Part shown: positions 1-64,000 of the stretch, in pieces | Numbering within the stretch: the first letter of the stretch is position 1 | Layout: every line of letters begins with the position of its first letter | Assembly: GCF_008935055.1 (NCBI RefSeq) | Contig: NZ_CP043028.1 | Span: 3,285,001 to 3,349,000, forward strand | From: Pseudobutyrivibrio xylanivorans | GTDB lineage: Bacteria > Bacillota > Clostridia > Lachnospirales > Lachnospiraceae | Direction: 5' to 3' | Length of the DNA stretch: 64,000 nucleotides | Made by a program: the position numbers and the translations under genes | The notes under the pieces: model-generated | Databases searched by the model: none | The model's input: only the letters and a program-made list of their open reading frames with translations | What the model was told of the DNA's origin: nothing

Positions 1-59
<59 letters not shown>

Positions 60-255
60 AGTTTAATTCCGAATCAGTATAAAACTGACTTGTTTACTAT
101 AATTAAAGGTTTTGTTTCGTCTTAGAAACTAAATGAATTTCAAGGATACATGTTTTAAAAACTTGTATTAATTCAAGGTTTGTTTCACTGTTCAGTTATC
201 AATCTTCGTTTATTTGTTTTGCTCTGTGTGACTTGCTGTCCCTCAGTGCTCGATT
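60..255 (-). other. rRNA operon leader
   Basis: This untranslated leader lies between the rRNA promoter and the 16S 5' end. It is AT-rich and holds no credible ORF. Antitermination boxes and RNase III processing stems would be expected here, but I could not assign them confidently by eye. Confidence 0.6.
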
Positions 256-284
256 ATAATATCATCCTGATTGCAGGTTGTAAA
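256..284 (-). promoter_or_regulatory. rRNA operon promoter
   Basis: On the minus strand TTTACA (279-284) is followed after 17 nt by TATTAT (256-261), with an overlapping perfect TATAAT two bases further on. The position about 200 nt upstream of the 16S 5' end is typical of rRNA promoters. The start site is inferred. Confidence 0.65.
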
Positions 285-323
285 GTGTTTTTTGCATATT
301 TTCCCAAAGTAAATCAATAAATA

Positions 324-376
324 AAAAATAGGCCTATTGTTTGAATTGTGCTAATTTTACAAACAACAGGCCTACT
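324..376 (-). terminator. Rho-independent terminator of the 411-875 lipoprotein gene
   Basis: A long inverted repeat with arms at 331-345 and 362-376 (TAGGCCTATTGTTTG and its near-complement, one mismatch) is followed on the minus strand by six T and an AT-rich tail. It lies 35 nt past the stop codon of the lipoprotein gene and separates it from the rRNA promoter. Confidence 0.85.
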
Positions 377-410
377 TTCTATTTACTTTGCTATAAAGCA
401 CTTAGTAACT

Positions 411-875
411 TTAGTCGGCTGTGTCATCCATTACCGAGAAAGCAACTGTTCCTGTGGCATTTTCCTCCACCTCAACCTTTACCATATAATTACCTGGAGC
501 TATTGATTCATATTCAACTATTCCTGCTTCGTCAAAAATATAATCAATCGTAGCAGGGACATCATTTGTTATGTCCCAATCAATATCATCTCCACCTGGT
601 ATAAGCTTTACATGAACAACCCCTTCACTAAGTGCTCTGTCTATAATAAGGTATTCGTTTTCATTTATTGTTATCCCGCTAGCACCTGCTGTTCCAGCAT
701 TTGTACCATCAAAATTTGCAGTTACTATTCTTCCGTCAGCGCTAACATCGATAAACGCCTTATTCCCTTCAGCTTTTGTGGATTCTGCACCACAACCAGA
801 CATTACAACGATAGTTGATAAGACAATGAAACAAGCTGCAAACATTTTTCTTAATTCTACATTGATTTTTACCAT
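411..875 (-). CDS. Small secreted lipoprotein, function unknown
   Basis: The 154-residue protein has a signal peptide (basic MVKINVELRK, then a hydrophobic stretch) ending in a lipobox-like MSGCG, so Cys about 28 should be lipidated and the mature part anchored outside the membrane. The remainder is acidic and beta-rich (VTANFDGTNAGTAGASGITI, GNYMVKVEVEENATG) and looks like one Ig-like or prepilin-free beta domain. I recognise no catalytic motif. GGAGCG lies a few bases upstream of the ATG. It is monocistronic: a terminator follows, and 7-bp direct repeats sit in the promoter region. Function is unknown. Confidence 0.8.
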   Translation of the reverse strand: MVKINVELRKMFAACFIVLSTIVVMSGCGAESTKAEGNKAFIDVSADGRIVTANFDGTNAGTAGASGITINENEYLIIDRALSEGVVHVKLIPGGDDIDWDITNDVPATIDYIFDEAGIVEYESIAPGNYMVKVEVEENATGTVAFSVMDDTAD

Positions 876-933
876 GTCACACGCTCCTTAAAATAAGCTT
901 CCTCCTACGTTGAGATAAGTATATCAAACAAAT

Positions 934-951
934 TGTCACAAACGTGTCACA
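934..951 (-). promoter_or_regulatory. Direct repeat, possible response-regulator box
   Basis: On the minus strand TGTGACA occurs twice (945-951 and 934-940) separated by 4 bp, giving an 11-bp period. That spacing is typical of DNA sites bound by OmpR/PhoB-family response regulators as head-to-tail dimers. It lies about 60 bp upstream of the lipoprotein start, just upstream of a TATACT-like -10. The regulator is unknown; an OmpR-family regulator is encoded at 6418-7116. Confidence 0.45.
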
Positions 952-961
952 CAGCCTAACC

Positions 962-1192
962 TTATGCTGCATTCGCTATTAAGCTGATTATTCCGACTAT
1001 TATTAATATCGGAAATGCAATGTAGAGCAAACCGCCAAATACAAGTCCTACTAATATCAAAGGCAAGAAAACTATAACCAATAAAACCTTAAGCAGTCCC
1101 CATGTTGCGCGAAAAGCAAAGCCTATCATCTTTCCGAATACTGCAAAGAATAATATAAAAAATAATAGTGATAACATAATTAAACCCTCCAA
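962..1192 (-). CDS. Small integral membrane protein next to PspC
   Basis: The 76-residue, almost wholly hydrophobic protein has two or three membrane spans (residues about 5-25, 33-55 and 56-74) and no polar domain. It starts 6 nt after the PspC-domain gene, so the two form a transcription unit. PspC proteins are commonly co-encoded with small membrane partners in envelope-stress modules, which suggests a role there. That is contextual inference only; no motif identifies it. The start could also be MLSLLFF, six residues in. Confidence 0.7.
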   Translation of the reverse strand: MEGLIMLSLLFFILFFAVFGKMIGFAFRATWGLLKVLLVIVFLPLILVGLVFGGLLYIAFPILIIVGIISLIANAA

Positions 1193-1198
1193 AATGTT

Positions 1199-1402
1199 TT
1201 ATTGATCAACATCAATATAACCAGGCTCATCTTCCATAATGATTGCAGCTATGATATATGCAAGGATTCCTGAGCCTCCAGCTAATGTAAACAATACCCA
1301 TAACAATCTAACTACAGTTGGATCCACATCGAAATAATCTGCTATTCCGCCACAAACACCACAAATTTTCCTATCTGCGCTCTTGTATAATCTCTTTTTC
1401 AT
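1199..1402 (-). CDS. PspC-domain membrane protein
   Basis: This 67-residue protein is a minimal PspC domain. A basic N-terminus (MKKRLYKSADRKICGVCGGI) leads to ADYFDVDPTVVRLLWVLF and a C-terminal membrane helix ending in the acidic MEDEPGYIDVD. The CGVCGGIADYF.VDP.VVR.. pattern is diagnostic. PspC proteins sit in the inner membrane and are tied to envelope stress sensing; the stand-alone Firmicute form is poorly characterised. It is first gene of a two-gene unit with the hydrophobic protein at 962-1192, with an AT-rich promoter region upstream. Confidence 0.92.
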   Translation of the reverse strand: MKKRLYKSADRKICGVCGGIADYFDVDPTVVRLLWVLFTLAGGSGILAYIIAAIIMEDEPGYIDVDQ

Positions 1403-1559
1403 AATAATTTCCTTCCTACATCCTAAAATTTTTTATCCCACCAATAAATATATTTCCTTTGTTGGTTTTATTATAAAAACAATATAGCTTTAAATATATT
1501 ACTAATCTAGTGATAAATGTCATTATATTTTGCGAAAATAGAAAAATGAGGTCACCTCA

Positions 1560-2519
1560 CTAGGAAGTAGCCTCATCAATTATTCGTGCAACAGCCTTGC
1601 TACATGCCATTATTGCATCACATGCTGTTTGGTCATTTTCCTCGATTATTCTTTTAAAATCTACGAACTCAAAATATAAACGATGATTACCATCCGAATA
1701 GTCAACCTCTTTTGTCTCGGTGGTATCATCATTGAAAATCACATCATACTCCTGCATGCCATTTACATGCGGATAAACGCAAATTGTAGCATCTGTGCCC
1801 TGAATAGTAGTTGGTCCAGGTGCCACAGTTTCCTTTGAACCCACACAGATACATTTAAAATTGCCATAATCAGCAATCAATACTCCGCTAGTATCCACGC
1901 CTCTTTCCATGTTAGCACTATATGTAACACCTTTGGGCTCGCCAAAGAGTCCCACCATCGCAGAAATATTATAGACATTTAGATCCCTAAGCGCCCCACC
2001 ATTGTGAGCAGGATCAAACACTGCTGGAGTGCTTTCTCCATTATGAAAAGCTGTATACTTGCGGGAACGCTGACTATAGTTAAACATGCAAAGCTTTAAA
2101 TCCCCAACCAGCTTTACATCCTTCTGCAGCTGCTTATATGCAGGCATGTGATAAACACTCATAGCCTCAAATAGCATCACACCATTTTTCTTTGCCAAAG
2201 CATCTAATTCATCTAGCTCAGAAGTCTTGATAGTAATTGGTTTTTCGCATATTACATGTTTCTTTTCCTCCAGTGCACGTCTAGAATATTCCACATGCAA
2301 ATCATTTAAAACGCCTACGTATACCACATCAATATCAGACTTTAACATTTCATCAAAATCCGTATATACAGTACCCAAATTATATTTCTTAGCCAAAGTG
2401 TTGAGTTTATCCTCACTTTGCTTTCTTCCGCAAATACGTACCTCGTCAAATCCTATTTCATCTATGAAAGATAAAACTTCTTCAACAATCACACCATTGC
2501 CTGCAATTCCAAGTATCAT
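1560..2519 (-). CDS. Gfo/Idh/MocA family oxidoreductase
   Basis: This 319-residue NAD(P)-dependent sugar-type oxidoreductase has an N-terminal Rossmann fold beginning MILGIAGNGVI with the glycine-rich turn, then VYVGVLNDLHVEYSRRALE and KHVICEKPITI. The EKP lysine is the family's catalytic Lys. The C-terminal half is the alpha/beta substrate domain (FDPAHNGGALRDLNVYNI). Length is normal. Substrate cannot be read from sequence. AGGAGG sits 8 nt before the chosen ATG. It is probably monocistronic: a GAGGT-GACCTC palindrome and T-run follow the stop. Confidence 0.92.
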   Translation of the reverse strand: MILGIAGNGVIVEEVLSFIDEIGFDEVRICGRKQSEDKLNTLAKKYNLGTVYTDFDEMLKSDIDVVYVGVLNDLHVEYSRRALEEKKHVICEKPITIKTSELDELDALAKKNGVMLFEAMSVYHMPAYKQLQKDVKLVGDLKLCMFNYSQRSRKYTAFHNGESTPAVFDPAHNGGALRDLNVYNISAMVGLFGEPKGVTYSANMERGVDTSGVLIADYGNFKCICVGSKETVAPGPTTIQGTDATICVYPHVNGMQEYDVIFNDDTTETKEVDYSDGNHRLYFEFVDFKRIIEENDQTACDAIMACSKAVARIIDEATS

Positions 2520-2588
2520 TCATTATTCCTCCTATAGAAAAAATACATAGGATATAATTATCCTCATACCCACATACTCTATTCTAAG

Positions 2589-3482
2589 TTAAAACAAATC
2601 CAACATACTATCAAGATATATCTCCTCCCTAACCTTTAAAATATACTCAGGTTTAGTCATATAATATAGTAAAAACTCTAAAATTATAGCACTACCCAAA
2701 CCACGTCCCTCAATCTTAAAATTTGAAAAGCCATTGGGCTCATATATTTTTACAATGTCATATACACCTATGAACCCTGGGTTATTCATAGCATCGGAAA
2801 ATCTATAGCCTCTTTTTGCGGTGGGAGAGACGCAAATATGGTCTTCACAAGTATCTCCCAGACTCTTTCTGCTCACATTTTCATAGCATCGCTTTCTGTC
2901 ATAACAGCCAAACCAGCAACATTCATTGCAGAGAAATTCAACCTTTTCTTTTTGTTCATTCGACAAAATATTTAGCTTCTCATATTCCTTATTCAACCTA
3001 AAATCTGGAACAACATATCTAAAATCATCTTTGTTTAATTCATCCACAAATGTATCAAAATCCGTCAACACTTTTGTTGTAGAAGAAACGAAATAGAAGT
3101 CCGGATAATTAACCTTTAAATACTCAAGCAGCAAATCCGAATGAACAATTATTCCATTTTTCACCTTGTCATTCTTTTCAAAGAGCTTACATAATGTATT
3201 ACATTTTTTATCGTTAAGATGCTCTTCGTTCAACAACGAATTGCTAAAGGTAAGGCGCGATGAGATTCCATACTCATCCATTAGAGAATATACAGCCTTT
3301 GGAGATGCCTCTCCAAAGCCTATTCTGCCTCCACCCCATATGCAATCTCCAGGTGCGCCGTAAATTGAGCCTATTTCACACCAGTCATAGAAGTATTCTC
3401 TATGTTCACGAAATAATGGTAGAAAAGCCTTGTACAGCTCATAAAATTCAAATAAACCTGGTAGGTGATAATAAATCTTCAT
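2589..3482 (-). CDS. Peptidase U32-like protein with Cys cluster
   Basis: The protein is about 297 residues from MKIYYHL. An upstream TTG at 3512 would add 10 residues but lies inside a terminator stem, so the ATG at 3482 (AAGG upstream) is preferred. Features recalling the U32/UbiU-UbiV TIM barrel are alternating strand patterns (NGIIVHSDLLLEYL, FYFVSSTTKV, FRYVVPDFRLN) and a Cys cluster, CNECCWFGC..RKRCYENV and later TCEDHIC. In U32 relatives such Cys hold a 4Fe-4S cluster. Substrate is unknown and the family match is tentative. It is a single gene between two terminators. Confidence 0.6.
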   Translation of the reverse strand: MKIYYHLPGLFEFYELYKAFLPLFREHREYFYDWCEIGSIYGAPGDCIWGGGRIGFGEASPKAVYSLMDEYGISSRLTFSNSLLNEEHLNDKKCNTLCKLFEKNDKVKNGIIVHSDLLLEYLKVNYPDFYFVSSTTKVLTDFDTFVDELNKDDFRYVVPDFRLNKEYEKLNILSNEQKEKVEFLCNECCWFGCYDRKRCYENVSRKSLGDTCEDHICVSPTAKRGYRFSDAMNNPGFIGVYDIVKIYEPNGFSNFKIEGRGLGSAIILEFLLYYMTKPEYILKVREEIYLDSMLDLF

Positions 3483-3500
3483 ATACTTTTGCCTTACATT

Positions 3501-3533
3501 CAAAAGACTCAAAGTGACAATTCACCTTGAGCC
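3501..3533 (-). terminator. Terminator after the 3567-4508 lipoprotein gene
   Basis: On the minus strand a stem of about 12 bp (arms 3506-3517 and 3522-3533, two mismatches) is followed by TTTTG. It lies 34 nt after the lipoprotein stop and 19 nt before the start of the U32-like gene, insulating the two. Confidence 0.65.
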
Positions 3534-3566
3534 TTTTAAAAATCCTTTTATATTTTACTTAACAGC

Positions 3567-4508
3567 TTAATTCTCATTTGTTGAAAACTGTAACGAATCA
3601 ATGATTGTTGCCAAACTGTCTGACGCCGCCATATCCATTTCTTCGTCTCCACCCATGTGCATTATATTTTCAAACAAAAGATAGCCTTCCATATAATCTC
3701 TCACGATTCCAGTCATGTAAAGACCTGAATCATTCCCATCTGATGAAGATGTAATCCAATATCCCTTTTCATCCTCTGTTCCAGGGAAAATCCCCTCGCT
3801 AACTGATGCGCTATCTCCATACTGCTTTGCAAGGTCTTCGCTGACTTCCTTTGCATTTTTATCAACATCATAGGTTACAGAAACCATGCATGTTCCTGCG
3901 CAGTCACCAGTATAGACAAATGTAGTAATATTGCCCTGAGTGTTAACTTCTATACAGCTTGGATTGTAATGAACCCTCCAGCCATTTGCGTCATTATACA
4001 CATTGTCAGTGCCATTGCCAAGATAATTCTCAGCACTAAAATTATCAGGGTCAGCATCTGCCATCAATTCAAATACAAGTGGTCTATCCTCTGCGCCCTC
4101 AAAATATGCATAGACAAGGTCATCTTTCACTTCGGTAACAACAAGAACTTCCTCTGCTTCACCTTCGCCACCAAATGAAAATGTGATTTTTCCATCTTCC
4201 TGTGTACAGCTGAATGGTAAGCCGCTAACTCCATCATCGGTATAGCCTGCGCCTTCATCATAGAACACATAAAAATAATCCTTAGTTGGATTGTCAAGTT
4301 CTGAAGAATAGTTTGCATACACGCCCTTTGTGAAATATGGGGCGCCAACCTTTTCTTCTGATGCCGAAGTAGGCGCTGCCTCTTCAGAAAGAGTCGCGCT
4401 CTCTTTCCCCGCCGCCTGCCCTGCACTGCTACCACAGCCAACAAACATTGCGCCAACCACTGTTGCAGTCACCATTAATGCTAATACCTTCTCAATCTGT
4501 CTCGTCAT
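3567..4508 (-). CDS. Secreted lipoprotein, function unknown
   Basis: The 313-residue protein has a signal peptide (MTRQIEKVLALMVTATVVGA) ending in a lipobox FVGCG, then a Ser/Ala/Glu-rich linker to about residue 52. Two apparent beta domains follow. The second, starting near GWRVHYNPSCIEV, resembles the acid-rich adaptor domains attached to Lachnospiraceae lipoproteins (TTFVYTGDCAGTCMVSVTY). It has four conserved-looking Cys beyond the lipidated one. No enzyme motif is visible. Flanking terminators imply a monocistronic gene. Envelope location is well supported; function is unknown. Confidence 0.8.
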   Translation of the reverse strand: MTRQIEKVLALMVTATVVGAMFVGCGSSAGQAAGKESATLSEEAAPTSASEEKVGAPYFTKGVYANYSSELDNPTKDYFYVFYDEGAGYTDDGVSGLPFSCTQEDGKITFSFGGEGEAEEVLVVTEVKDDLVYAYFEGAEDRPLVFELMADADPDNFSAENYLGNGTDNVYNDANGWRVHYNPSCIEVNTQGNITTFVYTGDCAGTCMVSVTYDVDKNAKEVSEDLAKQYGDSASVSEGIFPGTEDEKGYWITSSSDGNDSGLYMTGIVRDYMEGYLLFENIMHMGGDEEMDMAASDSLATIIDSLQFSTNEN

Positions 4509-4682
4509 AATCTTACTCCCTTCAAAAAAGAATTTTCTACTCAGTTGTATATTTTAATCTTTTTGGGAGCCTAATTTGTGAAGGATTTCTAAACATTATT
4601 CTATTTAACAAAATCCACACAAATTATTTTTCTATGTAATAATGCACCTTTCAAGCAGTCAGTGGGTAGATACAATGAATGC

Positions 4683-5501
4683 TTATTTTTCCTTATGAAG
4701 TTTAATAACTACGCACTCCCTCGGGTTATTCCAACGAGGGATGCGTGCATTGCCCAAGCCTGAGCTTGATACCATGGTTGAGTTTTTTTCCTTAAATACT
4801 CCGTAATCGTACTTAGGGAATAAATGACCATCCGTACCAAACACTCCTCCAAAGTATGGGAGGCGCACAAGACCTCCATGACCATGGCCACAAAGAACCA
4901 GGTCATAGCCATACTCAGAAATATAGTTAAACTTGCTAGAATCATGGTACAGCAGAACATTAAAATAGTTCTGGTTAGCGTAACCCACGACATCCTTCAT
5001 GTGAGCCACAGAATTGTAAGTGTAGTCAACCCCAGTAAGAAGTATCTTCGAATTACCTTTTTTTATCTCGACAGTCTCGTCATGAAGAACCTTTACCCCG
5101 TACTGATTGCACAGTTCGATGAATTCGTCATAAGGAGCACCACTCACATACTCATGATTGCCAGTTACATAGTAAACTGGTGCCAAATCCGTAATCCCCT
5201 TCAGCAAAGCCTCAGCATTCTTTGTGGTATGAACCTCATCAACAATGTCACCTGTCAAAACAATAATATCAGGGTTTGCCTTCTTTACCATCTTTATCAA
5301 TGGTTCCTCGTCTTTTCCGAAGGACTTACAGTGAAAGTCTGAAATCTGAAAAATCCTATATCCGTCAAATTCATCTGGTAGATTTTCATACCTGAAATCA
5401 TATTTTGTTAACTTTAAAGGAGCAATAAATCCACACATAAGCAGTCCAAAGATAATCAGCAAACACTTTAGAATTATTCTCTTTTTACTACTACCCTTCA
5501 T
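4683..5501 (-). CDS. Membrane-anchored metallophosphoesterase (YkuE-like)
   Basis: The 272-residue calcineurin-like phosphoesterase has an N-terminal membrane anchor (ILKCLLIIFGLLMCGFIAPL). The metal-binding blocks appear in order: ISDFHCKSF, VLTGDIVDE, YVTGNHEYV and LCGHGHGGL, matching the D-x-H / GD-x-x-D / GNH-E / GH-x-H signature of a dinuclear centre. The catalytic face should be extracytoplasmic. YkuE-type relatives are linked to envelope phosphate or lipid substrates; the exact substrate is unknown. AAGGAA precedes the ATG. It lies 23 nt from the histidine kinase gene, so the three genes 4683-7116 may be one operon. Confidence 0.9.
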   Translation of the reverse strand: MKGSSKKRIILKCLLIIFGLLMCGFIAPLKLTKYDFRYENLPDEFDGYRIFQISDFHCKSFGKDEEPLIKMVKKANPDIIVLTGDIVDEVHTTKNAEALLKGITDLAPVYYVTGNHEYVSGAPYDEFIELCNQYGVKVLHDETVEIKKGNSKILLTGVDYTYNSVAHMKDVVGYANQNYFNVLLYHDSSKFNYISEYGYDLVLCGHGHGGLVRLPYFGGVFGTDGHLFPKYDYGVFKEKNSTMVSSSGLGNARIPRWNNPRECVVIKLHKEK

Positions 5502-5524
5502 TAATTATCTGTTCCTTTTATAAC

Positions 5525-6358
5525 TTATCCTAGCGTGCCCGTGTGCCTATCAATTGAAAATACTGTCCTGAATTCTGTCCCCTCTCCCAGCGTACTCTCA
5601 CAAGTGATACTTCCCCCGTGGCACTCAACGATGCTCTTCACTATAGAAAGACCGAAGCCACATCCATTGTCCGCCCCAGGGGTTCTAGAGGCATCCACGC
5701 GATAACCTCTATCAAAAATCTTCTCAATATTTTTAGCATCGATTCCGATGCCATTATCTCTCACAAAAACTACTAAACTGCCGTCATCAATAATATCTGC
5801 GCCAAGGATAATCTTTGGCTTATCGTCACAATATTTCACCGCATTGGTAAAAAGATTGTCCAGCGCTCTGGCAATCAAATGCGGATCTAACATAACGAAT
5901 GGATTAAGCTCGATAAATGCATCCGAAAGCTTAAGCTCCAAGTCGCATCCCTCGTAAGCCACATCCACTTGATTCATATAGAAGTAATCCTCCAAAAAGA
6001 AACGGAGGTTTACCGGTTCCGTATGGACTGAAAGCGATGGTGTATCAAGCGAAGCCATCAAGAAAATATCGTTGATGAGTTGCGTAAGATACTTAGTTCT
6101 CTCCGACATCACCTTCAAGGTGTCATGAAGTTCTCCCTTGGAAATATTATCCTCGTTGGACTGAAGATACTCAATTCCGTTGCTGATAGCAGTGATCGGT
6201 GAACGAAGGTCATGGGAAATATTAGCATAAAAAAGAGCCATATCCTCCTCGTGAGCCTGCAGATCCCTATTAGCCTGCTGTAGTTTCTTGGAAACCTCGT
6301 ATAGTGATTGTGTTAAATCTGACACCGATAATTCCGGTGTTTTAAAATCGTTCTTCAT
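5525..6358 (-). CDS. Soluble sensor histidine kinase
   Basis: This 277-residue kinase lacks membrane spans, unlike most sensor kinases. It opens with a coiled coil (residues about 12-42), then HisKA with the phospho-acceptor in ISHDLRSP (His about 49), an N-box FTNAVKYCDD, G1 RDNGIGID and G2 GCGFGLSIVKSIV of HATPase_c. It pairs with the response regulator 60 nt upstream. No dedicated sensor domain is visible, so the signal must come through the short N-terminus or a partner. The pair sits directly downstream of the lasso precursor genes, beyond a terminator. Confidence 0.93.
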   Translation of the reverse strand: MKNDFKTPELSVSDLTQSLYEVSKKLQQANRDLQAHEEDMALFYANISHDLRSPITAISNGIEYLQSNEDNISKGELHDTLKVMSERTKYLTQLINDIFLMASLDTPSLSVHTEPVNLRFFLEDYFYMNQVDVAYEGCDLELKLSDAFIELNPFVMLDPHLIARALDNLFTNAVKYCDDKPKIILGADIIDDGSLVVFVRDNGIGIDAKNIEKIFDRGYRVDASRTPGADNGCGFGLSIVKSIVECHGGSITCESTLGEGTEFRTVFSIDRHTGTLG

Positions 6359-6417
6359 ATTTATTCATTTTAGTATATCTTTTATATTTGTTCTTTTTGT
6401 TATCTTAATACAAAAAA

Positions 6418-7116
6418 TTAAGCCTTTTTGTTCATAGCAAACTTATATCCCTTTGACCAGATAGTTTCGATACTATTTTCCAACCCCGGATAAAGGTCCA
6501 ATTTCTTTCTAAGTCTACTGGCGGTAACCATTATCGTCTTGCGATCCGAATCAATATAGCCGCCCCAAATAGAATTGCCTAATTCCTCGAATGTAAAAGT
6601 TTTAGTAGGCGATTTTGCAAGCAATATTAGAAAATCCAGTTCCTTGTTTGACAACTGAATCTTTTCATCATTGAAATATGCCGCATGCTTTGATAAATCG
6701 ATATGAAGTGGCGCAAAATCTATGATTTCCGTCCTTGGTGAAGCAGTGTTCTTGTACCTTCTAATCAGCACCTGAATCCTGACCTCTAGCTCTCTCAAGC
6801 TGTATGGCTTCACCATATAATCGTCTGCGCCTAAAAGCAGACCATTTACCTTGTCATCCTCCGAATCCTTTCCTGTAAGGAAAATAACCGGAGTATTATA
6901 TCTATCTTTAACCCATTTGCAAAGCTCAAAACCGTTTACACCTGGCATCATTATATCCAAAACAATACAATCAAAAGCGCTGTTATCAGAAAGCTCCCCG
7001 ATGGCCATCACACTATCTGTAGCTGTGACCACGTCGTAGCCGTACTGCTCGAAAAACTTTTTGTTAATTGACAACACTTCTTGATCGTCGTCTACTAGTA
7101 ATAACCTGTTGCTCAT
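6418..7116 (-). CDS. OmpR-family response regulator
   Basis: The protein is 232 residues from MSNRLLLVDDDQEV. A longer reading frame begins at 7167, but GGAGGG sits 5-6 nt before the ATG at 7116, deciding the start. The receiver domain has acidic pocket LLVDDD, phospho-acceptor Asp about 54 (IVLDIMMPG), FLTGKD and the KPYSLREL lysine. The C-terminal winged helix (LSNKELDFLILLAKSP, TIMVTASRLRKKLD, WSKGYKFA) is OmpR/PhoB type. It is transcribed with the kinase. Head-to-tail repeats near 934 and phased TGTTAG copies near 7665 are possible targets; neither link is shown. Confidence 0.95.
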   Translation of the reverse strand: MSNRLLLVDDDQEVLSINKKFFEQYGYDVVTATDSVMAIGELSDNSAFDCIVLDIMMPGVNGFELCKWVKDRYNTPVIFLTGKDSEDDKVNGLLLGADDYMVKPYSLRELEVRIQVLIRRYKNTASPRTEIIDFAPLHIDLSKHAAYFNDEKIQLSNKELDFLILLAKSPTKTFTFEELGNSIWGGYIDSDRKTIMVTASRLRKKLDLYPGLENSIETIWSKGYKFAMNKKA

Positions 7117-7200
7117 TAAACCCTCCATGCTAGCATGCGCTAACATCTTCAGTGCTAAAAATACCAAAACATTCTATCACAAAAATTTAATCAAATTCGC

Positions 7201-7231
7201 AAAAAAGCGGGAACCTTGTGGTCCCCGCTTT
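7201..7231 (-). terminator. Terminator of the lasso precursor genes
   Basis: On the minus strand AAAGCGGGGACC, a 4-nt loop and GGTTCCCGCTTT form a 12-bp stem with one mismatch, continuing into six T. It lies 24 nt after the last precursor stop and ends the lasso locus before the two-component genes. Confidence 0.92.
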
Positions 7232-7254
7232 GTAATCATTTAACAATCCTTTGA

Positions 7255-7389
7255 TTATGATTCAAAGTTTACGTGCTCTGCACCATTCTCATCAAACCAA
7301 TGATTATCGAAACGACGTGAAGGTACTCCACCTTCCTTTGTTGCTGTGAATTCGATTTCCTCTACAGCTGCATTTTCCCATGTCTTCAT
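7255..7389 (-). CDS. Lasso peptide precursor, second copy
   Basis: This 44-residue peptide (135 nt) is too short for usual ORF calls. It begins MKTWENAAVEEIEFTAT and shares MKTW, VEEI and FTAT with the sister gene 42 nt upstream; the C-terminal half differs. Gly20 and Asp28 align in both peptides. A core starting at Gly20 would allow a nine-residue Gly1-Asp9 macrolactam, the usual lasso ring. Predicted core is 25 residues, GGVPSRRFDNHWFDENG then AEHVNFES. The C-terminal Ser fits modification by the HprK-like kinase of the locus. GGAGGA precedes the ATG. Oddity: conserved Thr17 would be at -3, not the usual -2. Confidence 0.85.
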   Translation of the reverse strand: MKTWENAAVEEIEFTATKEGGVPSRRFDNHWFDENGAEHVNFES

Positions 7390-7431
7390 AGTAATTTCCT
7401 CCGTTTTTAGTATTGTTGAGAAATCTAAATC

Positions 7432-7569
7432 TTAAGACTTAAATGTTCCTTCCCATTTGCCTGTCTCTGTGTTGTACCACTGATTATCAAAATCGTTATC
7501 CTGTGGTCCACCGTACTGTGTTGCTGTGAAGTTGATTTCCTCAACTACTGGAGTGTTCCATGTCTTCAT
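7432..7569 (-). CDS. Lasso peptide precursor, first copy
   Basis: This 45-residue peptide (138 nt) is the first of two tandem precursors behind a dedicated promoter. The leader is MKTWNTPVVEEINFTAT; the predicted core is GGPQDNDFDNQWYNTE then TGKWEGTFKS (26 residues). Core acidic candidates are Asp7 and Asp9 counted from Gly20; Asp9 (residue 28) is shared with the sister peptide and preferred. The core ends in Ser, as expected of a kinase substrate in paeninodin-type loci. AGAGGG lies 8 nt before the ATG. Placing precursors after the enzymes, rather than first, is unusual for lasso clusters. Confidence 0.85.
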   Translation of the reverse strand: MKTWNTPVVEEINFTATQYGGPQDNDFDNQWYNTETGKWEGTFKS

Positions 7570-7620
7570 AATTTTTCCCTCTTTTCTTTAAAAAACTATA
7601 TAGCCCTTGCTACGTTATAT

Positions 7621-7649
7621 AATATAATGTTACGAACACATTTTTACAA
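7621..7649 (-). promoter_or_regulatory. Promoter of the lasso precursor genes
   Basis: On the minus strand TTGTAA (7644-7649), 17 nt and TATATT (7621-7626). It lies between the cyclase stop and the first precursor ATG and would let the peptides be made in excess over the enzymes. The predicted 5' UTR is about 45 nt. Confidence 0.65.
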
Positions 7650-7657
7650 TACACCTA

Positions 7658-7699
7658 ACAGTTTTGTTAGAATCTGTTGTGTTTTGTTAGAATTGTTAG
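7658..7699 (-). promoter_or_regulatory. Phased TGTTAG repeats upstream of precursor promoter
   Basis: In plus-strand notation GTTTTGTTAGAA occurs at 7661-7672 and 7681-7692, exactly 20 bp apart. TGTT hexamers lie at 7665, 7675, 7685 and 7694, roughly one per helical turn. The array is just upstream of the -35 box and overlaps the cyclase stop codon. One copy with a longer match (ACAGTTTTGTTAGAA) recurs at 14426-14440 upstream of the first gene of the locus. This points to a common regulator acting on both promoters. Confidence 0.6.
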
Positions 7700-9633
7700 A
7701 TGACATTCTTCTTCTCAAGAATTTTCAAATATTTAGAAAAAGAATATATATCACTAACTAATAGTCCATCCCCCTTATCCAATCCATCATCTACGCTCTT
7801 AATCAAAGTGTCCACTTTACTTTGATCAATATACTTCAATACATGGGCTGTATATATTGATTCCTTAATTATAGTTTTTGTTTCAGGCCATACCTTATTT
7901 GCTCTATAAATATTATCACCACTCTGGGCGCCCCTATGACATATATCCTCGCGAATTTCTTTCGGAACTATCCCTTTCATGCCCACTCGAACTAATCGTC
8001 GATCGAAATCAGAGGATGAGAAGCACTCCATTGGAAGCTTTAAACACATTTCAACTACTTCTACATTTCTGATTGGATCTCTCAGAAGTATTCCATATTT
8101 TAAACTGTCCTTGGTGTCAATTTCTCCTATTTGAGAATTAGCATCTATCATATACATATATTCCCGCATTTTATTCATGCTCGTAAATGGATAATAATGC
8201 ATCATCTTCTTTCGAAAACGATTTGTCAGATTGTTCTTTTCACCAATATCTTTTCTAGTAACATTTTCCCGATAAACATTCTTTGCATCTTCATCAAAAT
8301 ACCATTTATAATAATCCACTAAACTTTTGAACATACCCTTGATAAATTTCTTTCGGGAAGCATTATTATTTTTCAATGGATCGAGCATTCGTAACGCTTT
8401 CAAGAATCTAAATTTTTTAGCATAAAATACAGCTGAGTTGGTAAAATCTCCGGCAGAAATGGTAGTATTTCCCGTAGCACCTGTAAGCATTATTTTGACA
8501 CCATTTTTAGAAGCCTGTTTGTAAATTTCATCTAGCCAGATTGCATTCTGTTGTGATTTGCATGGCATTTCCCAATAATCCAATATATCGTCAACCTCTG
8601 TTAAATAGCTGCGCCCTTTTGAATCGACAAAAGTTGGCACAATATTCGGATATGCCTTGCAAATAACTTCCACTCCCTTTTGCTCGTTGTAGACTCTATA
8701 GCCTTTTTCAGGCAGCCCCGCCTCCTTTAATGGAATTGATGTATAAGTATAGAGTTTTTCTCCTTTTGCTGCTAATTTCCCAGCAGCTATACACGCTACA
8801 GTTGATGAATCGAGCCCTGAACTCAACTGTGAAGATATTTTAATATCATCTCTCAAAATCATTGAAACTGATTTAGTCATGGTATCTCTAGCCATTTCTT
8901 CGCTCTGCTCAAGCGTAATAGACCAATCCGTCTTGATTCTATTTTGTGGATCAAAATATCTAGTCTCACGTGTTTCTATTTCACAATTCGAAGCAACCAA
9001 CTTGAATTCTACATAAGTACCAGAAACAACCTTAAATACATCTAATGCCGCCGTCTCTCTTGGTTCAGTAATCATAGCAGGTGATCGCATGGATACTGTA
9101 TCAACAAGCCACCTTTCATTCTCTTTAAACTGAAGCCCTGTGCAATCCAGCATAGGGAAAAACAGAGTAGAAAAATAAAGCACCCCGTCTCTTACATGGT
9201 ACATAAGGCATCGCTGTGCGAACTGATCTACAGCCATGAATACTGCATTGTCTTTTCTGCTATATATTACAAAAGAAAAAGCCCCCCTTAATTTCTCAAG
9301 ACAAGCCTCTCCCCATTTATAGTAAGCCTCAAGAATAATCCTTCCATCAGGAATATCATCTGGAAGTCCCAATTGTCCAATTAATTCAAAACGATTGTCA
9401 ATTACGCAATCTGCTGTAAAAAACAAGTCTTTCTTCTCATCGTAATAAGGAAGCTGTTCCTTTTCAGCTTCCTTGTTAAAATACTGTATTCCACAACCCA
9501 TAAGTACATTATTGTCTATGCCATACTCTAATCTATCAATAGCACATTCTCTATACTTTTCAGCAAACTTCTCCCCTATTTTAGAATTTACTTCACCTTT
9601 TTTTAAATCAATAACACCAAATATAGCAGACAT
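7696..9633 (-). CDS. Lasso macrolactam cyclase (asparagine synthetase-like)
   Basis: This 645-residue protein has an N-terminal Ntn-glutaminase-like domain (MSAIFGVIDL...) and a C-terminal ATP-pyrophosphatase domain with SSGLDSS (about residue 272), the adenylating PP-loop. The glutaminase nucleophile Cys2 of true AsnB (MCGIFG) is replaced by Ser, as expected for lasso cyclases, which adenylate the Asp/Glu side chain and close the ring with the core N-terminus. It starts one base after the kinase stop. It is the last enzyme gene before the precursors. Context (PqqD-like, transglutaminase-like, ABC exporter) makes lasso cyclase far likelier than asparagine synthetase. Confidence 0.93.
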   Translation of the reverse strand: MSAIFGVIDLKKGEVNSKIGEKFAEKYRECAIDRLEYGIDNNVLMGCGIQYFNKEAEKEQLPYYDEKKDLFFTADCVIDNRFELIGQLGLPDDIPDGRIILEAYYKWGEACLEKLRGAFSFVIYSRKDNAVFMAVDQFAQRCLMYHVRDGVLYFSTLFFPMLDCTGLQFKENERWLVDTVSMRSPAMITEPRETAALDVFKVVSGTYVEFKLVASNCEIETRETRYFDPQNRIKTDWSITLEQSEEMARDTMTKSVSMILRDDIKISSQLSSGLDSSTVACIAAGKLAAKGEKLYTYTSIPLKEAGLPEKGYRVYNEQKGVEVICKAYPNIVPTFVDSKGRSYLTEVDDILDYWEMPCKSQQNAIWLDEIYKQASKNGVKIMLTGATGNTTISAGDFTNSAVFYAKKFRFLKALRMLDPLKNNNASRKKFIKGMFKSLVDYYKWYFDEDAKNVYRENVTRKDIGEKNNLTNRFRKKMMHYYPFTSMNKMREYMYMIDANSQIGEIDTKDSLKYGILLRDPIRNVEVVEMCLKLPMECFSSSDFDRRLVRVGMKGIVPKEIREDICHRGAQSGDNIYRANKVWPETKTIIKESIYTAHVLKYIDQSKVDTLIKSVDDGLDKGDGLLVSDIYSFSKYLKILEKKNVI

Positions 9634-10551
9634 TTATGCCCCCTCTTGAACACATTTATCTATAAATCCAATGATATCAGGTAGTGTATTAATAGCCTTA
9701 GGGCGAGCTATCTGGTACACCTTAATCGTGGATGCCACCTTGAGACACTGCTTCATATACATCGGTGGTACCCCCCAACTATGGAATCCATCAGAACCTC
9801 GATAAATATTCTTCATCAATAATGATAGCTTCTCCTGCCCCTTCACCTCACGAATATCAAGTTCATCGGAATCTGACACAACAAGTTCAAAAAGATAATC
9901 AAAATCCTTTCCATCTACTAGATAGCCATCCTTTAATCTGAGTGCAAATTTATCTCTATCTTCATTTATATAGATTAAATCCTCTAGATTATATCCTCTG
10001 TTCAAAGCTGCATCTCTGCAAAGCTTCTGCTGTGGATAAGCCATGTTGATATGTGCCTTACTTCCATTATCAGTAAGTGCACATACATCATCTGCTATAA
10101 ACTTGTACCCCATATCTAAAAGAGAATCCGAAACCGTAGACTTGCCAGCACCACTTTCGCCAGTAACAATGACCCCCTTGCCGTATTTAGATATTCCACC
10201 ACCATGCATTACAACCATATTTCTAAGAATCATACAGTAACCAAAGGAGCTTCCTAAAAGGAAGCATTTAATCTGTTCTTCAGCAGCATTTTCAAATGGC
10301 TTAATTGTGATAATGTTTTCAGTTACCCAATAATCTCCCACATCAGGGATTCTAAATGCCATTGCTGACCTAGTTGTTGCGACAAAAAAATCTGATTCCA
10401 TTTTATCTTTATACATTGCTTTTACTTCGTTAGGAAGGTCCCCATAGACCACCTTAACATCTGGTTCACCATCGAAGTCCTGGGCGTAAGCCTCTTCGAT
10501 TTCCAGTTCGGACTCCACATGGAGACCATATAATAAATATTTGAAACTCAT
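9634..10551 (-). CDS. HprK-like kinase of the lasso locus
   Basis: The protein is 305 residues from MSFKYLLYG; an upstream frame to 10617 runs into a stem-loop element, and GGAG precedes the ATG at 10551. The P-loop GESGAGKST (about residue 130) and following FIADD resemble the HPr kinase/phosphorylase core, without the full HprK N-terminal domain. In paeninodin and pseudomycoidin loci such kinases phosphorylate the precursor's C-terminal Ser, and both precursors here end in Ser. The N-terminal domain (VTENIITIKPFENAAE) probably binds peptide. It is separated from the peptidase gene by 122 nt containing the stem-loop. Confidence 0.88.
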   Translation of the reverse strand: MSFKYLLYGLHVESELEIEEAYAQDFDGEPDVKVVYGDLPNEVKAMYKDKMESDFFVATTRSAMAFRIPDVGDYWVTENIITIKPFENAAEEQIKCFLLGSSFGYCMILRNMVVMHGGGISKYGKGVIVTGESGAGKSTVSDSLLDMGYKFIADDVCALTDNGSKAHINMAYPQQKLCRDAALNRGYNLEDLIYINEDRDKFALRLKDGYLVDGKDFDYLFELVVSDSDELDIREVKGQEKLSLLMKNIYRGSDGFHSWGVPPMYMKQCLKVASTIKVYQIARPKAINTLPDIIGFIDKCVQEGA

Positions 10552-10577
10552 AACAATTCTCCAACCCTCTCTAATCA

Positions 10578-10663
10578 GCCTTGTTACAGCGACAAGCCTT
10601 GGTATTACTCTGTTCAACTACATGTTTCACTGAGTAACACCAAGAGCTTGACACTTACAAGGC
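10578..10663 (-). ncRNA. Conserved three-stem element, copy 1
   Basis: Nested inverted repeats are GCCTTGT (10578-10584) with ACAAGGC (10657-10663), then CAAGC with GCTTG, then TTGGTATTACTC with GAGTAACACCAA. The apical loop contains CTACATGTTTCACT in plus-strand sense. The same architecture with different stem sequences occurs at 36457-36608 and 39320-39402. All three copies share orientation and lie 14-37 nt upstream of a minus-strand start codon. It could be a structured mRNA leader or a palindromic repeat. Transcription is assumed, not shown. Confidence 0.6.
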
Positions 10664-10673
10664 CACCAGAGTG

Positions 10674-11102
10674 TTACATACAAAATTTTGCCACGGTGGC
10701 ATAGCTGCTGCCGTCGCCACCTGTTACATATTTATCACCACATCTGAGCCAGGCATGTGCAATCATTGAACCCTGCTCATCCTTACCAACGCCAAGATAC
10801 ATGGTGGTAAGAATACTCTTGCGGTGTAAAAGAAAACGCGCTGTAAGAGCGCGCACCAAGCACTTGCTCTCCCATGGCGTCTTGTCTGCGATTCGGTTCA
10901 CCTCGCAGGATACGCAGTAAGCATACCAATAGTGCTCCCTGGTATCCTCCTCAGGTGACTCCACGCCCTTATCGCCCCAGTGTTGTTCAAGCTTCTTGCT
11001 TGGAATCAAAAGCATCTGGGCGCGATAAAACGCAGTTAGTCCATAGATGGCAAGTGTCATTTTTTTATTTGGATTGATCTTAAAAAAATTAACTACATTC
11101 AT
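10674..11102 (-). CDS. Lasso leader peptidase (transglutaminase-like B2 protein)
   Basis: This 142-residue protein matches the lasso B2 cysteine peptidase (transglutaminase core). The catalytic triad is visible as Cys81 in ESKCLVRALTARFLL, His116 in MIAHAWLRCG and Asp130 in VTGGDGS. It removes the leader so that the cyclase can join the new core N-terminus to a side chain, acting with the PqqD-like RRE encoded 3 nt upstream. Length is normal for a free-standing B2. A stem-loop element begins about 10 nt after its stop. Confidence 0.92.
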   Translation of the reverse strand: MNVVNFFKINPNKKMTLAIYGLTAFYRAQMLLIPSKKLEQHWGDKGVESPEEDTREHYWYAYCVSCEVNRIADKTPWESKCLVRALTARFLLHRKSILTTMYLGVGKDEQGSMIAHAWLRCGDKYVTGGDGSSYATVAKFCM

Positions 11103-11105
11103 CTC

Positions 11106-11381
11106 TTAAACCAATGATACAAAACCATAATCCTTCATTTGATTTACGAATGAGATAACAGACTCCTGACAAACTTCTCTGTCCACATCATATTCCTTCA
11201 AAAGGTTTTCAACGATAGTGCTGATATCCATGTTATCCTCCATCATATCCCAGATATCGTTGCCGCTTCCCTTAATCATGAAATATTTGCCGCTATCAAA
11301 ATCAATCATAACTTTCTCCCCGTCAAGCTCTGTTACGTCAAGCTTCTTTTCGATTTTGATTTTCTTGTTCATTAAATCCAT
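11106..11381 (-). CDS. PqqD-like RRE protein (lasso B1)
   Basis: This 91-residue protein is a PqqD-like RiPP recognition element: TELDGEKVMIDFDSGKYFMI (the LD...YF pattern), then NDIWDMMEDNMDISTIVENL and the helix-turn-helix end. It binds the leader peptide and presents it to B2 and the cyclase. AGAGGG lies 10 nt before the ATG. It overlaps the 3' end of the exporter gene by 44 nt, so translation is probably coupled; a start at 11372 (MNKKIK) is possible. Confidence 0.92.
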   Translation of the reverse strand: MDLMNKKIKIEKKLDVTELDGEKVMIDFDSGKYFMIKGSGNDIWDMMEDNMDISTIVENLLKEYDVDREVCQESVISFVNQMKDYGFVSLV

Positions 11382-13068
11382 AACTTATTTCCCTCTTGTC
11401 TATCTTTTTATTTTCGATTTTGATCTGCCTGTCACAATATGGAAGCACAGATAATCTATGTGTGATTATGATGCAAGTAGGCTTTGGTGAAATGCTCTCT
11501 AATCCCTTAAGCACCGCAATCTCTGTCTCAGAATCCAATGAGGATGTTGCCTCATCGAATATGATAAATGGAGCCTTTCTAACAAGGCATCGTGCAATGG
11601 CGATACGTTGCGCCTGACCCTCTGATATACCGTGGCCTCTCTCGCCAATGACTGTATCTATCCCATTTGGGAGTTCCATAACGAAATCGTAAGCTGCCGA
11701 CATCTTAAGAGCTTCTATCATCTCTTCCTCTGTAGCATCAAGCTTACCCATTCGGATATTTTCTCTGATGGTTCCACTGAAAAGGGTATTGCCTTGTGGA
11801 ACATAACTCATGAAATCACGCATTCCTGCGCCGGCTGGTACAGGCTTTCCGTCCTCTCCCTGAAACGAAATATTTCCACTGTAGCGACTCATGAATGACA
11901 TGATAAGTCTGATAAGTGTAGTCTTTCCAATTCCCGATTCACCGATAATAGCAACAAACTCTCCTGGCTTTATATCAAGACTAACGTCCTCTAAAACATT
12001 TTCCTTTGAATCATAACCAAAAGTGAGGTTATCCACATGAACACCTATTGACCCCTCTGGTTTATCAACAGCTTCACGCTTCTCAAGTGGAATATTTTCC
12101 AAATCCATTACACGCTCTGCTGATGCAAAAATCTGAACAATCTTTGGAATCTGCTGTGCAAGTCCAATAATTGGTGCCTGAATTCTGTTGATTAACACAA
12201 GAAACAGTGACATTGTTCCGTAAGTGATAGTGTTTCTTGATAATGAAATTGCTCCAAATGTGAAAGCCACAATGTACGCAAGCTGAAAACTAAGCGACAT
12301 AACCGAGCCACTGAAGATGCTCATTCGGCTCTTCTTGTATACCCAGTTAAAACGTTCATCTCTAAGCTCTACCAATCTGTTTGTCGCATAATCCTCATTA
12401 GCGAATGATTTAACTACCAAAAGGTTTGCCATGCTCTCCTGAATAAATGAACGATAAACTGACTCTGACTCCTGAACTCTAAGAGAAAGATATTTTAGCT
12501 TACGTCCAAGGAAAATACTCACCAGTGCAGCCACCGGTCCCAAACAAAGTGCAACAAGCGCAAGTATTGGCTGATAGTAAAGCATCGTGATAAATGCCGC
12601 CAAGAACTGAACTCCAAGCTTTACAATAGTTGGAATCGTATAGATGATTCCGTCTGCAATATTTCCCGCATCACTGGTAAGACGTGTCATCAAATCACCA
12701 GTGTGATATTTTTTTATATCCATCCAGTAAGCACGAACAATTTGCTCGTATACCTGCTTTCGGATACCAAATGAGAACTTTTCATCCAAAACCAGCGAAA
12801 GCAGTTGGCTTCCCATATCAAAAACAATCACCGCTAAAATCATGACTGCGTAGGCAATTAAAAGACCAATAACGCCATTTCCACCTGTAGCCTTATCGAT
12901 GATACTCTTCGAAGTAATGGCCATGCCAAGACCAAACAATGTACCAACTATATCCATTCCCATAATGAGAATTATCTTTGGCAAATATGGCTTAGTGTAT
13001 TCACACAACCATTTAAAATATGTTTTCTGATTAGGCCAATCTCTGACCCATTTTCCAAAATTACTCAT
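11338..13068 (-). CDS. Lasso peptide ABC exporter
   Basis: This 576-residue half-transporter is fused permease plus ATPase. Six membrane spans (about residues 28-300) precede the nucleotide-binding domain with Walker A GESGIGKTT, signature ISEGQAQRIAIARCL, Walker B FIIFDEATSSLD and switch His in ITHRLS. There is no N-terminal C39 peptidase, consistent with leader removal by the separate B2 enzyme. It would export the finished peptide and give self-protection. The last 15 codons overlap the RRE gene. It lies 18 nt downstream of the nucleotidyltransferase gene. Confidence 0.93.
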   Translation of the reverse strand: MSNFGKWVRDWPNQKTYFKWLCEYTKPYLPKIILIMGMDIVGTLFGLGMAITSKSIIDKATGGNGVIGLLIAYAVMILAVIVFDMGSQLLSLVLDEKFSFGIRKQVYEQIVRAYWMDIKKYHTGDLMTRLTSDAGNIADGIIYTIPTIVKLGVQFLAAFITMLYYQPILALVALCLGPVAALVSIFLGRKLKYLSLRVQESESVYRSFIQESMANLLVVKSFANEDYATNRLVELRDERFNWVYKKSRMSIFSGSVMSLSFQLAYIVAFTFGAISLSRNTITYGTMSLFLVLINRIQAPIIGLAQQIPKIVQIFASAERVMDLENIPLEKREAVDKPEGSIGVHVDNLTFGYDSKENVLEDVSLDIKPGEFVAIIGESGIGKTTLIRLIMSFMSRYSGNISFQGEDGKPVPAGAGMRDFMSYVPQGNTLFSGTIRENIRMGKLDATEEEMIEALKMSAAYDFVMELPNGIDTVIGERGHGISEGQAQRIAIARCLVRKAPFIIFDEATSSLDSETEIAVLKGLESISPKPTCIIITHRLSVLPYCDRQIKIENKKIDKREISYGFNEQENQNRKEA

Positions 13069-13086
13069 AACAATTACTCTAAAAAA

Positions 13087-14334
13087 TTACTCCTCGTCCA
13101 AAAGTCCAACACTGCTCATAAGGCCAAGTCTATTCTCCACTACTATCATCTTCTCAGTAGCTGAGTACTGCCCCTCTTCCTTTTGGAACAGGCTCCAGAT
13201 AGCCTTATAACCAAATCTGTGAATCCAAGCTATTGGAAGTAGGAGCGGATTCTCCTTCGCATATACGTATCTCTCTCCAAGCTCCTCAGCCTTTGGAAAA
13301 AGGAATCTTATGATACGTCCTGATTTGCTACCATTAACCGATGTCAAATTACCCACAAGATAAGGCTCAAGTGTAGTGGTAAGCTGCCAATCCTCGCTTC
13401 TAAGCTGTGCTTCGTCGCCCTTGTAGATAAAATCAACAATCATAGCCTCCAACACTTCTTTTGAAGCTTTTGGCTTTCGGCCCTCTGTAAAAGCTGGATT
13501 CATACCAAAATACTCCACGCAAATTCCTAAGAAATTCTCGCAGAAGAAACCATAATTCAATTTATCCATCATTTGCCAAAAATAATCCTTGGAAAGCTCG
13601 TCGAAATGACGATTTACAAACAGAGTGATATCTGTAAAGAATCTAACACTAGCTCCCTCAAGCATAAAATGCTTAATGATATGAAACATCTGATAGACAA
13701 GATGCTCATTGTGACCAAATGTCCGAACCTTTTCCCCGTCGACTTCCACAGTGATTCGCTTAGATGGTGATTCTAAGTCCGCTGCTTTAAGTTTGTCGAT
13801 TTTCTGACCTTCATAGTCTTCATAGACTGTGGTATGAAGTTCAATCATATGTCCCGTCGTTTCGTTCTCATAAACGAAGACATGCTCTTTAGTCTTGTGC
13901 TCATTTTTCACATAACCACGCTTTTCAATCATGGCACAAACTGCTGCTGCATCACCTGAATCCACTAAAATATCTGAATCGGATGACGGTCTGTATGCAG
14001 GGTTTGGATAACAGTCTGCAACAACTATGCCCTTAAAAATGGCATAGTCAATCCCTGATGATTCAATCTCCCTAATCAAATCAATCAATGCATGGAAGTG
14101 CTTCTTTTGACGCACAAAAATCTGGAATCGAAAGAAGTCCCATCTCTTTCGAAGTTCCTCTGGCAGGCTGCTCTGTGCCTTTGCCACGTCATAAGTCACA
14201 CCTGCAAGAGTATTCCTGCAGGCTAACTCATAAACTTTCTCCCAATCTGCTGATAAAAAATGGCCATCATCCGATGTATCTTGGATAATGGCCTTGCTTG
14301 TCAGTTTTATAAAATTTGTGTCCTGTAACTTCAT
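13087..14334 (-). CDS. Nucleotidyltransferase family protein of lasso locus
   Basis: This 415-residue protein of the NTP_transf_5 type has the diagnostic FKGIVVADCYPNPAYRPSSD followed by SDILVD, where D-x-D ligands bind metal, then HMIELHTTVYEDYEG. Members occur in lasso loci beside the HprK-like kinase; in pseudomycoidin the equivalent adds sugar to the phosphorylated residue. A comparable second-step tailoring of the phospho-Ser is inferred here. It is the first gene of the lasso operon, with a promoter at 14375-14403. Confidence 0.9.
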   Translation of the reverse strand: MKLQDTNFIKLTSKAIIQDTSDDGHFLSADWEKVYELACRNTLAGVTYDVAKAQSSLPEELRKRWDFFRFQIFVRQKKHFHALIDLIREIESSGIDYAIFKGIVVADCYPNPAYRPSSDSDILVDSGDAAAVCAMIEKRGYVKNEHKTKEHVFVYENETTGHMIELHTTVYEDYEGQKIDKLKAADLESPSKRITVEVDGEKVRTFGHNEHLVYQMFHIIKHFMLEGASVRFFTDITLFVNRHFDELSKDYFWQMMDKLNYGFFCENFLGICVEYFGMNPAFTEGRKPKASKEVLEAMIVDFIYKGDEAQLRSEDWQLTTTLEPYLVGNLTSVNGSKSGRIIRFLFPKAEELGERYVYAKENPLLLPIAWIHRFGYKAIWSLFQKEEGQYSATEKMIVVENRLGLMSSVGLLDEE

Positions 14335-14374
14335 TGCCGTTTCCTAAATATCGTATATTTTCAATACCTTAAAC

Positions 14375-14403
14375 AGTATATATGCAATGAGTTTCTAAAT
14401 CAA
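14375..14403 (-). promoter_or_regulatory. Promoter of the lasso enzyme operon
   Basis: On the minus strand TTGATT (14398-14403), 17 nt and TATACT (14375-14380), about 40 nt before the nucleotidyltransferase ATG. It is the only good sigma-A-like pair I see in this 180-bp gap. Confidence 0.6.
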
Positions 14404-14425
14404 TCTAAATACGTTATACAAAGTA

Positions 14426-14440
14426 ACAGTTTTGTTAGAA
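14426..14440 (-). promoter_or_regulatory. Operator-like motif shared with precursor promoter
   Basis: ACAGTTTTGTTAGAA here is identical to 7658-7672 upstream of the precursor promoter. It lies 22 bp upstream of the -35 box. The partner repeat 20 bp away is not conserved here. This suggests one regulator for both lasso promoters, perhaps weaker at this one. Confidence 0.5.
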
Positions 14441-14513
14441 CTTTTTTGTGAATTTTACACTATACAAAGTAATTGTCTGAGTATTACACCACATTATTCC
14501 AATATCTGTTGCT

Positions 14514-15341
14514 TTACGCACTCTTTGTGTACTTTTTACCGAAGAACTTGGCCTCTAAGAACCACCAGCCTTTTTTAATCCAATTGATTTTCTCAGAGTA
14601 GGCTGCAGTGACCTCAGTCACCTTCTTTCCTTCGGTCTGAATCTTCAAAATCCATACGTTCATAAGGATTTCGCTGACTCTTCCAAAAAGGCGTGCCTGG
14701 AAAGCGGAGAGTCCGGTTACGTCCACACGCTGCTCAACTCCTTCAAGAAGTTTGAAAAGCCACTGAGCATAATCATCAAAGCATTCTTTTTTCATAATGC
14801 ACATGTTGTACATACTTCCATTAGTTCGTGAATAGATGGCATCCAAATATTTCAAATCCTCTGGAAAAACTCTCGCCATTACCTCACGAGCCACATCCAA
14901 ATGCATGCCATCCATGGTATGTGAATAGTGGCTATACAGAGTCTCAATAAAATATTTATTTCGTTTCGGAATGATAACATCATATTCTGACATAAGTGCT
15001 TCTATCTCCTGCTGTGTCAATACATTGCTAAAAGCATCTTTGTCATCGCCAAGACTTTTCTTGCTAGCAAAGAATCGCCTGTAGTGGCACAATCCCACCA
15101 CATCTGCTGTCACATTCTTCCATATATAATATGTACCTGTGAGCTCACAATAATATGGATTCTTCTGGGAGATATTCTCTCCGCAATCATCCCTGATTAT
15201 GGCTCCAGTTCTATTTTTAATTCCAAGCTGTTCGTATGTAATTGGGTCTTTGCCAGCGGCGCCCACCTGAATTGGAACATAGCAGGCTTCCTCCAGCAAT
15301 TGACAAGGTTTGTGTGTCGCCACAAATATTTTTATATCCAA
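14514..15341 (-). CDS. DUF4422 glycosyltransferase
   Basis: The protein is about 275 residues. DUF4422 hallmarks are IKIFVATHKPC at the N-terminus, CELTGTYYIWKN, GLCHYRRFF and DVIIPKRNKYF, with MYNMCIMKK in the second half. These are GT-A-type glycosyltransferases of capsule and polysaccharide loci. Start choice: ATG at 15356 is flush against a terminator T-run and has no Shine-Dalgarno, whereas the GGGAG formed by that ATG's next bases lies 8 nt before an in-frame TTG at 15341. I prefer the TTG. Whether it serves the lasso locus or cell-surface glycans is unknown. Confidence 0.82.
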   Translation of the reverse strand: MDIKIFVATHKPCQLLEEACYVPIQVGAAGKDPITYEQLGIKNRTGAIIRDDCGENISQKNPYYCELTGTYYIWKNVTADVVGLCHYRRFFASKKSLGDDKDAFSNVLTQQEIEALMSEYDVIIPKRNKYFIETLYSHYSHTMDGMHLDVAREVMARVFPEDLKYLDAIYSRTNGSMYNMCIMKKECFDDYAQWLFKLLEGVEQRVDVTGLSAFQARLFGRVSEILMNVWILKIQTEGKKVTEVTAAYSEKINWIKKGWWFLEAKFFGKKYTKSA

Positions 15342-15354
15342 GGCACAGTCTCCC

Positions 15355-15387
15355 ATAAAAAGAGACGTCTATTTCCATAGACGTCTC
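15355..15387 (-). terminator. Terminator of the 45-residue membrane peptide gene
   Basis: A perfect 11-bp stem, GAGACGTCTAT (15362-15372) and ATAGACGTCTC (15377-15387), with a 4-nt loop is followed on the minus strand by CTTTTT. It lies 22 nt past the small gene's stop and immediately upstream of the DUF4422 start, so that gene depends on read-through or an unseen promoter. Confidence 0.88.
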
Positions 15388-15408
15388 ACATAATCTCAAA
15401 TAAGGATG

Positions 15409-15546
15409 CTAATCCTCTTCGCCGTCTTCCTCGTCTACAATTGCTGCCGCAGCACCTGAAACCGCAGATACCACTGCAATAACTGCAACAATGACAACTA
15501 GTAACAATAGTGCAAAAAAGAAAATCAAAAAACCGCCCTCAGTCAT
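15409..15546 (-). CDS. 45-residue single-span membrane peptide
   Basis: This short gene has a very strong site, AAGGAGGG, 8 nt before ATG. The peptide starts MTEGGFLIFFFALLLLVVIV, continues as one long hydrophobic helix (residues about 5-38) and ends in an acidic tail, DEEDGEED. It has its own terminator. No family is recognised. It lies between two glycosyltransferase genes and could be a small membrane regulator or, less likely, a toxin-like peptide. Coding is supported by the ribosome site and domain layout only. Confidence 0.7.
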   Translation of the reverse strand: MTEGGFLIFFFALLLLVVIVAVIAVVSAVSGAAAAIVDEEDGEED

Positions 15547-15618
15547 ACAAAACCCTCCTTCTCACAACATTCATTATAGCCCTTTCAATACCTAAAAGCA
15601 AACAGACAAATCGCCACC

Positions 15619-16707
15619 TTATCGTATCTGCTTCGCGCGATTGAACACGCCTGGGAAGTACTGTTTTGTATACTTCATCAAACGCGCGCGACGAAGAGCT
15701 GTACCAAACATGCCATCGGCAATTGGTTTGTAGAGAAGTTTTATTGTTTTGGAATCGCTTGGAAGGTATCTGCTAAACTCCTGGAATAATTCTGTCTGTG
15801 ATTCCTTCTTACACCATGCAAGAATATCGTCAGTTTTTGTTTTAGTTTCAAGCTGTCGCACCATAGCTGACTGGAAGCTACGGAAGTATTCTTTGGCAAG
15901 GATTCCCAAAACCTCAAAGTCGCAAGTCTTCCATTTTTGCTGCTGCTCATAAATTCGCTTAACGCGAATTTTCTGCAACTCAAAATAATCATCTATTTCG
16001 CCGCCTGTGAGCCTCATCTGTCCCTGGTTACGATAGTGATAAAGCACATCGTTTAATATCATTAACGACTCAGTATAATCAAGCATATCGCAGTTGAACA
16101 GGATATCCTCCACATGCTTTATCTTCTGGAAACGAAGGTTATGTTCCTTCACAACGCTGGTCTTGTAACATTTGTTCCAAGGGTAGCCAAGCATGGTAAT
16201 TTCCTCCATCTGCATGGCAAGCCTATGGATAGTTACTGGGTCGTTGGTGGAAATAACATCATCATCATAATCCAACAGCTCGAGAGTAATACCTTTTCTA
16301 TATTCCATCTTACCTGTTTCGTAATTACGATAATCCTCAGTGAAGCTATACACCAGCAAGTCAACCTGATTACGCTGTAATGCTGCTGCACACACCCTAA
16401 GAAGATTTCGCTCATACAAATCATCTGGATCGAGGAATAAAATGTAATCTCCAGTGGCATGATCTATGCCCGTATTTCTTGCTGCCGAAACACCTTGATT
16501 TGTGTCGTGCCGTATGTAGATAAATCTGTCATCTCTCTGAACAAAAGTCCGCGCGATATCACCAGATTTATCTGGAGAGCAGTCATCCACAATGATAACC
16601 TCAAAGTTGTCATAGGTTTGCATCATGAGGCAGCCTAGGGCATCACCTATATAATCTCCTACCCCATAGGTAGGAACAATTACCGAAAATTTTATTTTGT
16701 CGTTCAT
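15619..16707 (-). CDS. Family 2 glycosyltransferase
   Basis: This 362-residue protein has a GT-A fold of GT2: FSVIVPTYGVGDYIGDAL, VIIVDDCSPD, ISAARNTGID-like VSAARNTGIDHA and the DxD-type LFLDPDDLY. The C-terminal 130 residues are helical and basic, typical of capsule/LPS transferases. Cytoplasmic or peripheral membrane location is expected. Donor and acceptor are unknown. The gene stands apart from the two large glycan loci, next to the DUF4422 gene. Confidence 0.93.
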   Translation of the reverse strand: MNDKIKFSVIVPTYGVGDYIGDALGCLMMQTYDNFEVIIVDDCSPDKSGDIARTFVQRDDRFIYIRHDTNQGVSAARNTGIDHATGDYILFLDPDDLYERNLLRVCAAALQRNQVDLLVYSFTEDYRNYETGKMEYRKGITLELLDYDDDVISTNDPVTIHRLAMQMEEITMLGYPWNKCYKTSVVKEHNLRFQKIKHVEDILFNCDMLDYTESLMILNDVLYHYRNQGQMRLTGGEIDDYFELQKIRVKRIYEQQQKWKTCDFEVLGILAKEYFRSFQSAMVRQLETKTKTDDILAWCKKESQTELFQEFSRYLPSDSKTIKLLYKPIADGMFGTALRRARLMKYTKQYFPGVFNRAKQIR

Positions 16708-16733
16708 ATTTTCATCATACCAAACTGTAACTC

Positions 16734-16770
16734 AAAAAAATACCCCTAGGGAAAATATTCCCAGGGGTAT
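16734..16770 (-). terminator. Terminator of the feo operon
   Basis: On the minus strand ATACCCCTGGGAA, 4-nt loop, TTCCCTAGGGGTAT with one mismatch, then TTTTTT. It begins 9 nt past the Cys-rich peptide stop. Confidence 0.93.
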
Positions 16771-16779
16771 TATTATGCA

Positions 16780-16908
16780 TTAATGACATCCACCGCAACT
16801 TCCGCAGTTACCACCACATCCGCCGCCGTTTTTATGTTTCTTAACCAGCGATTTTACTATTGCTGACACTATCACTATTAGAATTAATACTACTATTGCT
16901 GTTCCCAT
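16780..16908 (-). CDS. FeoB-associated Cys-rich membrane peptide
   Basis: This 42-residue peptide was not among longer ORFs. MGTAIVVLILIVIVSAIVKS is a single membrane helix, followed by basic KKHKN and the Cys tail GGGCGGNCGSCGGCH. The layout is that of the FeoB-associated Cys-rich membrane proteins found downstream of feoB in Firmicutes, thought to assist ferrous iron delivery. AAAGGAT precedes the ATG. It overlaps the last 68 nt of feoB in another frame, so synthesis is probably coupled. Four Cys and the terminal His could bind metal. Confidence 0.9.
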   Translation of the reverse strand: MGTAIVVLILIVIVSAIVKSLVKKHKNGGGCGGNCGSCGGCH

Positions 16909-19276
16909 TGTATTTATCCTTTCTTACTACACCATAAACCAAAAGTGCGATTGCAGCAAGTCCAAATACGATACCAACACCTGCACCTTCACCTGTGAAC
17001 ACACGGCCTACCTGGTAGATAATGAGTCCGATTACCCATGCGAAGCCACACTGATATCCGATGGCTGTCCAGAACCACTTAGTGTTGTTCATCTCACGCT
17101 TGATTGCACCCATGGCTGCGAAGCAAGGAGCGCAAAGAAGGTTGAATGCAAGGAATGCCATACCTGATGCATTAGTAAATGCTGCTCGCATTGTATCATA
17201 AACATTTCCTGATGCACCATAGATAATAGCAAGTGTACCTACGATGTTTTCCTTAGCTACAAGACCTGTGATTGAAGCAACTGTTGCCTCCCAATCACCA
17301 AAGCCAAGTGGAATGAAAATCCAAGCAAGCGCCTTACCAAGACCTGCTAAAATCGAAGAATCAATTTGATCCTCTTCAAGCATTGTAAAGGCACCATCAA
17401 CAAATCCAAAGAATGTACAGAACCAAACTACGATTGTTGAAAGTAAGATGATAGTACCTGCCTTCTTAATGAATGACCAGCCACGCTCCCACATACTACG
17501 AAGCACATTTGTAACTGTTGGCCAATGATATGCAGGAAGCTCCATAACAAATGGTGCCGGGTCGCCAGCGAAGAGCTTTGTCTTCTTAAGCATAATACCT
17601 GATACGATGATTGAGAAAATTCCAAGGAAATAAGCTGTTGGTGCAACCCAAGCTGCTCCACCGAAGATAGCGCCTGCTACCATTGCGATGAATGGAAGCT
17701 TAGCTCCACATGGAATAAATGTTGTTGTCATGATTGTCATCTTACGGTCTCTATCATTTTCGATAGTACGTGATGCCATGATACCAGGAACACCACAACC
17801 AGTACCGATAAGCATTGGGATGAATGACTTACCTGAAAGACCAAACTTTCTGAAGATACGGTCCATGATGAATGCAACACGTGCCATGTAACCGCAAGCC
17901 TCAAGGAATGCAAGGAAGATGAAAAGTACAAGCATCTGTGGAACGAAACCAAGCACTGCACCCACACCTGCTACGATACCATCAAGGATAAGTCCCTTAA
18001 CTACATCGTTACAATTAATAGCATCAAGGCCTGCCTCTACAAATACAGGAACACCAGGAATCCATACGCCGTAGTCAGCTGGGTCTGGCTCCTCGTTAGC
18101 TTCTACATAAGCTTTTGCAGCTGCGTAATCATCAAGTGAAGCTGTCTCATACTCAACTGCTGCAGTCTCCTCATCCTCTACAGGATATTCAAAATCTCCT
18201 GTAGGCTCTGAACCTGTCTCTTCAACAATAAGGTCATAGCCATCTACGATAAGCTGGTTTGCAGTAAACTCATCAGCTGCATCAGCATAGTCACTTGAAC
18301 CGATTGCAAACAAGTGCCAACCATCGCCGAATACACCATCGTTTGCCCAGTCAGTTGCCCATGTACCTACTGTTGTAACTGAAACGAAATATACCAGGAA
18401 CATTACAACTGCGAAAATTGGAAGTGCAAGGAATCTGTTAGTAACAACCTGATCAATCTTGTCAGAGGTTGTCATTCCCTTCTTAGCTTTCTTTACACAT
18501 TCATTAATGATTGTACCAATGTAATTATATCTCTCGCCTGTGATGATAGACTCAGCATCATCATCAAGCTCCTTCTCGCAAGAAGCGATGTCCTTCTCGA
18601 TATGTCCGATAACATCTGCTGAAAGACCAAGCTTCTCCTGAATCTTCTCATCGCGCTCAAATAACTTGATTGAATACCAACGCTGAACATTTTCGTCATT
18701 AATATTATGTAAACAAAGCTCCTCAATATGAGCAAGTGCATGTTCAACTGAGCCATTAAATCTATGCTTTGGTGACTGTGCATTTGCCCTCTTTGCAGCC
18801 TTAACTGCTGCATCTACGATTTCCTTGAGACCTCTGTTCTTAAGAGCTGAAATCTCTACAACAGGAACACCTATTTCCTCTGAAAGCTTCTTGGTGTTAA
18901 TCTTGTCGCCGTTTTTCTCAACAACATCCATCATATTGATAGCGATGACAACTGGAATACCAAGCTCTACGACCTGAGTTGTAAGATAAAGGTTTCTCTC
19001 AAGGTTTGTACCATCGATTACATTGATGATTGCCTCTGGCTTCTCATCAATAAGGTAGTTACGAGAAACAACCTCCTCAAGTGTGTATGGTGAAAGGGAA
19101 TAAATACCAGGGAGATCCACAATCTTAACTTCCTTGTCACCCTTGTACTTTCCTTCCTTATACTCTACTGTAACACCAGGCCAGTTTCCAACAAACTGAT
19201 TTGAACCTGTAAGTGCATTAAATAATGTTGTTTTACCGCAGTTTGGATTACCTGCAAGTGCAATTCTGATTCCCAC
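16841..19276 (-). CDS. feoB: Ferrous iron transporter FeoB
   Basis: This 811-residue transporter has the N-terminal G domain: G1 GNPNCGKTT (8-16), G3 DLPGIYSL and NMMD of G4. A helical spacer follows, then the Nucleoside_recog/Gate membrane core with FIPMLIGTGCGVPGIMAS and FIPCGAKLPFIA. It is longer than usual because of an acidic, Ala/Glu/Asp-rich extracytoplasmic insertion between the first two membrane spans (about residues 350-400). The C-terminus is a Ser/Asn-rich tail overlapping the Cys-rich peptide gene. It imports Fe2+ across the membrane. Third gene of the feoA-feoA-feoB unit. Confidence 0.97.
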   Translation of the reverse strand: MGIRIALAGNPNCGKTTLFNALTGSNQFVGNWPGVTVEYKEGKYKGDKEVKIVDLPGIYSLSPYTLEEVVSRNYLIDEKPEAIINVIDGTNLERNLYLTTQVVELGIPVVIAINMMDVVEKNGDKINTKKLSEEIGVPVVEISALKNRGLKEIVDAAVKAAKRANAQSPKHRFNGSVEHALAHIEELCLHNINDENVQRWYSIKLFERDEKIQEKLGLSADVIGHIEKDIASCEKELDDDAESIITGERYNYIGTIINECVKKAKKGMTTSDKIDQVVTNRFLALPIFAVVMFLVYFVSVTTVGTWATDWANDGVFGDGWHLFAIGSSDYADAADEFTANQLIVDGYDLIVEETGSEPTGDFEYPVEDEETAAVEYETASLDDYAAAKAYVEANEEPDPADYGVWIPGVPVFVEAGLDAINCNDVVKGLILDGIVAGVGAVLGFVPQMLVLFIFLAFLEACGYMARVAFIMDRIFRKFGLSGKSFIPMLIGTGCGVPGIMASRTIENDRDRKMTIMTTTFIPCGAKLPFIAMVAGAIFGGAAWVAPTAYFLGIFSIIVSGIMLKKTKLFAGDPAPFVMELPAYHWPTVTNVLRSMWERGWSFIKKAGTIILLSTIVVWFCTFFGFVDGAFTMLEEDQIDSSILAGLGKALAWIFIPLGFGDWEATVASITGLVAKENIVGTLAIIYGASGNVYDTMRAAFTNASGMAFLAFNLLCAPCFAAMGAIKREMNNTKWFWTAIGYQCGFAWVIGLIIYQVGRVFTGEGAGVGIVFGLAAIALLVYGVVRKDKYNGNSNSSINSNSDSVSNSKIAG

Positions 19277-19299
19277 TTTTCTATCCTCCTAATCTTTTG

Positions 19300-19518
19300 T
19301 TAGCAAACTTCAATCATCTCTGCATCGGCCTTACGAACTGAAAGCTCATAGCCTCTGACTGTTATTTCCACAGGATCTCCAAGTGGTGCAATCTTGCGAA
19401 CGTAAACCTCCACGCCCTTAGTAATTCCCATATCCATGATTCTGCGCTTTACTGCGCCTTCGCCAGTGATTTTTGTTACCTTGGCTGTCTGGCCAATCTT
19501 AACATCTCTCAGTGTCAT
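19300..19518 (-). CDS. feoA: FeoA protein (second)
   Basis: This 72-residue SH3-like FeoA has MTLRDVKIGQTAKVTKITG, RRIMDMGITKGVEVYV and GDPVEITVRGYELSVRKADA, the full family pattern. FeoA is a small cytosolic partner of FeoB. Coding starts 23 nt before feoB and 16 nt after the other feoA, with AAGGAGAG upstream. Confidence 0.95.
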   Translation of the reverse strand: MTLRDVKIGQTAKVTKITGEGAVKRRIMDMGITKGVEVYVRKIAPLGDPVEITVRGYELSVRKADAEMIEVC

Positions 19519-19534
19519 ATTTTCTCTCCTTTTA

Positions 19535-19765
19535 CTAAACCATTATCTTCTGAGCCAGCTGCTTATCCACAGCCACTCTGGAATCCTTAACATTAACGAT
19601 TAGATTTCCTCCAATCTGGCTTACCACTGTGACGTACCCACCTGGTACAAATCCCAGTTCCTGAAGATGGCGCTTAACCTCTTCGTTGCCGCCAATTCTT
19701 TTAATCATTTGTTCTTCGCCTTCTGGCGCTACGATTAATGGCATCATCTCTAACCTCGATTTCAT
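19535..19765 (-). CDS. feoA: FeoA protein (first)
   Basis: This 76-residue FeoA-domain protein has MPLIVAPEGEEQMIKRIGG, then KRHLQELGFVPGGYVTVV and GGNLIVNVKDSRVAVDKQLA. It diverges from the second FeoA, so the pair is not a recent duplication. Two FeoA genes before feoB is common in Clostridia. First gene of the iron-uptake operon, directly behind a palindromic operator. The N-terminal MKSRLE may be extra; MMPLIVA is an alternative start. Confidence 0.92.
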   Translation of the reverse strand: MKSRLEMMPLIVAPEGEEQMIKRIGGNEEVKRHLQELGFVPGGYVTVVSQIGGNLIVNVKDSRVAVDKQLAQKIMV

Positions 19766-19777
19766 TTGTATAATCTA

Positions 19778-19831
19778 CGTTAGTACTCACTAACGCGTAT
19801 ATAATATATCACTATCTAACTCTTGTTGCAA
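19778..19831 (-). promoter_or_regulatory. feo promoter with palindromic operator
   Basis: On the minus strand TTGCAA (19826-19831), 17 nt and TATATT (19803-19808). A perfect inverted repeat, CGTTAGT-N4-ACTAACG (19778-19795), lies just downstream of the -10, at the expected start site, where a repressor would block transcription. It does not match the classical Fur box; a DtxR/IdeR-type metal repressor is a reasonable guess. Confidence 0.7.
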
Positions 19832-19963
19832 TAGCCTAACCCAAGTTTCATAATATTATCGAAAGTTTTATATAAATATCTGACTATTTTCAAAATCGTT
19901 ATGGTAGAATAGGTACATATTTAATTACAACTTGCATATTTGCGTATTAAATGGAGGCATCGT

Positions 19964-20896
19964 ATGAGCAAAAAGAGAATTGTTATCGCACTTGGACATG
20001 ACGCACTTGGTACTACAGTTTTGGAGCAGTGGAATGCGACTAAGCGCACAGCTGTTGCAGTGGCAGAATTTATTGCCCAGGACTATCAGGTGGTAATCAC
20101 ACACAGCAATGGCCCACAGGTTGGCATGATTCACACTGCACTTTCTGAGTTCTATCAAAATCATCCAGACTACACACCTACTCCAATGTCTGTCTGCTCA
20201 GCAATGAGCCAAGGCTACATCGGCTACGATTTACAGCAGGCTATCCGCTCAGAGTTAGTTGGCCGCGGCGTTTACAAGCCAGTATCAACAATCCTCACTC
20301 AGGTTACAGTTGACCCATACGATGAAGCTTTTTATAAACCTACTAAAATAATTGGAAGAGTTATGACTGCCGAAGAGGCAGAAGCTGAGGAAGCCAAGGG
20401 CAATCACACCACACAGGTGGAAGGCGGTTTCCGTAGAATTGTGGCTGCACCAAAGCCAATGGAAATTGTAGAAATTGATGCTATCAAAGCACTCTGTGAG
20501 GCAGATCAGGTTGTCATTGCCTGTGGCGGTGGTGGTATCCCAGTCCTCACTCAGGACAACAAGCTTAAGGGTGCATCAGCTGTAGTTGAAAAGGATACAG
20601 CAGCAGGTCTTCTTGCATCAGAGCTTGATGCAGACATGCTTGTCATCCTCACTTCAGTTACTAAGGTTTGTAGAAATTTTGGTAAAGAAAACCAAGAGCC
20701 TCTTGATTACATTTCTGTATCAGAAGCTAAGAAAATGCTTGAAGCTGGTGAATTCGGTGCCACAGATATGGCACCAAAGATTCAGGCTGCCATCGATTAC
20801 ATCGGTGACTCAGCCATCCGTAAAGTACTTATCACTAAGCTTTCCGATGCTGGCAATGCTGTCGGCGGCCAGACCGGAACCATGATTGGAAAATAA
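19964..20896 (+). CDS. arcC: Carbamate kinase-like protein
   Basis: The protein is 310 residues from MSKKRIVIALG, chosen because GGAGG lies 6 nt before this ATG. It is an amino-acid kinase fold of carbamate kinase type, by THSNGPQVGMIHTALSEF, YIGYDLQQAIRSEL, VACGGGGIPVL and the C-terminal VGGQTGTMI. Canonical enzymes make ATP from carbamoyl phosphate and ADP. Here the N-terminal ALGGNAL is ALGHDAL and HGNGPQ is HSNGPQ, changes in nucleotide/phosphate loops, so activity may differ. No arginine deiminase or OTC genes are nearby. One of few plus-strand genes; its 3' end overlaps the convergent VanZ gene by 62 nt. Confidence 0.85.
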   Translation: MSKKRIVIALGHDALGTTVLEQWNATKRTAVAVAEFIAQDYQVVITHSNGPQVGMIHTALSEFYQNHPDYTPTPMSVCSAMSQGYIGYDLQQAIRSELVGRGVYKPVSTILTQVTVDPYDEAFYKPTKIIGRVMTAEEAEAEEAKGNHTTQVEGGFRRIVAAPKPMEIVEIDAIKALCEADQVVIACGGGGIPVLTQDNKLKGASAVVEKDTAAGLLASELDADMLVILTSVTKVCRNFGKENQEPLDYISVSEAKKMLEAGEFGATDMAPKIQAAIDYIGDSAIRKVLITKLSDAGNAVGGQTGTMIGK

Positions 20897-21296
20897 TTGT
20901 CAGTAAAATGCCAAGGGTCGCTCCAGCTAAGTCAACCCACATGTCAGATACCTGGCCTGAGCGACCCTCGACAAAGAGCTGAATTGTTTCATCTACAAAT
21001 GCTGCTGAAAGCACCATTCCAACTGATTCAATGAATCTTCTAAAACTTTCTGTGACGAAGCATGACACCTCTAGAGATATCAATACCCCCAGCACTCCAT
21101 ATTCTGTAAAATGGGCAGCCTTTCTAACCAGAAACATTCCATCATCATTGTATGGAATAAATGGGAGATACTTTGAAAAGAAATCCAAGAACACTCCGCT
21201 TTCTGCATCTGATACTTCTGCCACCTGCATGCTGTGGCCCCAGATGAAACATAGCCACAAAATAATTAAAATCCCTAAAATAATCTTCTTTTTCAT
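20835..21296 (-). CDS. VanZ-family membrane protein
   Basis: The protein is 153 residues from MKKKIILGILIILWLCFIWG; the open frame extends to 21419 through the HtrA terminator, so the internal ATG is preferred although its ribosome site is weak. VanZ features are SKYLPF, KAAHFTEYGVLGVLI, DETIQLFVEGRSGQVSDMWVDLAGATLG. Four membrane spans are likely. VanZ-like proteins are linked to teicoplanin resistance but most have no known role. It is tail-to-tail with the carbamate kinase gene (62-nt overlap). Confidence 0.85.
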   Translation of the reverse strand: MKKKIILGILIILWLCFIWGHSMQVAEVSDAESGVFLDFFSKYLPFIPYNDDGMFLVRKAAHFTEYGVLGVLISLEVSCFVTESFRRFIESVGMVLSAAFVDETIQLFVEGRSGQVSDMWVDLAGATLGILLTIIFQSWFRSGRRQHCQHRKA

Positions 21297-21311
21297 AAAG
21301 AGTATTGTAAC

Positions 21312-21339
21312 AAAGGACTGGCATTTCTGCCAGTCCTTT
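21312..21339 (-). terminator. Hairpin after htrA
   Basis: A 12-bp stem, AAAGGACTGGCA and TGCCAGTCCTTT, with a 4-nt loop lies just past the protease stop. The following T-run is short (TTTG), so termination may be partial, letting some transcripts reach the VanZ gene. Confidence 0.65.
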
Positions 21340-21342
21340 CCT

Positions 21343-22716
21343 TTACTGTACTTTATCAATTTTTCTTGTAAGAGTAACCTCCAGTGTTTCCTCCTGATAG
21401 TCGTTGTCTGCACGGGCAACTGTGATTTCTACAGTGGTGCCAGCCGGGATGTACTTCATGATATTGTTCAGTGTATTTACTGAAGTAACCTTACGACCGT
21501 TGAAGCTTGTGATGACATCCTCTACCTTGATGCCAGCAGCCTCTGCGCCAGATCCTGTAACAACCTGCGCTACATAAACGCCAACAGGTACGTTGTACTG
21601 CTCAGACATCTCCTGAGTGATATCCTTGCCTGCAATACCGATGTAAGAAGCATCAAGTTCTGAAACTACATCATTGTCAATCATTTGCTGGATGATGTTC
21701 CATGCATAGCTGATTGGGATTGCATAACCCATGCCTTCAACCTGCTCACTTGAAAGCTTTGCAGAAACGATACCGATAACCTCACCCTTTGCGTTAAGAA
21801 GCGCACCACCTGAGTTTCCAGGATTTACTGCTGCATTTGTCTGGATGAGTGAATTAGTAACTGTATTTCCGTCATCGTCCTGGATTGAAACTTCCCTGTC
21901 CTTTGCAGAGATGATACCATCTGTAACTGATGTACCATAGCCAAGGGCATTACCAATTACTATTGCCGCCTCACCAACGACTGTTGCATCAGAATCGCCA
22001 AGTGTTGCAACCTTGATTGCTGAAAGTGTGTCAGCCTTGATATCTGAAACAGCTACGGATACAACTGCAAGGTCGCAGGAAGAATCTGTTCCCTTTATTG
22101 TGCCCTCGACAGCCTCTCCATCATTGAAGGTGATTGTAAGTGTCTCTGCACCGCTGACTACGTGATTATTTGTAGCAATGTAAATATAATTATCATCCTG
22201 TGAAACAATGATTCCAGAACCAGCTGATGTAGTTGGCTGCTGGTATAGACCAAACAGTGTCTGGTATTCCTTGATTCCTACATTTGTAACCTGAACGATT
22301 GCAGGAAGTACATTCTGTGCAATCTCTGAAACATCAGTTGTAATCTTTGTGGAAGCTGTGGTTCCAACTGCTGTACTTGTTGATGAAACCTTTTCCTTCT
22401 CGGAAGAAGAATCATCTGACTTGGTGGTTTCGATTGCCGTCTGTGAATTTGCATCTATCAGCTTGTTTGAAACAACCACTACTGATTGGAATGCCAAACC
22501 TGCAATAAGACCAAAAACTAAAGCAACTGCTGCTGTACGTCCAAGCTTCTTGCCAAAGGTACTCTGCTTTTTCTTTTTTGCTCTATTGCCATCATCATAT
22601 GGTGACCACTGGTAATAGGACTCACCCTGATTAATTTCATCTTTCTTATAGGAATATGTTGAGTTGTTCTGCTCATTTGTGTTTGAGCCATTGTCATTGT
22701 TGAAAAAATCGCTCAT
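21343..22716 (-). CDS. htrA: HtrA/DegP-like serine protease
   Basis: This 457-residue S1C protease has a Ser/Asn-rich cytoplasmic N-terminus, one membrane anchor (about 58-82), a Thr/Ser linker and a trypsin-like domain. The triad is seen as ATNNHVVSG (His), SSCDLAVV (Asp) and VNPGNSGGALL (Ser). One C-terminal PDZ domain begins near YIGIAGKDI (GAEAAGIKVEDVITSFNG). It acts outside the membrane in protein quality control. Normal length. Promoter region lies in the 117-bp gap to glmS; monocistronic. Confidence 0.96.
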   Translation of the reverse strand: MSDFFNNDNGSNTNEQNNSTYSYKKDEINQGESYYQWSPYDDGNRAKKKKQSTFGKKLGRTAAVALVFGLIAGLAFQSVVVVSNKLIDANSQTAIETTKSDDSSSEKEKVSSTSTAVGTTASTKITTDVSEIAQNVLPAIVQVTNVGIKEYQTLFGLYQQPTTSAGSGIIVSQDDNYIYIATNNHVVSGAETLTITFNDGEAVEGTIKGTDSSCDLAVVSVAVSDIKADTLSAIKVATLGDSDATVVGEAAIVIGNALGYGTSVTDGIISAKDREVSIQDDDGNTVTNSLIQTNAAVNPGNSGGALLNAKGEVIGIVSAKLSSEQVEGMGYAIPISYAWNIIQQMIDNDVVSELDASYIGIAGKDITQEMSEQYNVPVGVYVAQVVTGSGAEAAGIKVEDVITSFNGRKVTSVNTLNNIMKYIPAGTTVEITVARADNDYQEETLEVTLTRKIDKVQ

Positions 22717-22778
22717 AAACTCGCCTCCGTTTCTTAATTACAGGTAGTAGTTTAAATCTTGAATGTGATAAGTAAGTG

Positions 22779-22819
22779 AAAGGTACTTGTTTTTCATGAG
22801 AAAAATACAAGTACCTTTT
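22779..22819 (-). terminator. Terminator of glmS
   Basis: A 12-bp stem, AAAGGTACTTGT (22779-22790) and ACAAGTACCTTT (22807-22818), is extended by complementary A/T runs in the loop. It begins 15 nt after the glmS stop on the minus strand. Confidence 0.8.
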
Positions 22820-22833
22820 GAGTTTATTCAGAT

Positions 22834-24666
22834 TTATTCAACAGTAACTGACTTTGCTAAGTTTCTAGGATGATCTACATCATATCCCTTTCCAACTGAT
22901 ACGTAGTAACCGAAGAGCTGGAGTGGAATGATAGCAAGCGAGTTTGTAAAGTAACGGTTTGTCTTTGGAACATACATTACATAGTCCGCTACCTTCTCAA
23001 TGTCCTCGTTTCCAACTGTTGTAACCGCAAGAATGAAAGCGCCACGAGTCTTGCACTCTACGATGTTTGAAACAGTCTTTGCGTAAACACTATCCTGTGT
23101 AGCAACAGCGCCGACAAGTGTACCCTCCTCAATAAGAGAAATTGTACCGTGCTTCAGCTCACCTGCTGCATAAGCCTCTGAATGAATATATGAAATTTCC
23201 TTGAGCTTAAGTGAACCCTCAAGGGCAATTGCATAGTCGATACCACGACCGATAAAGAATACATCCTTTGCAGCAACAAATCTGTTTGCAAACTTCTGAA
23301 TACGTTCCTTGTTTCCAAGAAGCATCTCAATCTGCTCTGGAAGCATCTTTAAATCTGTGATGAGCTCCTTCATCTCCTCAGGCTTGAGAAGTCCTCTAAC
23401 CTCTGCGAACTTCATAGCAAGAAGATAGAAAGCTACGAGCTGTGCTGAGTATGCCTTTGTTGTAGCAACTGAAATCTCAGGGCCTGCCCAAGTGTACATA
23501 ACCTTTTCAGCTTCGCGGGCGATAGATGAACCAACTACGTTTACGATAGCCAGAGTCATATTGCCCATTGCGCGAGCCATACGTACAGCTTCCTTTGTAT
23601 CGGCTGTCTCACCTGACTGTGAAACTGCTATAACGAGCTCATTATCCTGAAGAATAGGATTGCGGTATCTGAACTCTGATGCAATATCAACCTCTACAGG
23701 GATACGTGCCATATCCTCAAATACGTACTTTGCTGTAACACCTGTGTGATAAGCACTACCGCAAGCAACGATACGGATGCGGGAAATAGACTTGATTTCC
23801 TCATCTGTCATACCAAGCTCTTCGATATCAACTGTATTGTCCTTGATACGAGGGCTGATAGTATCACGAACAGTCTTTGGCTCCTCGTGAATTTCCTTAA
23901 TCATGAAGTGGTCGTAGCCACCCTTTTCTGCTGCGTCAACATCCCAGTCAATTGTCTTAGACTGCTTCTCGATTGGCTGACCATCAACATCATAGAACTC
24001 AATTGAGTTCTCTGTAAGCTTTGCAATTTCCTCATTCTCGATGAAGTAAACATTGCGTGTATACTTAAGAACAGCTGGAACATCAGAAGCAATAAGATTG
24101 CCGTCCTTTCCAAGACCAACGATAAGTGGGCTGTCCTTTCTAACTGAAAAAATAGTATCAGGATAATCTGCAAAGATGATTCCAAGTGCATAAGCACCCT
24201 CAACACGGTGCATAACCTTTGTCACACATGCAAGTGGATCATTACCCTGCTTGTAATAATAATCAAGAAGGTGTGCAACAACCTCTGTATCTGTCTCTGA
24301 CTTGAAGTTGTAGCCACGGCCGATGAGCTTTTCCTTAAGCTTTGCATAGTTCTCGATAATACCATTGTGAACTACTGCAATAGTCTCCGCTTCGTTGAGA
24401 TGTGGATGAGCATTTGTCTCGCTAGGCTCACCATGAGTAGCCCAACGTGTGTGACCAATACCGATTGTTCCAGGCAGTGTCTCACCATCATGAGTCTTCT
24501 CTGAAAGGAGACGAAGACGTCCCTTTGCCTTTTCAAACTCGATCTTCTTTCCATCATAAACAGCCATACCTGCTGAGTCGTAGCCTCTGTATTCAAGCTT
24601 GCTAAGACCATCTAAAAGAATTGGTGCAGCCTGTGACTTTCCAACATATCCAACTATTCCACACAT
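22834..24666 (-). CDS. glmS: Glutamine-fructose-6-phosphate aminotransferase
   Basis: The protein is 610 residues from MCGIVGYVG; the frame runs 8 codons further, but Cys2 must be N-terminal after Met removal, fixing this start. The glutaminase domain (HTRWATHGEPS, NAHPH, VHNGIIENY) is followed by two SIS domains (ACGSAYHTG, SQSGETADT, STTKAYSAQ) and the C-terminal DVDHPRNLAKSVTVE. It makes glucosamine-6-phosphate for peptidoglycan and amino sugars. I saw no clear glmS ribozyme in the short gap before it. Confidence 0.97.
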   Translation of the reverse strand: MCGIVGYVGKSQAAPILLDGLSKLEYRGYDSAGMAVYDGKKIEFEKAKGRLRLLSEKTHDGETLPGTIGIGHTRWATHGEPSETNAHPHLNEAETIAVVHNGIIENYAKLKEKLIGRGYNFKSETDTEVVAHLLDYYYKQGNDPLACVTKVMHRVEGAYALGIIFADYPDTIFSVRKDSPLIVGLGKDGNLIASDVPAVLKYTRNVYFIENEEIAKLTENSIEFYDVDGQPIEKQSKTIDWDVDAAEKGGYDHFMIKEIHEEPKTVRDTISPRIKDNTVDIEELGMTDEEIKSISRIRIVACGSAYHTGVTAKYVFEDMARIPVEVDIASEFRYRNPILQDNELVIAVSQSGETADTKEAVRMARAMGNMTLAIVNVVGSSIAREAEKVMYTWAGPEISVATTKAYSAQLVAFYLLAMKFAEVRGLLKPEEMKELITDLKMLPEQIEMLLGNKERIQKFANRFVAAKDVFFIGRGIDYAIALEGSLKLKEISYIHSEAYAAGELKHGTISLIEEGTLVGAVATQDSVYAKTVSNIVECKTRGAFILAVTTVGNEDIEKVADYVMYVPKTNRYFTNSLAIIPLQLFGYYVSVGKGYDVDHPRNLAKSVTVE

Positions 24667-24685
24667 AATATTTTCCTTTCTGTGA

Positions 24686-24723
24686 AACAAGGGGACTAGC
24701 CCTTTATTAAAATGCTAATCCCC
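24686..24723 (-). terminator. Terminator after the LCP gene
   Basis: GGGGATTAGC and GCTAGTCCCC (one mismatch) around a 13-nt loop on the minus strand, then TTGTTTC. It lies between the LCP stop and glmS; its arms are 24691-24700 and 24714-24723. Confidence 0.65.
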
Positions 24724-24749
24724 GTTGATTGTAAGTTTGTAAAATTATA

Positions 24750-26141
24750 TTATTGACCGTCTATGGTCTGGTTAATCTCCGCACTAGATTCATTCAATCC
24801 AGTCTCATTTACAATGTGGTCGCTAATAACATCGACCATATCATCTGTAGGATCATAATTATCCTGATTGTAAAGGAACTGATGAAGCTGCGCTACGTTT
24901 GAAGTAAGCGTACATGGTACAACGACGCTACCTGTTTTCTTGCTGACTGTCTTGGTCTTGAGTGCAAATGGGAATCCTGAAGACTCTGCCATGTTGTACT
25001 TTCCAACCTCTGTAGCCATTCCGATGCACTGTGTAAGTGAAAGGCTGGTAGAAATCTTAGGGAATACGTCATCAGCAATTTTGTTGAGCTGAGAAACGCT
25101 TGCGCCCTTTGCCTTCTCAACGATAAGCTTGATAACATTACGCTGAAGCTCGCTTCGACCGTAATCATTATTAACTGCATATCTGTTTCGGCAATATCCA
25201 ACTACCTGCGCACCATTCATGTGATACATTCCTGGTGAATCAAAGAAGCAATCACTGTATTTCCATCCCTCTTCCTCGTCAGGATAGTAATTAAGGACAT
25301 TTTCAACCTCTGCGATATAACCTGCGAGAGCATTGATATGTGTCTCAGGATTGTCTGTAGAAATCATCTTGCTTGTAACCTCAAGGTCGAGACCGCCAAG
25401 GTCATCAACAATCTTTGCCAAAGCATAGAAATCAACAGAAACATATCCGTCAATCTTGATATCCAGGTTGGTGTTGAGCATCTCGAGAGCCTTCTCAACT
25501 CCACCGTGGTTGTAAGCATAGTTACACTTGCGATAAAGGTCCTTATCCACCTGAAGGTAGGTATCACGCTGAACCGAAAGCATCTTAACATCCTTTGTAT
25601 CATTATTAATAGAAACAAGGATGATGGCATCTGAGTTACCACTGTCAAGATTTCCGTTTGAACGGTTATCTACACCGAAAAGAGCGATGGTGGTGTACTG
25701 ACTCAGAACCTCTGTTGTGGCCTCATCAAGGTTGTTAACCTCGACTGTATCCATATTGATATTGTCCCAATTAACCTTGCCGAACTTGCTCCAAAGGAAG
25801 AATACAAGTGCGAGAATAATTAAGATAACAATCTCGATAACAATAATCTTGGTACGAATCTTTTTCTTACGTGCCGCCTTGCTTGGTCTGCGATTTCTGT
25901 TGTTAGAAGGTCGCTGACCTGTTGGTCTGGTACCTGAAGGTCTTGAGCCCTGTCCTGATGGACGCTGTCTCTGTCCTGATGGTCTATCTGCTGAGCTTCT
26001 GCCTGAAGCTGATGATCGTCTGGTATTGCTTGAAGATCTGGTGCCTGCCTGTCTGCCGTTTGAGCTGCGAGTACCCTGTGGACGTCTTCTAGGAGAATCC
26101 CACTCGTCAATGCTCAAATCGTAATCGTCAAAATTACTCAT
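24750..26141 (-). CDS. LytR-CpsA-Psr (LCP) family protein
   Basis: This 463-residue protein has a long Arg/Ser/Gly/Pro-rich basic cytoplasmic tail (about residues 15-90), one membrane span (IVIEIVILIILALVFFLWS) and an extracellular LCP domain: ALFGVDNRSNG, SDAIILVSIN, MLSVQRDTYLQV, DYGRSELQRNVIKLI. LCP enzymes transfer lipid-linked glycopolymers to peptidoglycan. Its position at the head of the 26-35 kb glycan locus suggests it attaches that polymer. The basic tail is unusually repetitive (RPSGQ/RPTGQ). Confidence 0.95.
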   Translation of the reverse strand: MSNFDDYDLSIDEWDSPRRRPQGTRSSNGRQAGTRSSSNTRRSSASGRSSADRPSGQRQRPSGQGSRPSGTRPTGQRPSNNRNRRPSKAARKKKIRTKIIVIEIVILIILALVFFLWSKFGKVNWDNINMDTVEVNNLDEATTEVLSQYTTIALFGVDNRSNGNLDSGNSDAIILVSINNDTKDVKMLSVQRDTYLQVDKDLYRKCNYAYNHGGVEKALEMLNTNLDIKIDGYVSVDFYALAKIVDDLGGLDLEVTSKMISTDNPETHINALAGYIAEVENVLNYYPDEEEGWKYSDCFFDSPGMYHMNGAQVVGYCRNRYAVNNDYGRSELQRNVIKLIVEKAKGASVSQLNKIADDVFPKISTSLSLTQCIGMATEVGKYNMAESSGFPFALKTKTVSKKTGSVVVPCTLTSNVAQLHQFLYNQDNYDPTDDMVDVISDHIVNETGLNESSAEINQTIDGQ

Positions 26142-26174
26142 CTTAACTACTTGTCTCCAATCTTTTCATATACA

Positions 26175-26205
26175 AAAATTATATGCTGTCATAAACTGAC
26201 AGCAT
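26175..26205 (-). terminator. Terminator of the first glycan operon
   Basis: A perfect 9-bp stem, ATGCTGTCA (26183-26191) and TGACAGCAT (26197-26205), with a 5-nt loop, then ATAATTTTTG on the minus strand. It lies about 90 nt past the GT2 stop. Confidence 0.7.
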
Positions 26206-26296
26206 TATAATTTAGTCTACTCTATGCGTTCTATAATTGTCAAGGAATCTTAATATTTCCGTCATATTTTATAAATCTTTAGAATTTGTTCGAATA

Positions 26297-27811
26297 TTAT
26301 TCGCCCGTTCCTGGCAATATAAAATTATCCATTCCCAAAGGCAGATTTTTATTGTAAAATCTATCACCTTTTTCTATTAAATCACCATGTTTTTCCATTA
26401 ATCTTGCATGCACAGGTGAGATTTTTTTTGTCCCAAAATTCTCATTTTCAACTGCTTCTTCTGACTGATTCTCTAATTCGTTTTCCTGCTCTTTTTCAGA
26501 CTTGGGCTCTTGCTTCTCCACGGCCCTTTCAGGTCTGTTTTTATACCTTGCCACACACTTTGGAACTACCACTGTGCGGAAGCCTCTGGCTCTTGCTCTC
26601 AGGCAGAAATCAAGAAGCGCATCCTCCCCTGTAAGGCTTGTATCAAAGCCTCGAAGCATTCTGAAAACCTTGGCATCAATCATGCAGCATGCACCATCAA
26701 CTGTGCTCACATCCCTTGCCATGCTTCCAAGGCCCTCATAGGTGTCCCTAAAAATTCTCTGGCCGTGAAATGCTGGGTACTGACTGCCATCCTCAGACAC
26801 GATATAACCTGCGTTATCATAGGTGAAGCCCCGTCCCAAAAATCTGATACCAACCACAGCAACGTCTGGTTGAGACAGATAGGCGTACATTTTCTTGGCA
26901 TTATTTCTAGTGATAAACTGAACGTTTTCTTCCTTTATAAATTTGTAATCGCCACTAAAGCGGCGGAAGCTGCTATCGTCATATTCAATGTGCCATTTTT
27001 TCAAGGAAGGATCCACGCGCCCATCACAAAGCACGCCACTTTGTCTAAGGTAAGAAAGAGCCAGTGCAAGATGCTCCTTGCCGCTGTAATTTGCGGCCTT
27101 TCGCTCCTCTTTTGTCATCATCTTGTCAGAGGTTCTCTTGTGATAAAGAAGATATGGGATGTGCTCGATAGGAATCTTTTTGAAGCAGGCACGCAGTAAA
27201 TACTCGTAGACGTAGGCATATTTAGCCTTCTCATTGAAGGTGCCAAGCTTCTTGAAAGCCTCCTTGGAAATACACAGAAAATCACCAATATAATTTGTCT
27301 GAAGTAAAAGCTCCTTATTGAAGCCAGTCTTAAAATGAGGATTGCGTCTGTCCAATCCAATAAGCTCGTCATGATCCGCATAAATGATATAGCTGTTATC
27401 TGAGAGGGTATCCTTCAACGCTGTTTCAATGACATTTCTGTTGCCATCCTCATCTACAATTATACCCTTCAGTTCATCGATTTTTTCATTTATAGCCTTC
27501 AGTGTGTGATAGCTTAATCTGTCATGCTGGCCGATAAAAACCAAGTTGTCACCCTCAGCAAAATGAGCGCCAACATTTAGCGCATAGGCTCCCCCCACCT
27601 TTTTCTTAAGGCGGCGATAGTGAACCTTATCAACAATATCCGGGAAGAATTCCTTGATAGTCACCTCGATTGTATTCGTTGGATTGTCGTCTAAAATATA
27701 CAACTCGAACTCGCGATATTCCTGCTCGTCGATGGACTCAAGCATGTCCTTAAACTGGTCCATATTTGTATCGTGTGTCCAGACAATCAGGGAAAAATAT
27801 GCGCCATTCAT
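26297..27811 (-). CDS. Family 2 glycosyltransferase
   Basis: This 504-residue protein has an N-terminal GT2 domain (YFSLIVWTHDTNMDQ, ELYILDDNP, LVFIGQHDRLSYH), followed by a second, GT2-like stretch (VAVVGIRFLGRGFTYDNAGY, DGACCMIDAKVFRMLRGFD). An acidic Glu/Lys/Asn-rich linker lies near 430-460. The second half resembles the rhamnan-type large GT2 enzymes. Likely adds sugars to a lipid-linked polymer on the cytoplasmic face. It starts 2 nt after the initiating transferase stop, so the two are cotranscribed. Confidence 0.9.
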   Translation of the reverse strand: MNGAYFSLIVWTHDTNMDQFKDMLESIDEQEYREFELYILDDNPTNTIEVTIKEFFPDIVDKVHYRRLKKKVGGAYALNVGAHFAEGDNLVFIGQHDRLSYHTLKAINEKIDELKGIIVDEDGNRNVIETALKDTLSDNSYIIYADHDELIGLDRRNPHFKTGFNKELLLQTNYIGDFLCISKEAFKKLGTFNEKAKYAYVYEYLLRACFKKIPIEHIPYLLYHKRTSDKMMTKEERKAANYSGKEHLALALSYLRQSGVLCDGRVDPSLKKWHIEYDDSSFRRFSGDYKFIKEENVQFITRNNAKKMYAYLSQPDVAVVGIRFLGRGFTYDNAGYIVSEDGSQYPAFHGQRIFRDTYEGLGSMARDVSTVDGACCMIDAKVFRMLRGFDTSLTGEDALLDFCLRARARGFRTVVVPKCVARYKNRPERAVEKQEPKSEKEQENELENQSEEAVENENFGTKKISPVHARLMEKHGDLIEKGDRFYNKNLPLGMDNFILPGTGE

Positions 27812-27813
27812 TA

Positions 27814-29238
27814 TTATTTCGACCCCTTTCCACCAAGTACCACAGCTACAGTTTTAAGTAAGATTCTAATATCAAGTCCAAGGGACCAATTCGCAATATA
27901 ATCTGTATCAAGTGCAACAACCTGCTCGAAATCCTTCACATCACTCCGACCACTGACCTGCCACATTCCAGTGAGTCCTGGTTTGATGGAAAGTCGTGCC
28001 TTATGATGAAGAGCGTAATTTTCATACTCATCCTCAAGAGGTGGGCGTGTGCCTACCAGTGACATATCCCCCTTCAGCACATTCCAAAACTGAGGCAGTT
28101 CGTCGATGGAATACTTTCTCATGAAGCGACCGATTGGGAAAACTCGAGGGTCATTTTCCATTTTGAACATGTTGCCCTGAACCTCATTCTGAGCCATCAG
28201 CTCCTGCTTTCTGGCCTCCGCATCCATATACATGCTGCGGAATTTATAGAATTTGAATTTGCGACCATTCTTTCCAATTCTGGTCTGTGTGAAAAATACC
28301 GGCCCAGGAGATTGAATTTTGATGATAGGAGCAAAAATGATAAATGCAATCAGTGCGAAAACAAGACCGACCAGTGCCCCTGCAATATCAGAAACCCGCT
28401 TGATAAATGCCTGGCGATTGTTGGTTATATGCATGCTAGAAGTTAGCACCACATATCGTCCGTAGGTTTCCATTATCTTGTTAGGCATGAGATTGTCAGT
28501 ATGGATAAGGGCAACGTGAACTGTCAGTCCCTGTTCAACAAAACGTCTTGCCAAATCCTTATGTCCTGCATTTGTTTTGCCATCCAAAAAGACCTCATCC
28601 ACCACGTTGGTTCTAAGATATTCAAATACGCTATCGGCGGTGGCTATGACAGGTACTCCCATAATTCTCTGTCCCATCATGTCCTTGTCTAAAACAGCCA
28701 CACCCTTCACCTTAAATTCCATGTATGGGGTGAGGGCGATGTCTCCGAGGCACTCCTCCACCACGTCCGACTCAGACACTACAATAAGGGATGTCTTGTT
28801 AACATCCAAAATCATCTTGTGCCTGATTACGCGCTTCCAGCTACATCTAAATGTGTAGGAAATCATAATCATGAACAGGCCAAAAAGAGCAAGGGCAAGT
28901 CTTGAATAGAAATATGTGGCCTTCATTGCCTGCATGTAAAGAAGCACTCCAAAGAAATTCACAACAGAGTGCCAAATGGTAGCTAAAGCTTCCTGATATT
29001 TTGTTCTTCGTAAAATTCCCGTGTAAGTCTCTGTGAAAAGCACTCCGGTCAAATCCAGAACTGGCAAAATTGTCGCTAGATTCTGATACAGAGTGTAATG
29101 CTCAAATCTGCTAACGAATATGATTGCCCCGTCGAATTTAATAAAAACTCCAAGGAACAGTGCAATCTCAGCTGCAAGCATATCAAGCAGAATAAAATCC
29201 AGATGCTTGACCCACGACCGTTTCTTTGTCTTGTACAA
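27814..29238 (-). CDS. Polyprenyl-phosphate sugar phosphotransferase (WbaP-type)
   Basis: This 474-residue protein has N-terminal membrane spans (to about residue 135), a CoA-binding-like middle domain (VVSESDVVEECLG, VIATADSVFEYL) and a C-terminal bacterial sugar transferase domain: FTQTRIGKNGRKFKFYKFRS, MRKYSIDELPQFWNVLKGDM, SLVGTRPPLEDE, KPGLTGMWQVSGRSD. It transfers a sugar-1-phosphate to undecaprenyl phosphate, starting the polymer of the first glycan locus. A second, short PglC-type initiator is encoded at 62903. Confidence 0.95.
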   Translation of the reverse strand: MYKTKKRSWVKHLDFILLDMLAAEIALFLGVFIKFDGAIIFVSRFEHYTLYQNLATILPVLDLTGVLFTETYTGILRRTKYQEALATIWHSVVNFFGVLLYMQAMKATYFYSRLALALFGLFMIMISYTFRCSWKRVIRHKMILDVNKTSLIVVSESDVVEECLGDIALTPYMEFKVKGVAVLDKDMMGQRIMGVPVIATADSVFEYLRTNVVDEVFLDGKTNAGHKDLARRFVEQGLTVHVALIHTDNLMPNKIMETYGRYVVLTSSMHITNNRQAFIKRVSDIAGALVGLVFALIAFIIFAPIIKIQSPGPVFFTQTRIGKNGRKFKFYKFRSMYMDAEARKQELMAQNEVQGNMFKMENDPRVFPIGRFMRKYSIDELPQFWNVLKGDMSLVGTRPPLEDEYENYALHHKARLSIKPGLTGMWQVSGRSDVKDFEQVVALDTDYIANWSLGLDIRILLKTVAVVLGGKGSK

Positions 29239-29365
29239 CTTTTTACTTATTCTCCCAATACATTTTTACATTAACACCTATTCCCCCGTAAGGTGTCAAA
29301 ATACTTAATAGTTATTATAAAATATTCTGTATTCTTTTTCTAGATATTATTAAAACCTGATAAAA

Positions 29366-30337
29366 CTATTTATTATCCTGGTCCTTCTCAAGCTTTACAC
29401 CGTCATAATCCAGCTTTCTGGCATGATACTCAATATCCTCAAGAAGCTTTCGATTCTTCGCCATCAAATCCCCCATCATTCCAATCATGATTGCGATGAA
29501 TCCCATCAAAAGAAGTGTACAGCCAAGTATCAGCGACTGAACGTGGCCTGCCCCGCCATCAGTAAAATAGAACACCAAAAATCTGATGATAACCCCGATT
29601 CCAACAACAGACGGCAGGATTGAAAAAAGTGTAAAGGTCTTCAGTGGCTGATACATAAGATATGCCCTAAGGATTGTCACCATGGACTTCTTTACATAAC
29701 CCATCATACTATTGAAAAGTCGTGAGGGTCTAAGCTCGCCATTGGTGCGAATTGGCACGCTGGTCTGTGCAATTCGGTTTCTGCCAGCCTGAACGATTGT
29801 CTCCAAGGTATAGGTGTAATCGTTGGTGACATTAAGGCGCATGGCAGCATCCCTTGAATAAGCTCTGAAGCCTGAAGGCGCATCAGGGATATTGGAGTTG
29901 CTGGCTTTTTGAACAACCCAGCTTCCAAAATGCTGAAGCTTTTTCTTGGTAGGTGAAAAATGCTCTGTGGCATCAATTGGACGCTCGCCGATGACGATAT
30001 CCGATTTGCCATCGATAATAGGACGAACCAAAAGCTCGATATCATCTGCCACGTACTGATTATCTGCATCCGTATTTACGATAATGTCAGCTCCGTTTCT
30101 AAGGCAGGCATCAAGACCAGCCATGAAGCCGTAAGCCAAGCCCTTGTTGCGACGGAAATTCACCACGTAATTAACACCCCACTTACGGGCAACCTCAACA
30201 GTGTTGTCACTGCTGCCGTCGTTGATAATCAGATATTCTATCTCATCAATTCCATCAATGTGCTTTGGCAAATCGTTGAGAGCAATCTCAAGAGTTTCTG
30301 CCTCGTTATAGCATGGAATCTGAATAATAAGTTTCAT
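29366..30337 (-). CDS. GtrB/DPM-like membrane glycosyltransferase
   Basis: This 323-residue protein has a GT2 domain of dolichol-phosphate mannose synthase type (IQIPCYNEAETLEIAL, YLIINDGSSDNTVEVA, NTDADNQYVADDI) with two C-terminal membrane helices (FSILPSVVGIGVIIRFLVFY, ILGCTLLLMGFIAIMIGMMG). Such enzymes make polyprenyl-phosphate sugars for transfer outside the cell. With GtrA (33821) and the DUF2142 protein (32302) it suggests a three-part decoration system, although the genes are not contiguous. Confidence 0.93.
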   Translation of the reverse strand: MKLIIQIPCYNEAETLEIALNDLPKHIDGIDEIEYLIINDGSSDNTVEVARKWGVNYVVNFRRNKGLAYGFMAGLDACLRNGADIIVNTDADNQYVADDIELLVRPIIDGKSDIVIGERPIDATEHFSPTKKKLQHFGSWVVQKASNSNIPDAPSGFRAYSRDAAMRLNVTNDYTYTLETIVQAGRNRIAQTSVPIRTNGELRPSRLFNSMMGYVKKSMVTILRAYLMYQPLKTFTLFSILPSVVGIGVIIRFLVFYFTDGGAGHVQSLILGCTLLLMGFIAIMIGMMGDLMAKNRKLLEDIEYHARKLDYDGVKLEKDQDNK

Positions 30338-30350
30338 TTAAAAATCCTTT

Positions 30351-32192
30351 CTAATCTCTTCCGAAAGAGTAGTCAAATTTAGTAAGGGAAAGATTTGGGT
30401 TATAGTATGGATCTCCAGCCTCATAAACCTCTTTCCACTTAGCCATGAAATCCTCGGTCTCTCGGTCCATTCTAGCCTTTTTCTCGGCATCCTGATGGTC
30501 AAGACCGCGGCTCAACGATTCAAGATGATACCACTGAGCGAACGGTGTGTAAACACAAAGCTTGTTGAGAGCGCGAAGCTTCAGGCAATAATCCACGTCG
30601 TTAAAGGCTACTGCAAGCTCCTCATCGAAGCCTCCCACTTCATCCCAAAGAGAACGCTTTGTAAGAAGGCATGCACCAGTAACAGCCGATAAATCCTGAA
30701 CGCAGGTACTTCTGTAAAAATATCCCACCTGCTCACGACCGCTTCCAAGGAACTGGGAATTGGCCACTCCGCCAAGTCCGAGAATTAAACCTGCATGCTG
30801 CACGGTATTGTTTCCATAATAAAGTCTGGCACCAACTACGCCTACATCCTCACGTCTGACAAAGCCCATCATCTCTGAGATGGCATCGGCATTTATCATG
30901 CGAGTATCATTGTTAAGAAGAAGGATATAGTCTCCCTTGGCATTTGCCACACCGTAATTCACCAACTTAGAGAAATTGAAGCTGCCCTTTGTCTCTGGGT
31001 GAGTCTCAGTATAATTAAGTACCTTTGCATTGATATCACTGCGAAGCTCAAGCTCCTTGTAATACTCAAAAAGCTTTGTGTCATCAGAATTATTTTCAAC
31101 AATAATGAACTCCACATTGGTATATGAATTCGTATTTACGATACTATCTATGCACTCCTGTAAGTCCTGTCTGTGGTTCATATTGGGAATGACGATAGAC
31201 AGAAGCGGTGTGTCTGGCCACTCATAAATAGTGCGATAGTAGCCAAGATGAGTATCCAGCTCCACTCGTGCAGGCACACCGATTCTCTTGTAGTGTTCCT
31301 CCACAGCGCGGCGACCATTTTCGTATGCGTACATCTTTGCCTCCGGATGGTCCGCTGTGGATGCAGGATGAGTACGCCAGTGATACAGCACTCTTGGAAT
31401 GTGATAAATATTGTCACACTGTTCCAAAATCCTAAGGTCAAAATCGTGATCCTGTGCACCGTCAAACTCTGACTTAATGCCACCTGAGGCCTTTACCAAA
31501 TCAGCTCTGGCTACAAACAGGTGGGTGATATAGTTGTGAGAGCAAAGCAAATCAATATTGAAATCCGACTTAAAATGAGGAAGGAAATATTCCTTGGAAT
31601 CCATATCGATTTTGTCCTCGTCGGAATAGATTGCCTGGATTGTATTGTCCTCGTTCAGAGCCTTTGCAATATAAAACATTGCATCTGGTGTGATAAGGTC
31701 ATCATGGTCAGTAAAGCCGATGAAATCTCCTGTTGCAAGCTCCATTGCGGCATTTGTATTGCCTGCGATTCCAGTGTTACCCTCCAGCTTTTTATATACG
31801 ATTCTCTCGTCCCAGATATCGCCAGTGGCTTTCAGGATGATATTGTAAAGTCCATCCTTTGGACTGCCATCCCCAAGGCAAAGCTGCCAGTTAGGATAGG
31901 TCTGAGCCGTGAAGGACTGAATAAGCTCCGTAAGAAATCTCTCTGGTGTGTTGTACAGCGGAATTACAATACTGATGACAGGGTTATACGTAAATACGGT
32001 ATGGCGCTGCTTATCAAGCTCCTCCTTAGTGAGCGGGTGTGCCTTCAAAAACTTCCGGTAGCTATAGTGCTCCTGATCGTGGCCCATTGCCTTTCTGATG
32101 GATTTTGCAACTGTCTGCTTCAGGCCATAATGCTGCAAATACAAAAGGCCCTTTTCTATTTTATTTGTAGGTTCTTTATATTCTTTAATCAT
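30351..32192 (-). CDS. Two-domain family 2 glycosyltransferase
   Basis: This 613-residue protein has tandem GT2 domains. The first is PVISIVIPLYNTPERFL, GFTDHDDLITPD (about 70-280); the second is LLSIVIPNMNHRQDL, FIIVENNSDDT, YILLLNNDTRM, SAVTGACLLTKRSLW (about 325-580). A helical N-terminal segment precedes them. The pattern is that of rhamnan/galactan polymerising transferases, where each domain makes one linkage. It starts 13 nt before the GtrB-like gene and is divergent from the DUF2142 gene. Confidence 0.94.
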   Translation of the reverse strand: MIKEYKEPTNKIEKGLLYLQHYGLKQTVAKSIRKAMGHDQEHYSYRKFLKAHPLTKEELDKQRHTVFTYNPVISIVIPLYNTPERFLTELIQSFTAQTYPNWQLCLGDGSPKDGLYNIILKATGDIWDERIVYKKLEGNTGIAGNTNAAMELATGDFIGFTDHDDLITPDAMFYIAKALNEDNTIQAIYSDEDKIDMDSKEYFLPHFKSDFNIDLLCSHNYITHLFVARADLVKASGGIKSEFDGAQDHDFDLRILEQCDNIYHIPRVLYHWRTHPASTADHPEAKMYAYENGRRAVEEHYKRIGVPARVELDTHLGYYRTIYEWPDTPLLSIVIPNMNHRQDLQECIDSIVNTNSYTNVEFIIVENNSDDTKLFEYYKELELRSDINAKVLNYTETHPETKGSFNFSKLVNYGVANAKGDYILLLNNDTRMINADAISEMMGFVRREDVGVVGARLYYGNNTVQHAGLILGLGGVANSQFLGSGREQVGYFYRSTCVQDLSAVTGACLLTKRSLWDEVGGFDEELAVAFNDVDYCLKLRALNKLCVYTPFAQWYHLESLSRGLDHQDAEKKARMDRETEDFMAKWKEVYEAGDPYYNPNLSLTKFDYSFGRD

Positions 32193-32301
32193 GGTTTCTA
32201 TTATAGTTTCTTTCCACTATTGCCGCAACATTCTCTTCCTTGCAAAGCCCAAGTTTATAGATTACAATGAAGTCAACTATGGTCTGGGGAAGGAATTTGA
32301 T

Positions 32302-33801
32302 ATGACATTTTACGCAGTTATTGGTATCGTTTTGATAATCGCCTTTATGGCGTTGATCGTCCTAGCGTTTCACGCCTCATTGCACAGGAAAATCAGAGGT
32401 CGTTTCATCGCTTCGATTTATATTCTTGCCTTCCTTTACATCTGCGCACAGGGACTGTTCTATGCACACGCCCTGCCAGATTCATCACCGGACGAAATGG
32501 CACACATCAGCTACATTTATCACGTCCGCACCACTCACGAAATCATTCCACATTTTGAAAATATGCACCTTTTTAGCTCACAGCCAATGAAGTGGTCTGT
32601 GAACAACTACGAGTACAATTCCACCTTGATAAACTATCTTTGCCACCCTTCAATTTACTACCACATCATGCAGCTGGCAGGCGGTTTCGAAGAGGTTGAA
32701 CCGGGAGTTGTTGTTTCCATTGATATGTTTAGGCTTAGGTATTTCAGCATGGGAATTGCCGCCATCGGAATTGCCCTGATGCTTTATATTGGATGGTCAC
32801 GCATCGACAGGTCAAAGCCTTGGCTTCACTTGATTTATGCCACCACTGTTACCTGTATCCCTATTCTCTGTTTGGAGATGTGCGGTGTTTCAAATGATGC
32901 TTTTGCATTGATTACAAGCTGTATCTGTGCACTTGGTCTGATTCGTTTTTGCGAAGGGAATCGAACTCAGCTCACTTATATTTTGATTGCCCTTGGCATT
33001 ACTTTGAGTTTCTTGAACAAGATGACAACCGCCATGCTTTGTGCTCTGATGGCAATCATTGTGCTGGTTGCTACTATAGTAAAAGAAAAGGATTTTCGAC
33101 TTTCGCTGAAAAAAGAATTTTGGATTACAACACCACTTTACGTACTACCAGTTATTTATATTATTGTGATTTACCAGCGATATGGTGTACTACAGCCGAC
33201 ACTTAAGGTTATTTCACCTACTGAGTATTTCCAGAATTCCTTCTTTTATGTTGCCGAAGATGAACGCCCTGATGTCGGCGCACTTAGCTACATTGCAAAT
33301 TATTTCAACAACTTTTTTATTTCCTGGTCGGGACTTGTGACTGGAGATTTGTCACTTAGAAAGAGCTCACCTTGGACTATTTCCACACTTCCAATGGAGT
33401 TGCTTTGGATACTGCCTATATTTGCTTTTGCAAAAGAATTTAAGCATGTTGCCGGCAAGCTTACTTTGCCAATCAAGGCTGGCTGGATTTCAGCAATCCT
33501 CACCTTTAGCCTTCAGTTGAAAAAGGCCTACGGCAACTGGGTGAACAACGGCTACACCGGTGGCTCGCAGGCAAGATATTATCTGCCAATGCTATTTGTT
33601 TTTGCACTGGCTGTGGTATTTATTCTTGATGGACTGCTCAAGGAAAATGGATACGACCCTACCACATCCACAACAACAATTTCTGATGTTGACGAGTATA
33701 GAAAAAAGGTTGCATATAATCATTTGATTTACTTCGGTGGGCTGTTATATGCTTTGCTTTTGTTCTACGGGAATTTTCCATTTTTCCTGTTGCATAATTA
33801 A
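32302..33801 (+). CDS. DUF2142-type membrane protein (GT-C-like)
   Basis: The protein is 499 residues from MTFYAVIGIV; the open frame reaches back to 32191, but AAGGAA precedes this ATG. About 11 membrane spans are likely. The first loop holds LPDSSPDEMAHISYIY, matching the acidic PDE-x-xH signature of DUF2142 proteins, and QARYYLPMLFVFAL lies near the end. The layout suggests a GT-C glycosyltransferase using polyprenyl-phosphate sugars outside the membrane. It is on the plus strand inside a minus-strand locus, convergent with GtrA. Confidence 0.8.
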   Translation: MTFYAVIGIVLIIAFMALIVLAFHASLHRKIRGRFIASIYILAFLYICAQGLFYAHALPDSSPDEMAHISYIYHVRTTHEIIPHFENMHLFSSQPMKWSVNNYEYNSTLINYLCHPSIYYHIMQLAGGFEEVEPGVVVSIDMFRLRYFSMGIAAIGIALMLYIGWSRIDRSKPWLHLIYATTVTCIPILCLEMCGVSNDAFALITSCICALGLIRFCEGNRTQLTYILIALGITLSFLNKMTTAMLCALMAIIVLVATIVKEKDFRLSLKKEFWITTPLYVLPVIYIIVIYQRYGVLQPTLKVISPTEYFQNSFFYVAEDERPDVGALSYIANYFNNFFISWSGLVTGDLSLRKSSPWTISTLPMELLWILPIFAFAKEFKHVAGKLTLPIKAGWISAILTFSLQLKKAYGNWVNNGYTGGSQARYYLPMLFVFALAVVFILDGLLKENGYDPTTSTTTISDVDEYRKKVAYNHLIYFGGLLYALLLFYGNFPFFLLHN

Positions 33802-33808
33802 ATACGTA

Positions 33809-33838
33809 AAAAGCTTCTCCTTATGGAGAAGCTTTTTT
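33809..33838. terminator. Bidirectional terminator between DUF2142 and gtrA genes
   Basis: AAAGCTTCTCC and GGAGAAGCTTTTTT around a 4-nt loop, with A and T runs on either side, serve both converging genes. The hairpin overlaps the GtrA stop codon. Confidence 0.9.
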
Positions 33839-34243
33839 ATTCTTAAACACATGTCTTTTTCCGGTGACGTAATTCACCGCGATTACAAACACAGTCATCA
33901 CTACTTTTCCGATGAGCTTTGGCGCACCAACAACTTCCACAAGAAAAATCAATCCGAAGTAATCAAGGAGCATGGTAGCTCCGCGCCAAAACACAAAGCG
34001 ACCAAACTCTTTTAAGAGCTCTAGGAAGTTAGCGCAGTGGCTTTTGAACACAAAGTTCTTGTTGCAGATATATGCTGTGAGCTTTACCGTAATCAATGTG
34101 ATGATATTGGCAATGCGATAGGCCATTCCAAAATGCAACAGAATATCAAACATCAGCACATTTTGGATGCTTGTCAGCACACCGAAAATTGTGTAAAGCC
34201 CAGTTTCTTTATTAACTAATTTCTTGTAAATCTTTTCTATCAT
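33821..34243 (-). CDS. GtrA-like flippase
   Basis: This 140-residue protein has four membrane spans and GtrA hallmarks: FGVLTSIQNVLMFDILLHFG, ANIITLITVKLTAYICNKNF, VFKSH and a C-terminal NYVTGKRHVFK. GtrA-type proteins flip polyprenyl-phosphate sugars. It starts one nucleotide before the end of the acyltransferase gene, indicating coupling. It probably works with the GtrB-like enzyme at 29366. Confidence 0.92.
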   Translation of the reverse strand: MIEKIYKKLVNKETGLYTIFGVLTSIQNVLMFDILLHFGMAYRIANIITLITVKLTAYICNKNFVFKSHCANFLELLKEFGRFVFWRGATMLLDYFGLIFLVEVVGAPKLIGKVVMTVFVIAVNYVTGKRHVFKNKKASP

Positions 34244-35317
34244 TTATTTCAACTTCAGCAATTGCTTTTCAAAGAGATGCCAGCTGATAAAAGCCAGTGG
34301 CACCACAATCACAATTGACACTCCTAAATTTACATAAGGATCCATACGGACATATTCGTAACCGTCAGGGCTCACTGCCATCCATTCAATTACAAGCTGC
34401 TGCGCCAAAAATGACAGTATATATACGCCGTAGGATAAATCGCCAACTTTATCATACGCTCTAGAAATAGCAGAATCATGGAAACCGATGAACAATATCA
34501 TATAGGTTCCAAAGATTGCAAAGGCAATCTCATAATCAATGAAATAACTGCTTGCAACCAGGCCCACAATCGACGCGATAAATAAATTCACCTTCATTGG
34601 AATCTGTTCTCTGTAAAGATAATAGAGAATACCCATTTCAAAGTGGAGTGAAAGTCTGCCAAGGTTCAAAAGAATTCCTGATGGAATCATGTAAAAATGG
34701 TCACCAGTAAATCCATAATTGAAGAACAGATAAGTAGCAGCTGAAATAGCAATTAAACCACCGATAGCTTCTTTTTTCCTAATCAAAATCGGGAAGAAAA
34801 CAAGCACCAGTAAATAGCAAATTACTTCATAACGAAGCGTCCAAATGCTGCCATTTACACTGAAATTAATGTGAGTGGTGAACACACCTGGGAGCCTGGT
34901 GTAGGATGACGCAAAAAATAAATTCAGAAGGTAATCCTTTAGGCCTGTTGCAAAATATTCATCTCTGGAAAATTTGGAAAGCATAGGGCCGATGATGTAT
35001 GCTGTGGACAAAATAAAAAGTCCAAGCAGCGGCCATATTCTAAGGAAACGAGCCTTCAAATACTTAGGGATATTGCGGCTCCTGTCATAGCTTCGGTAAA
35101 TCAAAAATCCACTGATGATAAAGAAAATATCCACTGCCACCTGACCTGACAGCGCCTTGTGAAAGCTCAGAGTGTACATCAAATCACGCTCCTGCTCTGC
35201 AATTGATAGTGCAAGGGAGTGCATGTACATAACCATGAAAGAGGCTACGAGCCTGAGAATATTTAAATTGTTGTTGCGCCCCTGGGAAAGTGTACCGAGG
35301 GTTGTTGAATTGTTCAT
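34244..35317 (-). CDS. Membrane acyltransferase (acyltransferase 3 family)
   Basis: This 357-residue protein has about ten membrane spans and family motifs: NILRLVASFMVMYMHS, GQVAVDIFFIISGFLIYRSY, KYLKARFLRIWPLL. Enzymes of this type O-acetylate or succinylate sugars of surface polymers. Upstream is the long intergenic repeat region, which should contain the promoter for the 34243-35317 unit. Substrate unknown. Confidence 0.93.
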   Translation of the reverse strand: MNNSTTLGTLSQGRNNNLNILRLVASFMVMYMHSLALSIAEQERDLMYTLSFHKALSGQVAVDIFFIISGFLIYRSYDRSRNIPKYLKARFLRIWPLLGLFILSTAYIIGPMLSKFSRDEYFATGLKDYLLNLFFASSYTRLPGVFTTHINFSVNGSIWTLRYEVICYLLVLVFFPILIRKKEAIGGLIAISAATYLFFNYGFTGDHFYMIPSGILLNLGRLSLHFEMGILYYLYREQIPMKVNLFIASIVGLVASSYFIDYEIAFAIFGTYMILFIGFHDSAISRAYDKVGDLSYGVYILSFLAQQLVIEWMAVSPDGYEYVRMDPYVNLGVSIVIVVPLAFISWHLFEKQLLKLK

Positions 35318-35762
35318 ATCTATATTTTAATCTCACTTATTTTTGTTAATAACTTGGTCATTTTAACATAAAAAAGTTCAAAAAAGAAGATTACCCCCTT
35401 CGCCTCACTCTAATAACAAGAGACTAAGACACTCCTTTACCCCCTCATTATATAAATACCATATTATTGGGGAATTTCAGTACCACCTGAAAAAGCATAA
35501 TTAACATGTTTGTGGTACCACTGTACCACAATATAGCTATTATCCATATTTCTGGTGGTATAAAAATGCTTCTAGATACCTCTTTATCAATTGAAATGCT
35601 CATTCTTGTGGTACTTTAATACCACCAGATTTCAAAAAAACTTACATAATGGGGTGCTATTCTTAAAAATAGTACCACCATATTTGAAAAGCACTAATAT
35701 GTTGGGGTTCAATAGCATTATATGACCATAAAATATAGTTAATTCTGGTCTTAAGTCAAATA
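35318..35762. repeat. Intergenic TACCACC/GGTGGTA repeat region
   Basis: This AT-rich gap of about 445 bp has no convincing gene. TACCAC or its complement occurs eight times between 35481 and 35679, including a perfect palindrome GTGGTACCAC (35512-35521) and an inverted pair GTGGTA-N6-TACCAC (35608-35625). A looser unit (TGGGG, then AGTACCACC, then GAAAAGCA with ATGTT) recurs about 190 bp apart, near 35466-35510 and 35645-35706. It could be a multi-site operator or a decayed mobile element. Confidence 0.55.
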
Positions 35763-35791
35763 AATGGACTGGCAATTTATACCAGTCCATT
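35763..35791 (-). terminator. Terminator of the rubrerythrin gene
   Basis: A 9-bp perfect stem, ATGGACTGG (35764-35772) and CCAGTCCAT (35782-35790), lies about 45 nt after the rubrerythrin stop. The T-run is weak (TTTATTTG). Confidence 0.6.
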
Positions 35792-35832
35792 ATAATGACT
35801 TTTGATTCTATGCGAAAACCAAATGTCAAAGA

Positions 35833-36420
35833 TTATTTAAAATATCTATTCAACAATCCCTCGAGCGCCTTGCCGTGGCGAGCCTCGTCGCGGGCCATCT
35901 CGTGAACTGTATCATGGATGGCATCAAGATTATTCTTCTTTGCGCACTTAGCAAGATCGGTCTTGCCAGCTGTTGCGCCGTACTCGCAGTCAACACGCCA
36001 TGCAAGATTCTTCTTTGTTGATTCGGTCATATTTTTCTCAAGGTCGGAGCCTAACATCTCAGCAAACTTAGCAGCATGCTCTGCCTCTTCAAATGCTGCC
36101 TTCTCCCAGTATAGTCCAATCTCTGGGTAGCCCTCTCGATGTGCCACACGAGCCATGCAAAGATACATACCAACCTCTGAGCACTCGCCCTCGAAATTAG
36201 CCTTGAGCTGCTCAAAAATGTATTTCTTGTCTTCTTCAGAAACGTCTGGGTTGTTCTTTACAGTAACATCATATAAACCAAATACATGCTCAGCTGCAAG
36301 AGCGATTTCGCCTTCAACCTTCTTGAACTTGTCGCCAGATACATGACATACTGGACACTCATCAGGAGGATTATCTCCTTCATGAACATAACCACAAACA
36401 GGACATACATACTTAGCCAT
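35833..36420 (-). CDS. Reverse-type rubrerythrin
   Basis: The protein is 195 residues from MAKYVCPVCGYVHEG; AAGGAG 12 nt upstream of this ATG rules out the longer frame to 36447. A rubredoxin domain comes first (CPVCGY and CPVCHVSGDKF), then the four-helix diiron domain with ExxH-type ligands (GECSEVGMYL, FEEAEHAAKFAEML, ARDEARHGKALEG). Having the rubredoxin at the N-terminus defines reverse rubrerythrins, peroxide and oxygen scavengers of strict anaerobes. The structured element at 36457-36608 lies 37 nt upstream. Confidence 0.95.
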   Translation of the reverse strand: MAKYVCPVCGYVHEGDNPPDECPVCHVSGDKFKKVEGEIALAAEHVFGLYDVTVKNNPDVSEEDKKYIFEQLKANFEGECSEVGMYLCMARVAHREGYPEIGLYWEKAAFEEAEHAAKFAEMLGSDLEKNMTESTKKNLAWRVDCEYGATAGKTDLAKCAKKNNLDAIHDTVHEMARDEARHGKALEGLLNRYFK

Positions 36421-36456
36421 AGTGTAAAAACTCCTTTCTACAAACACTCAACTCCG

Positions 36457-36608
36457 AACTGTTACATCTACAAGCCTTAGTTCTCTCTGTAAATGTAAGC
36501 TAAAGCTTACTAGACCACAAAAGTTGATTGCTAAAGCAATCATCCTTTTGGGATCAGATTTCGACTACATGTCTCACTGAGAGATCTAAGAGCTTGTAGA
36601 TTACAGTT
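36457..36608 (-). ncRNA. Conserved three-stem element, copy 2 (expanded)
   Basis: AACTGT with ACAGTT (outer), CAAGC with GCTTG, and TTAGTTCTCTC with GAGAGATCTAA (inner) repeat the architecture of copies 1 and 3 with different bases. The apical part is enlarged by about 65 nt holding two extra hairpins (GTAAGCTAAAGCTTAC; GATTGCTAAAGCAATC) and keeps CTACATGTCTCACTGAG. It lies upstream of the rubrerythrin ribosome site. Confidence 0.6.
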
Positions 36609-36701
36609 CTCATTTAAAATTCTTATAGGTTATTAGTCCATTTTAACACACGTGAGGCGTAATAACGGGAAATCACTGATTGTTCGAAAAATGTTCACAC
36701 T

Positions 36702-38222
36702 CTATAGATGAAGGTTTTCAAGGAACAGCTCTTCGAAGTGTGGTGTGGTGGCAAGCATCACAATCCTTGAATTGTCACGGATAGATTGAAGGGCTTCTTC
36801 GCTAGGGTCGAGAATGAATTCGATGTCACCAAGAAGTGATGTATTGCCAAGGGATTCAAACTTAGAAACAAGCTCCTTCGGTACCAATCCGATACCTGCT
36901 GCGGCCCATATGCTGATGGAAGCTCCAAGACCTCCTGAAACATAAAGGTGGTCAATGCTTTCAAGACCAAGCTTTGATGCCTCAAGAAGCATCTGAATTC
37001 CAGATACAATTGCAGCCTTTGCAAGAATAACCTGCTGGATATCCTCTCCAGTCATCAATATCTTGTCTGTGACAGGATAACCTGCGTCAGCGTATTCCTC
37101 CAGGAGCAGGCCGCCTTCATCAATGATATTATTGCGGCGAAGTTCATGAACCATATCTATGACACCGCTACCGCAAAGACCGATTGGTTCCTCACCGCCG
37201 ATAGTTGTATATTTCAATACTCCATCCTGCAAAGAAACATGGTTAATAGCCCCGCGAACAGATGCCACACCACAGCTGAGAGAAGCCCCTTCAAGTGCAG
37301 GACCTGCCGATGCAGATGAGCAATAATATTTCTCTCCGTCGAACAATACAATCTCGGCATTGGTTCCCATATCTACAAATAGGAAGGTTTCCTTCTCACG
37401 ATTATGCTTCTTCGCCTGCTGCTTTATATAGTAAAGACCTGCCACGATATCTCCGCCCACAAAAGCGCTGATAGACGGCATAAAGAAAATATCTCGGCTA
37501 GTCTCTCTGAATTTCACAGCATCAAGGGTATATGGCACGAATGGATACTTAGCCATACCGTCCACCGGATATTTCAAAAACAAATGGGTCATTACCGTAT
37601 TTCCGGATACAACCACCTTGTGTGTAAGAAAATCCTCTCCAAGGATTTTTGTTCCAAGAGACATCAAATCATTTATAACAAGCTGCTGCAACTCATCACC
37701 GTGACCATCAATGGATGCCTTGATTCTGCTCATTACATCTGCGCCATACTTAAGCTGCCCGTTGGTCCAGGTATGCTGTCTTAAAACCTTTCCAGTATTC
37801 AGTTCCACGGCTGTTGCCGCCAAAGTTGTGGTACCAACATCAACTGCGATGGCGATATTGGTCTTGTCGAGAGGCATATCATTCTCTGCTGAGGACATGC
37901 CTATAGATGTAATTTCAGAAACCAGACGCTTAGGGACCTGAATCTTGCAGTCGTGTGTTATCACGCACTTGCAGCCCACGCGCCAGCCATTTCGAATATC
38001 AGAAAAATCAAGCGCCCTTTCATCCTCATAAGTGATTTCCGGAGCGCCATAAACAAACCTTATGGCACAGCTCATACATTTTCCGATGCCGCCACAAGGC
38101 CTATAAAATTTCATACCGAGCAAATCCATCGCCTCAGCAAAGGTGATGCTCTCGCCAGGCTTTGTCATAAGAATGTGCTCCTCCTCGGGAGTCACATCTT
38201 CAATAACGACTTTAATTTCCAT
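36702..38222 (-). CDS. ASKHA ATPase with 2Fe-2S ferredoxin domain (RACE-like)
   Basis: The protein is about 506 residues from MEIKVVIEDV; a TTG at 38243 would add seven. The N-terminal 2Fe-2S domain (FYRPCGGIGKCMSCAIRF, VGCKC) is followed by a DUF4445/ASKHA ATPase core: IAVDVGTTTLAATAVEL, FVDMGTNAEIVLFDG, LYVSGGLGASI. Proteins of this design reductively reactivate corrinoid proteins (RACo/RamA type). No corrinoid methyltransferase gene is visible here, so its partner is elsewhere. It overlaps the upstream phosphodiesterase gene by 11 nt. Confidence 0.92.
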   Translation of the reverse strand: MEIKVVIEDVTPEEEHILMTKPGESITFAEAMDLLGMKFYRPCGGIGKCMSCAIRFVYGAPEITYEDERALDFSDIRNGWRVGCKCVITHDCKIQVPKRLVSEITSIGMSSAENDMPLDKTNIAIAVDVGTTTLAATAVELNTGKVLRQHTWTNGQLKYGADVMSRIKASIDGHGDELQQLVINDLMSLGTKILGEDFLTHKVVVSGNTVMTHLFLKYPVDGMAKYPFVPYTLDAVKFRETSRDIFFMPSISAFVGGDIVAGLYYIKQQAKKHNREKETFLFVDMGTNAEIVLFDGEKYYCSSASAGPALEGASLSCGVASVRGAINHVSLQDGVLKYTTIGGEEPIGLCGSGVIDMVHELRRNNIIDEGGLLLEEYADAGYPVTDKILMTGEDIQQVILAKAAIVSGIQMLLEASKLGLESIDHLYVSGGLGASISIWAAAGIGLVPKELVSKFESLGNTSLLGDIEFILDPSEEALQSIRDNSRIVMLATTPHFEELFLENLHL

Positions 38223-38715
38223 GTGTTCTTTCGTATTCCTCAAGTGAATGCAAATCCAATTTCAGTTCACCATTATTATCTACCAAAATTGTCATATAAG
38301 TGTGTTCTCTGGAATTTTGTCTTGGGAATGCAATACTGCCAGGATTTGCAATAATAAGTCCCTCGTAATGGTCGATAGTTGGCACGTGAGTGTGACCGTA
38401 GAGCACCACGTCACAGCCCTTCGCTTTGGCCACTTCTGCAATTTTCTCATATCCATAATTCACTCCGTAGTAGTGACCATGGGTAAGAAGAATTACATGA
38501 TTTCCAACCTCAAGAACCACCTCATTTGGAAGATTGGTCCCCCAGTCACAATTTCCGCAAACACATTCCGCAGGTGCCTCTGACATCATCCAAAGATTGT
38601 CCTCCACGCCCTGTCCGTCACCAAGATGATAGATGCGGTCTGGATTTTCGATTCGAATGACATCTCTGAGATTTTCAGACCTGCCATGAGTATCACTAAC
38701 AACTAATATTTTCAT
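38212..38715 (-). CDS. YfcE/MJ0936-type phosphodiesterase
   Basis: This 167-residue metallophosphoesterase has MKILVVSDTHGRSENL, YHLGDGQGVEDN, CVCGNCDWG, ILLTHGHYYGV and LYGHTHVPTID, the full metal-ligand series. Family members hydrolyse phosphodiesters such as bis-pNPP or cyclic nucleotides; the physiological substrate is uncertain. It overlaps rdgB by 20 nt and the ASKHA gene by 11 nt, so these are one operon. Confidence 0.94.
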   Translation of the reverse strand: MKILVVSDTHGRSENLRDVIRIENPDRIYHLGDGQGVEDNLWMMSEAPAECVCGNCDWGTNLPNEVVLEVGNHVILLTHGHYYGVNYGYEKIAEVAKAKGCDVVLYGHTHVPTIDHYEGLIIANPGSIAFPRQNSREHTYMTILVDNNGELKLDLHSLEEYERTHGN

Positions 38716-39307
38716 GCTTGATTATTTCTTCCTTTATCATTCTAAGTGCCTGTCCGCGATGGCTGATGGCATTTTTCTCCTCTGGGCTGATGCTTGCTGT
38801 ACTCACATCCTTGTCCCAAAGATAAAAGATTGGATCGTAGCCGAAGCCGTTTTCACCCATTGGCTCCCAGCCGATATAGCCCTCGATTGTGCCGCGAACT
38901 ACCGCTTCCTTTCCATCTGGGAACACGGCAGAAACTGCGCATACGAAGCGGGCGCTTCTGTCCTGCTTCTCAACGCCTTCAAGACGCTGGATCAGGTTTG
39001 CATTTTTCACATCATAAGAGGTATCCTCGCCCAAATATCTGGCTGAGTAAATACCCGGCTCTTTGTTTAGCGCATCGATTTCAAGTCCGCTGTCATCGGC
39101 AAGGACGATGGCATCCTTTGCGTGATTGGCGATGGCTCTTGATTTAATCAAAGAATTCTCCTCGAAGGTCTTTCCATCCTCCACGATGTCAATATCAATT
39201 CCAGCTTCCTTCATTGTGAGGATGTCATAATTCTCCTCGCCGAGAATCTCCTTTATTTCACGAAGTTTATTTTTGTTTCCTGTTGCAAATATTATTCTAG
39301 TTTTCAT
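38696..39307 (-). CDS. rdgB: Non-canonical purine NTP pyrophosphatase
   Basis: This 203-residue HAM1/RdgB enzyme has FATGNKNKLREIKEIL, VLADDSGLEIDAL, PGIYSARYLGED and GENGFGYDPIF. It hydrolyses XTP, ITP and dITP to monophosphates, cleaning the nucleotide pool. GGAGG precedes the ATG, and copy 3 of the structured element ends 13 nt upstream of it. Confidence 0.96.
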   Translation of the reverse strand: MKTRIIFATGNKNKLREIKEILGEENYDILTMKEAGIDIDIVEDGKTFEENSLIKSRAIANHAKDAIVLADDSGLEIDALNKEPGIYSARYLGEDTSYDVKNANLIQRLEGVEKQDRSARFVCAVSAVFPDGKEAVVRGTIEGYIGWEPMGENGFGYDPIFYLWDKDVSTASISPEEKNAISHRGQALRMIKEEIIKHENISC

Positions 39308-39319
39308 CTATTCCTCCAC

Positions 39320-39402
39320 GCCGGTTACACTCACAAACAATAGGTAACTCCGCTCATCTACATGATTCACTTGAGTTACCTATTAGCTTGTTAGCTACCG
39401 GC
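39320..39402 (-). ncRNA. Conserved three-stem element, copy 3
   Basis: GCCGGT (39320-39325) pairs with ACCGGC (39397-39402), CAAAC with GCTTG, and AGGTAACTC with GAGTTACCT, around CTACATGATTCACTTGAG. The right arm overlaps the last codons and stop of the amidase gene, and the left arm ends beside the rdgB ribosome site. Stem bases differ from the other two copies but pair equally well. Confidence 0.6.
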
Positions 39403-40462
39403 CATATAAATATTCGACAACCGCGTCGTACAACGCTTCCGCAGTTTTCTTCTGATATTCACGATTCTGTAAATTTTCCAACTCCTGTGCATTGGTCATG
39501 AAACCCACTTCCACCAATGCTACTGGTGAATTAGACATTCTGATGATGTACACCTCGTCCCCCACCACTGTGCCCTTGGACTTGGAACCAAGATTTTCAA
39601 GGAGCCTCTCCAGACACATGCTAGCGAACTTCTTTGACTCGCCGGTTGTGTCGGCGCCCTTATACATAACCTCTGTGCCGTTGATTGAGGACATACGTCC
39701 TGAAGCGGTGGAATTGTTATGAACCGATAAGAACAAGTCCGCATCAGTATCGTTTGCAAGACCAACTCTGGCTTCGAAGGACGGATTGCAATCTTCTGTA
39801 CGAGTGTAATATACTCCGATATTTTTGTCACTCCTTGAGAACAGTTTTTTCAGCTCAAGGACGATTGCAAGATCCAAATCCTTTTCATTGACACCCATCT
39901 TGGTAGCGCCTGGAACATTGCCTCCATGGCCTGCATCAACTACAACCACATAATCATAAACCTCGTGTGGGTCCACAAAATCAAGATAAATGTACTCTCC
40001 CTCGGAGGTCATCTTGACCTCGCGAACATCGTCCATTGTAAGCTCAATTACGCCCACAAGATTCTCACTGTTATAGATGACATCCACGATATTGTCCGCA
40101 TTTCCACGCATAGGATATTTTGAAAAATAGTCCTTGCCAATACCATTGATGGTGATAGCGATTGTTCTGTCTACATAATTATTATCAATTGAAACACTAG
40201 CGCTTGTAACATTCTGTGGCAGCATCAATCGAATCTGATGCCCCTTTAGCACATTTTCCCTAGTCTCAGGGTCGTTTTCCTCAAGCTCCACCTCGGATTC
40301 CCTCAGCATTTCCATAACGGAAACTCTGCCGCCTTCCAGGCGATTATCCCGAAGCTTCAGAGCAATTATGTGCATGTTTGGCACATAAATCAGCAGGCAG
40401 CTCACCGCTATGACAACTGCCAGCACAACGACCGTAAAGGCCCCCATTACTCTCTCTTCCAT
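39395..40462 (-). CDS. N-acetylmuramoyl-L-alanine amidase (Amidase_3)
   Basis: This 355-residue zinc amidase has an N-terminal membrane anchor (FTVVVLAVVIAVSCLLIYV), a beta-rich AMIN-like region, and the catalytic domain with VVVDAGHGGNVPGA (His), VNEKDLDLAIVLELK (Glu), LFLSVHNNSTAS (His) and VALVEVGFMTNAQELENL. It cleaves the amide between MurNAc and the stem peptide. A second ATG five codons in (MGAFTV) has the better ribosome site, GGAAGAG. It directly follows the C1 protease gene. Confidence 0.93.
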   Translation of the reverse strand: MEERVMGAFTVVVLAVVIAVSCLLIYVPNMHIIALKLRDNRLEGGRVSVMEMLRESEVELEENDPETRENVLKGHQIRLMLPQNVTSASVSIDNNYVDRTIAITINGIGKDYFSKYPMRGNADNIVDVIYNSENLVGVIELTMDDVREVKMTSEGEYIYLDFVDPHEVYDYVVVVDAGHGGNVPGATKMGVNEKDLDLAIVLELKKLFSRSDKNIGVYYTRTEDCNPSFEARVGLANDTDADLFLSVHNNSTASGRMSSINGTEVMYKGADTTGESKKFASMCLERLLENLGSKSKGTVVGDEVYIIRMSNSPVALVEVGFMTNAQELENLQNREYQKKTAEALYDAVVEYLYGR

Positions 40463-40464
40463 TT

Positions 40465-42189
40465 TTAGTTAAATACTTCCACAACATTATTCGCGTAAGC
40501 CTTGATGCACAGATTGGCTTTTGCTACATCCTCAACATTCTCCCAATCCAAACCATTATTGCTGATGAAGCCCTTGCCGTCAGTAATGTCCACAGCTTTT
40601 GTCATTTTGTCACTTGCGTACTCAACAGCCAGCGGTCTCAGCGTGTTTGGTGTGTTGATGTAAATAACAATGGCGAAGTTTTCTCCCTCTGTTACTGTCT
40701 TCGGTGCATTGAATTTCACCGTATAATATCCAGCCTGCTCCACCGTTCCCGATGCAACCATTTCCTTCGATGAAAGGGTGCTGGTATTTATATAGTTTGA
40801 TACGAAATATATCTGATAGTTGGTATCCTTGCCAAGTGCATAGAAGCCTGCTGCTTCAATCTGCTGCTCGGAATCTGCGGTAAAGGTGTTGGCACCGTAA
40901 GCCCATTCCTTGCTGTAGCCAATCTGACCAACCCAGCCGCAAAGATCACTCTGATAGATGTAATTGTAAGTGTTATTCAGGTCAGCCTTCACATAGGAAA
41001 CCGCCTGATTTCCAATATTTGAATCGTAGTAGGAAATATAAAAAACTCCATTATCACCAAAGCCACTGCCCCAGCTATTCTGGCAAATGAAAGCGCCCGA
41101 GCCTGACACCTCTGTGCTGAAATTTTCAGCAGGATAATTGTCATCCCAACCGATGATAACCACGTCGTGGTTTGGCTTGGCATTGCCAGTATAGCAGTAG
41201 GAATTGGTTCTGCGATTGTAGCTTGAAGAACCATTCAAATCAGCAGTTGAAACACTGGCATAGATTGATGTGGAAACACCGCCATACTGATAAACGGCAC
41301 GCTTGATGCCATCCAGATTTTCTGAATCGTAGAAGTGAACCTCCTGTAGATGAACCTTGGTCTTGTCTGTGTCGCCTGTAAGCTCATCGATGATATTAGT
41401 AGTCTCCTCAACCTCCACTGGACCCTGCCATGACAGCAGATATGCCAACGCCATGGTGTACTCGCCGCCAGCCTCTTCATCAAGGCTGAAGCTATTGTCC
41501 TTTATCATTGAATCAACGGAAAACTTGAACTGATTAGCCGGAAGAAGAGATGACTCCAGTGCCTCCAAAGATGCACATGCCCAACAAGTGGCTGTAGAGC
41601 CCTGATTTCTGATAAAGCTAACTCTGCCCGCAGAACGTAGATCGTATGTCTTAGGCAGACGTGGCTGCTTTTTAATATTGATATTTGCTGTATAAGTGGA
41701 TTTGTCGTAGGTGTATTCGTACCCGAAGACTTTGCAAAGATCCTCCAAGCCCACGTAGAGCTGACCCACGTGAACAGAAGGCTTTATAGAGAGCTCCAAA
41801 TCATCGCCATTGGCAGTGGCATTCCTGTTTCCCGCAAGGAACTCGTAGATGTCGTTTGTAATCTGAACCATGGCACTGCTATCGTCCAACATGAAAGCCG
41901 AGCCGCCCATAACAGTCCTAATGAAATCCAGCGAGCCCACAGGATTCAAGCCATCATCCAAAATGGCATTCTGATTCTGGTCGGAGTATATTTCCCCGTT
42001 AATATATACCTTTAGCTTTCCACCATCGTTGAGATTTTTGGACATCAAAGGATACAGCACATCTTCGTTAAGTGCTGCACCTCTGAAAGTCTCCACCGCT
42101 GCATAGCGGTCGTTCCAATTATTCAATTTCAAAAACAAGGTGATTGAAATAATAAGAACAAACACCAAAAATCTCTTGGAAAGCTTCAT
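40465..42189 (-). CDS. Secreted papain-family (C1) cysteine protease
   Basis: This 574-residue protein has an N-terminal signal/anchor (FLVFVLIISITLFLKL), a copper-amine-oxidase N-like domain (LKVYINGEIY, YVGLEDLCKVFGYEYTYD, about 55-175) and a C1A peptidase domain: RNQGSTATCWACASLEALE (Cys), NHDVVIIGWDD (His), CQNSWGSGFGDNGVFYISYY (Asn). A C-terminal lectin-like beta region follows. Similar proteins in Lachnospiraceae act on the cell surface. Its 2-nt gap to the amidase gene implies a joint wall-remodelling unit. Confidence 0.92.
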   Translation of the reverse strand: MKLSKRFLVFVLIISITLFLKLNNWNDRYAAVETFRGAALNEDVLYPLMSKNLNDGGKLKVYINGEIYSDQNQNAILDDGLNPVGSLDFIRTVMGGSAFMLDDSSAMVQITNDIYEFLAGNRNATANGDDLELSIKPSVHVGQLYVGLEDLCKVFGYEYTYDKSTYTANINIKKQPRLPKTYDLRSAGRVSFIRNQGSTATCWACASLEALESSLLPANQFKFSVDSMIKDNSFSLDEEAGGEYTMALAYLLSWQGPVEVEETTNIIDELTGDTDKTKVHLQEVHFYDSENLDGIKRAVYQYGGVSTSIYASVSTADLNGSSSYNRRTNSYCYTGNAKPNHDVVIIGWDDNYPAENFSTEVSGSGAFICQNSWGSGFGDNGVFYISYYDSNIGNQAVSYVKADLNNTYNYIYQSDLCGWVGQIGYSKEWAYGANTFTADSEQQIEAAGFYALGKDTNYQIYFVSNYINTSTLSSKEMVASGTVEQAGYYTVKFNAPKTVTEGENFAIVIYINTPNTLRPLAVEYASDKMTKAVDITDGKGFISNNGLDWENVEDVAKANLCIKAYANNVVEVFN

Positions 42190-42192
42190 TTT

Positions 42193-43341
42193 CTAGTCCT
42201 TTTTCTTTGGCTTTGGTCCAAGGAACTGATAAAAATAGGTCTTTATCATTCCATTATAAATTTTGCGATTCTTGTCAGCTTTGCGGCCGATATCCCTAGG
42301 CGCATTCTCGTAGCTGGTGATAACAAACATAGACCAGCTATCAAGCGAAGCATAAGCGCGGCCGAGCTTACCATAGATTTCCGGCAAATCCTTCTTGTCC
42401 TCAAGACGCTCGCCGTATGGCGGATTGGTGAGGACGAAGCCGTATTTCTTTGGATGTGAAAGAGCCCCCACATCCCTTACCTGAAAATGTATCATGTGGT
42501 CAACGCCAGCCTGCTTTGCATTGAGGCGGGCGATTTTTACCATGTCAGGGTCGATATCGTAGCCCTGTAAATCGCATTCTACTGTAGTGTCTACATCGGC
42601 GCGAGCCTCGTCTAAAATATCCTTCCAAAGCTGCTCATCGATGATATTAGTCCAGTCCATGGAAGTGAAATCACGATTGAGACCTGGGGCAATGTTTGCC
42701 GCCATCATGGCTGCCTCAATCAGAAATGTTCCTGAACCACAGAATGGATCCACAAGAATTCTGTCTGGGCGCCAAGGTGTGAGCTGGATAAGCGCTGCCG
42801 CCATTGTCTCTGAAAGTGGAGCCTTGCTGGTGTAGGTACGATAGCCTCTCTTGTGAAGAGGTGTGCCCGTGGTGTCCAATGTGACAATGACATCATCCTT
42901 CAATAGGAAAATTCGCACTGGATAGTCAGCGCCATTCTCCTCAAACCACTGAATATCGTAGTAGGATTTCATGCGCTCAACCATTGCCTTCTTGGCGATG
43001 GACTGAATATCTGTAAGTGAAAAAAGCTTGCTCTTTACAGAGGTTGCCTTTGTGACCCAGAACTTGGCATCCTTTGGAAGATAATCCTCCCAAGGAAGGG
43101 CCTTAATCCCCTGGAACAGCTCCTCGAAGGTGGTGGCATGGAATCTGCCCACCTCGATAAGGACACGCTCCGCTGTGCGAAGGTGAACATTCGCCCTAAC
43201 CACTGCCTCCGCATCTCCTGTGAAGGTGACGCGACCGTCTGTGACCTCGGTGATATCGTATCCCAAGTCGTATATTTCTCGTTTCAAAGGTGCCTCAAGT
43301 CCAAAGTGACATGGGCAGCTGATAGTAAAAAGCTTTGCCAT
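42193..43341 (-). CDS. RlmL/YcbY-type RNA methyltransferase
   Basis: This 382-residue protein has an N-terminal THUMP domain (about 45-160; RVLIEVGRFHATTFEELFQG), then a Rossmann methyltransferase with ILVDPFCGSGTFLIEAAMMA (SAM site) and LTNPPYGERL (N-P-P-Y catalytic motif). It matches the single-domain Firmicute relatives of RlmL, which make m2G in 23S rRNA; some databases call it a DNA methylase, which is misleading. It lies 3 nt upstream of the C1 protease gene. Confidence 0.93.
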   Translation of the reverse strand: MAKLFTISCPCHFGLEAPLKREIYDLGYDITEVTDGRVTFTGDAEAVVRANVHLRTAERVLIEVGRFHATTFEELFQGIKALPWEDYLPKDAKFWVTKATSVKSKLFSLTDIQSIAKKAMVERMKSYYDIQWFEENGADYPVRIFLLKDDVIVTLDTTGTPLHKRGYRTYTSKAPLSETMAAALIQLTPWRPDRILVDPFCGSGTFLIEAAMMAANIAPGLNRDFTSMDWTNIIDEQLWKDILDEARADVDTTVECDLQGYDIDPDMVKIARLNAKQAGVDHMIHFQVRDVGALSHPKKYGFVLTNPPYGERLEDKKDLPEIYGKLGRAYASLDSWSMFVITSYENAPRDIGRKADKNRKIYNGMIKTYFYQFLGPKPKKKD

Positions 43342-43380
43342 AAAGTACCAATTTCTTTCTATATTAATCTAACAATAAAT

Positions 43381-43418
43381 AAGGCTGTGACTTCATAAGC
43401 ATATAAAATCACAGCCTT
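43381..43418. other. Hairpin upstream of the RlmL-type gene
   Basis: A perfect 10-bp stem, AAGGCTGTGA (43381-43390) and TCACAGCCTT (43409-43418), with an 18-nt loop lies 40 nt upstream of the methyltransferase start. On the minus strand it is followed by ATTTATTG rather than a T-run. It could be a leader hairpin or a decayed terminator. I see nothing else in the gap. Confidence 0.4.
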
Positions 43419-43512
43419 AATTATACACCATTATGTTGGTATTCTACCATTATTTTATGAGAGTCGTTAGCACACCCTCATAAACATATTTCTTATATGC
43501 CAATTTTCATAG

Positions 43513-43556
43513 CGGGAAGTGGGAAGTGTTTTCATCTTGAAACTTCCCACTCCCCG
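43513..43556. repeat. Inverted heptamer repeat (GGGAAGT)
   Basis: Two tandem GGGAAGT heptamers (43514-43527) face a complementary copy (43542-43556), giving 15-bp arms with one mismatch and a 13-nt loop, followed by TTTT on the plus strand. The same heptamers recur inside the adjacent gene at 43726-43740. It may act as a leader terminator or operator for that gene. Confidence 0.6.
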
Positions 43557-43586
43557 TTTTATAATGTACTCAAAAGGAGTGTTACA

Positions 43587-45416
43587 ATGACATATATCAC
43601 ATCTTTAGAAATGGCTAATAAAATAGGCAAAACTAAGCGTTGGGTTAACGATTGTTGTGCGAAAGGACTCGTGCAAGGAGCCTACAAAGAAGGAAATCGT
43701 TGGCTCATACCAGCTGACACGAGGTGGAAAGTGGGAAGTGAGAACAGGTATGCTCCACTTCCAATTGGAGTATCCAATTTCGAACTTGCTATTTCTGATT
43801 ACTATTATGTTGACAAAACGGCATTGATAAAAGACGTTATTGATTATAGACCACAAGTGGCACTGTTTTTACGTCCAAGACGCTTCGGTAAATCTTTGAA
43901 CTTGGATATGTTGAAAACATTTTTTGAGAAAAATGCTGATAGCAAAGCTGATTTATTTTCTGGAACTAACATATGGCGCCAAGGTAGTAAATATACAAAT
44001 GAACAAGGGAAATACCCTGTAATTTACTTTACATTTAAAGACATTAAATTTTCTAATTGGGACGAGACTCTCATTAATCTAAAAAATACAATTCAGTTGG
44101 AGTATCGAAGACATAGTAACATACTTGAAAGCCCCAATATCCAGCAGATAGACAAGGATTTTTTTTCTTCTGTGGTAGATGGTACGTTAAATTCTGCATT
44201 ATGGGTGACTACTTTGTCTAGACTGTCGGAGATGCTTCATCTTGCAGAAGAAGAGTCTGTTTTCATACTGATAGACGAGTATGATACCCCTATCCAACAG
44301 GGGCACACTAACGGTTTTTATGATGAAGTTGTTGCTTTTATGCGCAATCTCCTCTCAGGTGGTCTTAAAGATAATCCACATTTACATATGGCATTCTTAA
44401 CTGGCATATTGAGAGTCGCAAAAGAAAGCATATTCAGCGGCCTAAACAATTTATATGTTAGTTCTGTATTGGAGAAAAGATATAGTGAATTCTTTGGCTT
44501 TACAGAATCAGAAGTTAAAAAGATTTTAAACGACTATGGATGCGGAAATAAGCTGACTGAAATAAAGAATTGGTTTGATGGATACAAATTTGGTGATACA
44601 GAGATTTACAACCCTTGGTCTGTATTAAATTATGTAGATGCCGAATGCATTCCAAAAGCATACTGGCAGTCTACAGGAAGTAATGATGTAATTGGAGAAC
44701 TTTTATCTAAAGGTGATACAAAGCTACTTGACGAAGTCCGCGGATTATTGCTAGGTGGATCTAAAAAAGCATACGTAGACACAGCAGTAATATATCCTGA
44801 AGTAATAAAAAATCCATCAAGTGTTTTTAGTTTCCTATTAATGGGTGGTTATCTCACCATAGAACAATCTGAAACAATGTTTGATGGAAATATGATGTGT
44901 GAGCTTAAGATTCCAAATAAAGAAATACAATTAGTATATGAAAAAGAAATTCTCTCACGCCAAGATAGTATGATGACACAGGACCGAGCAATTGCATTTC
45001 AAACTGCTCTAATGACTGGCGATGCAATTGAACTGCAAAATGTATTGCAAAGCTTCCTAAAAGAAACAATCAGCTATTATGATGCTGCGGCAGAAGGATT
45101 TTATCATGGGCTAATCCTAGGCTTGAGTGCAACCTTATATAGATATTATGAAATTCAATCAAATAGGGAAGCTGGTAATGGACGATTTGATATTCGATTG
45201 AAAGCCAGAGATACTATCAATCCAAATTTTATCATTGAAGTAAAGTCTGTTAAAGATGAATTGCCAGAAACTAAAATAAAAGATAAGCTTACCGCATGTG
45301 CTGAACAAGCCGTATTACAGATTGATGCCAAAGACTATGCAATGGATTTGCAAGGAGAAGTTCGTAAAATTGGTGTGGCTTTTTGGAAGAAGAATTGCGT
45401 AGTTATATCTAAATAA
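43587..45416 (+). CDS. AAA-ATPase / PD-(D/E)XK protein with N-terminal HTH
   Basis: The protein is 609 residues from MTYITSLEMANK; AAGGAG lies 9 nt upstream, so the frame back to 43497 is not used. An excisionase-like helix-turn-helix (TSLEMANKIGKTKRWVNDCC, about 5-45) precedes an AAA-ATPase-like domain (LPIGVSNFELAI, LFLRPRRFGKSLNLDML as Walker A variant, VFILIDEYDTPI as Walker B). A C-terminal PDDEXK-type nuclease domain (GRFDIRLKARD, FIIEVKSV) closes it. This is a large, expanded family in anaerobic Firmicutes and Bacteroidetes with unclear function. The segment RWKVGSENRYAP is encoded by heptamer repeat DNA. Confidence 0.9.
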   Translation: MTYITSLEMANKIGKTKRWVNDCCAKGLVQGAYKEGNRWLIPADTRWKVGSENRYAPLPIGVSNFELAISDYYYVDKTALIKDVIDYRPQVALFLRPRRFGKSLNLDMLKTFFEKNADSKADLFSGTNIWRQGSKYTNEQGKYPVIYFTFKDIKFSNWDETLINLKNTIQLEYRRHSNILESPNIQQIDKDFFSSVVDGTLNSALWVTTLSRLSEMLHLAEEESVFILIDEYDTPIQQGHTNGFYDEVVAFMRNLLSGGLKDNPHLHMAFLTGILRVAKESIFSGLNNLYVSSVLEKRYSEFFGFTESEVKKILNDYGCGNKLTEIKNWFDGYKFGDTEIYNPWSVLNYVDAECIPKAYWQSTGSNDVIGELLSKGDTKLLDEVRGLLLGGSKKAYVDTAVIYPEVIKNPSSVFSFLLMGGYLTIEQSETMFDGNMMCELKIPNKEIQLVYEKEILSRQDSMMTQDRAIAFQTALMTGDAIELQNVLQSFLKETISYYDAAAEGFYHGLILGLSATLYRYYEIQSNREAGNGRFDIRLKARDTINPNFIIEVKSVKDELPETKIKDKLTACAEQAVLQIDAKDYAMDLQGEVRKIGVAFWKKNCVVISK

Positions 45417-45444
45417 ACAAATCTTATATATCAGGAAAAATCCA

Positions 45445-45474
45445 TTGAAACCCAAAATGGAAGGATGTTATATT
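45445..45474 (+). promoter_or_regulatory. Promoter of the 45481 small RNA
   Basis: TTGAAA (45445-45450), 18 nt and TATATT (45469-45474). Transcription from it would begin near 45481, just before the first hairpin. Confidence 0.5.
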
Positions 45475-45480
45475 ATAGAT

Positions 45481-45586
45481 AAGAAAGCACCCACTCCAAA
45501 GTGGATGCTCCCGAGAAAGATTAACTTATACCTCTCAGTGAGAGGCGCCTCTCCCGTTTGCCGACGAGAGAGGCATTATTTTTTTT
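45481..45586 (+). ncRNA. Small RNA with three hairpins and strong terminator
   Basis: Hairpin 1 is GCACCCACT (45487-45495) with AGTGGATGC (45500-45508). Hairpin 2 is CCTCTC-AGT-GAGAGG (45531-45545). The terminator is GCCTCTC (45547-45553) with GAGAGGC (45568-45574), then ATTA and ten T. A promoter precedes it and no start codon with a ribosome site is seen inside. The opposite strand carries an open reading-frame remnant. Layout resembles Firmicute type I antitoxin RNAs, but the family is not identified. Confidence 0.6.
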
Positions 45587-45691
45587 CGCTTATCATTAGA
45601 ATTAATTTCATTTGACTCTGTCTGCTGTGTTTCAGCCTCTGTCTCTGATTTTTTATAACTTTTATTTATAGTATTTTTTTACTTGTGGAAT
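45587..45691 (-). pseudogene. Open frame without a start, possible gene remnant
   Basis: On the minus strand a frame spells SYKKSETEAETQQTESN then EINSNDKRKKIMPLSSANG, ending TGA at 45535-45537 inside the small RNA. It looks protein-like (acidic Thr/Glu/Gln tail) but has no start codon and is closed upstream by a stop near 45675. It may be the C-terminal remnant of a lost gene or chance. Confidence 0.3.
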
Positions 45692-45718
45692 AAAAAACCT
45701 CGTAACTAATAAAGTTAC
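45692..45718 (-). terminator. Terminator of the toxin-antitoxin genes
   Basis: GTAACT with AGTTAC around a 5-nt loop on the minus strand, then GAGGTTTTTTATT. It lies 20 nt after the toxin stop. Confidence 0.65.
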
Positions 45719-45737
45719 AAAGTTTGAAAATCAACTT

Positions 45738-46067
45738 TTATAAATTTTTTAAAATTTCATTTTGATTTCTTTTACTATAAACTACACGCAATACTACTAT
45801 CTTTGAATTTGCTTCATCTATAATATAATAAGCAATGTAGTTATCAACTAAGAAACGTCTTACATCATCCCTTTTTAAAAATTCATTTACAACAAGTCTA
45901 CCGTTTTTAGGGCTCTTACATATATCAGCTAGCTTATCATCAAGTTCATCTACAAAATCTTTGGCAGCTTTTGGGTTACACAATTCATTAGAAATATAGT
46001 AGAGCGTTTCATCGATGTCAGCTTCGGCAATTTCAGTAAAGTCATAATCGTATATCTTAAATGCCAT
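45738..46067 (-). CDS. RelE/ParE-family toxin
   Basis: This 109-residue protein has YDFTEIAEADIDETLYYIS, AAKDFVDELDDKLADICKSP, GRLVVNEFL, DDVRRFLVDNYIAYYIID and VLRVVYSKRNQNEIL, the ParE/RelE toxin layout with its C-terminal basic strand. Toxins of this fold either cleave mRNA on ribosomes or poison gyrase; which applies is not clear. It overlaps the antitoxin gene by 11 nt. Confidence 0.92.
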   Translation of the reverse strand: MAFKIYDYDFTEIAEADIDETLYYISNELCNPKAAKDFVDELDDKLADICKSPKNGRLVVNEFLKRDDVRRFLVDNYIAYYIIDEANSKIVVLRVVYSKRNQNEILKNL

Positions 46068-46314
46068 ACTTCTCCCTCAGTTTCTTTAACGATTTTTTTC
46101 CATCTACAACTCTACCTGCCTCATAATCAGCTATGCCTTTATTCACAAGAGCTGCTTCATCTATTTTTCGCATTGTACGCTCATAATAATCAATATCCAT
46201 TACAACAAGCTTTCCATAGCCATTCTTGGTTACAAAAACAGGCTCATTGGACTCTGCACATCTACGTTCAATTTCCACAGTATTTTTCAAATCTCTCATT
46301 GGAACTATCTGCAT
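46057..46314 (-). CDS. Phd/YefM-type antitoxin
   Basis: This 85-residue protein has the PhdYeFM fold: IVPMRDLKNTVEIERRCAES, EPVFVTKNGYGKLVVMDIDY, YERTM, then a C-terminal tail that should wrap the toxin (RVVDGKKSLKKLREKYGI). It binds its own promoter and neutralises the overlapping RelE/ParE toxin. The operator is expected in the 130-bp gap to sodA but no clear palindrome other than 46418-46437 is seen. Confidence 0.92.
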   Translation of the reverse strand: MQIVPMRDLKNTVEIERRCAESNEPVFVTKNGYGKLVVMDIDYYERTMRKIDEAALVNKGIADYEAGRVVDGKKSLKKLREKYGI

Positions 46315-46417
46315 AATATCAACTCCTCTCTGTGACTTAATTATATACCCAATTTAGCCACAGAGCAATATATTCCATTTATCAGTTCAACAAAATGTAT
46401 AAGTTAAATGGCTCAAT

Positions 46418-46437
46418 GGCAGGGCCTAGGCCCTGCC
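46418..46437. terminator. 20-bp perfect palindrome between sodA and antitoxin gene
   Basis: GGCAGGGCCTAGGCCCTGCC is a perfect palindrome lying 13 nt beyond the sodA stop. It most likely folds as the sodA terminator, although no T-run follows on the minus strand. It is also near the antitoxin promoter region. Confidence 0.5.
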
Positions 46438-46450
46438 TATTGTTTATTAA

Positions 46451-47068
46451 CTATCCAACAATCTTATTATACCTCTCCTCAACCTTCCCCCAATCCAGCA
46501 CTTCCCAGAAAGCCTTAATGTAATCAGGGCGAAGATTCTTATACTTCAGATAATAAGCATGCTCCCACACATCCAATGCAACTAAAGGAATACGTCCGGT
46601 GCCCTCAGAGATAGGGTTATCTTGGTTCAAGGAATTGGAAACATACAGCTTGCCCGCTTTATCAGTAGAAAGCCAAGCCCAGCCAGAGCCAAATTGAGCA
46701 GCTGCAAGCTTTGAAACCTCTTCCTTACAGGCATCCAAACTGCCGAACTGTGCATTGATGGCATCAGCCAGCTTGCCTGTAGGAGCCTTAGCTGGATTAG
46801 GTGAAAACATCTCAAAATAAAGATTATGATTATAGTATCCACCGCCCTGGTTCTTTAGCCCCTGACTTAATGCCGTGTCAGAAACACTATCAAGACTGGC
46901 AAGGATTTCCTCTGCTGACTTGCCAGTTAAACCAGCCTTCTCGACCAAATCATTGAAATTCTTTGTATAAGTAGCATGATGCTTGCCGTGGTGAGTCTCG
47001 ATGGTCTCTTGGTCAATCCATGGTTCCAAAGCATTAGTTTCATAGTTTAATTTGATTTGTTCAAACAT
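46451..47068 (-). CDS. sodA: Fe/Mn superoxide dismutase
   Basis: This 205-residue enzyme has the metal ligands in ETHHGKHHATYTKNF, LYFEMF (second helix) and VALDVWEHAYYLKYKN. It also has GSGWAWLS and NQDNPI. It dismutates superoxide in the cytoplasm. Metal choice (Fe or Mn) cannot be settled by eye. GGAGG precedes the ATG. It is unusual but not rare in anaerobes and complements the rubrerythrin at 35.8 kb. Confidence 0.96.
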   Translation of the reverse strand: MFEQIKLNYETNALEPWIDQETIETHHGKHHATYTKNFNDLVEKAGLTGKSAEEILASLDSVSDTALSQGLKNQGGGYYNHNLYFEMFSPNPAKAPTGKLADAINAQFGSLDACKEEVSKLAAAQFGSGWAWLSTDKAGKLYVSNSLNQDNPISEGTGRIPLVALDVWEHAYYLKYKNLRPDYIKAFWEVLDWGKVEERYNKIVG

Positions 47069-47173
47069 TGTAAAGTCCTCCTTTTGCTTTCAGCATATTA
47101 TAGCAATCATTGTAGATGCTAATAAAAAAGTGAACTCCTTGTGTGAATAATAAGACTTACATTTATAGACATT

Positions 47174-48535
47174 CTATTCCTTAATATCATTAATATTGTT
47201 CTTTAAAGTTATAGGCTGAACAAAGCAGTATAGCAATAGAACAATATCAGTTGCTACAACTATTCCTACCCATGAATCTAGAAATTGAACTAATATGACA
47301 GCAATTGGAATCTTTATAACCGCCCCAACAAGGAATGCAACCATTTGCGTTTTAAGCTTACCTATACCATTTGCCACGTTTGAAAGTATTGCATTAAATA
47401 TCATAAGTGTTCCGAGAATAGCAAATGCCATTCCGATATATATATTTGCAATGATTGTGGTCCCCCGGAGCCAAATATTAAATATAATTTGTAGAAATGG
47501 AACAATTAAGACTTCTATAGTCGCTCCAATGATACCTCCAATTAGCAGTTTATGATATAGTTTTTTCACCCAATCCAAATTTTTTTCGGTAATTGCTTTC
47601 GTAATTGCTGACCAAGTTGGAGTTAATGTTAAGGCAAATATCGTACTTCCCAAAGTAAAAATCTGAAAATATATCTTATATTCTACAACATCCTTGCTAC
47701 ACGTTATATGTGAAATAAGATACTCGTTTGTGCTCATAATTAGCATATAAAGCACTTGAACTAAGAAAAAATATCCCCCCAAGGACAAGACTTTTCTTGC
47801 ATGAGCTTTACTTACGTAGCCTAAGCTAGGCGATATAGTCTTGTATTTTTTGCTAGTAAATATATATATAGATACAATAAGATATGGAAATAATATTGCT
47901 ATATCGTAAATAATTGCAAGAGATACTATATTTAGGTCATTACTTCTAGAAGGTACTATCAGCATTGCAATTGCAAGTAGCAGCGAAGTGGATAATGCAA
48001 TTGCATTGTTGATAGCTGATTTCTGTATTGCGTACAATACGGATGTAATTATTTTTATAAATATCTGCAATACGAGACCGACAAAAACAATCTTTACTGT
48101 TGTTTGCAATGCTTCTTTAGAAACTATATTTATATCAATTTTGAAAAATCCATTCCAATTGACAAAACTGAAAACAACTAAAAAAAACACAATGATAGTG
48201 CTGCAAAGAATTCCTATAACTAAATACGCTGATGAAATAAGTCGTCTAGATTCAGCAAAATCTTTTTTTGTAAATGCTACTGCTAATTGGTTCCTTAGAC
48301 CATTGCCGATTCCTAAATCAAAATTTAGAATCCAACTAATAACTGATAAAATGGTAAACCATACCCCAAGAACTATTTCATTATTAAAAAACCTTATATA
48401 TGCAGGCGTTAGGACCAATGAAACAACCAATGATAATCCCTTAATTATAAACGCCCCTATAACATTCACAAACACAATTCGGTTATTTTCTGACAGATTC
48501 TTCCATTTACTTCTTAAAATATCAATTTTATTCAT
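47174..48535 (-). CDS. Wzx-type polysaccharide flippase
   Basis: This 453-residue protein has about 12-14 membrane spans in the MATE/MVF arrangement: VNVIGAFIIKGLSLVVSLVL, FDLGIGNGLRNQLAVA, SAYLVIGILCSTIIVFFLV. It would move lipid-linked repeat units to the outer face for Wzy. It is the last gene of the second glycan locus and is AT-rich, like its neighbours. Confidence 0.93.
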   Translation of the reverse strand: MNKIDILRSKWKNLSENNRIVFVNVIGAFIIKGLSLVVSLVLTPAYIRFFNNEIVLGVWFTILSVISWILNFDLGIGNGLRNQLAVAFTKKDFAESRRLISSAYLVIGILCSTIIVFFLVVFSFVNWNGFFKIDINIVSKEALQTTVKIVFVGLVLQIFIKIITSVLYAIQKSAINNAIALSTSLLLAIAMLIVPSRSNDLNIVSLAIIYDIAILFPYLIVSIYIFTSKKYKTISPSLGYVSKAHARKVLSLGGYFFLVQVLYMLIMSTNEYLISHITCSKDVVEYKIYFQIFTLGSTIFALTLTPTWSAITKAITEKNLDWVKKLYHKLLIGGIIGATIEVLIVPFLQIIFNIWLRGTTIIANIYIGMAFAILGTLMIFNAILSNVANGIGKLKTQMVAFLVGAVIKIPIAVILVQFLDSWVGIVVATDIVLLLYCFVQPITLKNNINDIKE

Positions 48536-48612
48536 ACTAAAGGCCTGTTGATTTGCATTTATTATTAAGATATTCAGGTCGCCTTGAACAAAAAATCATG
48601 TTAAAACTGCTT

Positions 48613-49764
48613 TTATGACAACATAATATCCTCTATTTTCTCAGACACTTCTTCATCTAATGCCAAAATAATGTCTATATTGCTAACCTGGCTCATACTA
48701 GCCCGTCTAATTGCAGTAGCAACATCTTCTGGGTTTACGGTCCTTGAAAAATAGATGTATTTTGCAAGTTTTGATTTTTTCAATGACTCCATCTCGGAAG
48801 CTACTACAGCTAAACCACAATTAAAATAGCTAAGAATCTTTGATGGAAATGAAGAACCATTGAAAAGACTATCGCTTGGTTGGATACAGATTCCAATATC
48901 ACATTTTGTCATATAATTTATATATTCTTCACCATATTTCATTCCATCATACGAAACCATGCACATAGACGAATTATCCTCTATCATCTCCACTATTTTT
49001 CTTTTTTCGTCGATGCTACCATAGCCTATTATATGTATTTCAAACTGATCATCTAAAGCCGATGCACAATTAACAGCCTCTTGGGCCCCTTTTCCATTCA
49101 TCAAAGTCCCAGAATAAACGATACTCGTTTTTTTATTTATTCCTTTTCTAACTATTGAAACGGGCTGATATGCTCCGTATATGATTATACTTTTCTTTGA
49201 ATTTCGGTTTACAATTTCATTTAACAACTCCGTAGGAAAAATAAATCCATCCGCAGCCTCTTCACAGCGTGATATTTCTTTTTCTCTTCCTACACCATGT
49301 TTTCGTACATCAGCATAAATCTCCTCTATTTCATATATGATACGAAAGTGTTTTATTTTTTTTAGAGCAGTTACAATTGGATCATAATATACTGAGTGAT
49401 AAAGAAAAACCGTGTCCTCTTTTCCTATATTGAACAGAACATACAAGAAAACACTAAAGAGCATTACTGCTCCACAAATGGGCAAAAATAAACGCTTAGT
49501 AGATGAGACTGATCCGAGAATTCGTATCGAACCATAGTCATCCTTAAATTGTTTTGGCAGAATTACTGAATTATCAACTGTCAATGAACAATTAATACAG
49601 ACAGTTGTCGTGACATACTTCTGAAGCTTAGTTCTTACATATCCAACTTTTGTCTGGGCTGCAGGCGAAAAATGTCTTTCATATTTTTTTTCTTGTGGTA
49701 AATAAGGCGAAATATAAAACACTTCCCCTTTATATTTTGATTCTAATCCTTTTCCCTGATGCAT
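48613..49764 (-). CDS. GT4-like glycosyltransferase
   Basis: This 383-residue GT-B type protein has TVFLYHSVYYDP-like text in VFLYHSVYYDPIVTALK, ADGFIFPTELLNEIV, SIVYSGTLMNGKGAQEAV, DIGICIQPSDSLFNGSSFPS and KILSYFNCGLAVVASEMES. It lacks the classical EGFG glutamate pair and is an atypical GT4. Its start overlaps the wzy gene by 35 nt, with AGGAG 8 nt upstream. Sugar unknown. Confidence 0.82.
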   Translation of the reverse strand: MHQGKGLESKYKGEVFYISPYLPQEKKYERHFSPAAQTKVGYVRTKLQKYVTTTVCINCSLTVDNSVILPKQFKDDYGSIRILGSVSSTKRLFLPICGAVMLFSVFLYVLFNIGKEDTVFLYHSVYYDPIVTALKKIKHFRIIYEIEEIYADVRKHGVGREKEISRCEEAADGFIFPTELLNEIVNRNSKKSIIIYGAYQPVSIVRKGINKKTSIVYSGTLMNGKGAQEAVNCASALDDQFEIHIIGYGSIDEKRKIVEMIEDNSSMCMVSYDGMKYGEEYINYMTKCDIGICIQPSDSLFNGSSFPSKILSYFNCGLAVVASEMESLKKSKLAKYIYFSRTVNPEDVATAIRRASMSQVSNIDIILALDEEVSEKIEDIMLS

Positions 49765-51076
49765 TCTTATTTCTCCTAATCCACATGAATAAGCAAATCA
49801 AAAAAACTAAACTTGTAGTGCGTGTTTGGAATATTTGATTATTACATGGAAGGTATACCCATATTATATTCATTACACTAAATAAAAATATACTCCATGA
49901 GCCTTTCCCATCTAATATTTCCATCCAGCATATAGCGTATAGATAAGTTACGAACCCCATAACTACTAACGCACCTATAAATGTAACGTCTGAAGCTAAA
50001 TATGGAAAAAGTGAATGCCATTGTTCACTATGATGCCAACCATATGTTTCATATGCCTTATACATATAAGTATGCTGATAAATATTCAGTCCAAATCTTC
50101 TTCCAAGGACGTCAGCCAAATCGGGAAATGTTCCCAATCCATAAGTCCAAGTAAATGGGCTTGCAAGACAGTACGATAATCCACACAATCCATTACAGAG
50201 ATAGAAAACAAGCGTCGCGAAGCCTCTTCTCGTTGACATCGGTAGGAATCTCAATAATGGGTAATTCAGATTTGTGTCCCAAAACTTGCGGTGTATACTG
50301 GACGCACTATAACCGATTTCATCTAAATAATTAAGGCGAGCTCCCATTATTGTTGCTAAAACAATAGCAAAGCCCACTACTAACAGTGTCAACATGAATA
50401 TCATCTTTTTTTTATGTTTTTTCCTAATACTATTAGTGCTATATACTCTTACAAGAATTGCAGATGCGCCTATGACAAAAACATCTCCCAATGTCTTTTG
50501 CGTTCCTCTGAATAGTACAAAATAAGCAATCAAAAGCACCAATGATGTGAACCATAATATTTTTTTTGCAACTGTATTATCTTTAAAAAATAAAATGCCA
50601 TCAATAATTGTTAAATATACGAAAACGGCAAAGTGCATATATATCCACATTGGCAAATCTAGACCCTCTTGGTAACGCCCTCCAGACTGGACAAACGTAT
50701 AAGCCTGCGCCATATAAGTGGCTAAGCTTCCACTTAAACCAGTAAAACCAGTTATTCTCACAGAGGATGCTACCATAAAAAAAGGTATTATGGCACCGCA
50801 TATATAAAACCAAAGCGGCATCGGTTTGCAGGATGCAACATAGGCAAAACTCTCTATTGCCATAATACATCGTTTTCTTTTATGCCTGTATATCACTCTA
50901 AAATAGACGCAATTAACAATAAGTAAGAATACAAGTATATAAACGCCCATAATTGCTGAATACGGACTATGAAATTTTACTGGACCTATATAATACAAAA
51001 TTAAAGCAAGGCCGATATACAGATCAATAATCACAATAGGAATTCTCTCCCTACTTGTTCCTATACTTATTTCCAT
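49730..51076 (-). CDS. Wzy-type O-antigen/capsule polymerase
   Basis: This 448-residue protein has 10-12 membrane spans and a large loop near YSASSIHRKFWDTNLNYPLL to the YETYGWHHSEQWHSLFP region. The family is divergent and no motif is diagnostic; the call rests on topology and position between wzx and glycosyltransferase genes. GGGAG precedes the ATG. Confidence 0.8.
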   Translation of the reverse strand: MEISIGTSRERIPIVIIDLYIGLALILYYIGPVKFHSPYSAIMGVYILVFLLIVNCVYFRVIYRHKRKRCIMAIESFAYVASCKPMPLWFYICGAIIPFFMVASSVRITGFTGLSGSLATYMAQAYTFVQSGGRYQEGLDLPMWIYMHFAVFVYLTIIDGILFFKDNTVAKKILWFTSLVLLIAYFVLFRGTQKTLGDVFVIGASAILVRVYSTNSIRKKHKKKMIFMLTLLVVGFAIVLATIMGARLNYLDEIGYSASSIHRKFWDTNLNYPLLRFLPMSTRRGFATLVFYLCNGLCGLSYCLASPFTWTYGLGTFPDLADVLGRRFGLNIYQHTYMYKAYETYGWHHSEQWHSLFPYLASDVTFIGALVVMGFVTYLYAICWMEILDGKGSWSIFLFSVMNIIWVYLPCNNQIFQTRTTSLVFLICLFMWIRRNKNASGKRIRIKI

Positions 51077-51094
51077 TAATATCTCCCTATTATT

Positions 51095-52306
51095 TCATGT
51101 CAGATTTTCATATATTTCAACATACTGTTCCAACATCATTGAGTGTTCAAACATTCTACTGCAGATTTCATGGAGTGCTTTTCGATTAACATCTGAGTTT
51201 TTTATTTGCTCAATGATATTAACTACATTCTCAACATTTCCATTTTCAGCCAAGTTAGCGCCACACCCTGTAGATTCTAGTAATTCCGTAGTAGCTGTGT
51301 TTCGATATCCCACAACCGGAGTTCCACATGACAAGGCTTCTACTGTTGTAAGACCAAAGGTTTCAGCAGGAGAAGCATTAAAGTAAACATCTGCATTTCT
51401 ATATATTTCTGCCATTGACAGTTTAGATGTCGCACGACTAATCTGTCTAATATTATTAGGTAACCTGTGAAATCGTCTAAAGATAGGTCTTCGACCTACA
51501 ACCACTATCTCTTCATCTTCCGATAACATTTTCGATAATTTATAATAGTCTTTGTATCCCTTGCGTCTATCCCATCCAATACACAGTATTCTAAATTTAT
51601 CATTACCTATTTTTTCTTCTGCTGGCGTAAATATCTTTGTATCTATTCCGTTATGAACAGTTACAATTCTTCGATTTTTTAACATTGATTCTCTGACAAC
51701 TTCATTTAGCCAGTTTGAAACTGTAACAACTGTCAAATCTTCAATTTGTTCGTACAATTTCTTTTTTCTTAACCAATTTTCGGTACTATAATCTATGATT
51801 ATTCCTTGACGATCGAACCATCTTTGAGGACAATTTCCACAGCCACTTTTCCATTTATCACAACACTTATAACTAAAATAGTAGCATCTTCCTGTGATAG
51901 GCCAACAATCATGAAATGTCCAAATTACTCTACATTTTAGTTTTGCAATTGCTGTAAGTAGCATTTCTATATTAATTGAACCATGTTCAAAATCTCCGTG
52001 CAAATTGTGCAAATGGATTATATCAGGGGCAATCCTTTCTATTTCGCTAATTATCCTTTTTGTCCTATCATCGTTATAATTCAACCTTCCGCCGTTTATA
52101 ATCCACTGCGTAAGTTTTCTCATTTTAGAAGGCTCAAACATTTCACCACAGTAAATTACATTAGCTGAAGTACATTCCTTCTTTCGGCAGAGCCAATAGA
52201 TTGCATACATTTCATAATTTCTTTTTAAACCCTCAATACATAGGTCCTTCACTATATGACCGGTACTTCCAAAATCGTAATAAGCATTAATCTCTAGAAT
52301 TTTCAT
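51095..52306 (-). CDS. GT4 glycosyltransferase
   Basis: This 403-residue GT-B enzyme has an N-terminal MKILEINAYYDFGSTGHI, a Cys-rich patch (CYYFSYKCCDKWKSGCGNCP) typical of WcaC-like relatives, HNGIDTKIFTP, ILCIGWDRRKGYKD and donor site SPAETFGLTTVEALSCGTP. Nucleotide-sugar donor unknown. Its ATG overlaps the previous gene's stop (TAATG). Confidence 0.93.
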   Translation of the reverse strand: MKILEINAYYDFGSTGHIVKDLCIEGLKRNYEMYAIYWLCRKKECTSANVIYCGEMFEPSKMRKLTQWIINGGRLNYNDDRTKRIISEIERIAPDIIHLHNLHGDFEHGSINIEMLLTAIAKLKCRVIWTFHDCWPITGRCYYFSYKCCDKWKSGCGNCPQRWFDRQGIIIDYSTENWLRKKKLYEQIEDLTVVTVSNWLNEVVRESMLKNRRIVTVHNGIDTKIFTPAEEKIGNDKFRILCIGWDRRKGYKDYYKLSKMLSEDEEIVVVGRRPIFRRFHRLPNNIRQISRATSKLSMAEIYRNADVYFNASPAETFGLTTVEALSCGTPVVGYRNTATTELLESTGCGANLAENGNVENVVNIIEQIKNSDVNRKALHEICSRMFEHSMMLEQYVEIYENLT

Positions 52307-53433
52307 TATTCAACCACTACCCTTGAAAATTTCTCCAAATAGTTCTCGTACCAAAGGGGATTATTGTTAAAGCAATAGTCTTTAATTCTTTCAATATCAT
52401 CATTTGTCAATTGGCTAACTCTTATAAGCAAAGCCTTAACATCTTCGTATGTACATCCACATACAAATCCGTTGTCACCGTCTAAAATATATTTTCTATT
52501 ATCACTTGTATCCGTTGCAAGGACCGGGACACCGTATGAAAATGCCTCACTTATTTTCGTAGAAAACCCATATTTTGAGAGAACCGTATCTGGCCTAATA
52601 ACAAGACTAAAATCAGACTCCTTCAGTAAATTTGAACATTCTTGTTTTGAAAGTCGCCCAACGAATTGAATGTTATCAGTGACATATTTCGTTAAATTTG
52701 GATTACATGCTAAGAATTCATCTCTATCAAAACCAGCTAGTTGCACGTAATATTTATCAGTTAATCCTGCCTCATAAACCCCTTTTATTATCCAGTCAAT
52801 CTTCTCTTTATCACATTTCCTTCCAGGTCTCCCCATGAAAGACAATCTTATCTTACTAGATACGTTCTTATTACATTTTACTTGTTCCCATGTAACTCCA
52901 GGAACCACAACCGTATGAGCACTTTCTCCTAACAGCTCTATATAACTACTACATATATATATTCTTCTTTCTACTTTTGAATAAAAATACTTCATTCTTA
53001 TGTCACTATCGATTTTTTTTAACTTGGTGACTAGGCTACGACCTCCAACAAAACAGTCCATTATATCTACCACATAATTGATATTCCTTGCACTACAAAA
53101 TTTTTGCATCTGCCTCATAGGAATAAATCGATAGTCAGCCATTATAAATGCTTTAATCCTGTCGCAATCAATGTTAAGAAGTATTGATTTTATTGCTGAT
53201 GCAGAAACACACTCCGTTAATCGCTCACTCATATTATTGGGGTCATTCACAACGAAAACACCCTCATCTATTTTTTTGTAGGACCTACTTTTTACACTAC
53301 TATCAACACCAATTAATACACTTTTATAACCCAGCTCTGATATCATTTTCTTTATCCCTGTTGCATGTTGACACATTGCATTATTATATTCGAACTGGAT
53401 AATTCCAAAATATACTATCGTGTCTCGTTGCAT
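52306..53433 (-). CDS. Glycosyltransferase (GT-B fold)
   Basis: This 375-residue protein has YFGIIQFEYNNAMCQHATGI, RLSFMGRPGRKCDKEKIDW, IQFVGRLSKQECSNLL and SKYGFSTKISEAFSYGVPVL, a GT4-like donor region. The N-terminal half is divergent. It probably adds one residue of the repeat unit. It starts 13 nt after the tandem-domain enzyme's stop. Confidence 0.85.
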   Translation of the reverse strand: MQRDTIVYFGIIQFEYNNAMCQHATGIKKMISELGYKSVLIGVDSSVKSRSYKKIDEGVFVVNDPNNMSERLTECVSASAIKSILLNIDCDRIKAFIMADYRFIPMRQMQKFCSARNINYVVDIMDCFVGGRSLVTKLKKIDSDIRMKYFYSKVERRIYICSSYIELLGESAHTVVVPGVTWEQVKCNKNVSSKIRLSFMGRPGRKCDKEKIDWIIKGVYEAGLTDKYYVQLAGFDRDEFLACNPNLTKYVTDNIQFVGRLSKQECSNLLKESDFSLVIRPDTVLSKYGFSTKISEAFSYGVPVLATDTSDNRKYILDGDNGFVCGCTYEDVKALLIRVSQLTNDDIERIKDYCFNNNPLWYENYLEKFSRVVVE

Positions 53434-53446
53434 AATTATATTTCCT

Positions 53447-55153
53447 TTAAAAAAACTTATATACCTCTTTCATTATTGTATTAGTCTTACTCTTAGCAAA
53501 TCCTTCCGCTTTTAACTCAATTTGTTTTGTATCAATTGGATTTGTCATCACCTCAAGAATTAATCGTTTATATTCATCATGCGTATTATTTTTACACAAC
53601 CACCCAGTCTCTCCATCGACTACAAAATCCCTAATACCCCCAACATTATGCCCAACAATGGGCAATCCAACACTCATCGCTTCTATTGCAGCCAACCCTA
53701 AACCTTCTCGCTTGGACGGAAAGGCAAAGCAATCTGCAGCATATAATAATTCCTTAACATCTGACCTAAATCCTGTAAAAACTACGCGATTTTCTACTTT
53801 TAAGTCGCTTGTTAAAGCTTTCAGCTTAGATTCAAGACATCCCTGACCAACCAGAACATACTTTATTTGATTTGGAATCAATTTAAGAGTTCTTATAATA
53901 ACTTGGTGATTTTTGTTGTCATTTAATTCTCCCACGGATATAATCACAAAATCATCTGCTTTAAGCCCTAATTCCGTTCGTTTCTGCTGTCTAATTGCCA
54001 AATATTCAAGGTGACTCCACCCCCCCTTGAACACTTGTTCCATTATTTCATTTGTATTTCTTATATCAAAAATCTTTGCTGTCCTACTATTATTTGCAGC
54101 GCATGAGTTTCTAAACTCCATATCATCACGCATTCGCTTTATTGCATTGACCATCGCAGCAACATCACTAGGATTAATACAGCAACCTGACACACCATCT
54201 TCTGTATAATCCCTAATTCCATTAACATCCGCAGATATCAAAGGCAATCCAGCTGCCATAGCTTCAAGCGGAGCAATTCCAAGGCCCTCTCTAATACTCG
54301 GGTGCACAAAACAATCAACGGCTTCGCATAACTCATCTATATCTGAACGAAAACCTAAAAGTTTTACATTATCTTCTAAATCATACTCTTTAATTAGTAG
54401 CTTAAACTCTTCTTCCTGTGTCCCTCTTCCAGCAGCAAGATAAACAATGTTTCCTAAAGTTCCTTCAGCTTTCATTTCCCCAAGAGCATCAATTATAATC
54501 TTCTGATTTTTTCTTCTAGATAATTCTCCTACTGAAAGTAACAGAAAATCATTATCCGTCACGCCCAACTCTGTTCGCTTTACACTTTTATCTATCTTAC
54601 AGATAGCAAATTTCTCAGTATCTACTCCAACACCCGGAATATAGACTGTTTTCTTTGCATTAAACTTTTCAGATGCTCTCTTATAGTCTTCTTTATTTAT
54701 AGTGATAAGTACATCAGTATATTTGCTAAAATGCTTTTCTATCGGATAAAAAACTATCCAGTTTTTGAGCGGTGCCCCATCATAGAAATGAAATCCGTGA
54801 GCAGTGTATAGTATGTTTGGCACTCGACACTTATGAGCTACCATTCTTCCTAACACTCCACCTACCGGGGTATGGCAATGCACAAGGTTAAATTGTTCTG
54901 ATATCATAAGTTGCTTCAATTCCTTGTATGCTCTAATATTTTCTTTTGAAAAAGGAGACCGTGTAAATGGTATATGATGGAGTATAATATTCTGAGCTTT
55001 TAATTTTTCAATCCGTTTTTCATCAGCATATTTGCTGCAATTACATGCGCAATGAACTTCATATCCCATTCCCTGCAAAATATTAATATCATTGATTTCA
55101 AATGTTGCGAGAAATCCGACTATTGTAGATACCATTAATGCCTTTTTTTTCAC
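53447..55153 (-). CDS. GT4 glycosyltransferase with extra C-terminal donor domain
   Basis: This 568-residue protein is far longer than a normal GT4 (about 370). Residues 1-375 form a complete enzyme: LVHCHTPVGGVLGRM, YTAHGFHFYDGAP, SVGELSRRKNQ, SIREGLGIAPLEAMAAGLP. A second donor-binding half follows (about 388-568): KRTELGLKADD, SVGELNDNKNH, SKREGLGLAAIEAMSVGLP, without an N-terminal acceptor domain. KRTELG recurs at 192 and 391. It starts at GTG (55153), with AGGAG 8 nt upstream inside the preceding remnant's end. The pattern suggests two tandem paralogues fused by deletion. Confidence 0.88.
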   Translation of the reverse strand: MKKKALMVSTIVGFLATFEINDINILQGMGYEVHCACNCSKYADEKRIEKLKAQNIILHHIPFTRSPFSKENIRAYKELKQLMISEQFNLVHCHTPVGGVLGRMVAHKCRVPNILYTAHGFHFYDGAPLKNWIVFYPIEKHFSKYTDVLITINKEDYKRASEKFNAKKTVYIPGVGVDTEKFAICKIDKSVKRTELGVTDNDFLLLSVGELSRRKNQKIIIDALGEMKAEGTLGNIVYLAAGRGTQEEEFKLLIKEYDLEDNVKLLGFRSDIDELCEAVDCFVHPSIREGLGIAPLEAMAAGLPLISADVNGIRDYTEDGVSGCCINPSDVAAMVNAIKRMRDDMEFRNSCAANNSRTAKIFDIRNTNEIMEQVFKGGWSHLEYLAIRQQKRTELGLKADDFVIISVGELNDNKNHQVIIRTLKLIPNQIKYVLVGQGCLESKLKALTSDLKVENRVVFTGFRSDVKELLYAADCFAFPSKREGLGLAAIEAMSVGLPIVGHNVGGIRDFVVDGETGWLCKNNTHDEYKRLILEVMTNPIDTKQIELKAEGFAKSKTNTIMKEVYKFF

Positions 55154-55156
55154 TAT

Positions 55157-55369
55157 TTATCTCCTAGCATTCTTTAATAATCTACTTGTACCAATAAAAC
55201 TATCTGACTGACCTGTTATAATTATGAAATCTGGAATAAAATCCGCTCCAAGCCTAATGTGTAGAGGAACAAATTTATATGCCCGAAATGGTTGGCCTAT
55301 GGAAGTTTTCAATATCCAGCCACGTTTTTCAAGGTAGGCCTGAAATTCATCTTCGCTTGTATTTTGATT
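55157..55369 (-). pseudogene. Start-less 71-codon frame, gene remnant
   Basis: On the minus strand an open frame spells NTSEDEFQAYLEKRGWI, then LKTSIGQPFRAYKFVPLH and IRLGADFIPDF, ending TAA at 55157-55159. It is closed upstream by TAG at 55370-55372 and has no ATG, GTG or well-placed TTG. The sequence is clearly protein-like but I cannot name the family. Its stop region holds the AGGAG used by the next gene, as in coupled genes, so a full gene probably once stood here. Confidence 0.5.
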
Positions 55370-55401
55370 CTATGAGATTACTAAGTGAATATTTACGCAT
55401 G

Positions 55402-56070
55402 TTACACGCGTCCTTTGATGATTTTCCCCAACATATCCGCAATTTCACCAGGACTCCCATGTCCAGGGTATACTGTTCTCGCACTCTTACTTAATTTTCT
55501 CAGCCTCGGTACATCCTCTGCCCAGAAACGCTTTGTACTCCCCCTCGGGAAGCTAGTAACAGTCGGGATTCCTAGCAACGTATCTCCAGAAAATAAATAC
55601 TCATTATCCAGGATGACTAGCAATCCATCATCTCCGTGACCATAAACCGCTTCAAGTACAACCTTGTGTCCATACCACTCAAACTCTTTTATCACATCAA
55701 ATGTGTCATCGGCTTTCTCGCAGGTAAATGGCTCTATTTTAACATTTCGCTTGACTTCTCCATCATAGAAGCTCACAAACGTTGTCGCGATAGCAGACAT
55801 ATTGCGATGAACATTACCAAGGTACTCACTACATTTTTCTGTGGAAATAGCCTTCACATCTGACCTCAATTCACGAATCTTATTAAGCCCCACGATATGA
55901 TCAAAATGGCAATGCGTCACGATCACAATTAAATCCTTGAGCACTGCTATCGTATCAAATAAATCTTGGCTATCCACTGCATCCACTAGTAACCCATGCC
56001 CATCTTCAACTACTAGCCAGGAATTGGAATCGACCACATCCCAGGTAAACTGCTTTATTTCCAAATTCAA
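55402..56070 (-). CDS. Metallo-beta-lactamase fold hydrolase
   Basis: This 222-residue protein has the MBL metal motif VTHCHFDHIVG (His53, His55, Asp57, His58) and the later YGHGDDG and LFSGDTLLG, YPGHGSPGE. These fit glyoxalase-II-like or thioesterase-like hydrolases. In polyketide pathways such enzymes release acyl groups from carrier protein, which would suit the adjacent ACP and KAS III genes; that is inference. It starts 38 nt from the ACP stop. Confidence 0.88.
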   Translation of the reverse strand: MNLEIKQFTWDVVDSNSWLVVEDGHGLLVDAVDSQDLFDTIAVLKDLIVIVTHCHFDHIVGLNKIRELRSDVKAISTEKCSEYLGNVHRNMSAIATTFVSFYDGEVKRNVKIEPFTCEKADDTFDVIKEFEWYGHKVVLEAVYGHGDDGLLVILDNEYLFSGDTLLGIPTVTSFPRGSTKRFWAEDVPRLRKLSKSARTVYPGHGSPGEIADMLGKIIKGRV

Positions 56071-56108
56071 CTCTCCAAAGTAAGATGAATATCTTTAGAT
56101 TTTCAGAT

Positions 56109-56327
56109 TTAACCCATAAAATCCATAATATCTCTAACGGTTTTAAATGCTTTTATTCCATCACTTGTAAGTGTCTTCCCACACTCATCATCCATCAGAA
56201 CTATTAGTGATAGCTTGGTCATTGAGTCCCAATTTTCTATTTCATCAACGGACATTTCAGCTGACAAATCCTCTACTTCGCACTCAAATAAATCTGCCAA
56301 TAATTCTAATTTAATTTCATCAGTCAT
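56109..56327 (-). CDS. Acyl carrier protein
   Basis: The protein is 72 residues from MTDEIKLELLADLFE; GGAGG 8 nt upstream places the start here rather than at 56342. The phosphopantetheine site is Ser35 in ENWDSMTKLSL (variant of DSL, here DSM). This acidic four-helix protein is divergent from housekeeping AcpP, indicating a pathway-specific carrier. It lies between the MBL and ketoreductase genes of the acyl cassette. Confidence 0.92.
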   Translation of the reverse strand: MTDEIKLELLADLFECEVEDLSAEMSVDEIENWDSMTKLSLIVLMDDECGKTLTSDGIKAFKTVRDIMDFMG

Positions 56328-56375
56328 TCTAAAATCCTCCATATATTTATTCCTTCATATTATCTTTTTCTATAT

Positions 56376-57136
56376 TCAAGAGGATAACATTCCTCCATCA
56401 ACACCTATGTTTGAACCTGTAATAAATCTTGACGCATTTGATAACAAAAATGCTATCACTTCTGCTACATCCGCCGGCTCTCCTAGTCCCAAATACTGAC
56501 GATACATCCTTACCTCCGCATCATAACTATCGCCTGCATTGTCTTTGAATTTTTCATATATGTCAGTATTAATCATTCCTGGGCACACAGTGTTTGCTCT
56601 CACACCATCTTTAGCAAATTCCTTGGCAAAGCACCTCACCACAGCATCCATTGCGGCCTTAGATGCACAATATGCGGTTTTGGTTTGATTCCCAAGTGTA
56701 GACGATATAGATGACACACCAACAATACTTAATCCATCATTAAAACAATTCTTCTTTGTTATGCATCTGGTTATTTCTACAAATGAATTAAAATTGATAT
56801 TCATAACCTCACTCAAATGACTAGGTTTAAGCATTTTCAGTGGACGCGTACTACTAATTCCGGCACTGTGAACAAAACCATCTAATGCGCCTGACTCAGT
56901 TATAATACTTTTTACCAATCCTTCTATTTCATCGACTTTACTCAAGTCAAAAGGAAAAATGATATGTCCATTCCCCTCTAACTTTTCTTTCACTTCTATG
57001 AGTTTCTCTTCCCTTCTTGCAACTAAAATTACAGAAGCTCCGAGTTGACTGCACAAGATTGCCGTTTCCGCCCCCATCCCAGACGAAGCACCAGTTATCA
57101 ATATTTTTTTCCTGACAAATCAATTATGTTTCTCAT
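56376..57136 (-). CDS. 3-oxoacyl-ACP reductase (SDR), frameshift near start
   Basis: This short-chain reductase of FabG type has ITGASSGMGAETAI (NADP loop), HSAGIS, catalytic Ser in VGVSSIS, YCASKAA (Tyr-x3-Lys) and the end ITGSNIGVDGGM. The natural start is the ATG at 57136, which overlaps the KAS III stop as ATGA and encodes MRNIIDLSGKK. That frame is one base out after an A7 run, where eight A would restore it. Otherwise translation must begin at a TTG (57101), losing the first beta strand. It is either a sequencing slip, phase variation or slippage. Role: reduces a beta-keto group on the cassette's ACP. Confidence 0.85.
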
Positions 57137-58230
57137 TGCATATCCTCTGGCGAATGAATCACGCCCTCTTCAAATAACTCATCTGTTTCTATAATTGGTA
57201 GGATATCGTCAGTATTAATATGAGCTGACATTACGCCCCATGATAATCCAACACCAAATCCACACATCAATACATTCAGTTTTTGACCAGTTCTATCATT
57301 ACCATATGCATCAGATAAAAGAATCGGTATCGCCGGAGCCGATGTGTTTCCATAACGATCAAGACATAATGGCATTTTATTTATATCCGCCTTAAGCTTC
57401 TTAGCTAGCTGCTGATGTATGAACTGATTTGCCTGATGAAATGCCAAGCAGTCAAATTGTGTGACATCCTGTTCTGTCTCGCTCAAAAACTCTTTTATAG
57501 TCTTAGGTACTTTAGTAACCGTAAAAGAGAATACATCTGTTCCATTCATGTTTGTGTTGTATAAGGTTCTAGTACTTCCATCAGCCCAAACCATAGGCTC
57601 ATGAGAATCCTCTAAATTTCTAAAACCACCAGCAGGGGCAATTATTGCGCGATAGCCAGTACCATCAGAACATAATTTTCCTTCTATACAACTATCTTCC
57701 GCTTTTTCAAGTAGGACAGCAGCCCCTCCGTCTCCAAATAACATCGCCGCTGATTTATCCTCAGGATTAATCATTTTTGTCATGGTCTCACCAACTATTA
57801 TTAATGCTCTTTTTTCTTGAGAACATTCAAGCAATGAAGCAGCAATCTGTACACAGTAGACAAAAGCAGAACAACCAAGACCAACGTCAAACGCAACGCA
57901 TTCTCGGCTTAATCCAAGTCTTTTGTGTAACACGCAAGCAGTTGCGGGCCGCCGATAGTCCGTGCTATGCGCGCCGAACAGTAAAACACCTATAGTTTCT
58001 CTGTCTATATTTTTTTCTGTAAGGAGCTTCTCAGCTGCAGCATACCCAAAATCTGAAGCAGTTTGGTGTAATAATGACTCTCTGTGTTCCTTAACACCTG
58101 TCATATCAACAAATTTCTGCACAGCATCCTCACCAAATCGCTCATTATAATCTGTACTTTTGATTATCTTGGTTGGTACCGCACTTGCAATTCCAGAAAT
58201 CTTAATGTTATCAAATTTGAATCTAGCCAT
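57133..58230 (-). CDS. 3-oxoacyl-ACP synthase III-like (KAS III)
   Basis: This 365-residue thiolase-fold enzyme has active Cys120 in FDVGLGCSAFVYCVQI, His in LAFHQANQFI and Asn in RYGNTSAPAIPILL. It begins FDNIKISGIASAVPT. KAS III condenses a starter acyl-CoA with malonyl-ACP. At 365 residues it is longer than FabH (about 320), with an acidic C-terminal tail. Stop overlaps the ketoreductase start. Divergence suggests a dedicated role in the cassette rather than general fatty acid synthesis. Confidence 0.92.
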   Translation of the reverse strand: MARFKFDNIKISGIASAVPTKIIKSTDYNERFGEDAVQKFVDMTGVKEHRESLLHQTASDFGYAAAEKLLTEKNIDRETIGVLLFGAHSTDYRRPATACVLHKRLGLSRECVAFDVGLGCSAFVYCVQIAASLLECSQEKRALIIVGETMTKMINPEDKSAAMLFGDGGAAVLLEKAEDSCIEGKLCSDGTGYRAIIAPAGGFRNLEDSHEPMVWADGSTRTLYNTNMNGTDVFSFTVTKVPKTIKEFLSETEQDVTQFDCLAFHQANQFIHQQLAKKLKADINKMPLCLDRYGNTSAPAIPILLSDAYGNDRTGQKLNVLMCGFGVGLSWGVMSAHINTDDILPIIETDELFEEGVIHSPEDMQ

Positions 58231-58278
58231 ACTTCTCTATTCCTTTCAAAGTATTTTTTCATTTCAAGATTATAAATC

Positions 58279-59220
58279 TTATACAACATGTGGTAACTTT
58301 TCACGAACCTCGTTCCACATACCTTTCCTTTTTGCTAATTGTGGAACATCGTGATCAGCACAATCATTTCCTTCAATTACTAACACTCCTCTATCGGCTG
58401 TAATTGCCATATCCCAACCTATATATCCCACACCAGGAACCAATCCATTCATCTCCTTAACCATGGATATCACATTCTCCCATTGGGGGATTCTAAAGCC
58501 TTTGATTTTCTTACCTGTAAGTGGATGAATAGCAAATTCTTCTCCTTTTCGATTAACTGCACTTGTTAAAACTTCACCTGTATTCACGTCTACATCTGCA
58601 ATAATCGCTCCTTGATATAAGTTATCAAGTGGACCGCTAGAAGACATTCTTAATACTGCACTTATAATTTCATAGCTATTTTTTCTTGTACGTAAACAAG
58701 TTATTCGAAGAGTGTTCAGCGAATCAGGGCAAAACTCGGATAATTCTATACAAGGATATACCGCCTCTTCTAATAGATAGCCCCCCCACTCATTTTTTAT
58801 TTGAATTGCATCAAGTTTATTATTTTCTATTCTTTCAACACCTTTTCCTTCACATCCAGTTTTATCTTTTTTAAAAAAAATAATATGTGAATCAATAAAT
58901 TCCTGTATCTCGTCTATATGAGCTTTGTCAATATCAATCCATTCACGTTTAATATATTTTTGAAATATTTCATTAAATATACTCTTATCTATGAAACACG
59001 CTTTGTTTTCAGTGTTATTTTCTATCAGCTGTATTTTTTTATGTTTTTTGCAAGTGATATATGTACTCTTTTCTCTCCAAGGCAACTCGTAAAAACGATA
59101 CATGAAATAATCATTAATTGACGAGCCAAATAGTATATAATTAACTATCATAGAAATAAACGTGCCTTTACTTGTCTGATAGTATTTTTTTCTTTCAATG
59201 TATCTATCTATGTATTTCAT
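58279..59220 (-). CDS. Sugar-transfer-associated ATP-grasp protein
   Basis: This 313-residue protein matches the ATPgrasp_ST family: FIDKSIFNEIFQKYIKREW, DSHIIFFKKDKTGCEGKG, LLEEAVYPC, LNTLRITCLR, GYIGWDMAITADRGVLVIEGN. These ATP-dependent ligases occur in polysaccharide loci and are thought to couple carboxylates to amines, perhaps attaching amino acids or acyl acids to sugars. Substrate unknown. It sits inside the acyl cassette, upstream of KAS III. Confidence 0.88.
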   Translation of the reverse strand: MKYIDRYIERKKYYQTSKGTFISMIVNYILFGSSINDYFMYRFYELPWREKSTYITCKKHKKIQLIENNTENKACFIDKSIFNEIFQKYIKREWIDIDKAHIDEIQEFIDSHIIFFKKDKTGCEGKGVERIENNKLDAIQIKNEWGGYLLEEAVYPCIELSEFCPDSLNTLRITCLRTRKNSYEIISAVLRMSSSGPLDNLYQGAIIADVDVNTGEVLTSAVNRKGEEFAIHPLTGKKIKGFRIPQWENVISMVKEMNGLVPGVGYIGWDMAITADRGVLVIEGNDCADHDVPQLAKRKGMWNEVREKLPHVV

Positions 59221-59246
59221 ACAGATTTATTTCTCCAAAGTTATTC

Positions 59247-59879
59247 TTACACCATTACCTTTGCTGGAACGCCCATTACTGTTGTTCCAGGTTTTACGTT
59301 TCTAATAACAGCACTATTCATTCCTATTGTTGCTCCATTGCCTATCTTTATACCAGGATAAGTCGATGCAGATGTTCCTACAAAAACACATTCGCCAAGT
59401 GTTGTTCCCCCTGCCATTGCACTTTTAGGACATAAAGTCGAATATTTGCCTACTTTTACATCATGTCCTATCTGAGCATACGCATTAAAAAAAACGAATT
59501 CATCCACTTCACAATTTACGCTTATACTAGCATGCCTAAATAAAACTAATCCCTCACCTATAGCTGAGGTTCTTGAAACTGTAGCTGTGGGATGTATAAC
59601 TGTGGCGAACTTAGCACCTCGTTCTTTTAATATAGGAACAATCTTCTCTTTAACTTTAGGTGCGGCTATCGCTAGTACATATTGCTCGTTATCTTTTGGC
59701 TGCCACTCACTTATCTTTCCTAAGATTTTGTATTCTAAATCAAATCCATCTAGGGCTTGTAAATTATCATCAATAAATCCAAGAACATTCCAGGTTGGAT
59801 TGATTTCATTAATTGTCTCGACTAGACCTAACACTTCTCGCCCAAATCCGCTGGCTCCAACTATTATTAAATCTTGCAT
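59247..59879 (-). CDS. NeuD/PglD-type sugar acyltransferase (first)
   Basis: This 210-residue protein has an N-terminal Rossmann-like domain (MQDLIIVGASGFGREVLGLV) and a left-handed beta-helix of hexapeptides (GEGLVLFRHASISVNCEV, VGKYSTLCPKSAMAGGTTLG, PGIKIGNGATIGMNSAVI). The catalytic His is probably in QIGHDVKVG. Relatives acylate 4-amino sugars using acyl-CoA. Its place beside malonyltransferase and ACP genes suggests an unusual acyl donor. Confidence 0.92.
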   Translation of the reverse strand: MQDLIIVGASGFGREVLGLVETINEINPTWNVLGFIDDNLQALDGFDLEYKILGKISEWQPKDNEQYVLAIAAPKVKEKIVPILKERGAKFATVIHPTATVSRTSAIGEGLVLFRHASISVNCEVDEFVFFNAYAQIGHDVKVGKYSTLCPKSAMAGGTTLGECVFVGTSASTYPGIKIGNGATIGMNSAVIRNVKPGTTVMGVPAKVMV

Positions 59880-59889
59880 ATTTACTCCA

Positions 59890-60762
59890 CTAAATCACCT
59901 GACACTTAGGTCTCAAGGTGATGCCTTTATTCATCTTCTTAAGAACCTCTCCATGTCCTACTTCATAGTACTGATCTATTCCAGCATCTTTAAGGTTAAG
60001 AATACTGTCATTCCATCTCACCTGACCGGTAATCTGGCTTATGAGATTATCTTTAATCTCCTCCAAATCCTTTGTTGGCTTTCCTGTCACATTGGAAACC
60101 ACATTGCAATTAGGTTCATTAAAATTCGTATTTACGATAATATCTTTCATTGCATCTTCAGCCTCTTGCATCTGCGGGCTGTGGAAAGCTGCTGATACTG
60201 TAAGCCTTCTAAACTTTACTTCCTCAGTCTCAATCAAGTTCTGAAGTGCAGCCTCTACCTTGTCTATGCCATCGATGGTTCCAGAAATAACTATCTGTGT
60301 CTTGGAATTCAGATTTGCCATTACCACTCCATCATTCATATATGGCTTAAGCTCGTCTTCAGTAAATCCAAGTACTGCCGCCATGGTTCCTTTACCATTC
60401 TGTGCAGCCATCGCTTTACCACGTTTGTCTACTAGCTTCAATCCATCTTCAAAACTGATAACTCCGGCTGCATATAATGCGCTGTACTCTCCCAAGCTAT
60501 GACCAGCCACATAATCGTATGTAATTCCTTCTTTTTTAGCTTTTTCCAAATGCATCGCTGAGCAAGTGAAAATTGCTGGCTGAGCAAACTGTGTGTCAGT
60601 AAGTTTTTCTATTGGACCATTAAACATCAGATCCTTCAAGTCATATCCTAGAACTTCGTTTGCTTTGTCCAACAACTCTTTTGCTTCTGGTATTGTTTCA
60701 TATTCTGCTTTGCCCATGCCCACTTCCTGTGAGCCCTGACCTGGAAATAAAAATGCGTTCAT
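59890..60762 (-). CDS. fabD: Malonyl-CoA:ACP transacylase (FabD-like)
   Basis: This 290-residue protein begins MNAFLFPGQGSQEVGMG. The nucleophile is Ser89 in GHSLGEYSALYAAG; QPAIFTCSAMHLEK and catalytic His in VSAAFHSPQM complete the site. It loads malonyl units onto ACP. Lying between two sugar acyltransferase genes, it probably serves the local ACP rather than general lipid synthesis, although it could be the cell's only fabD. Confidence 0.94.
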   Translation of the reverse strand: MNAFLFPGQGSQEVGMGKAEYETIPEAKELLDKANEVLGYDLKDLMFNGPIEKLTDTQFAQPAIFTCSAMHLEKAKKEGITYDYVAGHSLGEYSALYAAGVISFEDGLKLVDKRGKAMAAQNGKGTMAAVLGFTEDELKPYMNDGVVMANLNSKTQIVISGTIDGIDKVEAALQNLIETEEVKFRRLTVSAAFHSPQMQEAEDAMKDIIVNTNFNEPNCNVVSNVTGKPTKDLEEIKDNLISQITGQVRWNDSILNLKDAGIDQYYEVGHGEVLKKMNKGITLRPKCQVI

Positions 60763-60772
60763 ACTCGTCCTC

Positions 60773-61357
60773 TCATTTAAATAATGAAAATCGTCCTACT
60801 TCCACTTGATTGCCTAATTTCTTATGCGGATAAACGGTACAGCCTGCTGCCAGAAAGCATTCACTTCCAATCTCGCATCTTTCTGATACTGATGCTGCAT
60901 TCATAACTGATACATAATCATCAATCCTGCAATCGTTACAAATAGTTGCATTAATATACAATAGGCTGAAATCACCAACCTTTGTATCTACTGAAATAGA
61001 CACCTGTGGGAACACCATACCACCTTTTCCAACTGAGCTTGACTGAGCTATTACAGCTGAAGGGTGAATTATACTTTCCCAAGCATCAAAATCTTTATGC
61101 TTTTCAACAATTCTTTTTCTGACCTTGCCATCCTGTATTGCGATAACTGCTGAAAGAGGTGTCTTTTTTGCTATTTCCTCCAGATCCTCTTCTTTTCCAA
61201 GAACCTTGTAGCCGTAAAATTCTCCACCAAGCTTGTCTGGATCATCATCTAGAAATCCAAGAATCAAGTAGCTTGGATTATGTTTATTTATGTCCTCTAT
61301 TAGCCAGACAACCTCTTTACCTAGGTCTCCAGCTCCAATGATTACGATATTTTTCAT
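60773..61357 (-). CDS. NeuD/PglD-type sugar acyltransferase (second)
   Basis: This 194-residue protein is a paralogue of the 59247-59879 product: MKNIVIIGAGDLGKEVVWLI, LILGFLDDDPDKLGGEFY, then beta-helix hexapeptides ending HKKLGNQVEVGRFSLFK. It differs in missing the extended C-terminal turn and the GH-D active-site motif is replaced by NATICNDC, so it may be inactive or have a different donor. Its ATG overlaps the carboxyltransferase stop by 4 nt. Confidence 0.88.
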   Translation of the reverse strand: MKNIVIIGAGDLGKEVVWLIEDINKHNPSYLILGFLDDDPDKLGGEFYGYKVLGKEEDLEEIAKKTPLSAVIAIQDGKVRKRIVEKHKDFDAWESIIHPSAVIAQSSSVGKGGMVFPQVSISVDTKVGDFSLLYINATICNDCRIDDYVSVMNAASVSERCEIGSECFLAAGCTVYPHKKLGNQVEVGRFSLFK

Positions 61358-62910
61358 AATGGTATGTTCCCGTGTGAAAATGCTATCTCACTACGCTCCT
61401 TCGAACTTAGACTCTCAAAAGCTGTTCTTATTTTTCTTCTTGTCTCCTCTGGACTGATTACTTCATCTATGATGCCAAGCTTTGCTGCGATATATGGAGA
61501 CATAAACTTGTCATTATATTCCTGAATCTTTTCCTGTCGTACCTGCTCAGGGTTGGCAGCATTTTCAAGCTCATGCTTATACATGATTCCAACTGCACCC
61601 TCAGCTCCCATAACTGCAATCTGTGCAATCGGCCAAGCATAAACTATATCTGCCCCCATGCCCTTGCTATTCATAGCAATATATGAACCTCCATAGGCTT
61701 TTCTCAGGATGAGACTTACCTTGGGAACTGATGCTTCGCAATATGCGTACAGAAGCTTTGCTCCTCGTCTAATAATCCCACCATGCTCCATTTTGCTACC
61801 TGGCATGAATCCTGGTACATCTATTAATGTAAGAAGAGGAATTCCATAGCAATCGCAACATCTCACAAACCGTGCTGCCTTCTCGCTGGAGTCAATATCA
61901 AGTGCTCCACCAAGAAACATTGGATTCGATGCTACAATTCCGACCACCTCGGAATCTATCCTGCAGTAGCCCACGACTATACTCTTTCCGAAATCCTCAT
62001 GTACCTCGAAGAATGAGCCTTCATCTACAAACGTATCTATTACTTTATGAATGTCATATGCTCTTTTCTGATTGTCGGTTACAATTTCCTGTAACTCTTC
62101 AGAATGATCTCTCGCCTTACCTATAATCCTTACTGGCTTTTCTCTATAATTCTTTGGAAGATATGAAAGAAGTTTTTTCACTCCATCCAAACATTCATAT
62201 TCGGATGGATATTTGAAGTGTGCAACACCACTCATAGAACTGTGTGAAGTAGCCCCGCCAAGCTCTTCTGTACTGATATTTTCTCCCAATACAGTCTTTA
62301 CTACCACTGGTCCTGTCAGGAACATCTGGCTTGTCTTTTCCACCATGAACACGTAATCACAAAGGGCCGGTCCATAGCATGCGCCACCAGCACATGGACC
62401 CATGATAACGGCAATCTGTGGAATCTTTCCGCTGGCTCTTGTATGTCTAAGGAACATGTCTCCGTAGCCATCCAAACCACTTATGCCCTCTTCCATTCGA
62501 GCTCCACCCGAATCATTTATGGTTATAAATGGTGCTTTCGATTGAAAAGCCATATCCATTATTCTGACAATCTTTCGGCTGTGATACTCACCATAGGTTC
62601 CACCCATTACCGTGAAATCTTCTGCTGCCACATAAACTGGAACTCCATTGATTGTCCCAAAACCTGTAACTACACCATCGCCTGGAAGTTTCTTTTTATC
62701 CATCCCCATATCAGTGAAGCGGGATTCTACCAAAGATCCAACTTCTTGGAATGAACCTTCGTCAAAGAGGTAGCTGATTCGCTCCCATACTGTAAGTTTC
62801 CCCTTTGCATGCTGGGCTTCAACTCTCTTTTCTCCACCGCCAGCTTTTGCCTTTGCACGTCGTTGTTTTAGGTCCTCTATGTATTTTGGATTCCATTGTT
62901 CTTTAGACAT
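61354..62910 (-). CDS. Acyl-CoA carboxylase carboxyltransferase subunit (MmdA/PccB-like)
   Basis: This 518-residue protein has two crotonase-like halves: INDSGGARMEEGISGLDGYG, MGPCAGGACYGPALCDYVFM and LIDVPGFMPGSKMEHGGIIR, AYGGSYIAMNSKGMGADIVY. Such subunits carboxylate acetyl- or propionyl-CoA with biotin, or work in methylmalonyl-CoA decarboxylases. No biotin carboxylase or BCCP is nearby, so these come from elsewhere. Its position in a glycan locus with MAT, ACP and KAS III suggests supply of malonyl or methylmalonyl units. Confidence 0.92.
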   Translation of the reverse strand: MSKEQWNPKYIEDLKQRRAKAKAGGGEKRVEAQHAKGKLTVWERISYLFDEGSFQEVGSLVESRFTDMGMDKKKLPGDGVVTGFGTINGVPVYVAAEDFTVMGGTYGEYHSRKIVRIMDMAFQSKAPFITINDSGGARMEEGISGLDGYGDMFLRHTRASGKIPQIAVIMGPCAGGACYGPALCDYVFMVEKTSQMFLTGPVVVKTVLGENISTEELGGATSHSSMSGVAHFKYPSEYECLDGVKKLLSYLPKNYREKPVRIIGKARDHSEELQEIVTDNQKRAYDIHKVIDTFVDEGSFFEVHEDFGKSIVVGYCRIDSEVVGIVASNPMFLGGALDIDSSEKAARFVRCCDCYGIPLLTLIDVPGFMPGSKMEHGGIIRRGAKLLYAYCEASVPKVSLILRKAYGGSYIAMNSKGMGADIVYAWPIAQIAVMGAEGAVGIMYKHELENAANPEQVRQEKIQEYNDKFMSPYIAAKLGIIDEVISPEETRRKIRTAFESLSSKERSEIAFSHGNIPL

Positions 62911-63538
62911 TTCTTGGTTGCCTACCTTTTTCTTTACAATAATCTACAAAACTTTCCATTGTTGCGCTTGTTGCTGAGCTAATACCCTCACGCTTTAGCA
63001 CGACCTTAACGGTATCTATTATTATCTTTACATCGCCCAAGAAGGTAATGTTGTTAACGTAATCGACATCCATAGCGAATTTATCATCCCAGTCTACAGT
63101 GTTACGTCCATGGGCCTGAGCATAACCTGTGAGTCCTGGACGAACATCGTGCCTGTGTGATTGTTCTTCGGAATACCATGGAAGGTATTGCGGTAGCAGT
63201 GGACGGGGCCCTACCACCGACATAGATTGACCTACGATGTTAAATAATTCTGGCAGCTCATCCAGTGAAGTCGCTCTCAGGAATTGGCCATATGGAATAA
63301 GACGGTCCTCATCAGGAAGCAAATTCCCATCTGCATCTTTTTCATTTGTCATTGTTCGAAACTTTATTAGTTTAAATATCTTCTCATCTTTACCAGGCCG
63401 TTCCTGGGTAAAGAACGGATTGCCTTTCATCTTTATTGCCCCCACTATAGTAAGTACTAATAAAAGCGGGCTTAAAATAATAATTGCCAAGAGAGCTATT
63501 ATAGTATCTAAAATTTGTTTGACGTATTTTTCGTACAT
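62903..63538 (-). CDS. Initiating sugar transferase (PglC-type)
   Basis: The protein is 211 residues from MYEKYVKQILD; GGAG lies just upstream, so the frame to 63589 is not used. One N-terminal membrane hairpin (LDTIIALLAIIILSPLLLVL) precedes the catalytic part: FFTQERPGKDEKIFKLIKFR, ATSLDELPELFNIVGQSM, SVVGPRPLLPQYLPWY, RPGLTGYAQAHGRN. It puts the first sugar phosphate on undecaprenyl phosphate. First gene of the second glycan operon in this window. Confidence 0.95.
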   Translation of the reverse strand: MYEKYVKQILDTIIALLAIIILSPLLLVLTIVGAIKMKGNPFFTQERPGKDEKIFKLIKFRTMTNEKDADGNLLPDEDRLIPYGQFLRATSLDELPELFNIVGQSMSVVGPRPLLPQYLPWYSEEQSHRHDVRPGLTGYAQAHGRNTVDWDDKFAMDVDYVNNITFLGDVKIIIDTVKVVLKREGISSATSATMESFVDYCKEKGRQPRNV

Positions 63539-63574
63539 TCTCCTCTCCCTACAATTATCAAGTTTTTTGCATTC

Positions 63575-63600
63575 AAAAAGGAACCACAATATGTGGTTCC
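63575..63600 (-). terminator. Terminator of the 81-residue coiled-coil gene
   Basis: A 9-bp perfect stem, GGAACCACA (63580-63588) and TGTGGTTCC (63592-63600), is followed on the minus strand by TTTTTG. It separates the small gene from the second glycan operon. Confidence 0.85.
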
Positions 63601-63626
63601 TGTCTGTTATTTACCTAATGAATTAT

Positions 63627-63872
63627 CTATTTGTTCTTTAACAGTTCCTCAAGTTTACGCTTAAGTTCCTCATTCTCTGCTTTAACTTCCTCATAAGCCT
63701 GCTCAGCCTCAGCACATCTCTTTTCTAAACGTTCCTTGTAAAGCTTTGCATCATTCTCACATCTAATCTGATCCTGACGAGCCTTTAAAAGCTGTCTTGC
63801 ATGCTCCTCAGCTGTGACTTCATATACTGTTTTAGAAGCTTCATCTATTATTGGCATTTCTTTTGCTAACAT
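63627..63872 (-). CDS. Small coiled-coil protein, function unknown
   Basis: This 81-residue protein begins MLAKEMPIIDEASKTVYEV. Residues about 22-80 form one charged coiled coil (EHARQLLKARQDQ, EKRCAEAEQAYEEVKAENEE). No enzyme motif is seen. GGAGGAG lies 5 nt before the ATG. It has terminators on both sides, so it is monocistronic. I do not recognise the family. Confidence 0.75.
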   Translation of the reverse strand: MLAKEMPIIDEASKTVYEVTAEEHARQLLKARQDQIRCENDAKLYKERLEKRCAEAEQAYEEVKAENEELKRKLEELLKNK

Positions 63873-63908
63873 ATGAATCTCCTCCCACTTTGTCGAGGCG
63901 AAAATCTC

Positions 63909-64000
63909 AAAAAAAGAACTGCATCTGCACAGTTCCTAAAAGCCGAGCTTCGCCACTGTCGCGGTATTTCCCCAAACATTACTCACCCCGGCAAAGCAAT
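63909..64000 (-). ncRNA. 3' end of an unidentified transcript with strong terminator
   Basis: GAACTG and CAGTTC around an 8-nt loop (63916-63935), then seven T on the minus strand, form a clear terminator. Upstream on that strand is GC-rich, stem-forming sequence (GCCGGGG... GAAGCTCGGC) with no reading frame, running off the right edge. It could be the end of a structured RNA or of a leader for the coiled-coil gene. I could not assign a family. Confidence 0.5.

Follow-up and report, generated by a model that had tools for sequence, protein, structure and literature searches.

A Lasso Peptide Locus with Two Precursor Genes and Genes for a Putative Tailoring Kinase and Nucleotidyltransferase in Pseudobutyrivibrio xylanivorans

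The chromosome of Pseudobutyrivibrio xylanivorans carries a lasso peptide locus with intact catalytic residues, a minus-strand run of eight genes (N, D, B1, B2, K, C, and the precursor genes A1 and A2) at 7255-14334 of the window, the 64,000-nucleotide stretch of DNA that was analyzed. With an adjoining two-component pair, these genes form a self-contained cassette, probably of the kinase type of lasso system, that would make two tail-modified peptides and is probably controlled by the pair through a shared 17-bp site. The locus is of a known kind, with two precursors; loci bearing kinase and nucleotidyltransferase genes were published in 2020 for Butyrivibrio and Lachnospira from the rumen (Sabino et al. 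2020; PMC7533575). It pits two accepted rules against each other, that the leader Thr stands at position -2 and that rings have at most nine residues; which of them gives way would matter for the majority of the precursors from Lachnospiraceae and clostridia studied here, for which published core predictions rest on an assumed register.

Gene Content and Gene Order

A preliminary description, made from the sequence alone, had recognized here a complete lasso locus with kinase and nucleotidyltransferase genes. Domain searches agree, and all eight genes were confirmed at their coordinates and strand (by the open reading frame [ORF] list, with Pfam and NCBIfam matches for the six larger genes); L018 denotes the corresponding locus of a congener (genome G311).

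N, 13087..14334, minus strand: PF14907 nucleotidyltransferase, 415 aa (155.9 bits; cut-off 31.2), the proposed second tailoring enzyme
D, 11338..13068, minus strand: ABC exporter (PF00664 and PF00005)
B1, 11106..11381, minus strand: PqqD-like RiPP recognition element (PF05402, 67.9 bits; cut-off 23.4)
B2, 10674..11102, minus strand: transglutaminase-like leader peptidase (PF13471, 66.6 bits, cut-off 26; NF033537, 68.1 bits, cut-off 33)
K, 9634..10551, minus strand: HprK-like kinase, of the type that tailors lasso peptides (PF07475, 37.9 bits, cut-off 33.3; ATG start used, not the upstream TTG of the ORF list)
C, 7696..9633, minus strand: Asn-synthetase-like lasso cyclase (PF00733, 81.6 bits; cut-off 21)
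A1, 7432..7569, minus strand: precursor 1, 45 aa, MKTWNTPVVEEINFTATQY / GGPQDNDFDNQWYNTETGKWEGTFKS (with an assumed split after residue 19; L018 counterpart 5726-5869)
A2, 7255..7389, minus strand: precursor 2, 44 aa, MKTWENAAVEEIEFTATKE / GGVPSRRFDNHWFDENGAEHVNFES (with an assumed split after residue 19; L018 counterpart 5547-5684)

The macrolactam cyclase expected of a lasso locus is represented by C (PF00733), whose best NCBIfam match is the lasso model NF033535 (E = 9.8e-59; 199.5 bits, under the cut-off of 525); its product starts MSAIFG and so lacks Cys2, bearing out an earlier reading of it as Cys-less. B1 matches NF033536 at 77.5 bits, under the cut-off of 80. B2 has the Cys and His of a transglutaminase-like lasso peptidase (C81 and H116, present in 19/19 aligned sequences, window counted); the stretch following the His showed no conserved Asp in these sequences. 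Kinase residues H116, K137, D154, and D155 are kept in 46/46 aligned sequences (window counted) and match the His-Lys-Asp-Asp set given in a review (PMC9266682). The nucleotidyltransferase has the corresponding fold, shares an operon-like run with the kinase, and belongs to a set in which Arg/Asp/Asp are kept in all 21 aligned sequences; one related locus (L025, 921-2990) encodes kinase and nucleotidyltransferase as a single 690-aa ORF.

An HprK-like kinase with this residue set beside substrates ending in Ser points to the paeninodin family, and the nucleotidyltransferase next to the kinase suggests tailoring of the pseudomycoidin type. According to the same review (PMC9266682), such kinases phosphorylate the C-terminal Ser in paeninodin and pseudomycoidin, and hexose addition requiring such a nucleotidyltransferase is reported alongside; a kinase from another phylum targets Ser3 rather than the C-terminal Ser (PMC10368454). 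We infer a route in which B1 binds the Trp-led leader of A1 or A2, the kinase would phosphorylate the C-terminal Ser, and the nucleotidyltransferase would elaborate the Ser phosphate; B2 would then cut off the leader near the conserved Thr17, C would join the freed N-terminus to precursor residue Asp28, enclosing a threaded tail, and the exporter may release two distinct peptides. With a cultured rumen strain, a complete genome, the expected enzymes in less than 9 kb, and two substrates, expression of the whole cassette is feasible.

The placing of the precursors last had been regarded as atypical, a view contradicted by related systems. The order printed for paeninodin is C A K B1 B2 D (PMC5067487), and a Priestia plasmid locus runs cyclase-precursor-kinase-B1-B2-exporter. 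Among 36 loci with both genes (window counted), the nearest precursor lies on the 3′ side of the cyclase in 31, on the same strand in 25 of these; the count omits L018 (truncated cyclase) and six loci duplicating named contigs, and keeps the near-identical pairs L084/L085 and L087/L088. A precursor was not found in five of the 41 loci of this survey.

The Two Precursors

Sequence evidence indicates that A1 and A2 are genuine genes and not chance ORFs, because both are preceded by ribosome-binding sites (judged by eye) and both have counterparts in L018 in the same place and order, next to the cyclase (43% and 44% identical; tblastn). Both end in Ser, as first described. Neither matched Pfam or NCBIfam at E ≤ 0.1, and marked purifying selection was not seen in a codon comparison of the two species (differing sites at codon positions 1/2/3 were 20/15/25 for A1 and 18/17/22 for A2, the third-position excess not being marked). 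Both have the leader Thr followed by Asp or Glu at ring distance that is expected of a lasso precursor. In A2 the WxxP recognition motif is without its Pro (the sequence reads WENA), and the same holds for its L018 counterpart.

The five closest precursors (two in the window, two in L018, and a further sequence, P0002) all have Thr17, Gly20, an Asp 11 residues after the Thr, and a terminal Ser. P0002 has a leader nearly identical to that of A1 and a different core; apart from the window's own protein, it was the sole relative in a protein search of about 5.8 billion entries, made with A1 as the only query to check the novelty claimed for both cores. The window and 47 lasso loci, of which six are duplicates, were scanned for this leader type (48 sequences in all). 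The 67 matches came down to 56 distinct precursors once identical ones were merged; five of the 56 have no acid at Thr+10 or Thr+11 and may not be lasso precursors. Where the acid is at Thr+11 and not Thr+10, 27 of 36 distinct precursors lack a terminal Ser, though kinases are common in those loci.

Cleavage Register and Ring Size

The spacing from the leader Trp to the Thr is 13 in all 56 distinct precursors, found with a profile that favors uniform leaders, and in 46 of 47 Bacillaceae-type sequences, all retrieved with a single Priestia query. In the 47th, which has an N-terminal extension, a search of the first 12 residues gave no Thr at Trp+13, and it was omitted from the count of acids. 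The ring acid stands at Thr+10 in 44 of the remaining 46 (the other two have it at Thr+11 only and at neither position), as in paeninodin; in A1 and A2 it stands at Thr+11, not Thr+10, and A1 has an extra Asp at Thr+9. All 26 Trp- or Phe-led Lachnospiraceae, Eubacterium, and Clostridium sequences in Table 3 of PMC7533575 have an acid at Thr+11 (identical rows merged, 35 to 30). An acid at Thr+11 implies either that cleavage has moved by one residue, giving a Gly1-Asp9 ring, or that the ring has ten residues.

For a moved cut, two residues after Thr17 (Thr at -3, cores starting GG, and a nine-residue ring from Gly1 to Asp9), we put the chances at about even. Published predictions for rumen relatives begin at the same Gly (PMC7533575, Table 3), and the Gx7D rule (PMC13289728) fits this start. 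Gly is found at Thr+3 in 41/56 distinct precursors and Asp at Thr+11 in 38/56, Thr+2 being variable, and natural rings are given as seven to nine residues (PMC5067487; PMC8498205). Against it, three precursors of the B. proteoclasticus type have His or Arg at Thr+3 yet keep Asp at Thr+11, and the Trp-Thr spacing of 13 is also the one seen in leaders of the paeninodin type, whose cut comes after Thr+1. The core ion of paeninodin has been published at m/z 1209.50 (PMC5067487). With the core sequence that we take paeninodin to have, the ion matches a start at Ala1 (1209.504) and not at Gly1 (1173.985), placing the cut after Thr+1.

The conserved leader register and this measured cut argue for the canonical position in A1 and A2 as well, with cores starting at Tyr and Glu and ten-residue rings (Tyr1-Asp10 and Glu1-Asp10), a serious possibility that we rate somewhat short of even. 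A Clostridium beijerinckii precursor reading T-Q-L-G-G (acid at Thr+11) resembles the Priestia T-M-L-G-G (acid at Thr+10) as far as the ring, a pattern that a ring longer by one residue would give, and a ten-residue-ring analogue of fusilassin/fuscanodin has been made in vitro (PMC8498205). Speaking against ten-residue rings, residue 1 would be highly variable (Q, Y, N, G, H, F, E, and others), and no natural example stood among the matches listed in a literature search on ring size; a Tyr1-Asp8 ring is also possible in A1 (acid at Thr+9), not in A2. The core lengths of 25 and 26 residues first proposed require a cut before the first Gly; under the measured paeninodin register they become 26 and 27. 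The calculated masses of the unmodified lassos are 3002.274 and 2884.270 Da for the moved cut and 3165.338 and 3013.313 Da for the canonical one, with 79.966 Da more per phosphate. We suggest tentatively that a clade has kept the Thr(-2) cut with ten-residue rings, which if true would be a natural lasso class beyond the limit of seven to nine, here paired, with nucleotidylated or glycosylated phosphoserine tails and a dedicated two-component system. The clade so defined would comprise A1, A2, and most Lachnospiraceae precursors examined.

Comparison with Known Systems

The rumen Butyrivibrio and Lachnospira clusters are among the closest known systems: as here, leaders read MKxW...T..G with an acid at Thr+11, and genes for an HPr-type kinase, PqqD, a nucleotidyltransferase, and two-component proteins lie nearby (PMC7533575). 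Their nearest precursors (YAB3001) have cores unlike those of A1 and A2, and the main text does not mention Pseudobutyrivibrio. That study sets Thr at -3; the conflict with paeninodin is not noted in the sections consulted.

Assignment to the paeninodin type is borne out in part. The His-Lys-Asp-Asp kinase, split B1/B2, cyclase-then-precursor order, C-terminal Ser, and Trp 13 residues before Thr are shared with the paeninodin (pade) family, whereas the acid is at Thr+11 instead of Thr+10, the remaining gene order differs, and there are two precursors instead of the one in the printed order (PMC5067487). The paeninodin precursor model NF033524 (cut-off 27) matched neither A1 and A2 nor the two L018 precursors at E ≤ 0.1; P0002 scored 17.1, a precursor of the lasso locus L074 14.5, and a Priestia control 57.7 bits. 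Pseudomycoidin (psm), likened here by published description only, also combines kinase and nucleotidyltransferase (PMC9266682; PMC7533575).

Linear polyphosphorylated peptides (LPPs), a Bacillota RiPP family, have tailoring genes identical in kind (kinase and nucleotidyltransferase, with an RRE and an MsbA-like exporter), and their loci frequently adjoin paeninodin-type loci (PMC13381572). As described there, LPP loci have no cyclase, an SpI-type leader peptidase, and Tyr-led leaders. The present cassette has a cyclase and B2, a paeninodin-type leader Trp, and an acid at ring distance in both precursors, and family scans of its genes recognized no signal-peptidase-like gene; that it encodes LPPs and not lasso peptides is very improbable.

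Regulation and Extent of the Cassette

The limits first given to the locus contain the lasso genes and are slightly narrow, leaving out a two-component pair in the same cassette. The pair and the putative control elements are as follows.

5525..6358, minus strand: histidine kinase (NCBIfam histidine-kinase models; 74% identical in L018)
6418..7116, minus strand: OmpR/PhoB-type response regulator (PF00072 and PF00486; ATG start taken, an upstream TTG being in the ORF list)
7201..7231, minus strand: hairpin resembling a terminator, with a U tract, lying between A2 and the regulator gene (-20.6 kcal/mol, z -4.61)
7621..7649, minus strand: sigma-70-like promoter TTGTAA-17-TATATT before A1 (9/12, consensus scan only)
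7656..7672, minus strand: 17-bp motif TTCTAACAAAACTGTTA before A1, with another TTCTAACA 20 bp upstream
14375..14403, minus strand: sigma-70-like promoter TTGATT-17-TATACT before N (9/12, consensus scan only)
14424..14440, minus strand: second copy of the 17-bp motif, upstream of N, an exact match

From comparison of gene neighborhoods, the lasso genes and the two-component pair form one cassette (5525-14334): the DUF4422 and metallophosphoesterase genes on its two sides are separated by 9.0 kb here, against about 10-117 bp in 12/12 lasso-less congeners (those with the metallophosphoesterase at E ≤ 1e-20). The congener G311, whose cyclase is truncated by the end of a contig, keeps the tail of C, A1, A2, the response regulator, and the histidine kinase; a different gene follows its DUF4422 gene, so only the metallophosphoesterase side gives evidence of a shared site. 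No membrane segment was predicted in the histidine kinase (Kyte-Doolittle, no 19-residue window above 1.6).

The 17-bp motif occurs exactly twice in the 3.58-Mb genome, once before each lasso transcription unit, and through it the two-component pair would probably control the enzyme unit (N to C) as well as the precursor unit (A1-A2). OmpR-type regulators are common, with 36 first-look candidates in the genome, and the pair might be a mere neighbor and the motif due to chance or to another regulator. We consider this unlikely: two of the genus's 29 genomes carry the response regulator at E ≤ 1e-60, these being also the only two with the cyclase (E ≤ 1e-40), and the other 27 lack it at that threshold (eight of the 29 are less than 90% complete or more than 5% contaminated). 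Relatives of the regulator and of the histidine kinase each occur in 18/41 lasso loci, and rumen lasso clusters are reported with similar genes (PMC7533575).

The preliminary description had given the precursors their own promoter, and such a promoter region before A1 is likely. The 17-bp motif is partly conserved in L018 at an equal 53-bp distance from TATAACGTAG (distances by eye). The hairpin after A2 was not among the output of a consensus terminator scan; L018 has a hairpin at the matching place (z -4.12).

Precursors and Gene Order

The two short open reading frames at the 3′ end of the lasso locus, read in the preliminary description as precursors, are:

7432-7569, minus strand: precursor 1 (A1)
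7255-7389, minus strand: precursor 2 (A2)

Both prove to be real, being kept in the same place in a congener (G311, contig C423; locus L018), where the order, as in the window, is cyclase C-terminal part, two precursors, response regulator, histidine kinase, and metallophosphoesterase (identities to the window: cyclase, 54% over 164 residues; response regulator, 77%; histidine kinase, 74%; metallophosphoesterase, 64%). Of the L018 precursors, the first (MKTWNTP) is the counterpart of A1 and the second (MKxWENA) that of A2; the duplication is thus probably older than the divergence of the two species. Codon-wise comparison found 25/45 (A1) and 24/44 (A2) aligned residues differing and no marked excess of third-position changes; judged by sequence, the cores diverge fast. 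Thr17, Gly20, the Asp 11 residues after Thr17 (Thr+11), and the last Ser are unchanged. The A2-type leaders of both species (L018:5547-5684 in the congener) have a WxxP recognition motif without its Pro (WENA).

A protein search with A1 as sole query returned A1 itself and one relative (P0002; leader nearly identical, core different, last residue Ser); it depends on shared five-residue words, and the L018 precursors are absent from its results. Besides the window's own protein, the search found no core identical to that of A1, the one precursor searched. The available text of PMC7533575 and PMC13289728 does not name the cluster, which may already be listed in their supplementary tables. For the cyclase, 169 relatives turn up at E ≤ 1e-30; among the 120 of these that are listed, the closest is 66% identical and a fragment from a Pseudobutyrivibrio MAG 64%.

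Precursor-first order, previously described as usual, is not the norm for this kind of locus: the paeninodin genes are arranged C A K B1 B2 D (PMC5067487, available text), and the nearest precursor lies 3′ of the cyclase in 31 of 36 related loci with both genes (window counted). Response regulator relatives occur in 18, kinases in 36, and nucleotidyltransferases in 18 of 41 related loci; these are raw frequencies with no background rate, and lower bounds, some loci being truncated.

Leader Register and Ring Size

The locus shows a register conflict that is common to most relatives examined and deserves a test. Thr lies 13 residues after the leader Trp/Tyr in 56/56 distinct precursors, a uniformity partly built in by the leader profile used for scanning, and 13 after Trp in 46/47 Bacillaceae paeninodin-type sequences. 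Asp occupies Thr+11 in 38/56, the position typical of most Lachnospiraceae; the ring acid is also there in 26/26 Trp/Phe-led Lachnospiraceae, Eubacterium, and Clostridium sequences of a published table (PMC7533575, available portion). In 44/46 Bacillaceae-type sequences, every one retrieved with a single Priestia query, it falls at Thr+10, as it does in a Paenibacillus locus and in that table's B. cereus row. The Lachnospiraceae are not uniform, since 12/56 precursors have an acid at +10 but not +11.

The paeninodin cut follows Thr+1, as the published core ion (PMC5067487, available text) shows when set against the mass computed from the core sequence. Were that cut kept, A1 and A2 would yield peptides with a ten-residue ring, a reading we consider plausible but short of probable; were rings held at nine or fewer residues, the cut would be shifted by one in both, to which we give about an even chance. 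Trimming or something else may account for the remainder. In the available table of PMC7533575, even a Bacillus precursor of paeninodin-like type is divided one residue beyond the point where the measured paeninodin cut would fall, so that paper's Thr(-3) assignment does not count as independent evidence.

Cassette Boundaries and Candidate Transcription Signals

Among 29 genus genomes, cyclase and response regulator are each found in the same two, DUF4422 in 28/29, and the metallophosphoesterase in 14/29. In 12/12 lasso-less genomes with the metallophosphoesterase (split over two frames in one, G299), DUF4422 lies just before it, with a gap of about 10-117 bp; in the window the two are separated by 9,012 bp, a stretch that contains the ten lasso and two-component genes. 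By this presence pattern, which fits gain or loss alike, these genes are one cassette. The histidine kinase-metallophosphoesterase junction is the same in G311; the match is shown for that side only, because the G311 DUF4422, on another contig, is followed by a putative UDP-glucose dehydrogenase gene (read by eye). The histidine kinase (5525-6358) has no predicted membrane segment, and its signal may be intracellular. A related locus with two annotated nucleotidyltransferases lies on Butyrivibrio fibrisolvens D1 plasmid pNP243 (L112:7635-18849); such loci can therefore be extrachromosomal.

A genome pattern scan found TTCTAACAAAACTGTTA exactly twice, before the nucleotidyltransferase gene and before A1, with two further places at two mismatches; three sites fit the reversed control pattern when up to two mismatches were allowed. 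Upstream of A1, L018 retains a pair of TTCTNACA repeats with a 20-bp spacing and, at the same distance as in the window, a TATAACGTAG element (both counted by eye). Both genomes have a hairpin and U tract between A2 and the response regulator. Promoter-like matches precede A1 and the nucleotidyltransferase gene but carry little weight alone, because the consensus scan gave 43 matches versus 31.5 (sd 5.5) in shuffles.

Predicted C-Terminal Tailoring and Other Precursors

If the system works like those for paeninodin and pseudomycoidin (review PMC9266682, available text), the kinase would phosphorylate the last Ser and the phosphate would then be further modified. In a related locus (L025:921-2990), an HprK-like kinase and a PF14907-type nucleotidyltransferase form one fused open frame of 690 aa beside a lasso-type leader peptide, which supports both enzymes acting on one substrate. 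Transcription of rumen lasso genes has been reported (PMC7533575, abstract).

Four precursors adjoining lasso loci share the leader, lack Asp/Glu at both Thr+10 and Thr+11, and end in LS/FS; they are possibly a Lachnospiraceae counterpart of linear polyphosphorylated peptides:

L080:1720-1932
L075:9546-9749
L095:12132-12314
L102:16011-16190

Four others extend shortly beyond an internal SFxS motif (e.g., SFASGADSN...), whereas relatives such as the L. multipara D15d precursor end at the SFxS Ser; the extension might be trimmed off, exposing the kinase target:

L074:11968-12147
L075:13028-13168
L021:7686-7868
L024:11232-11438
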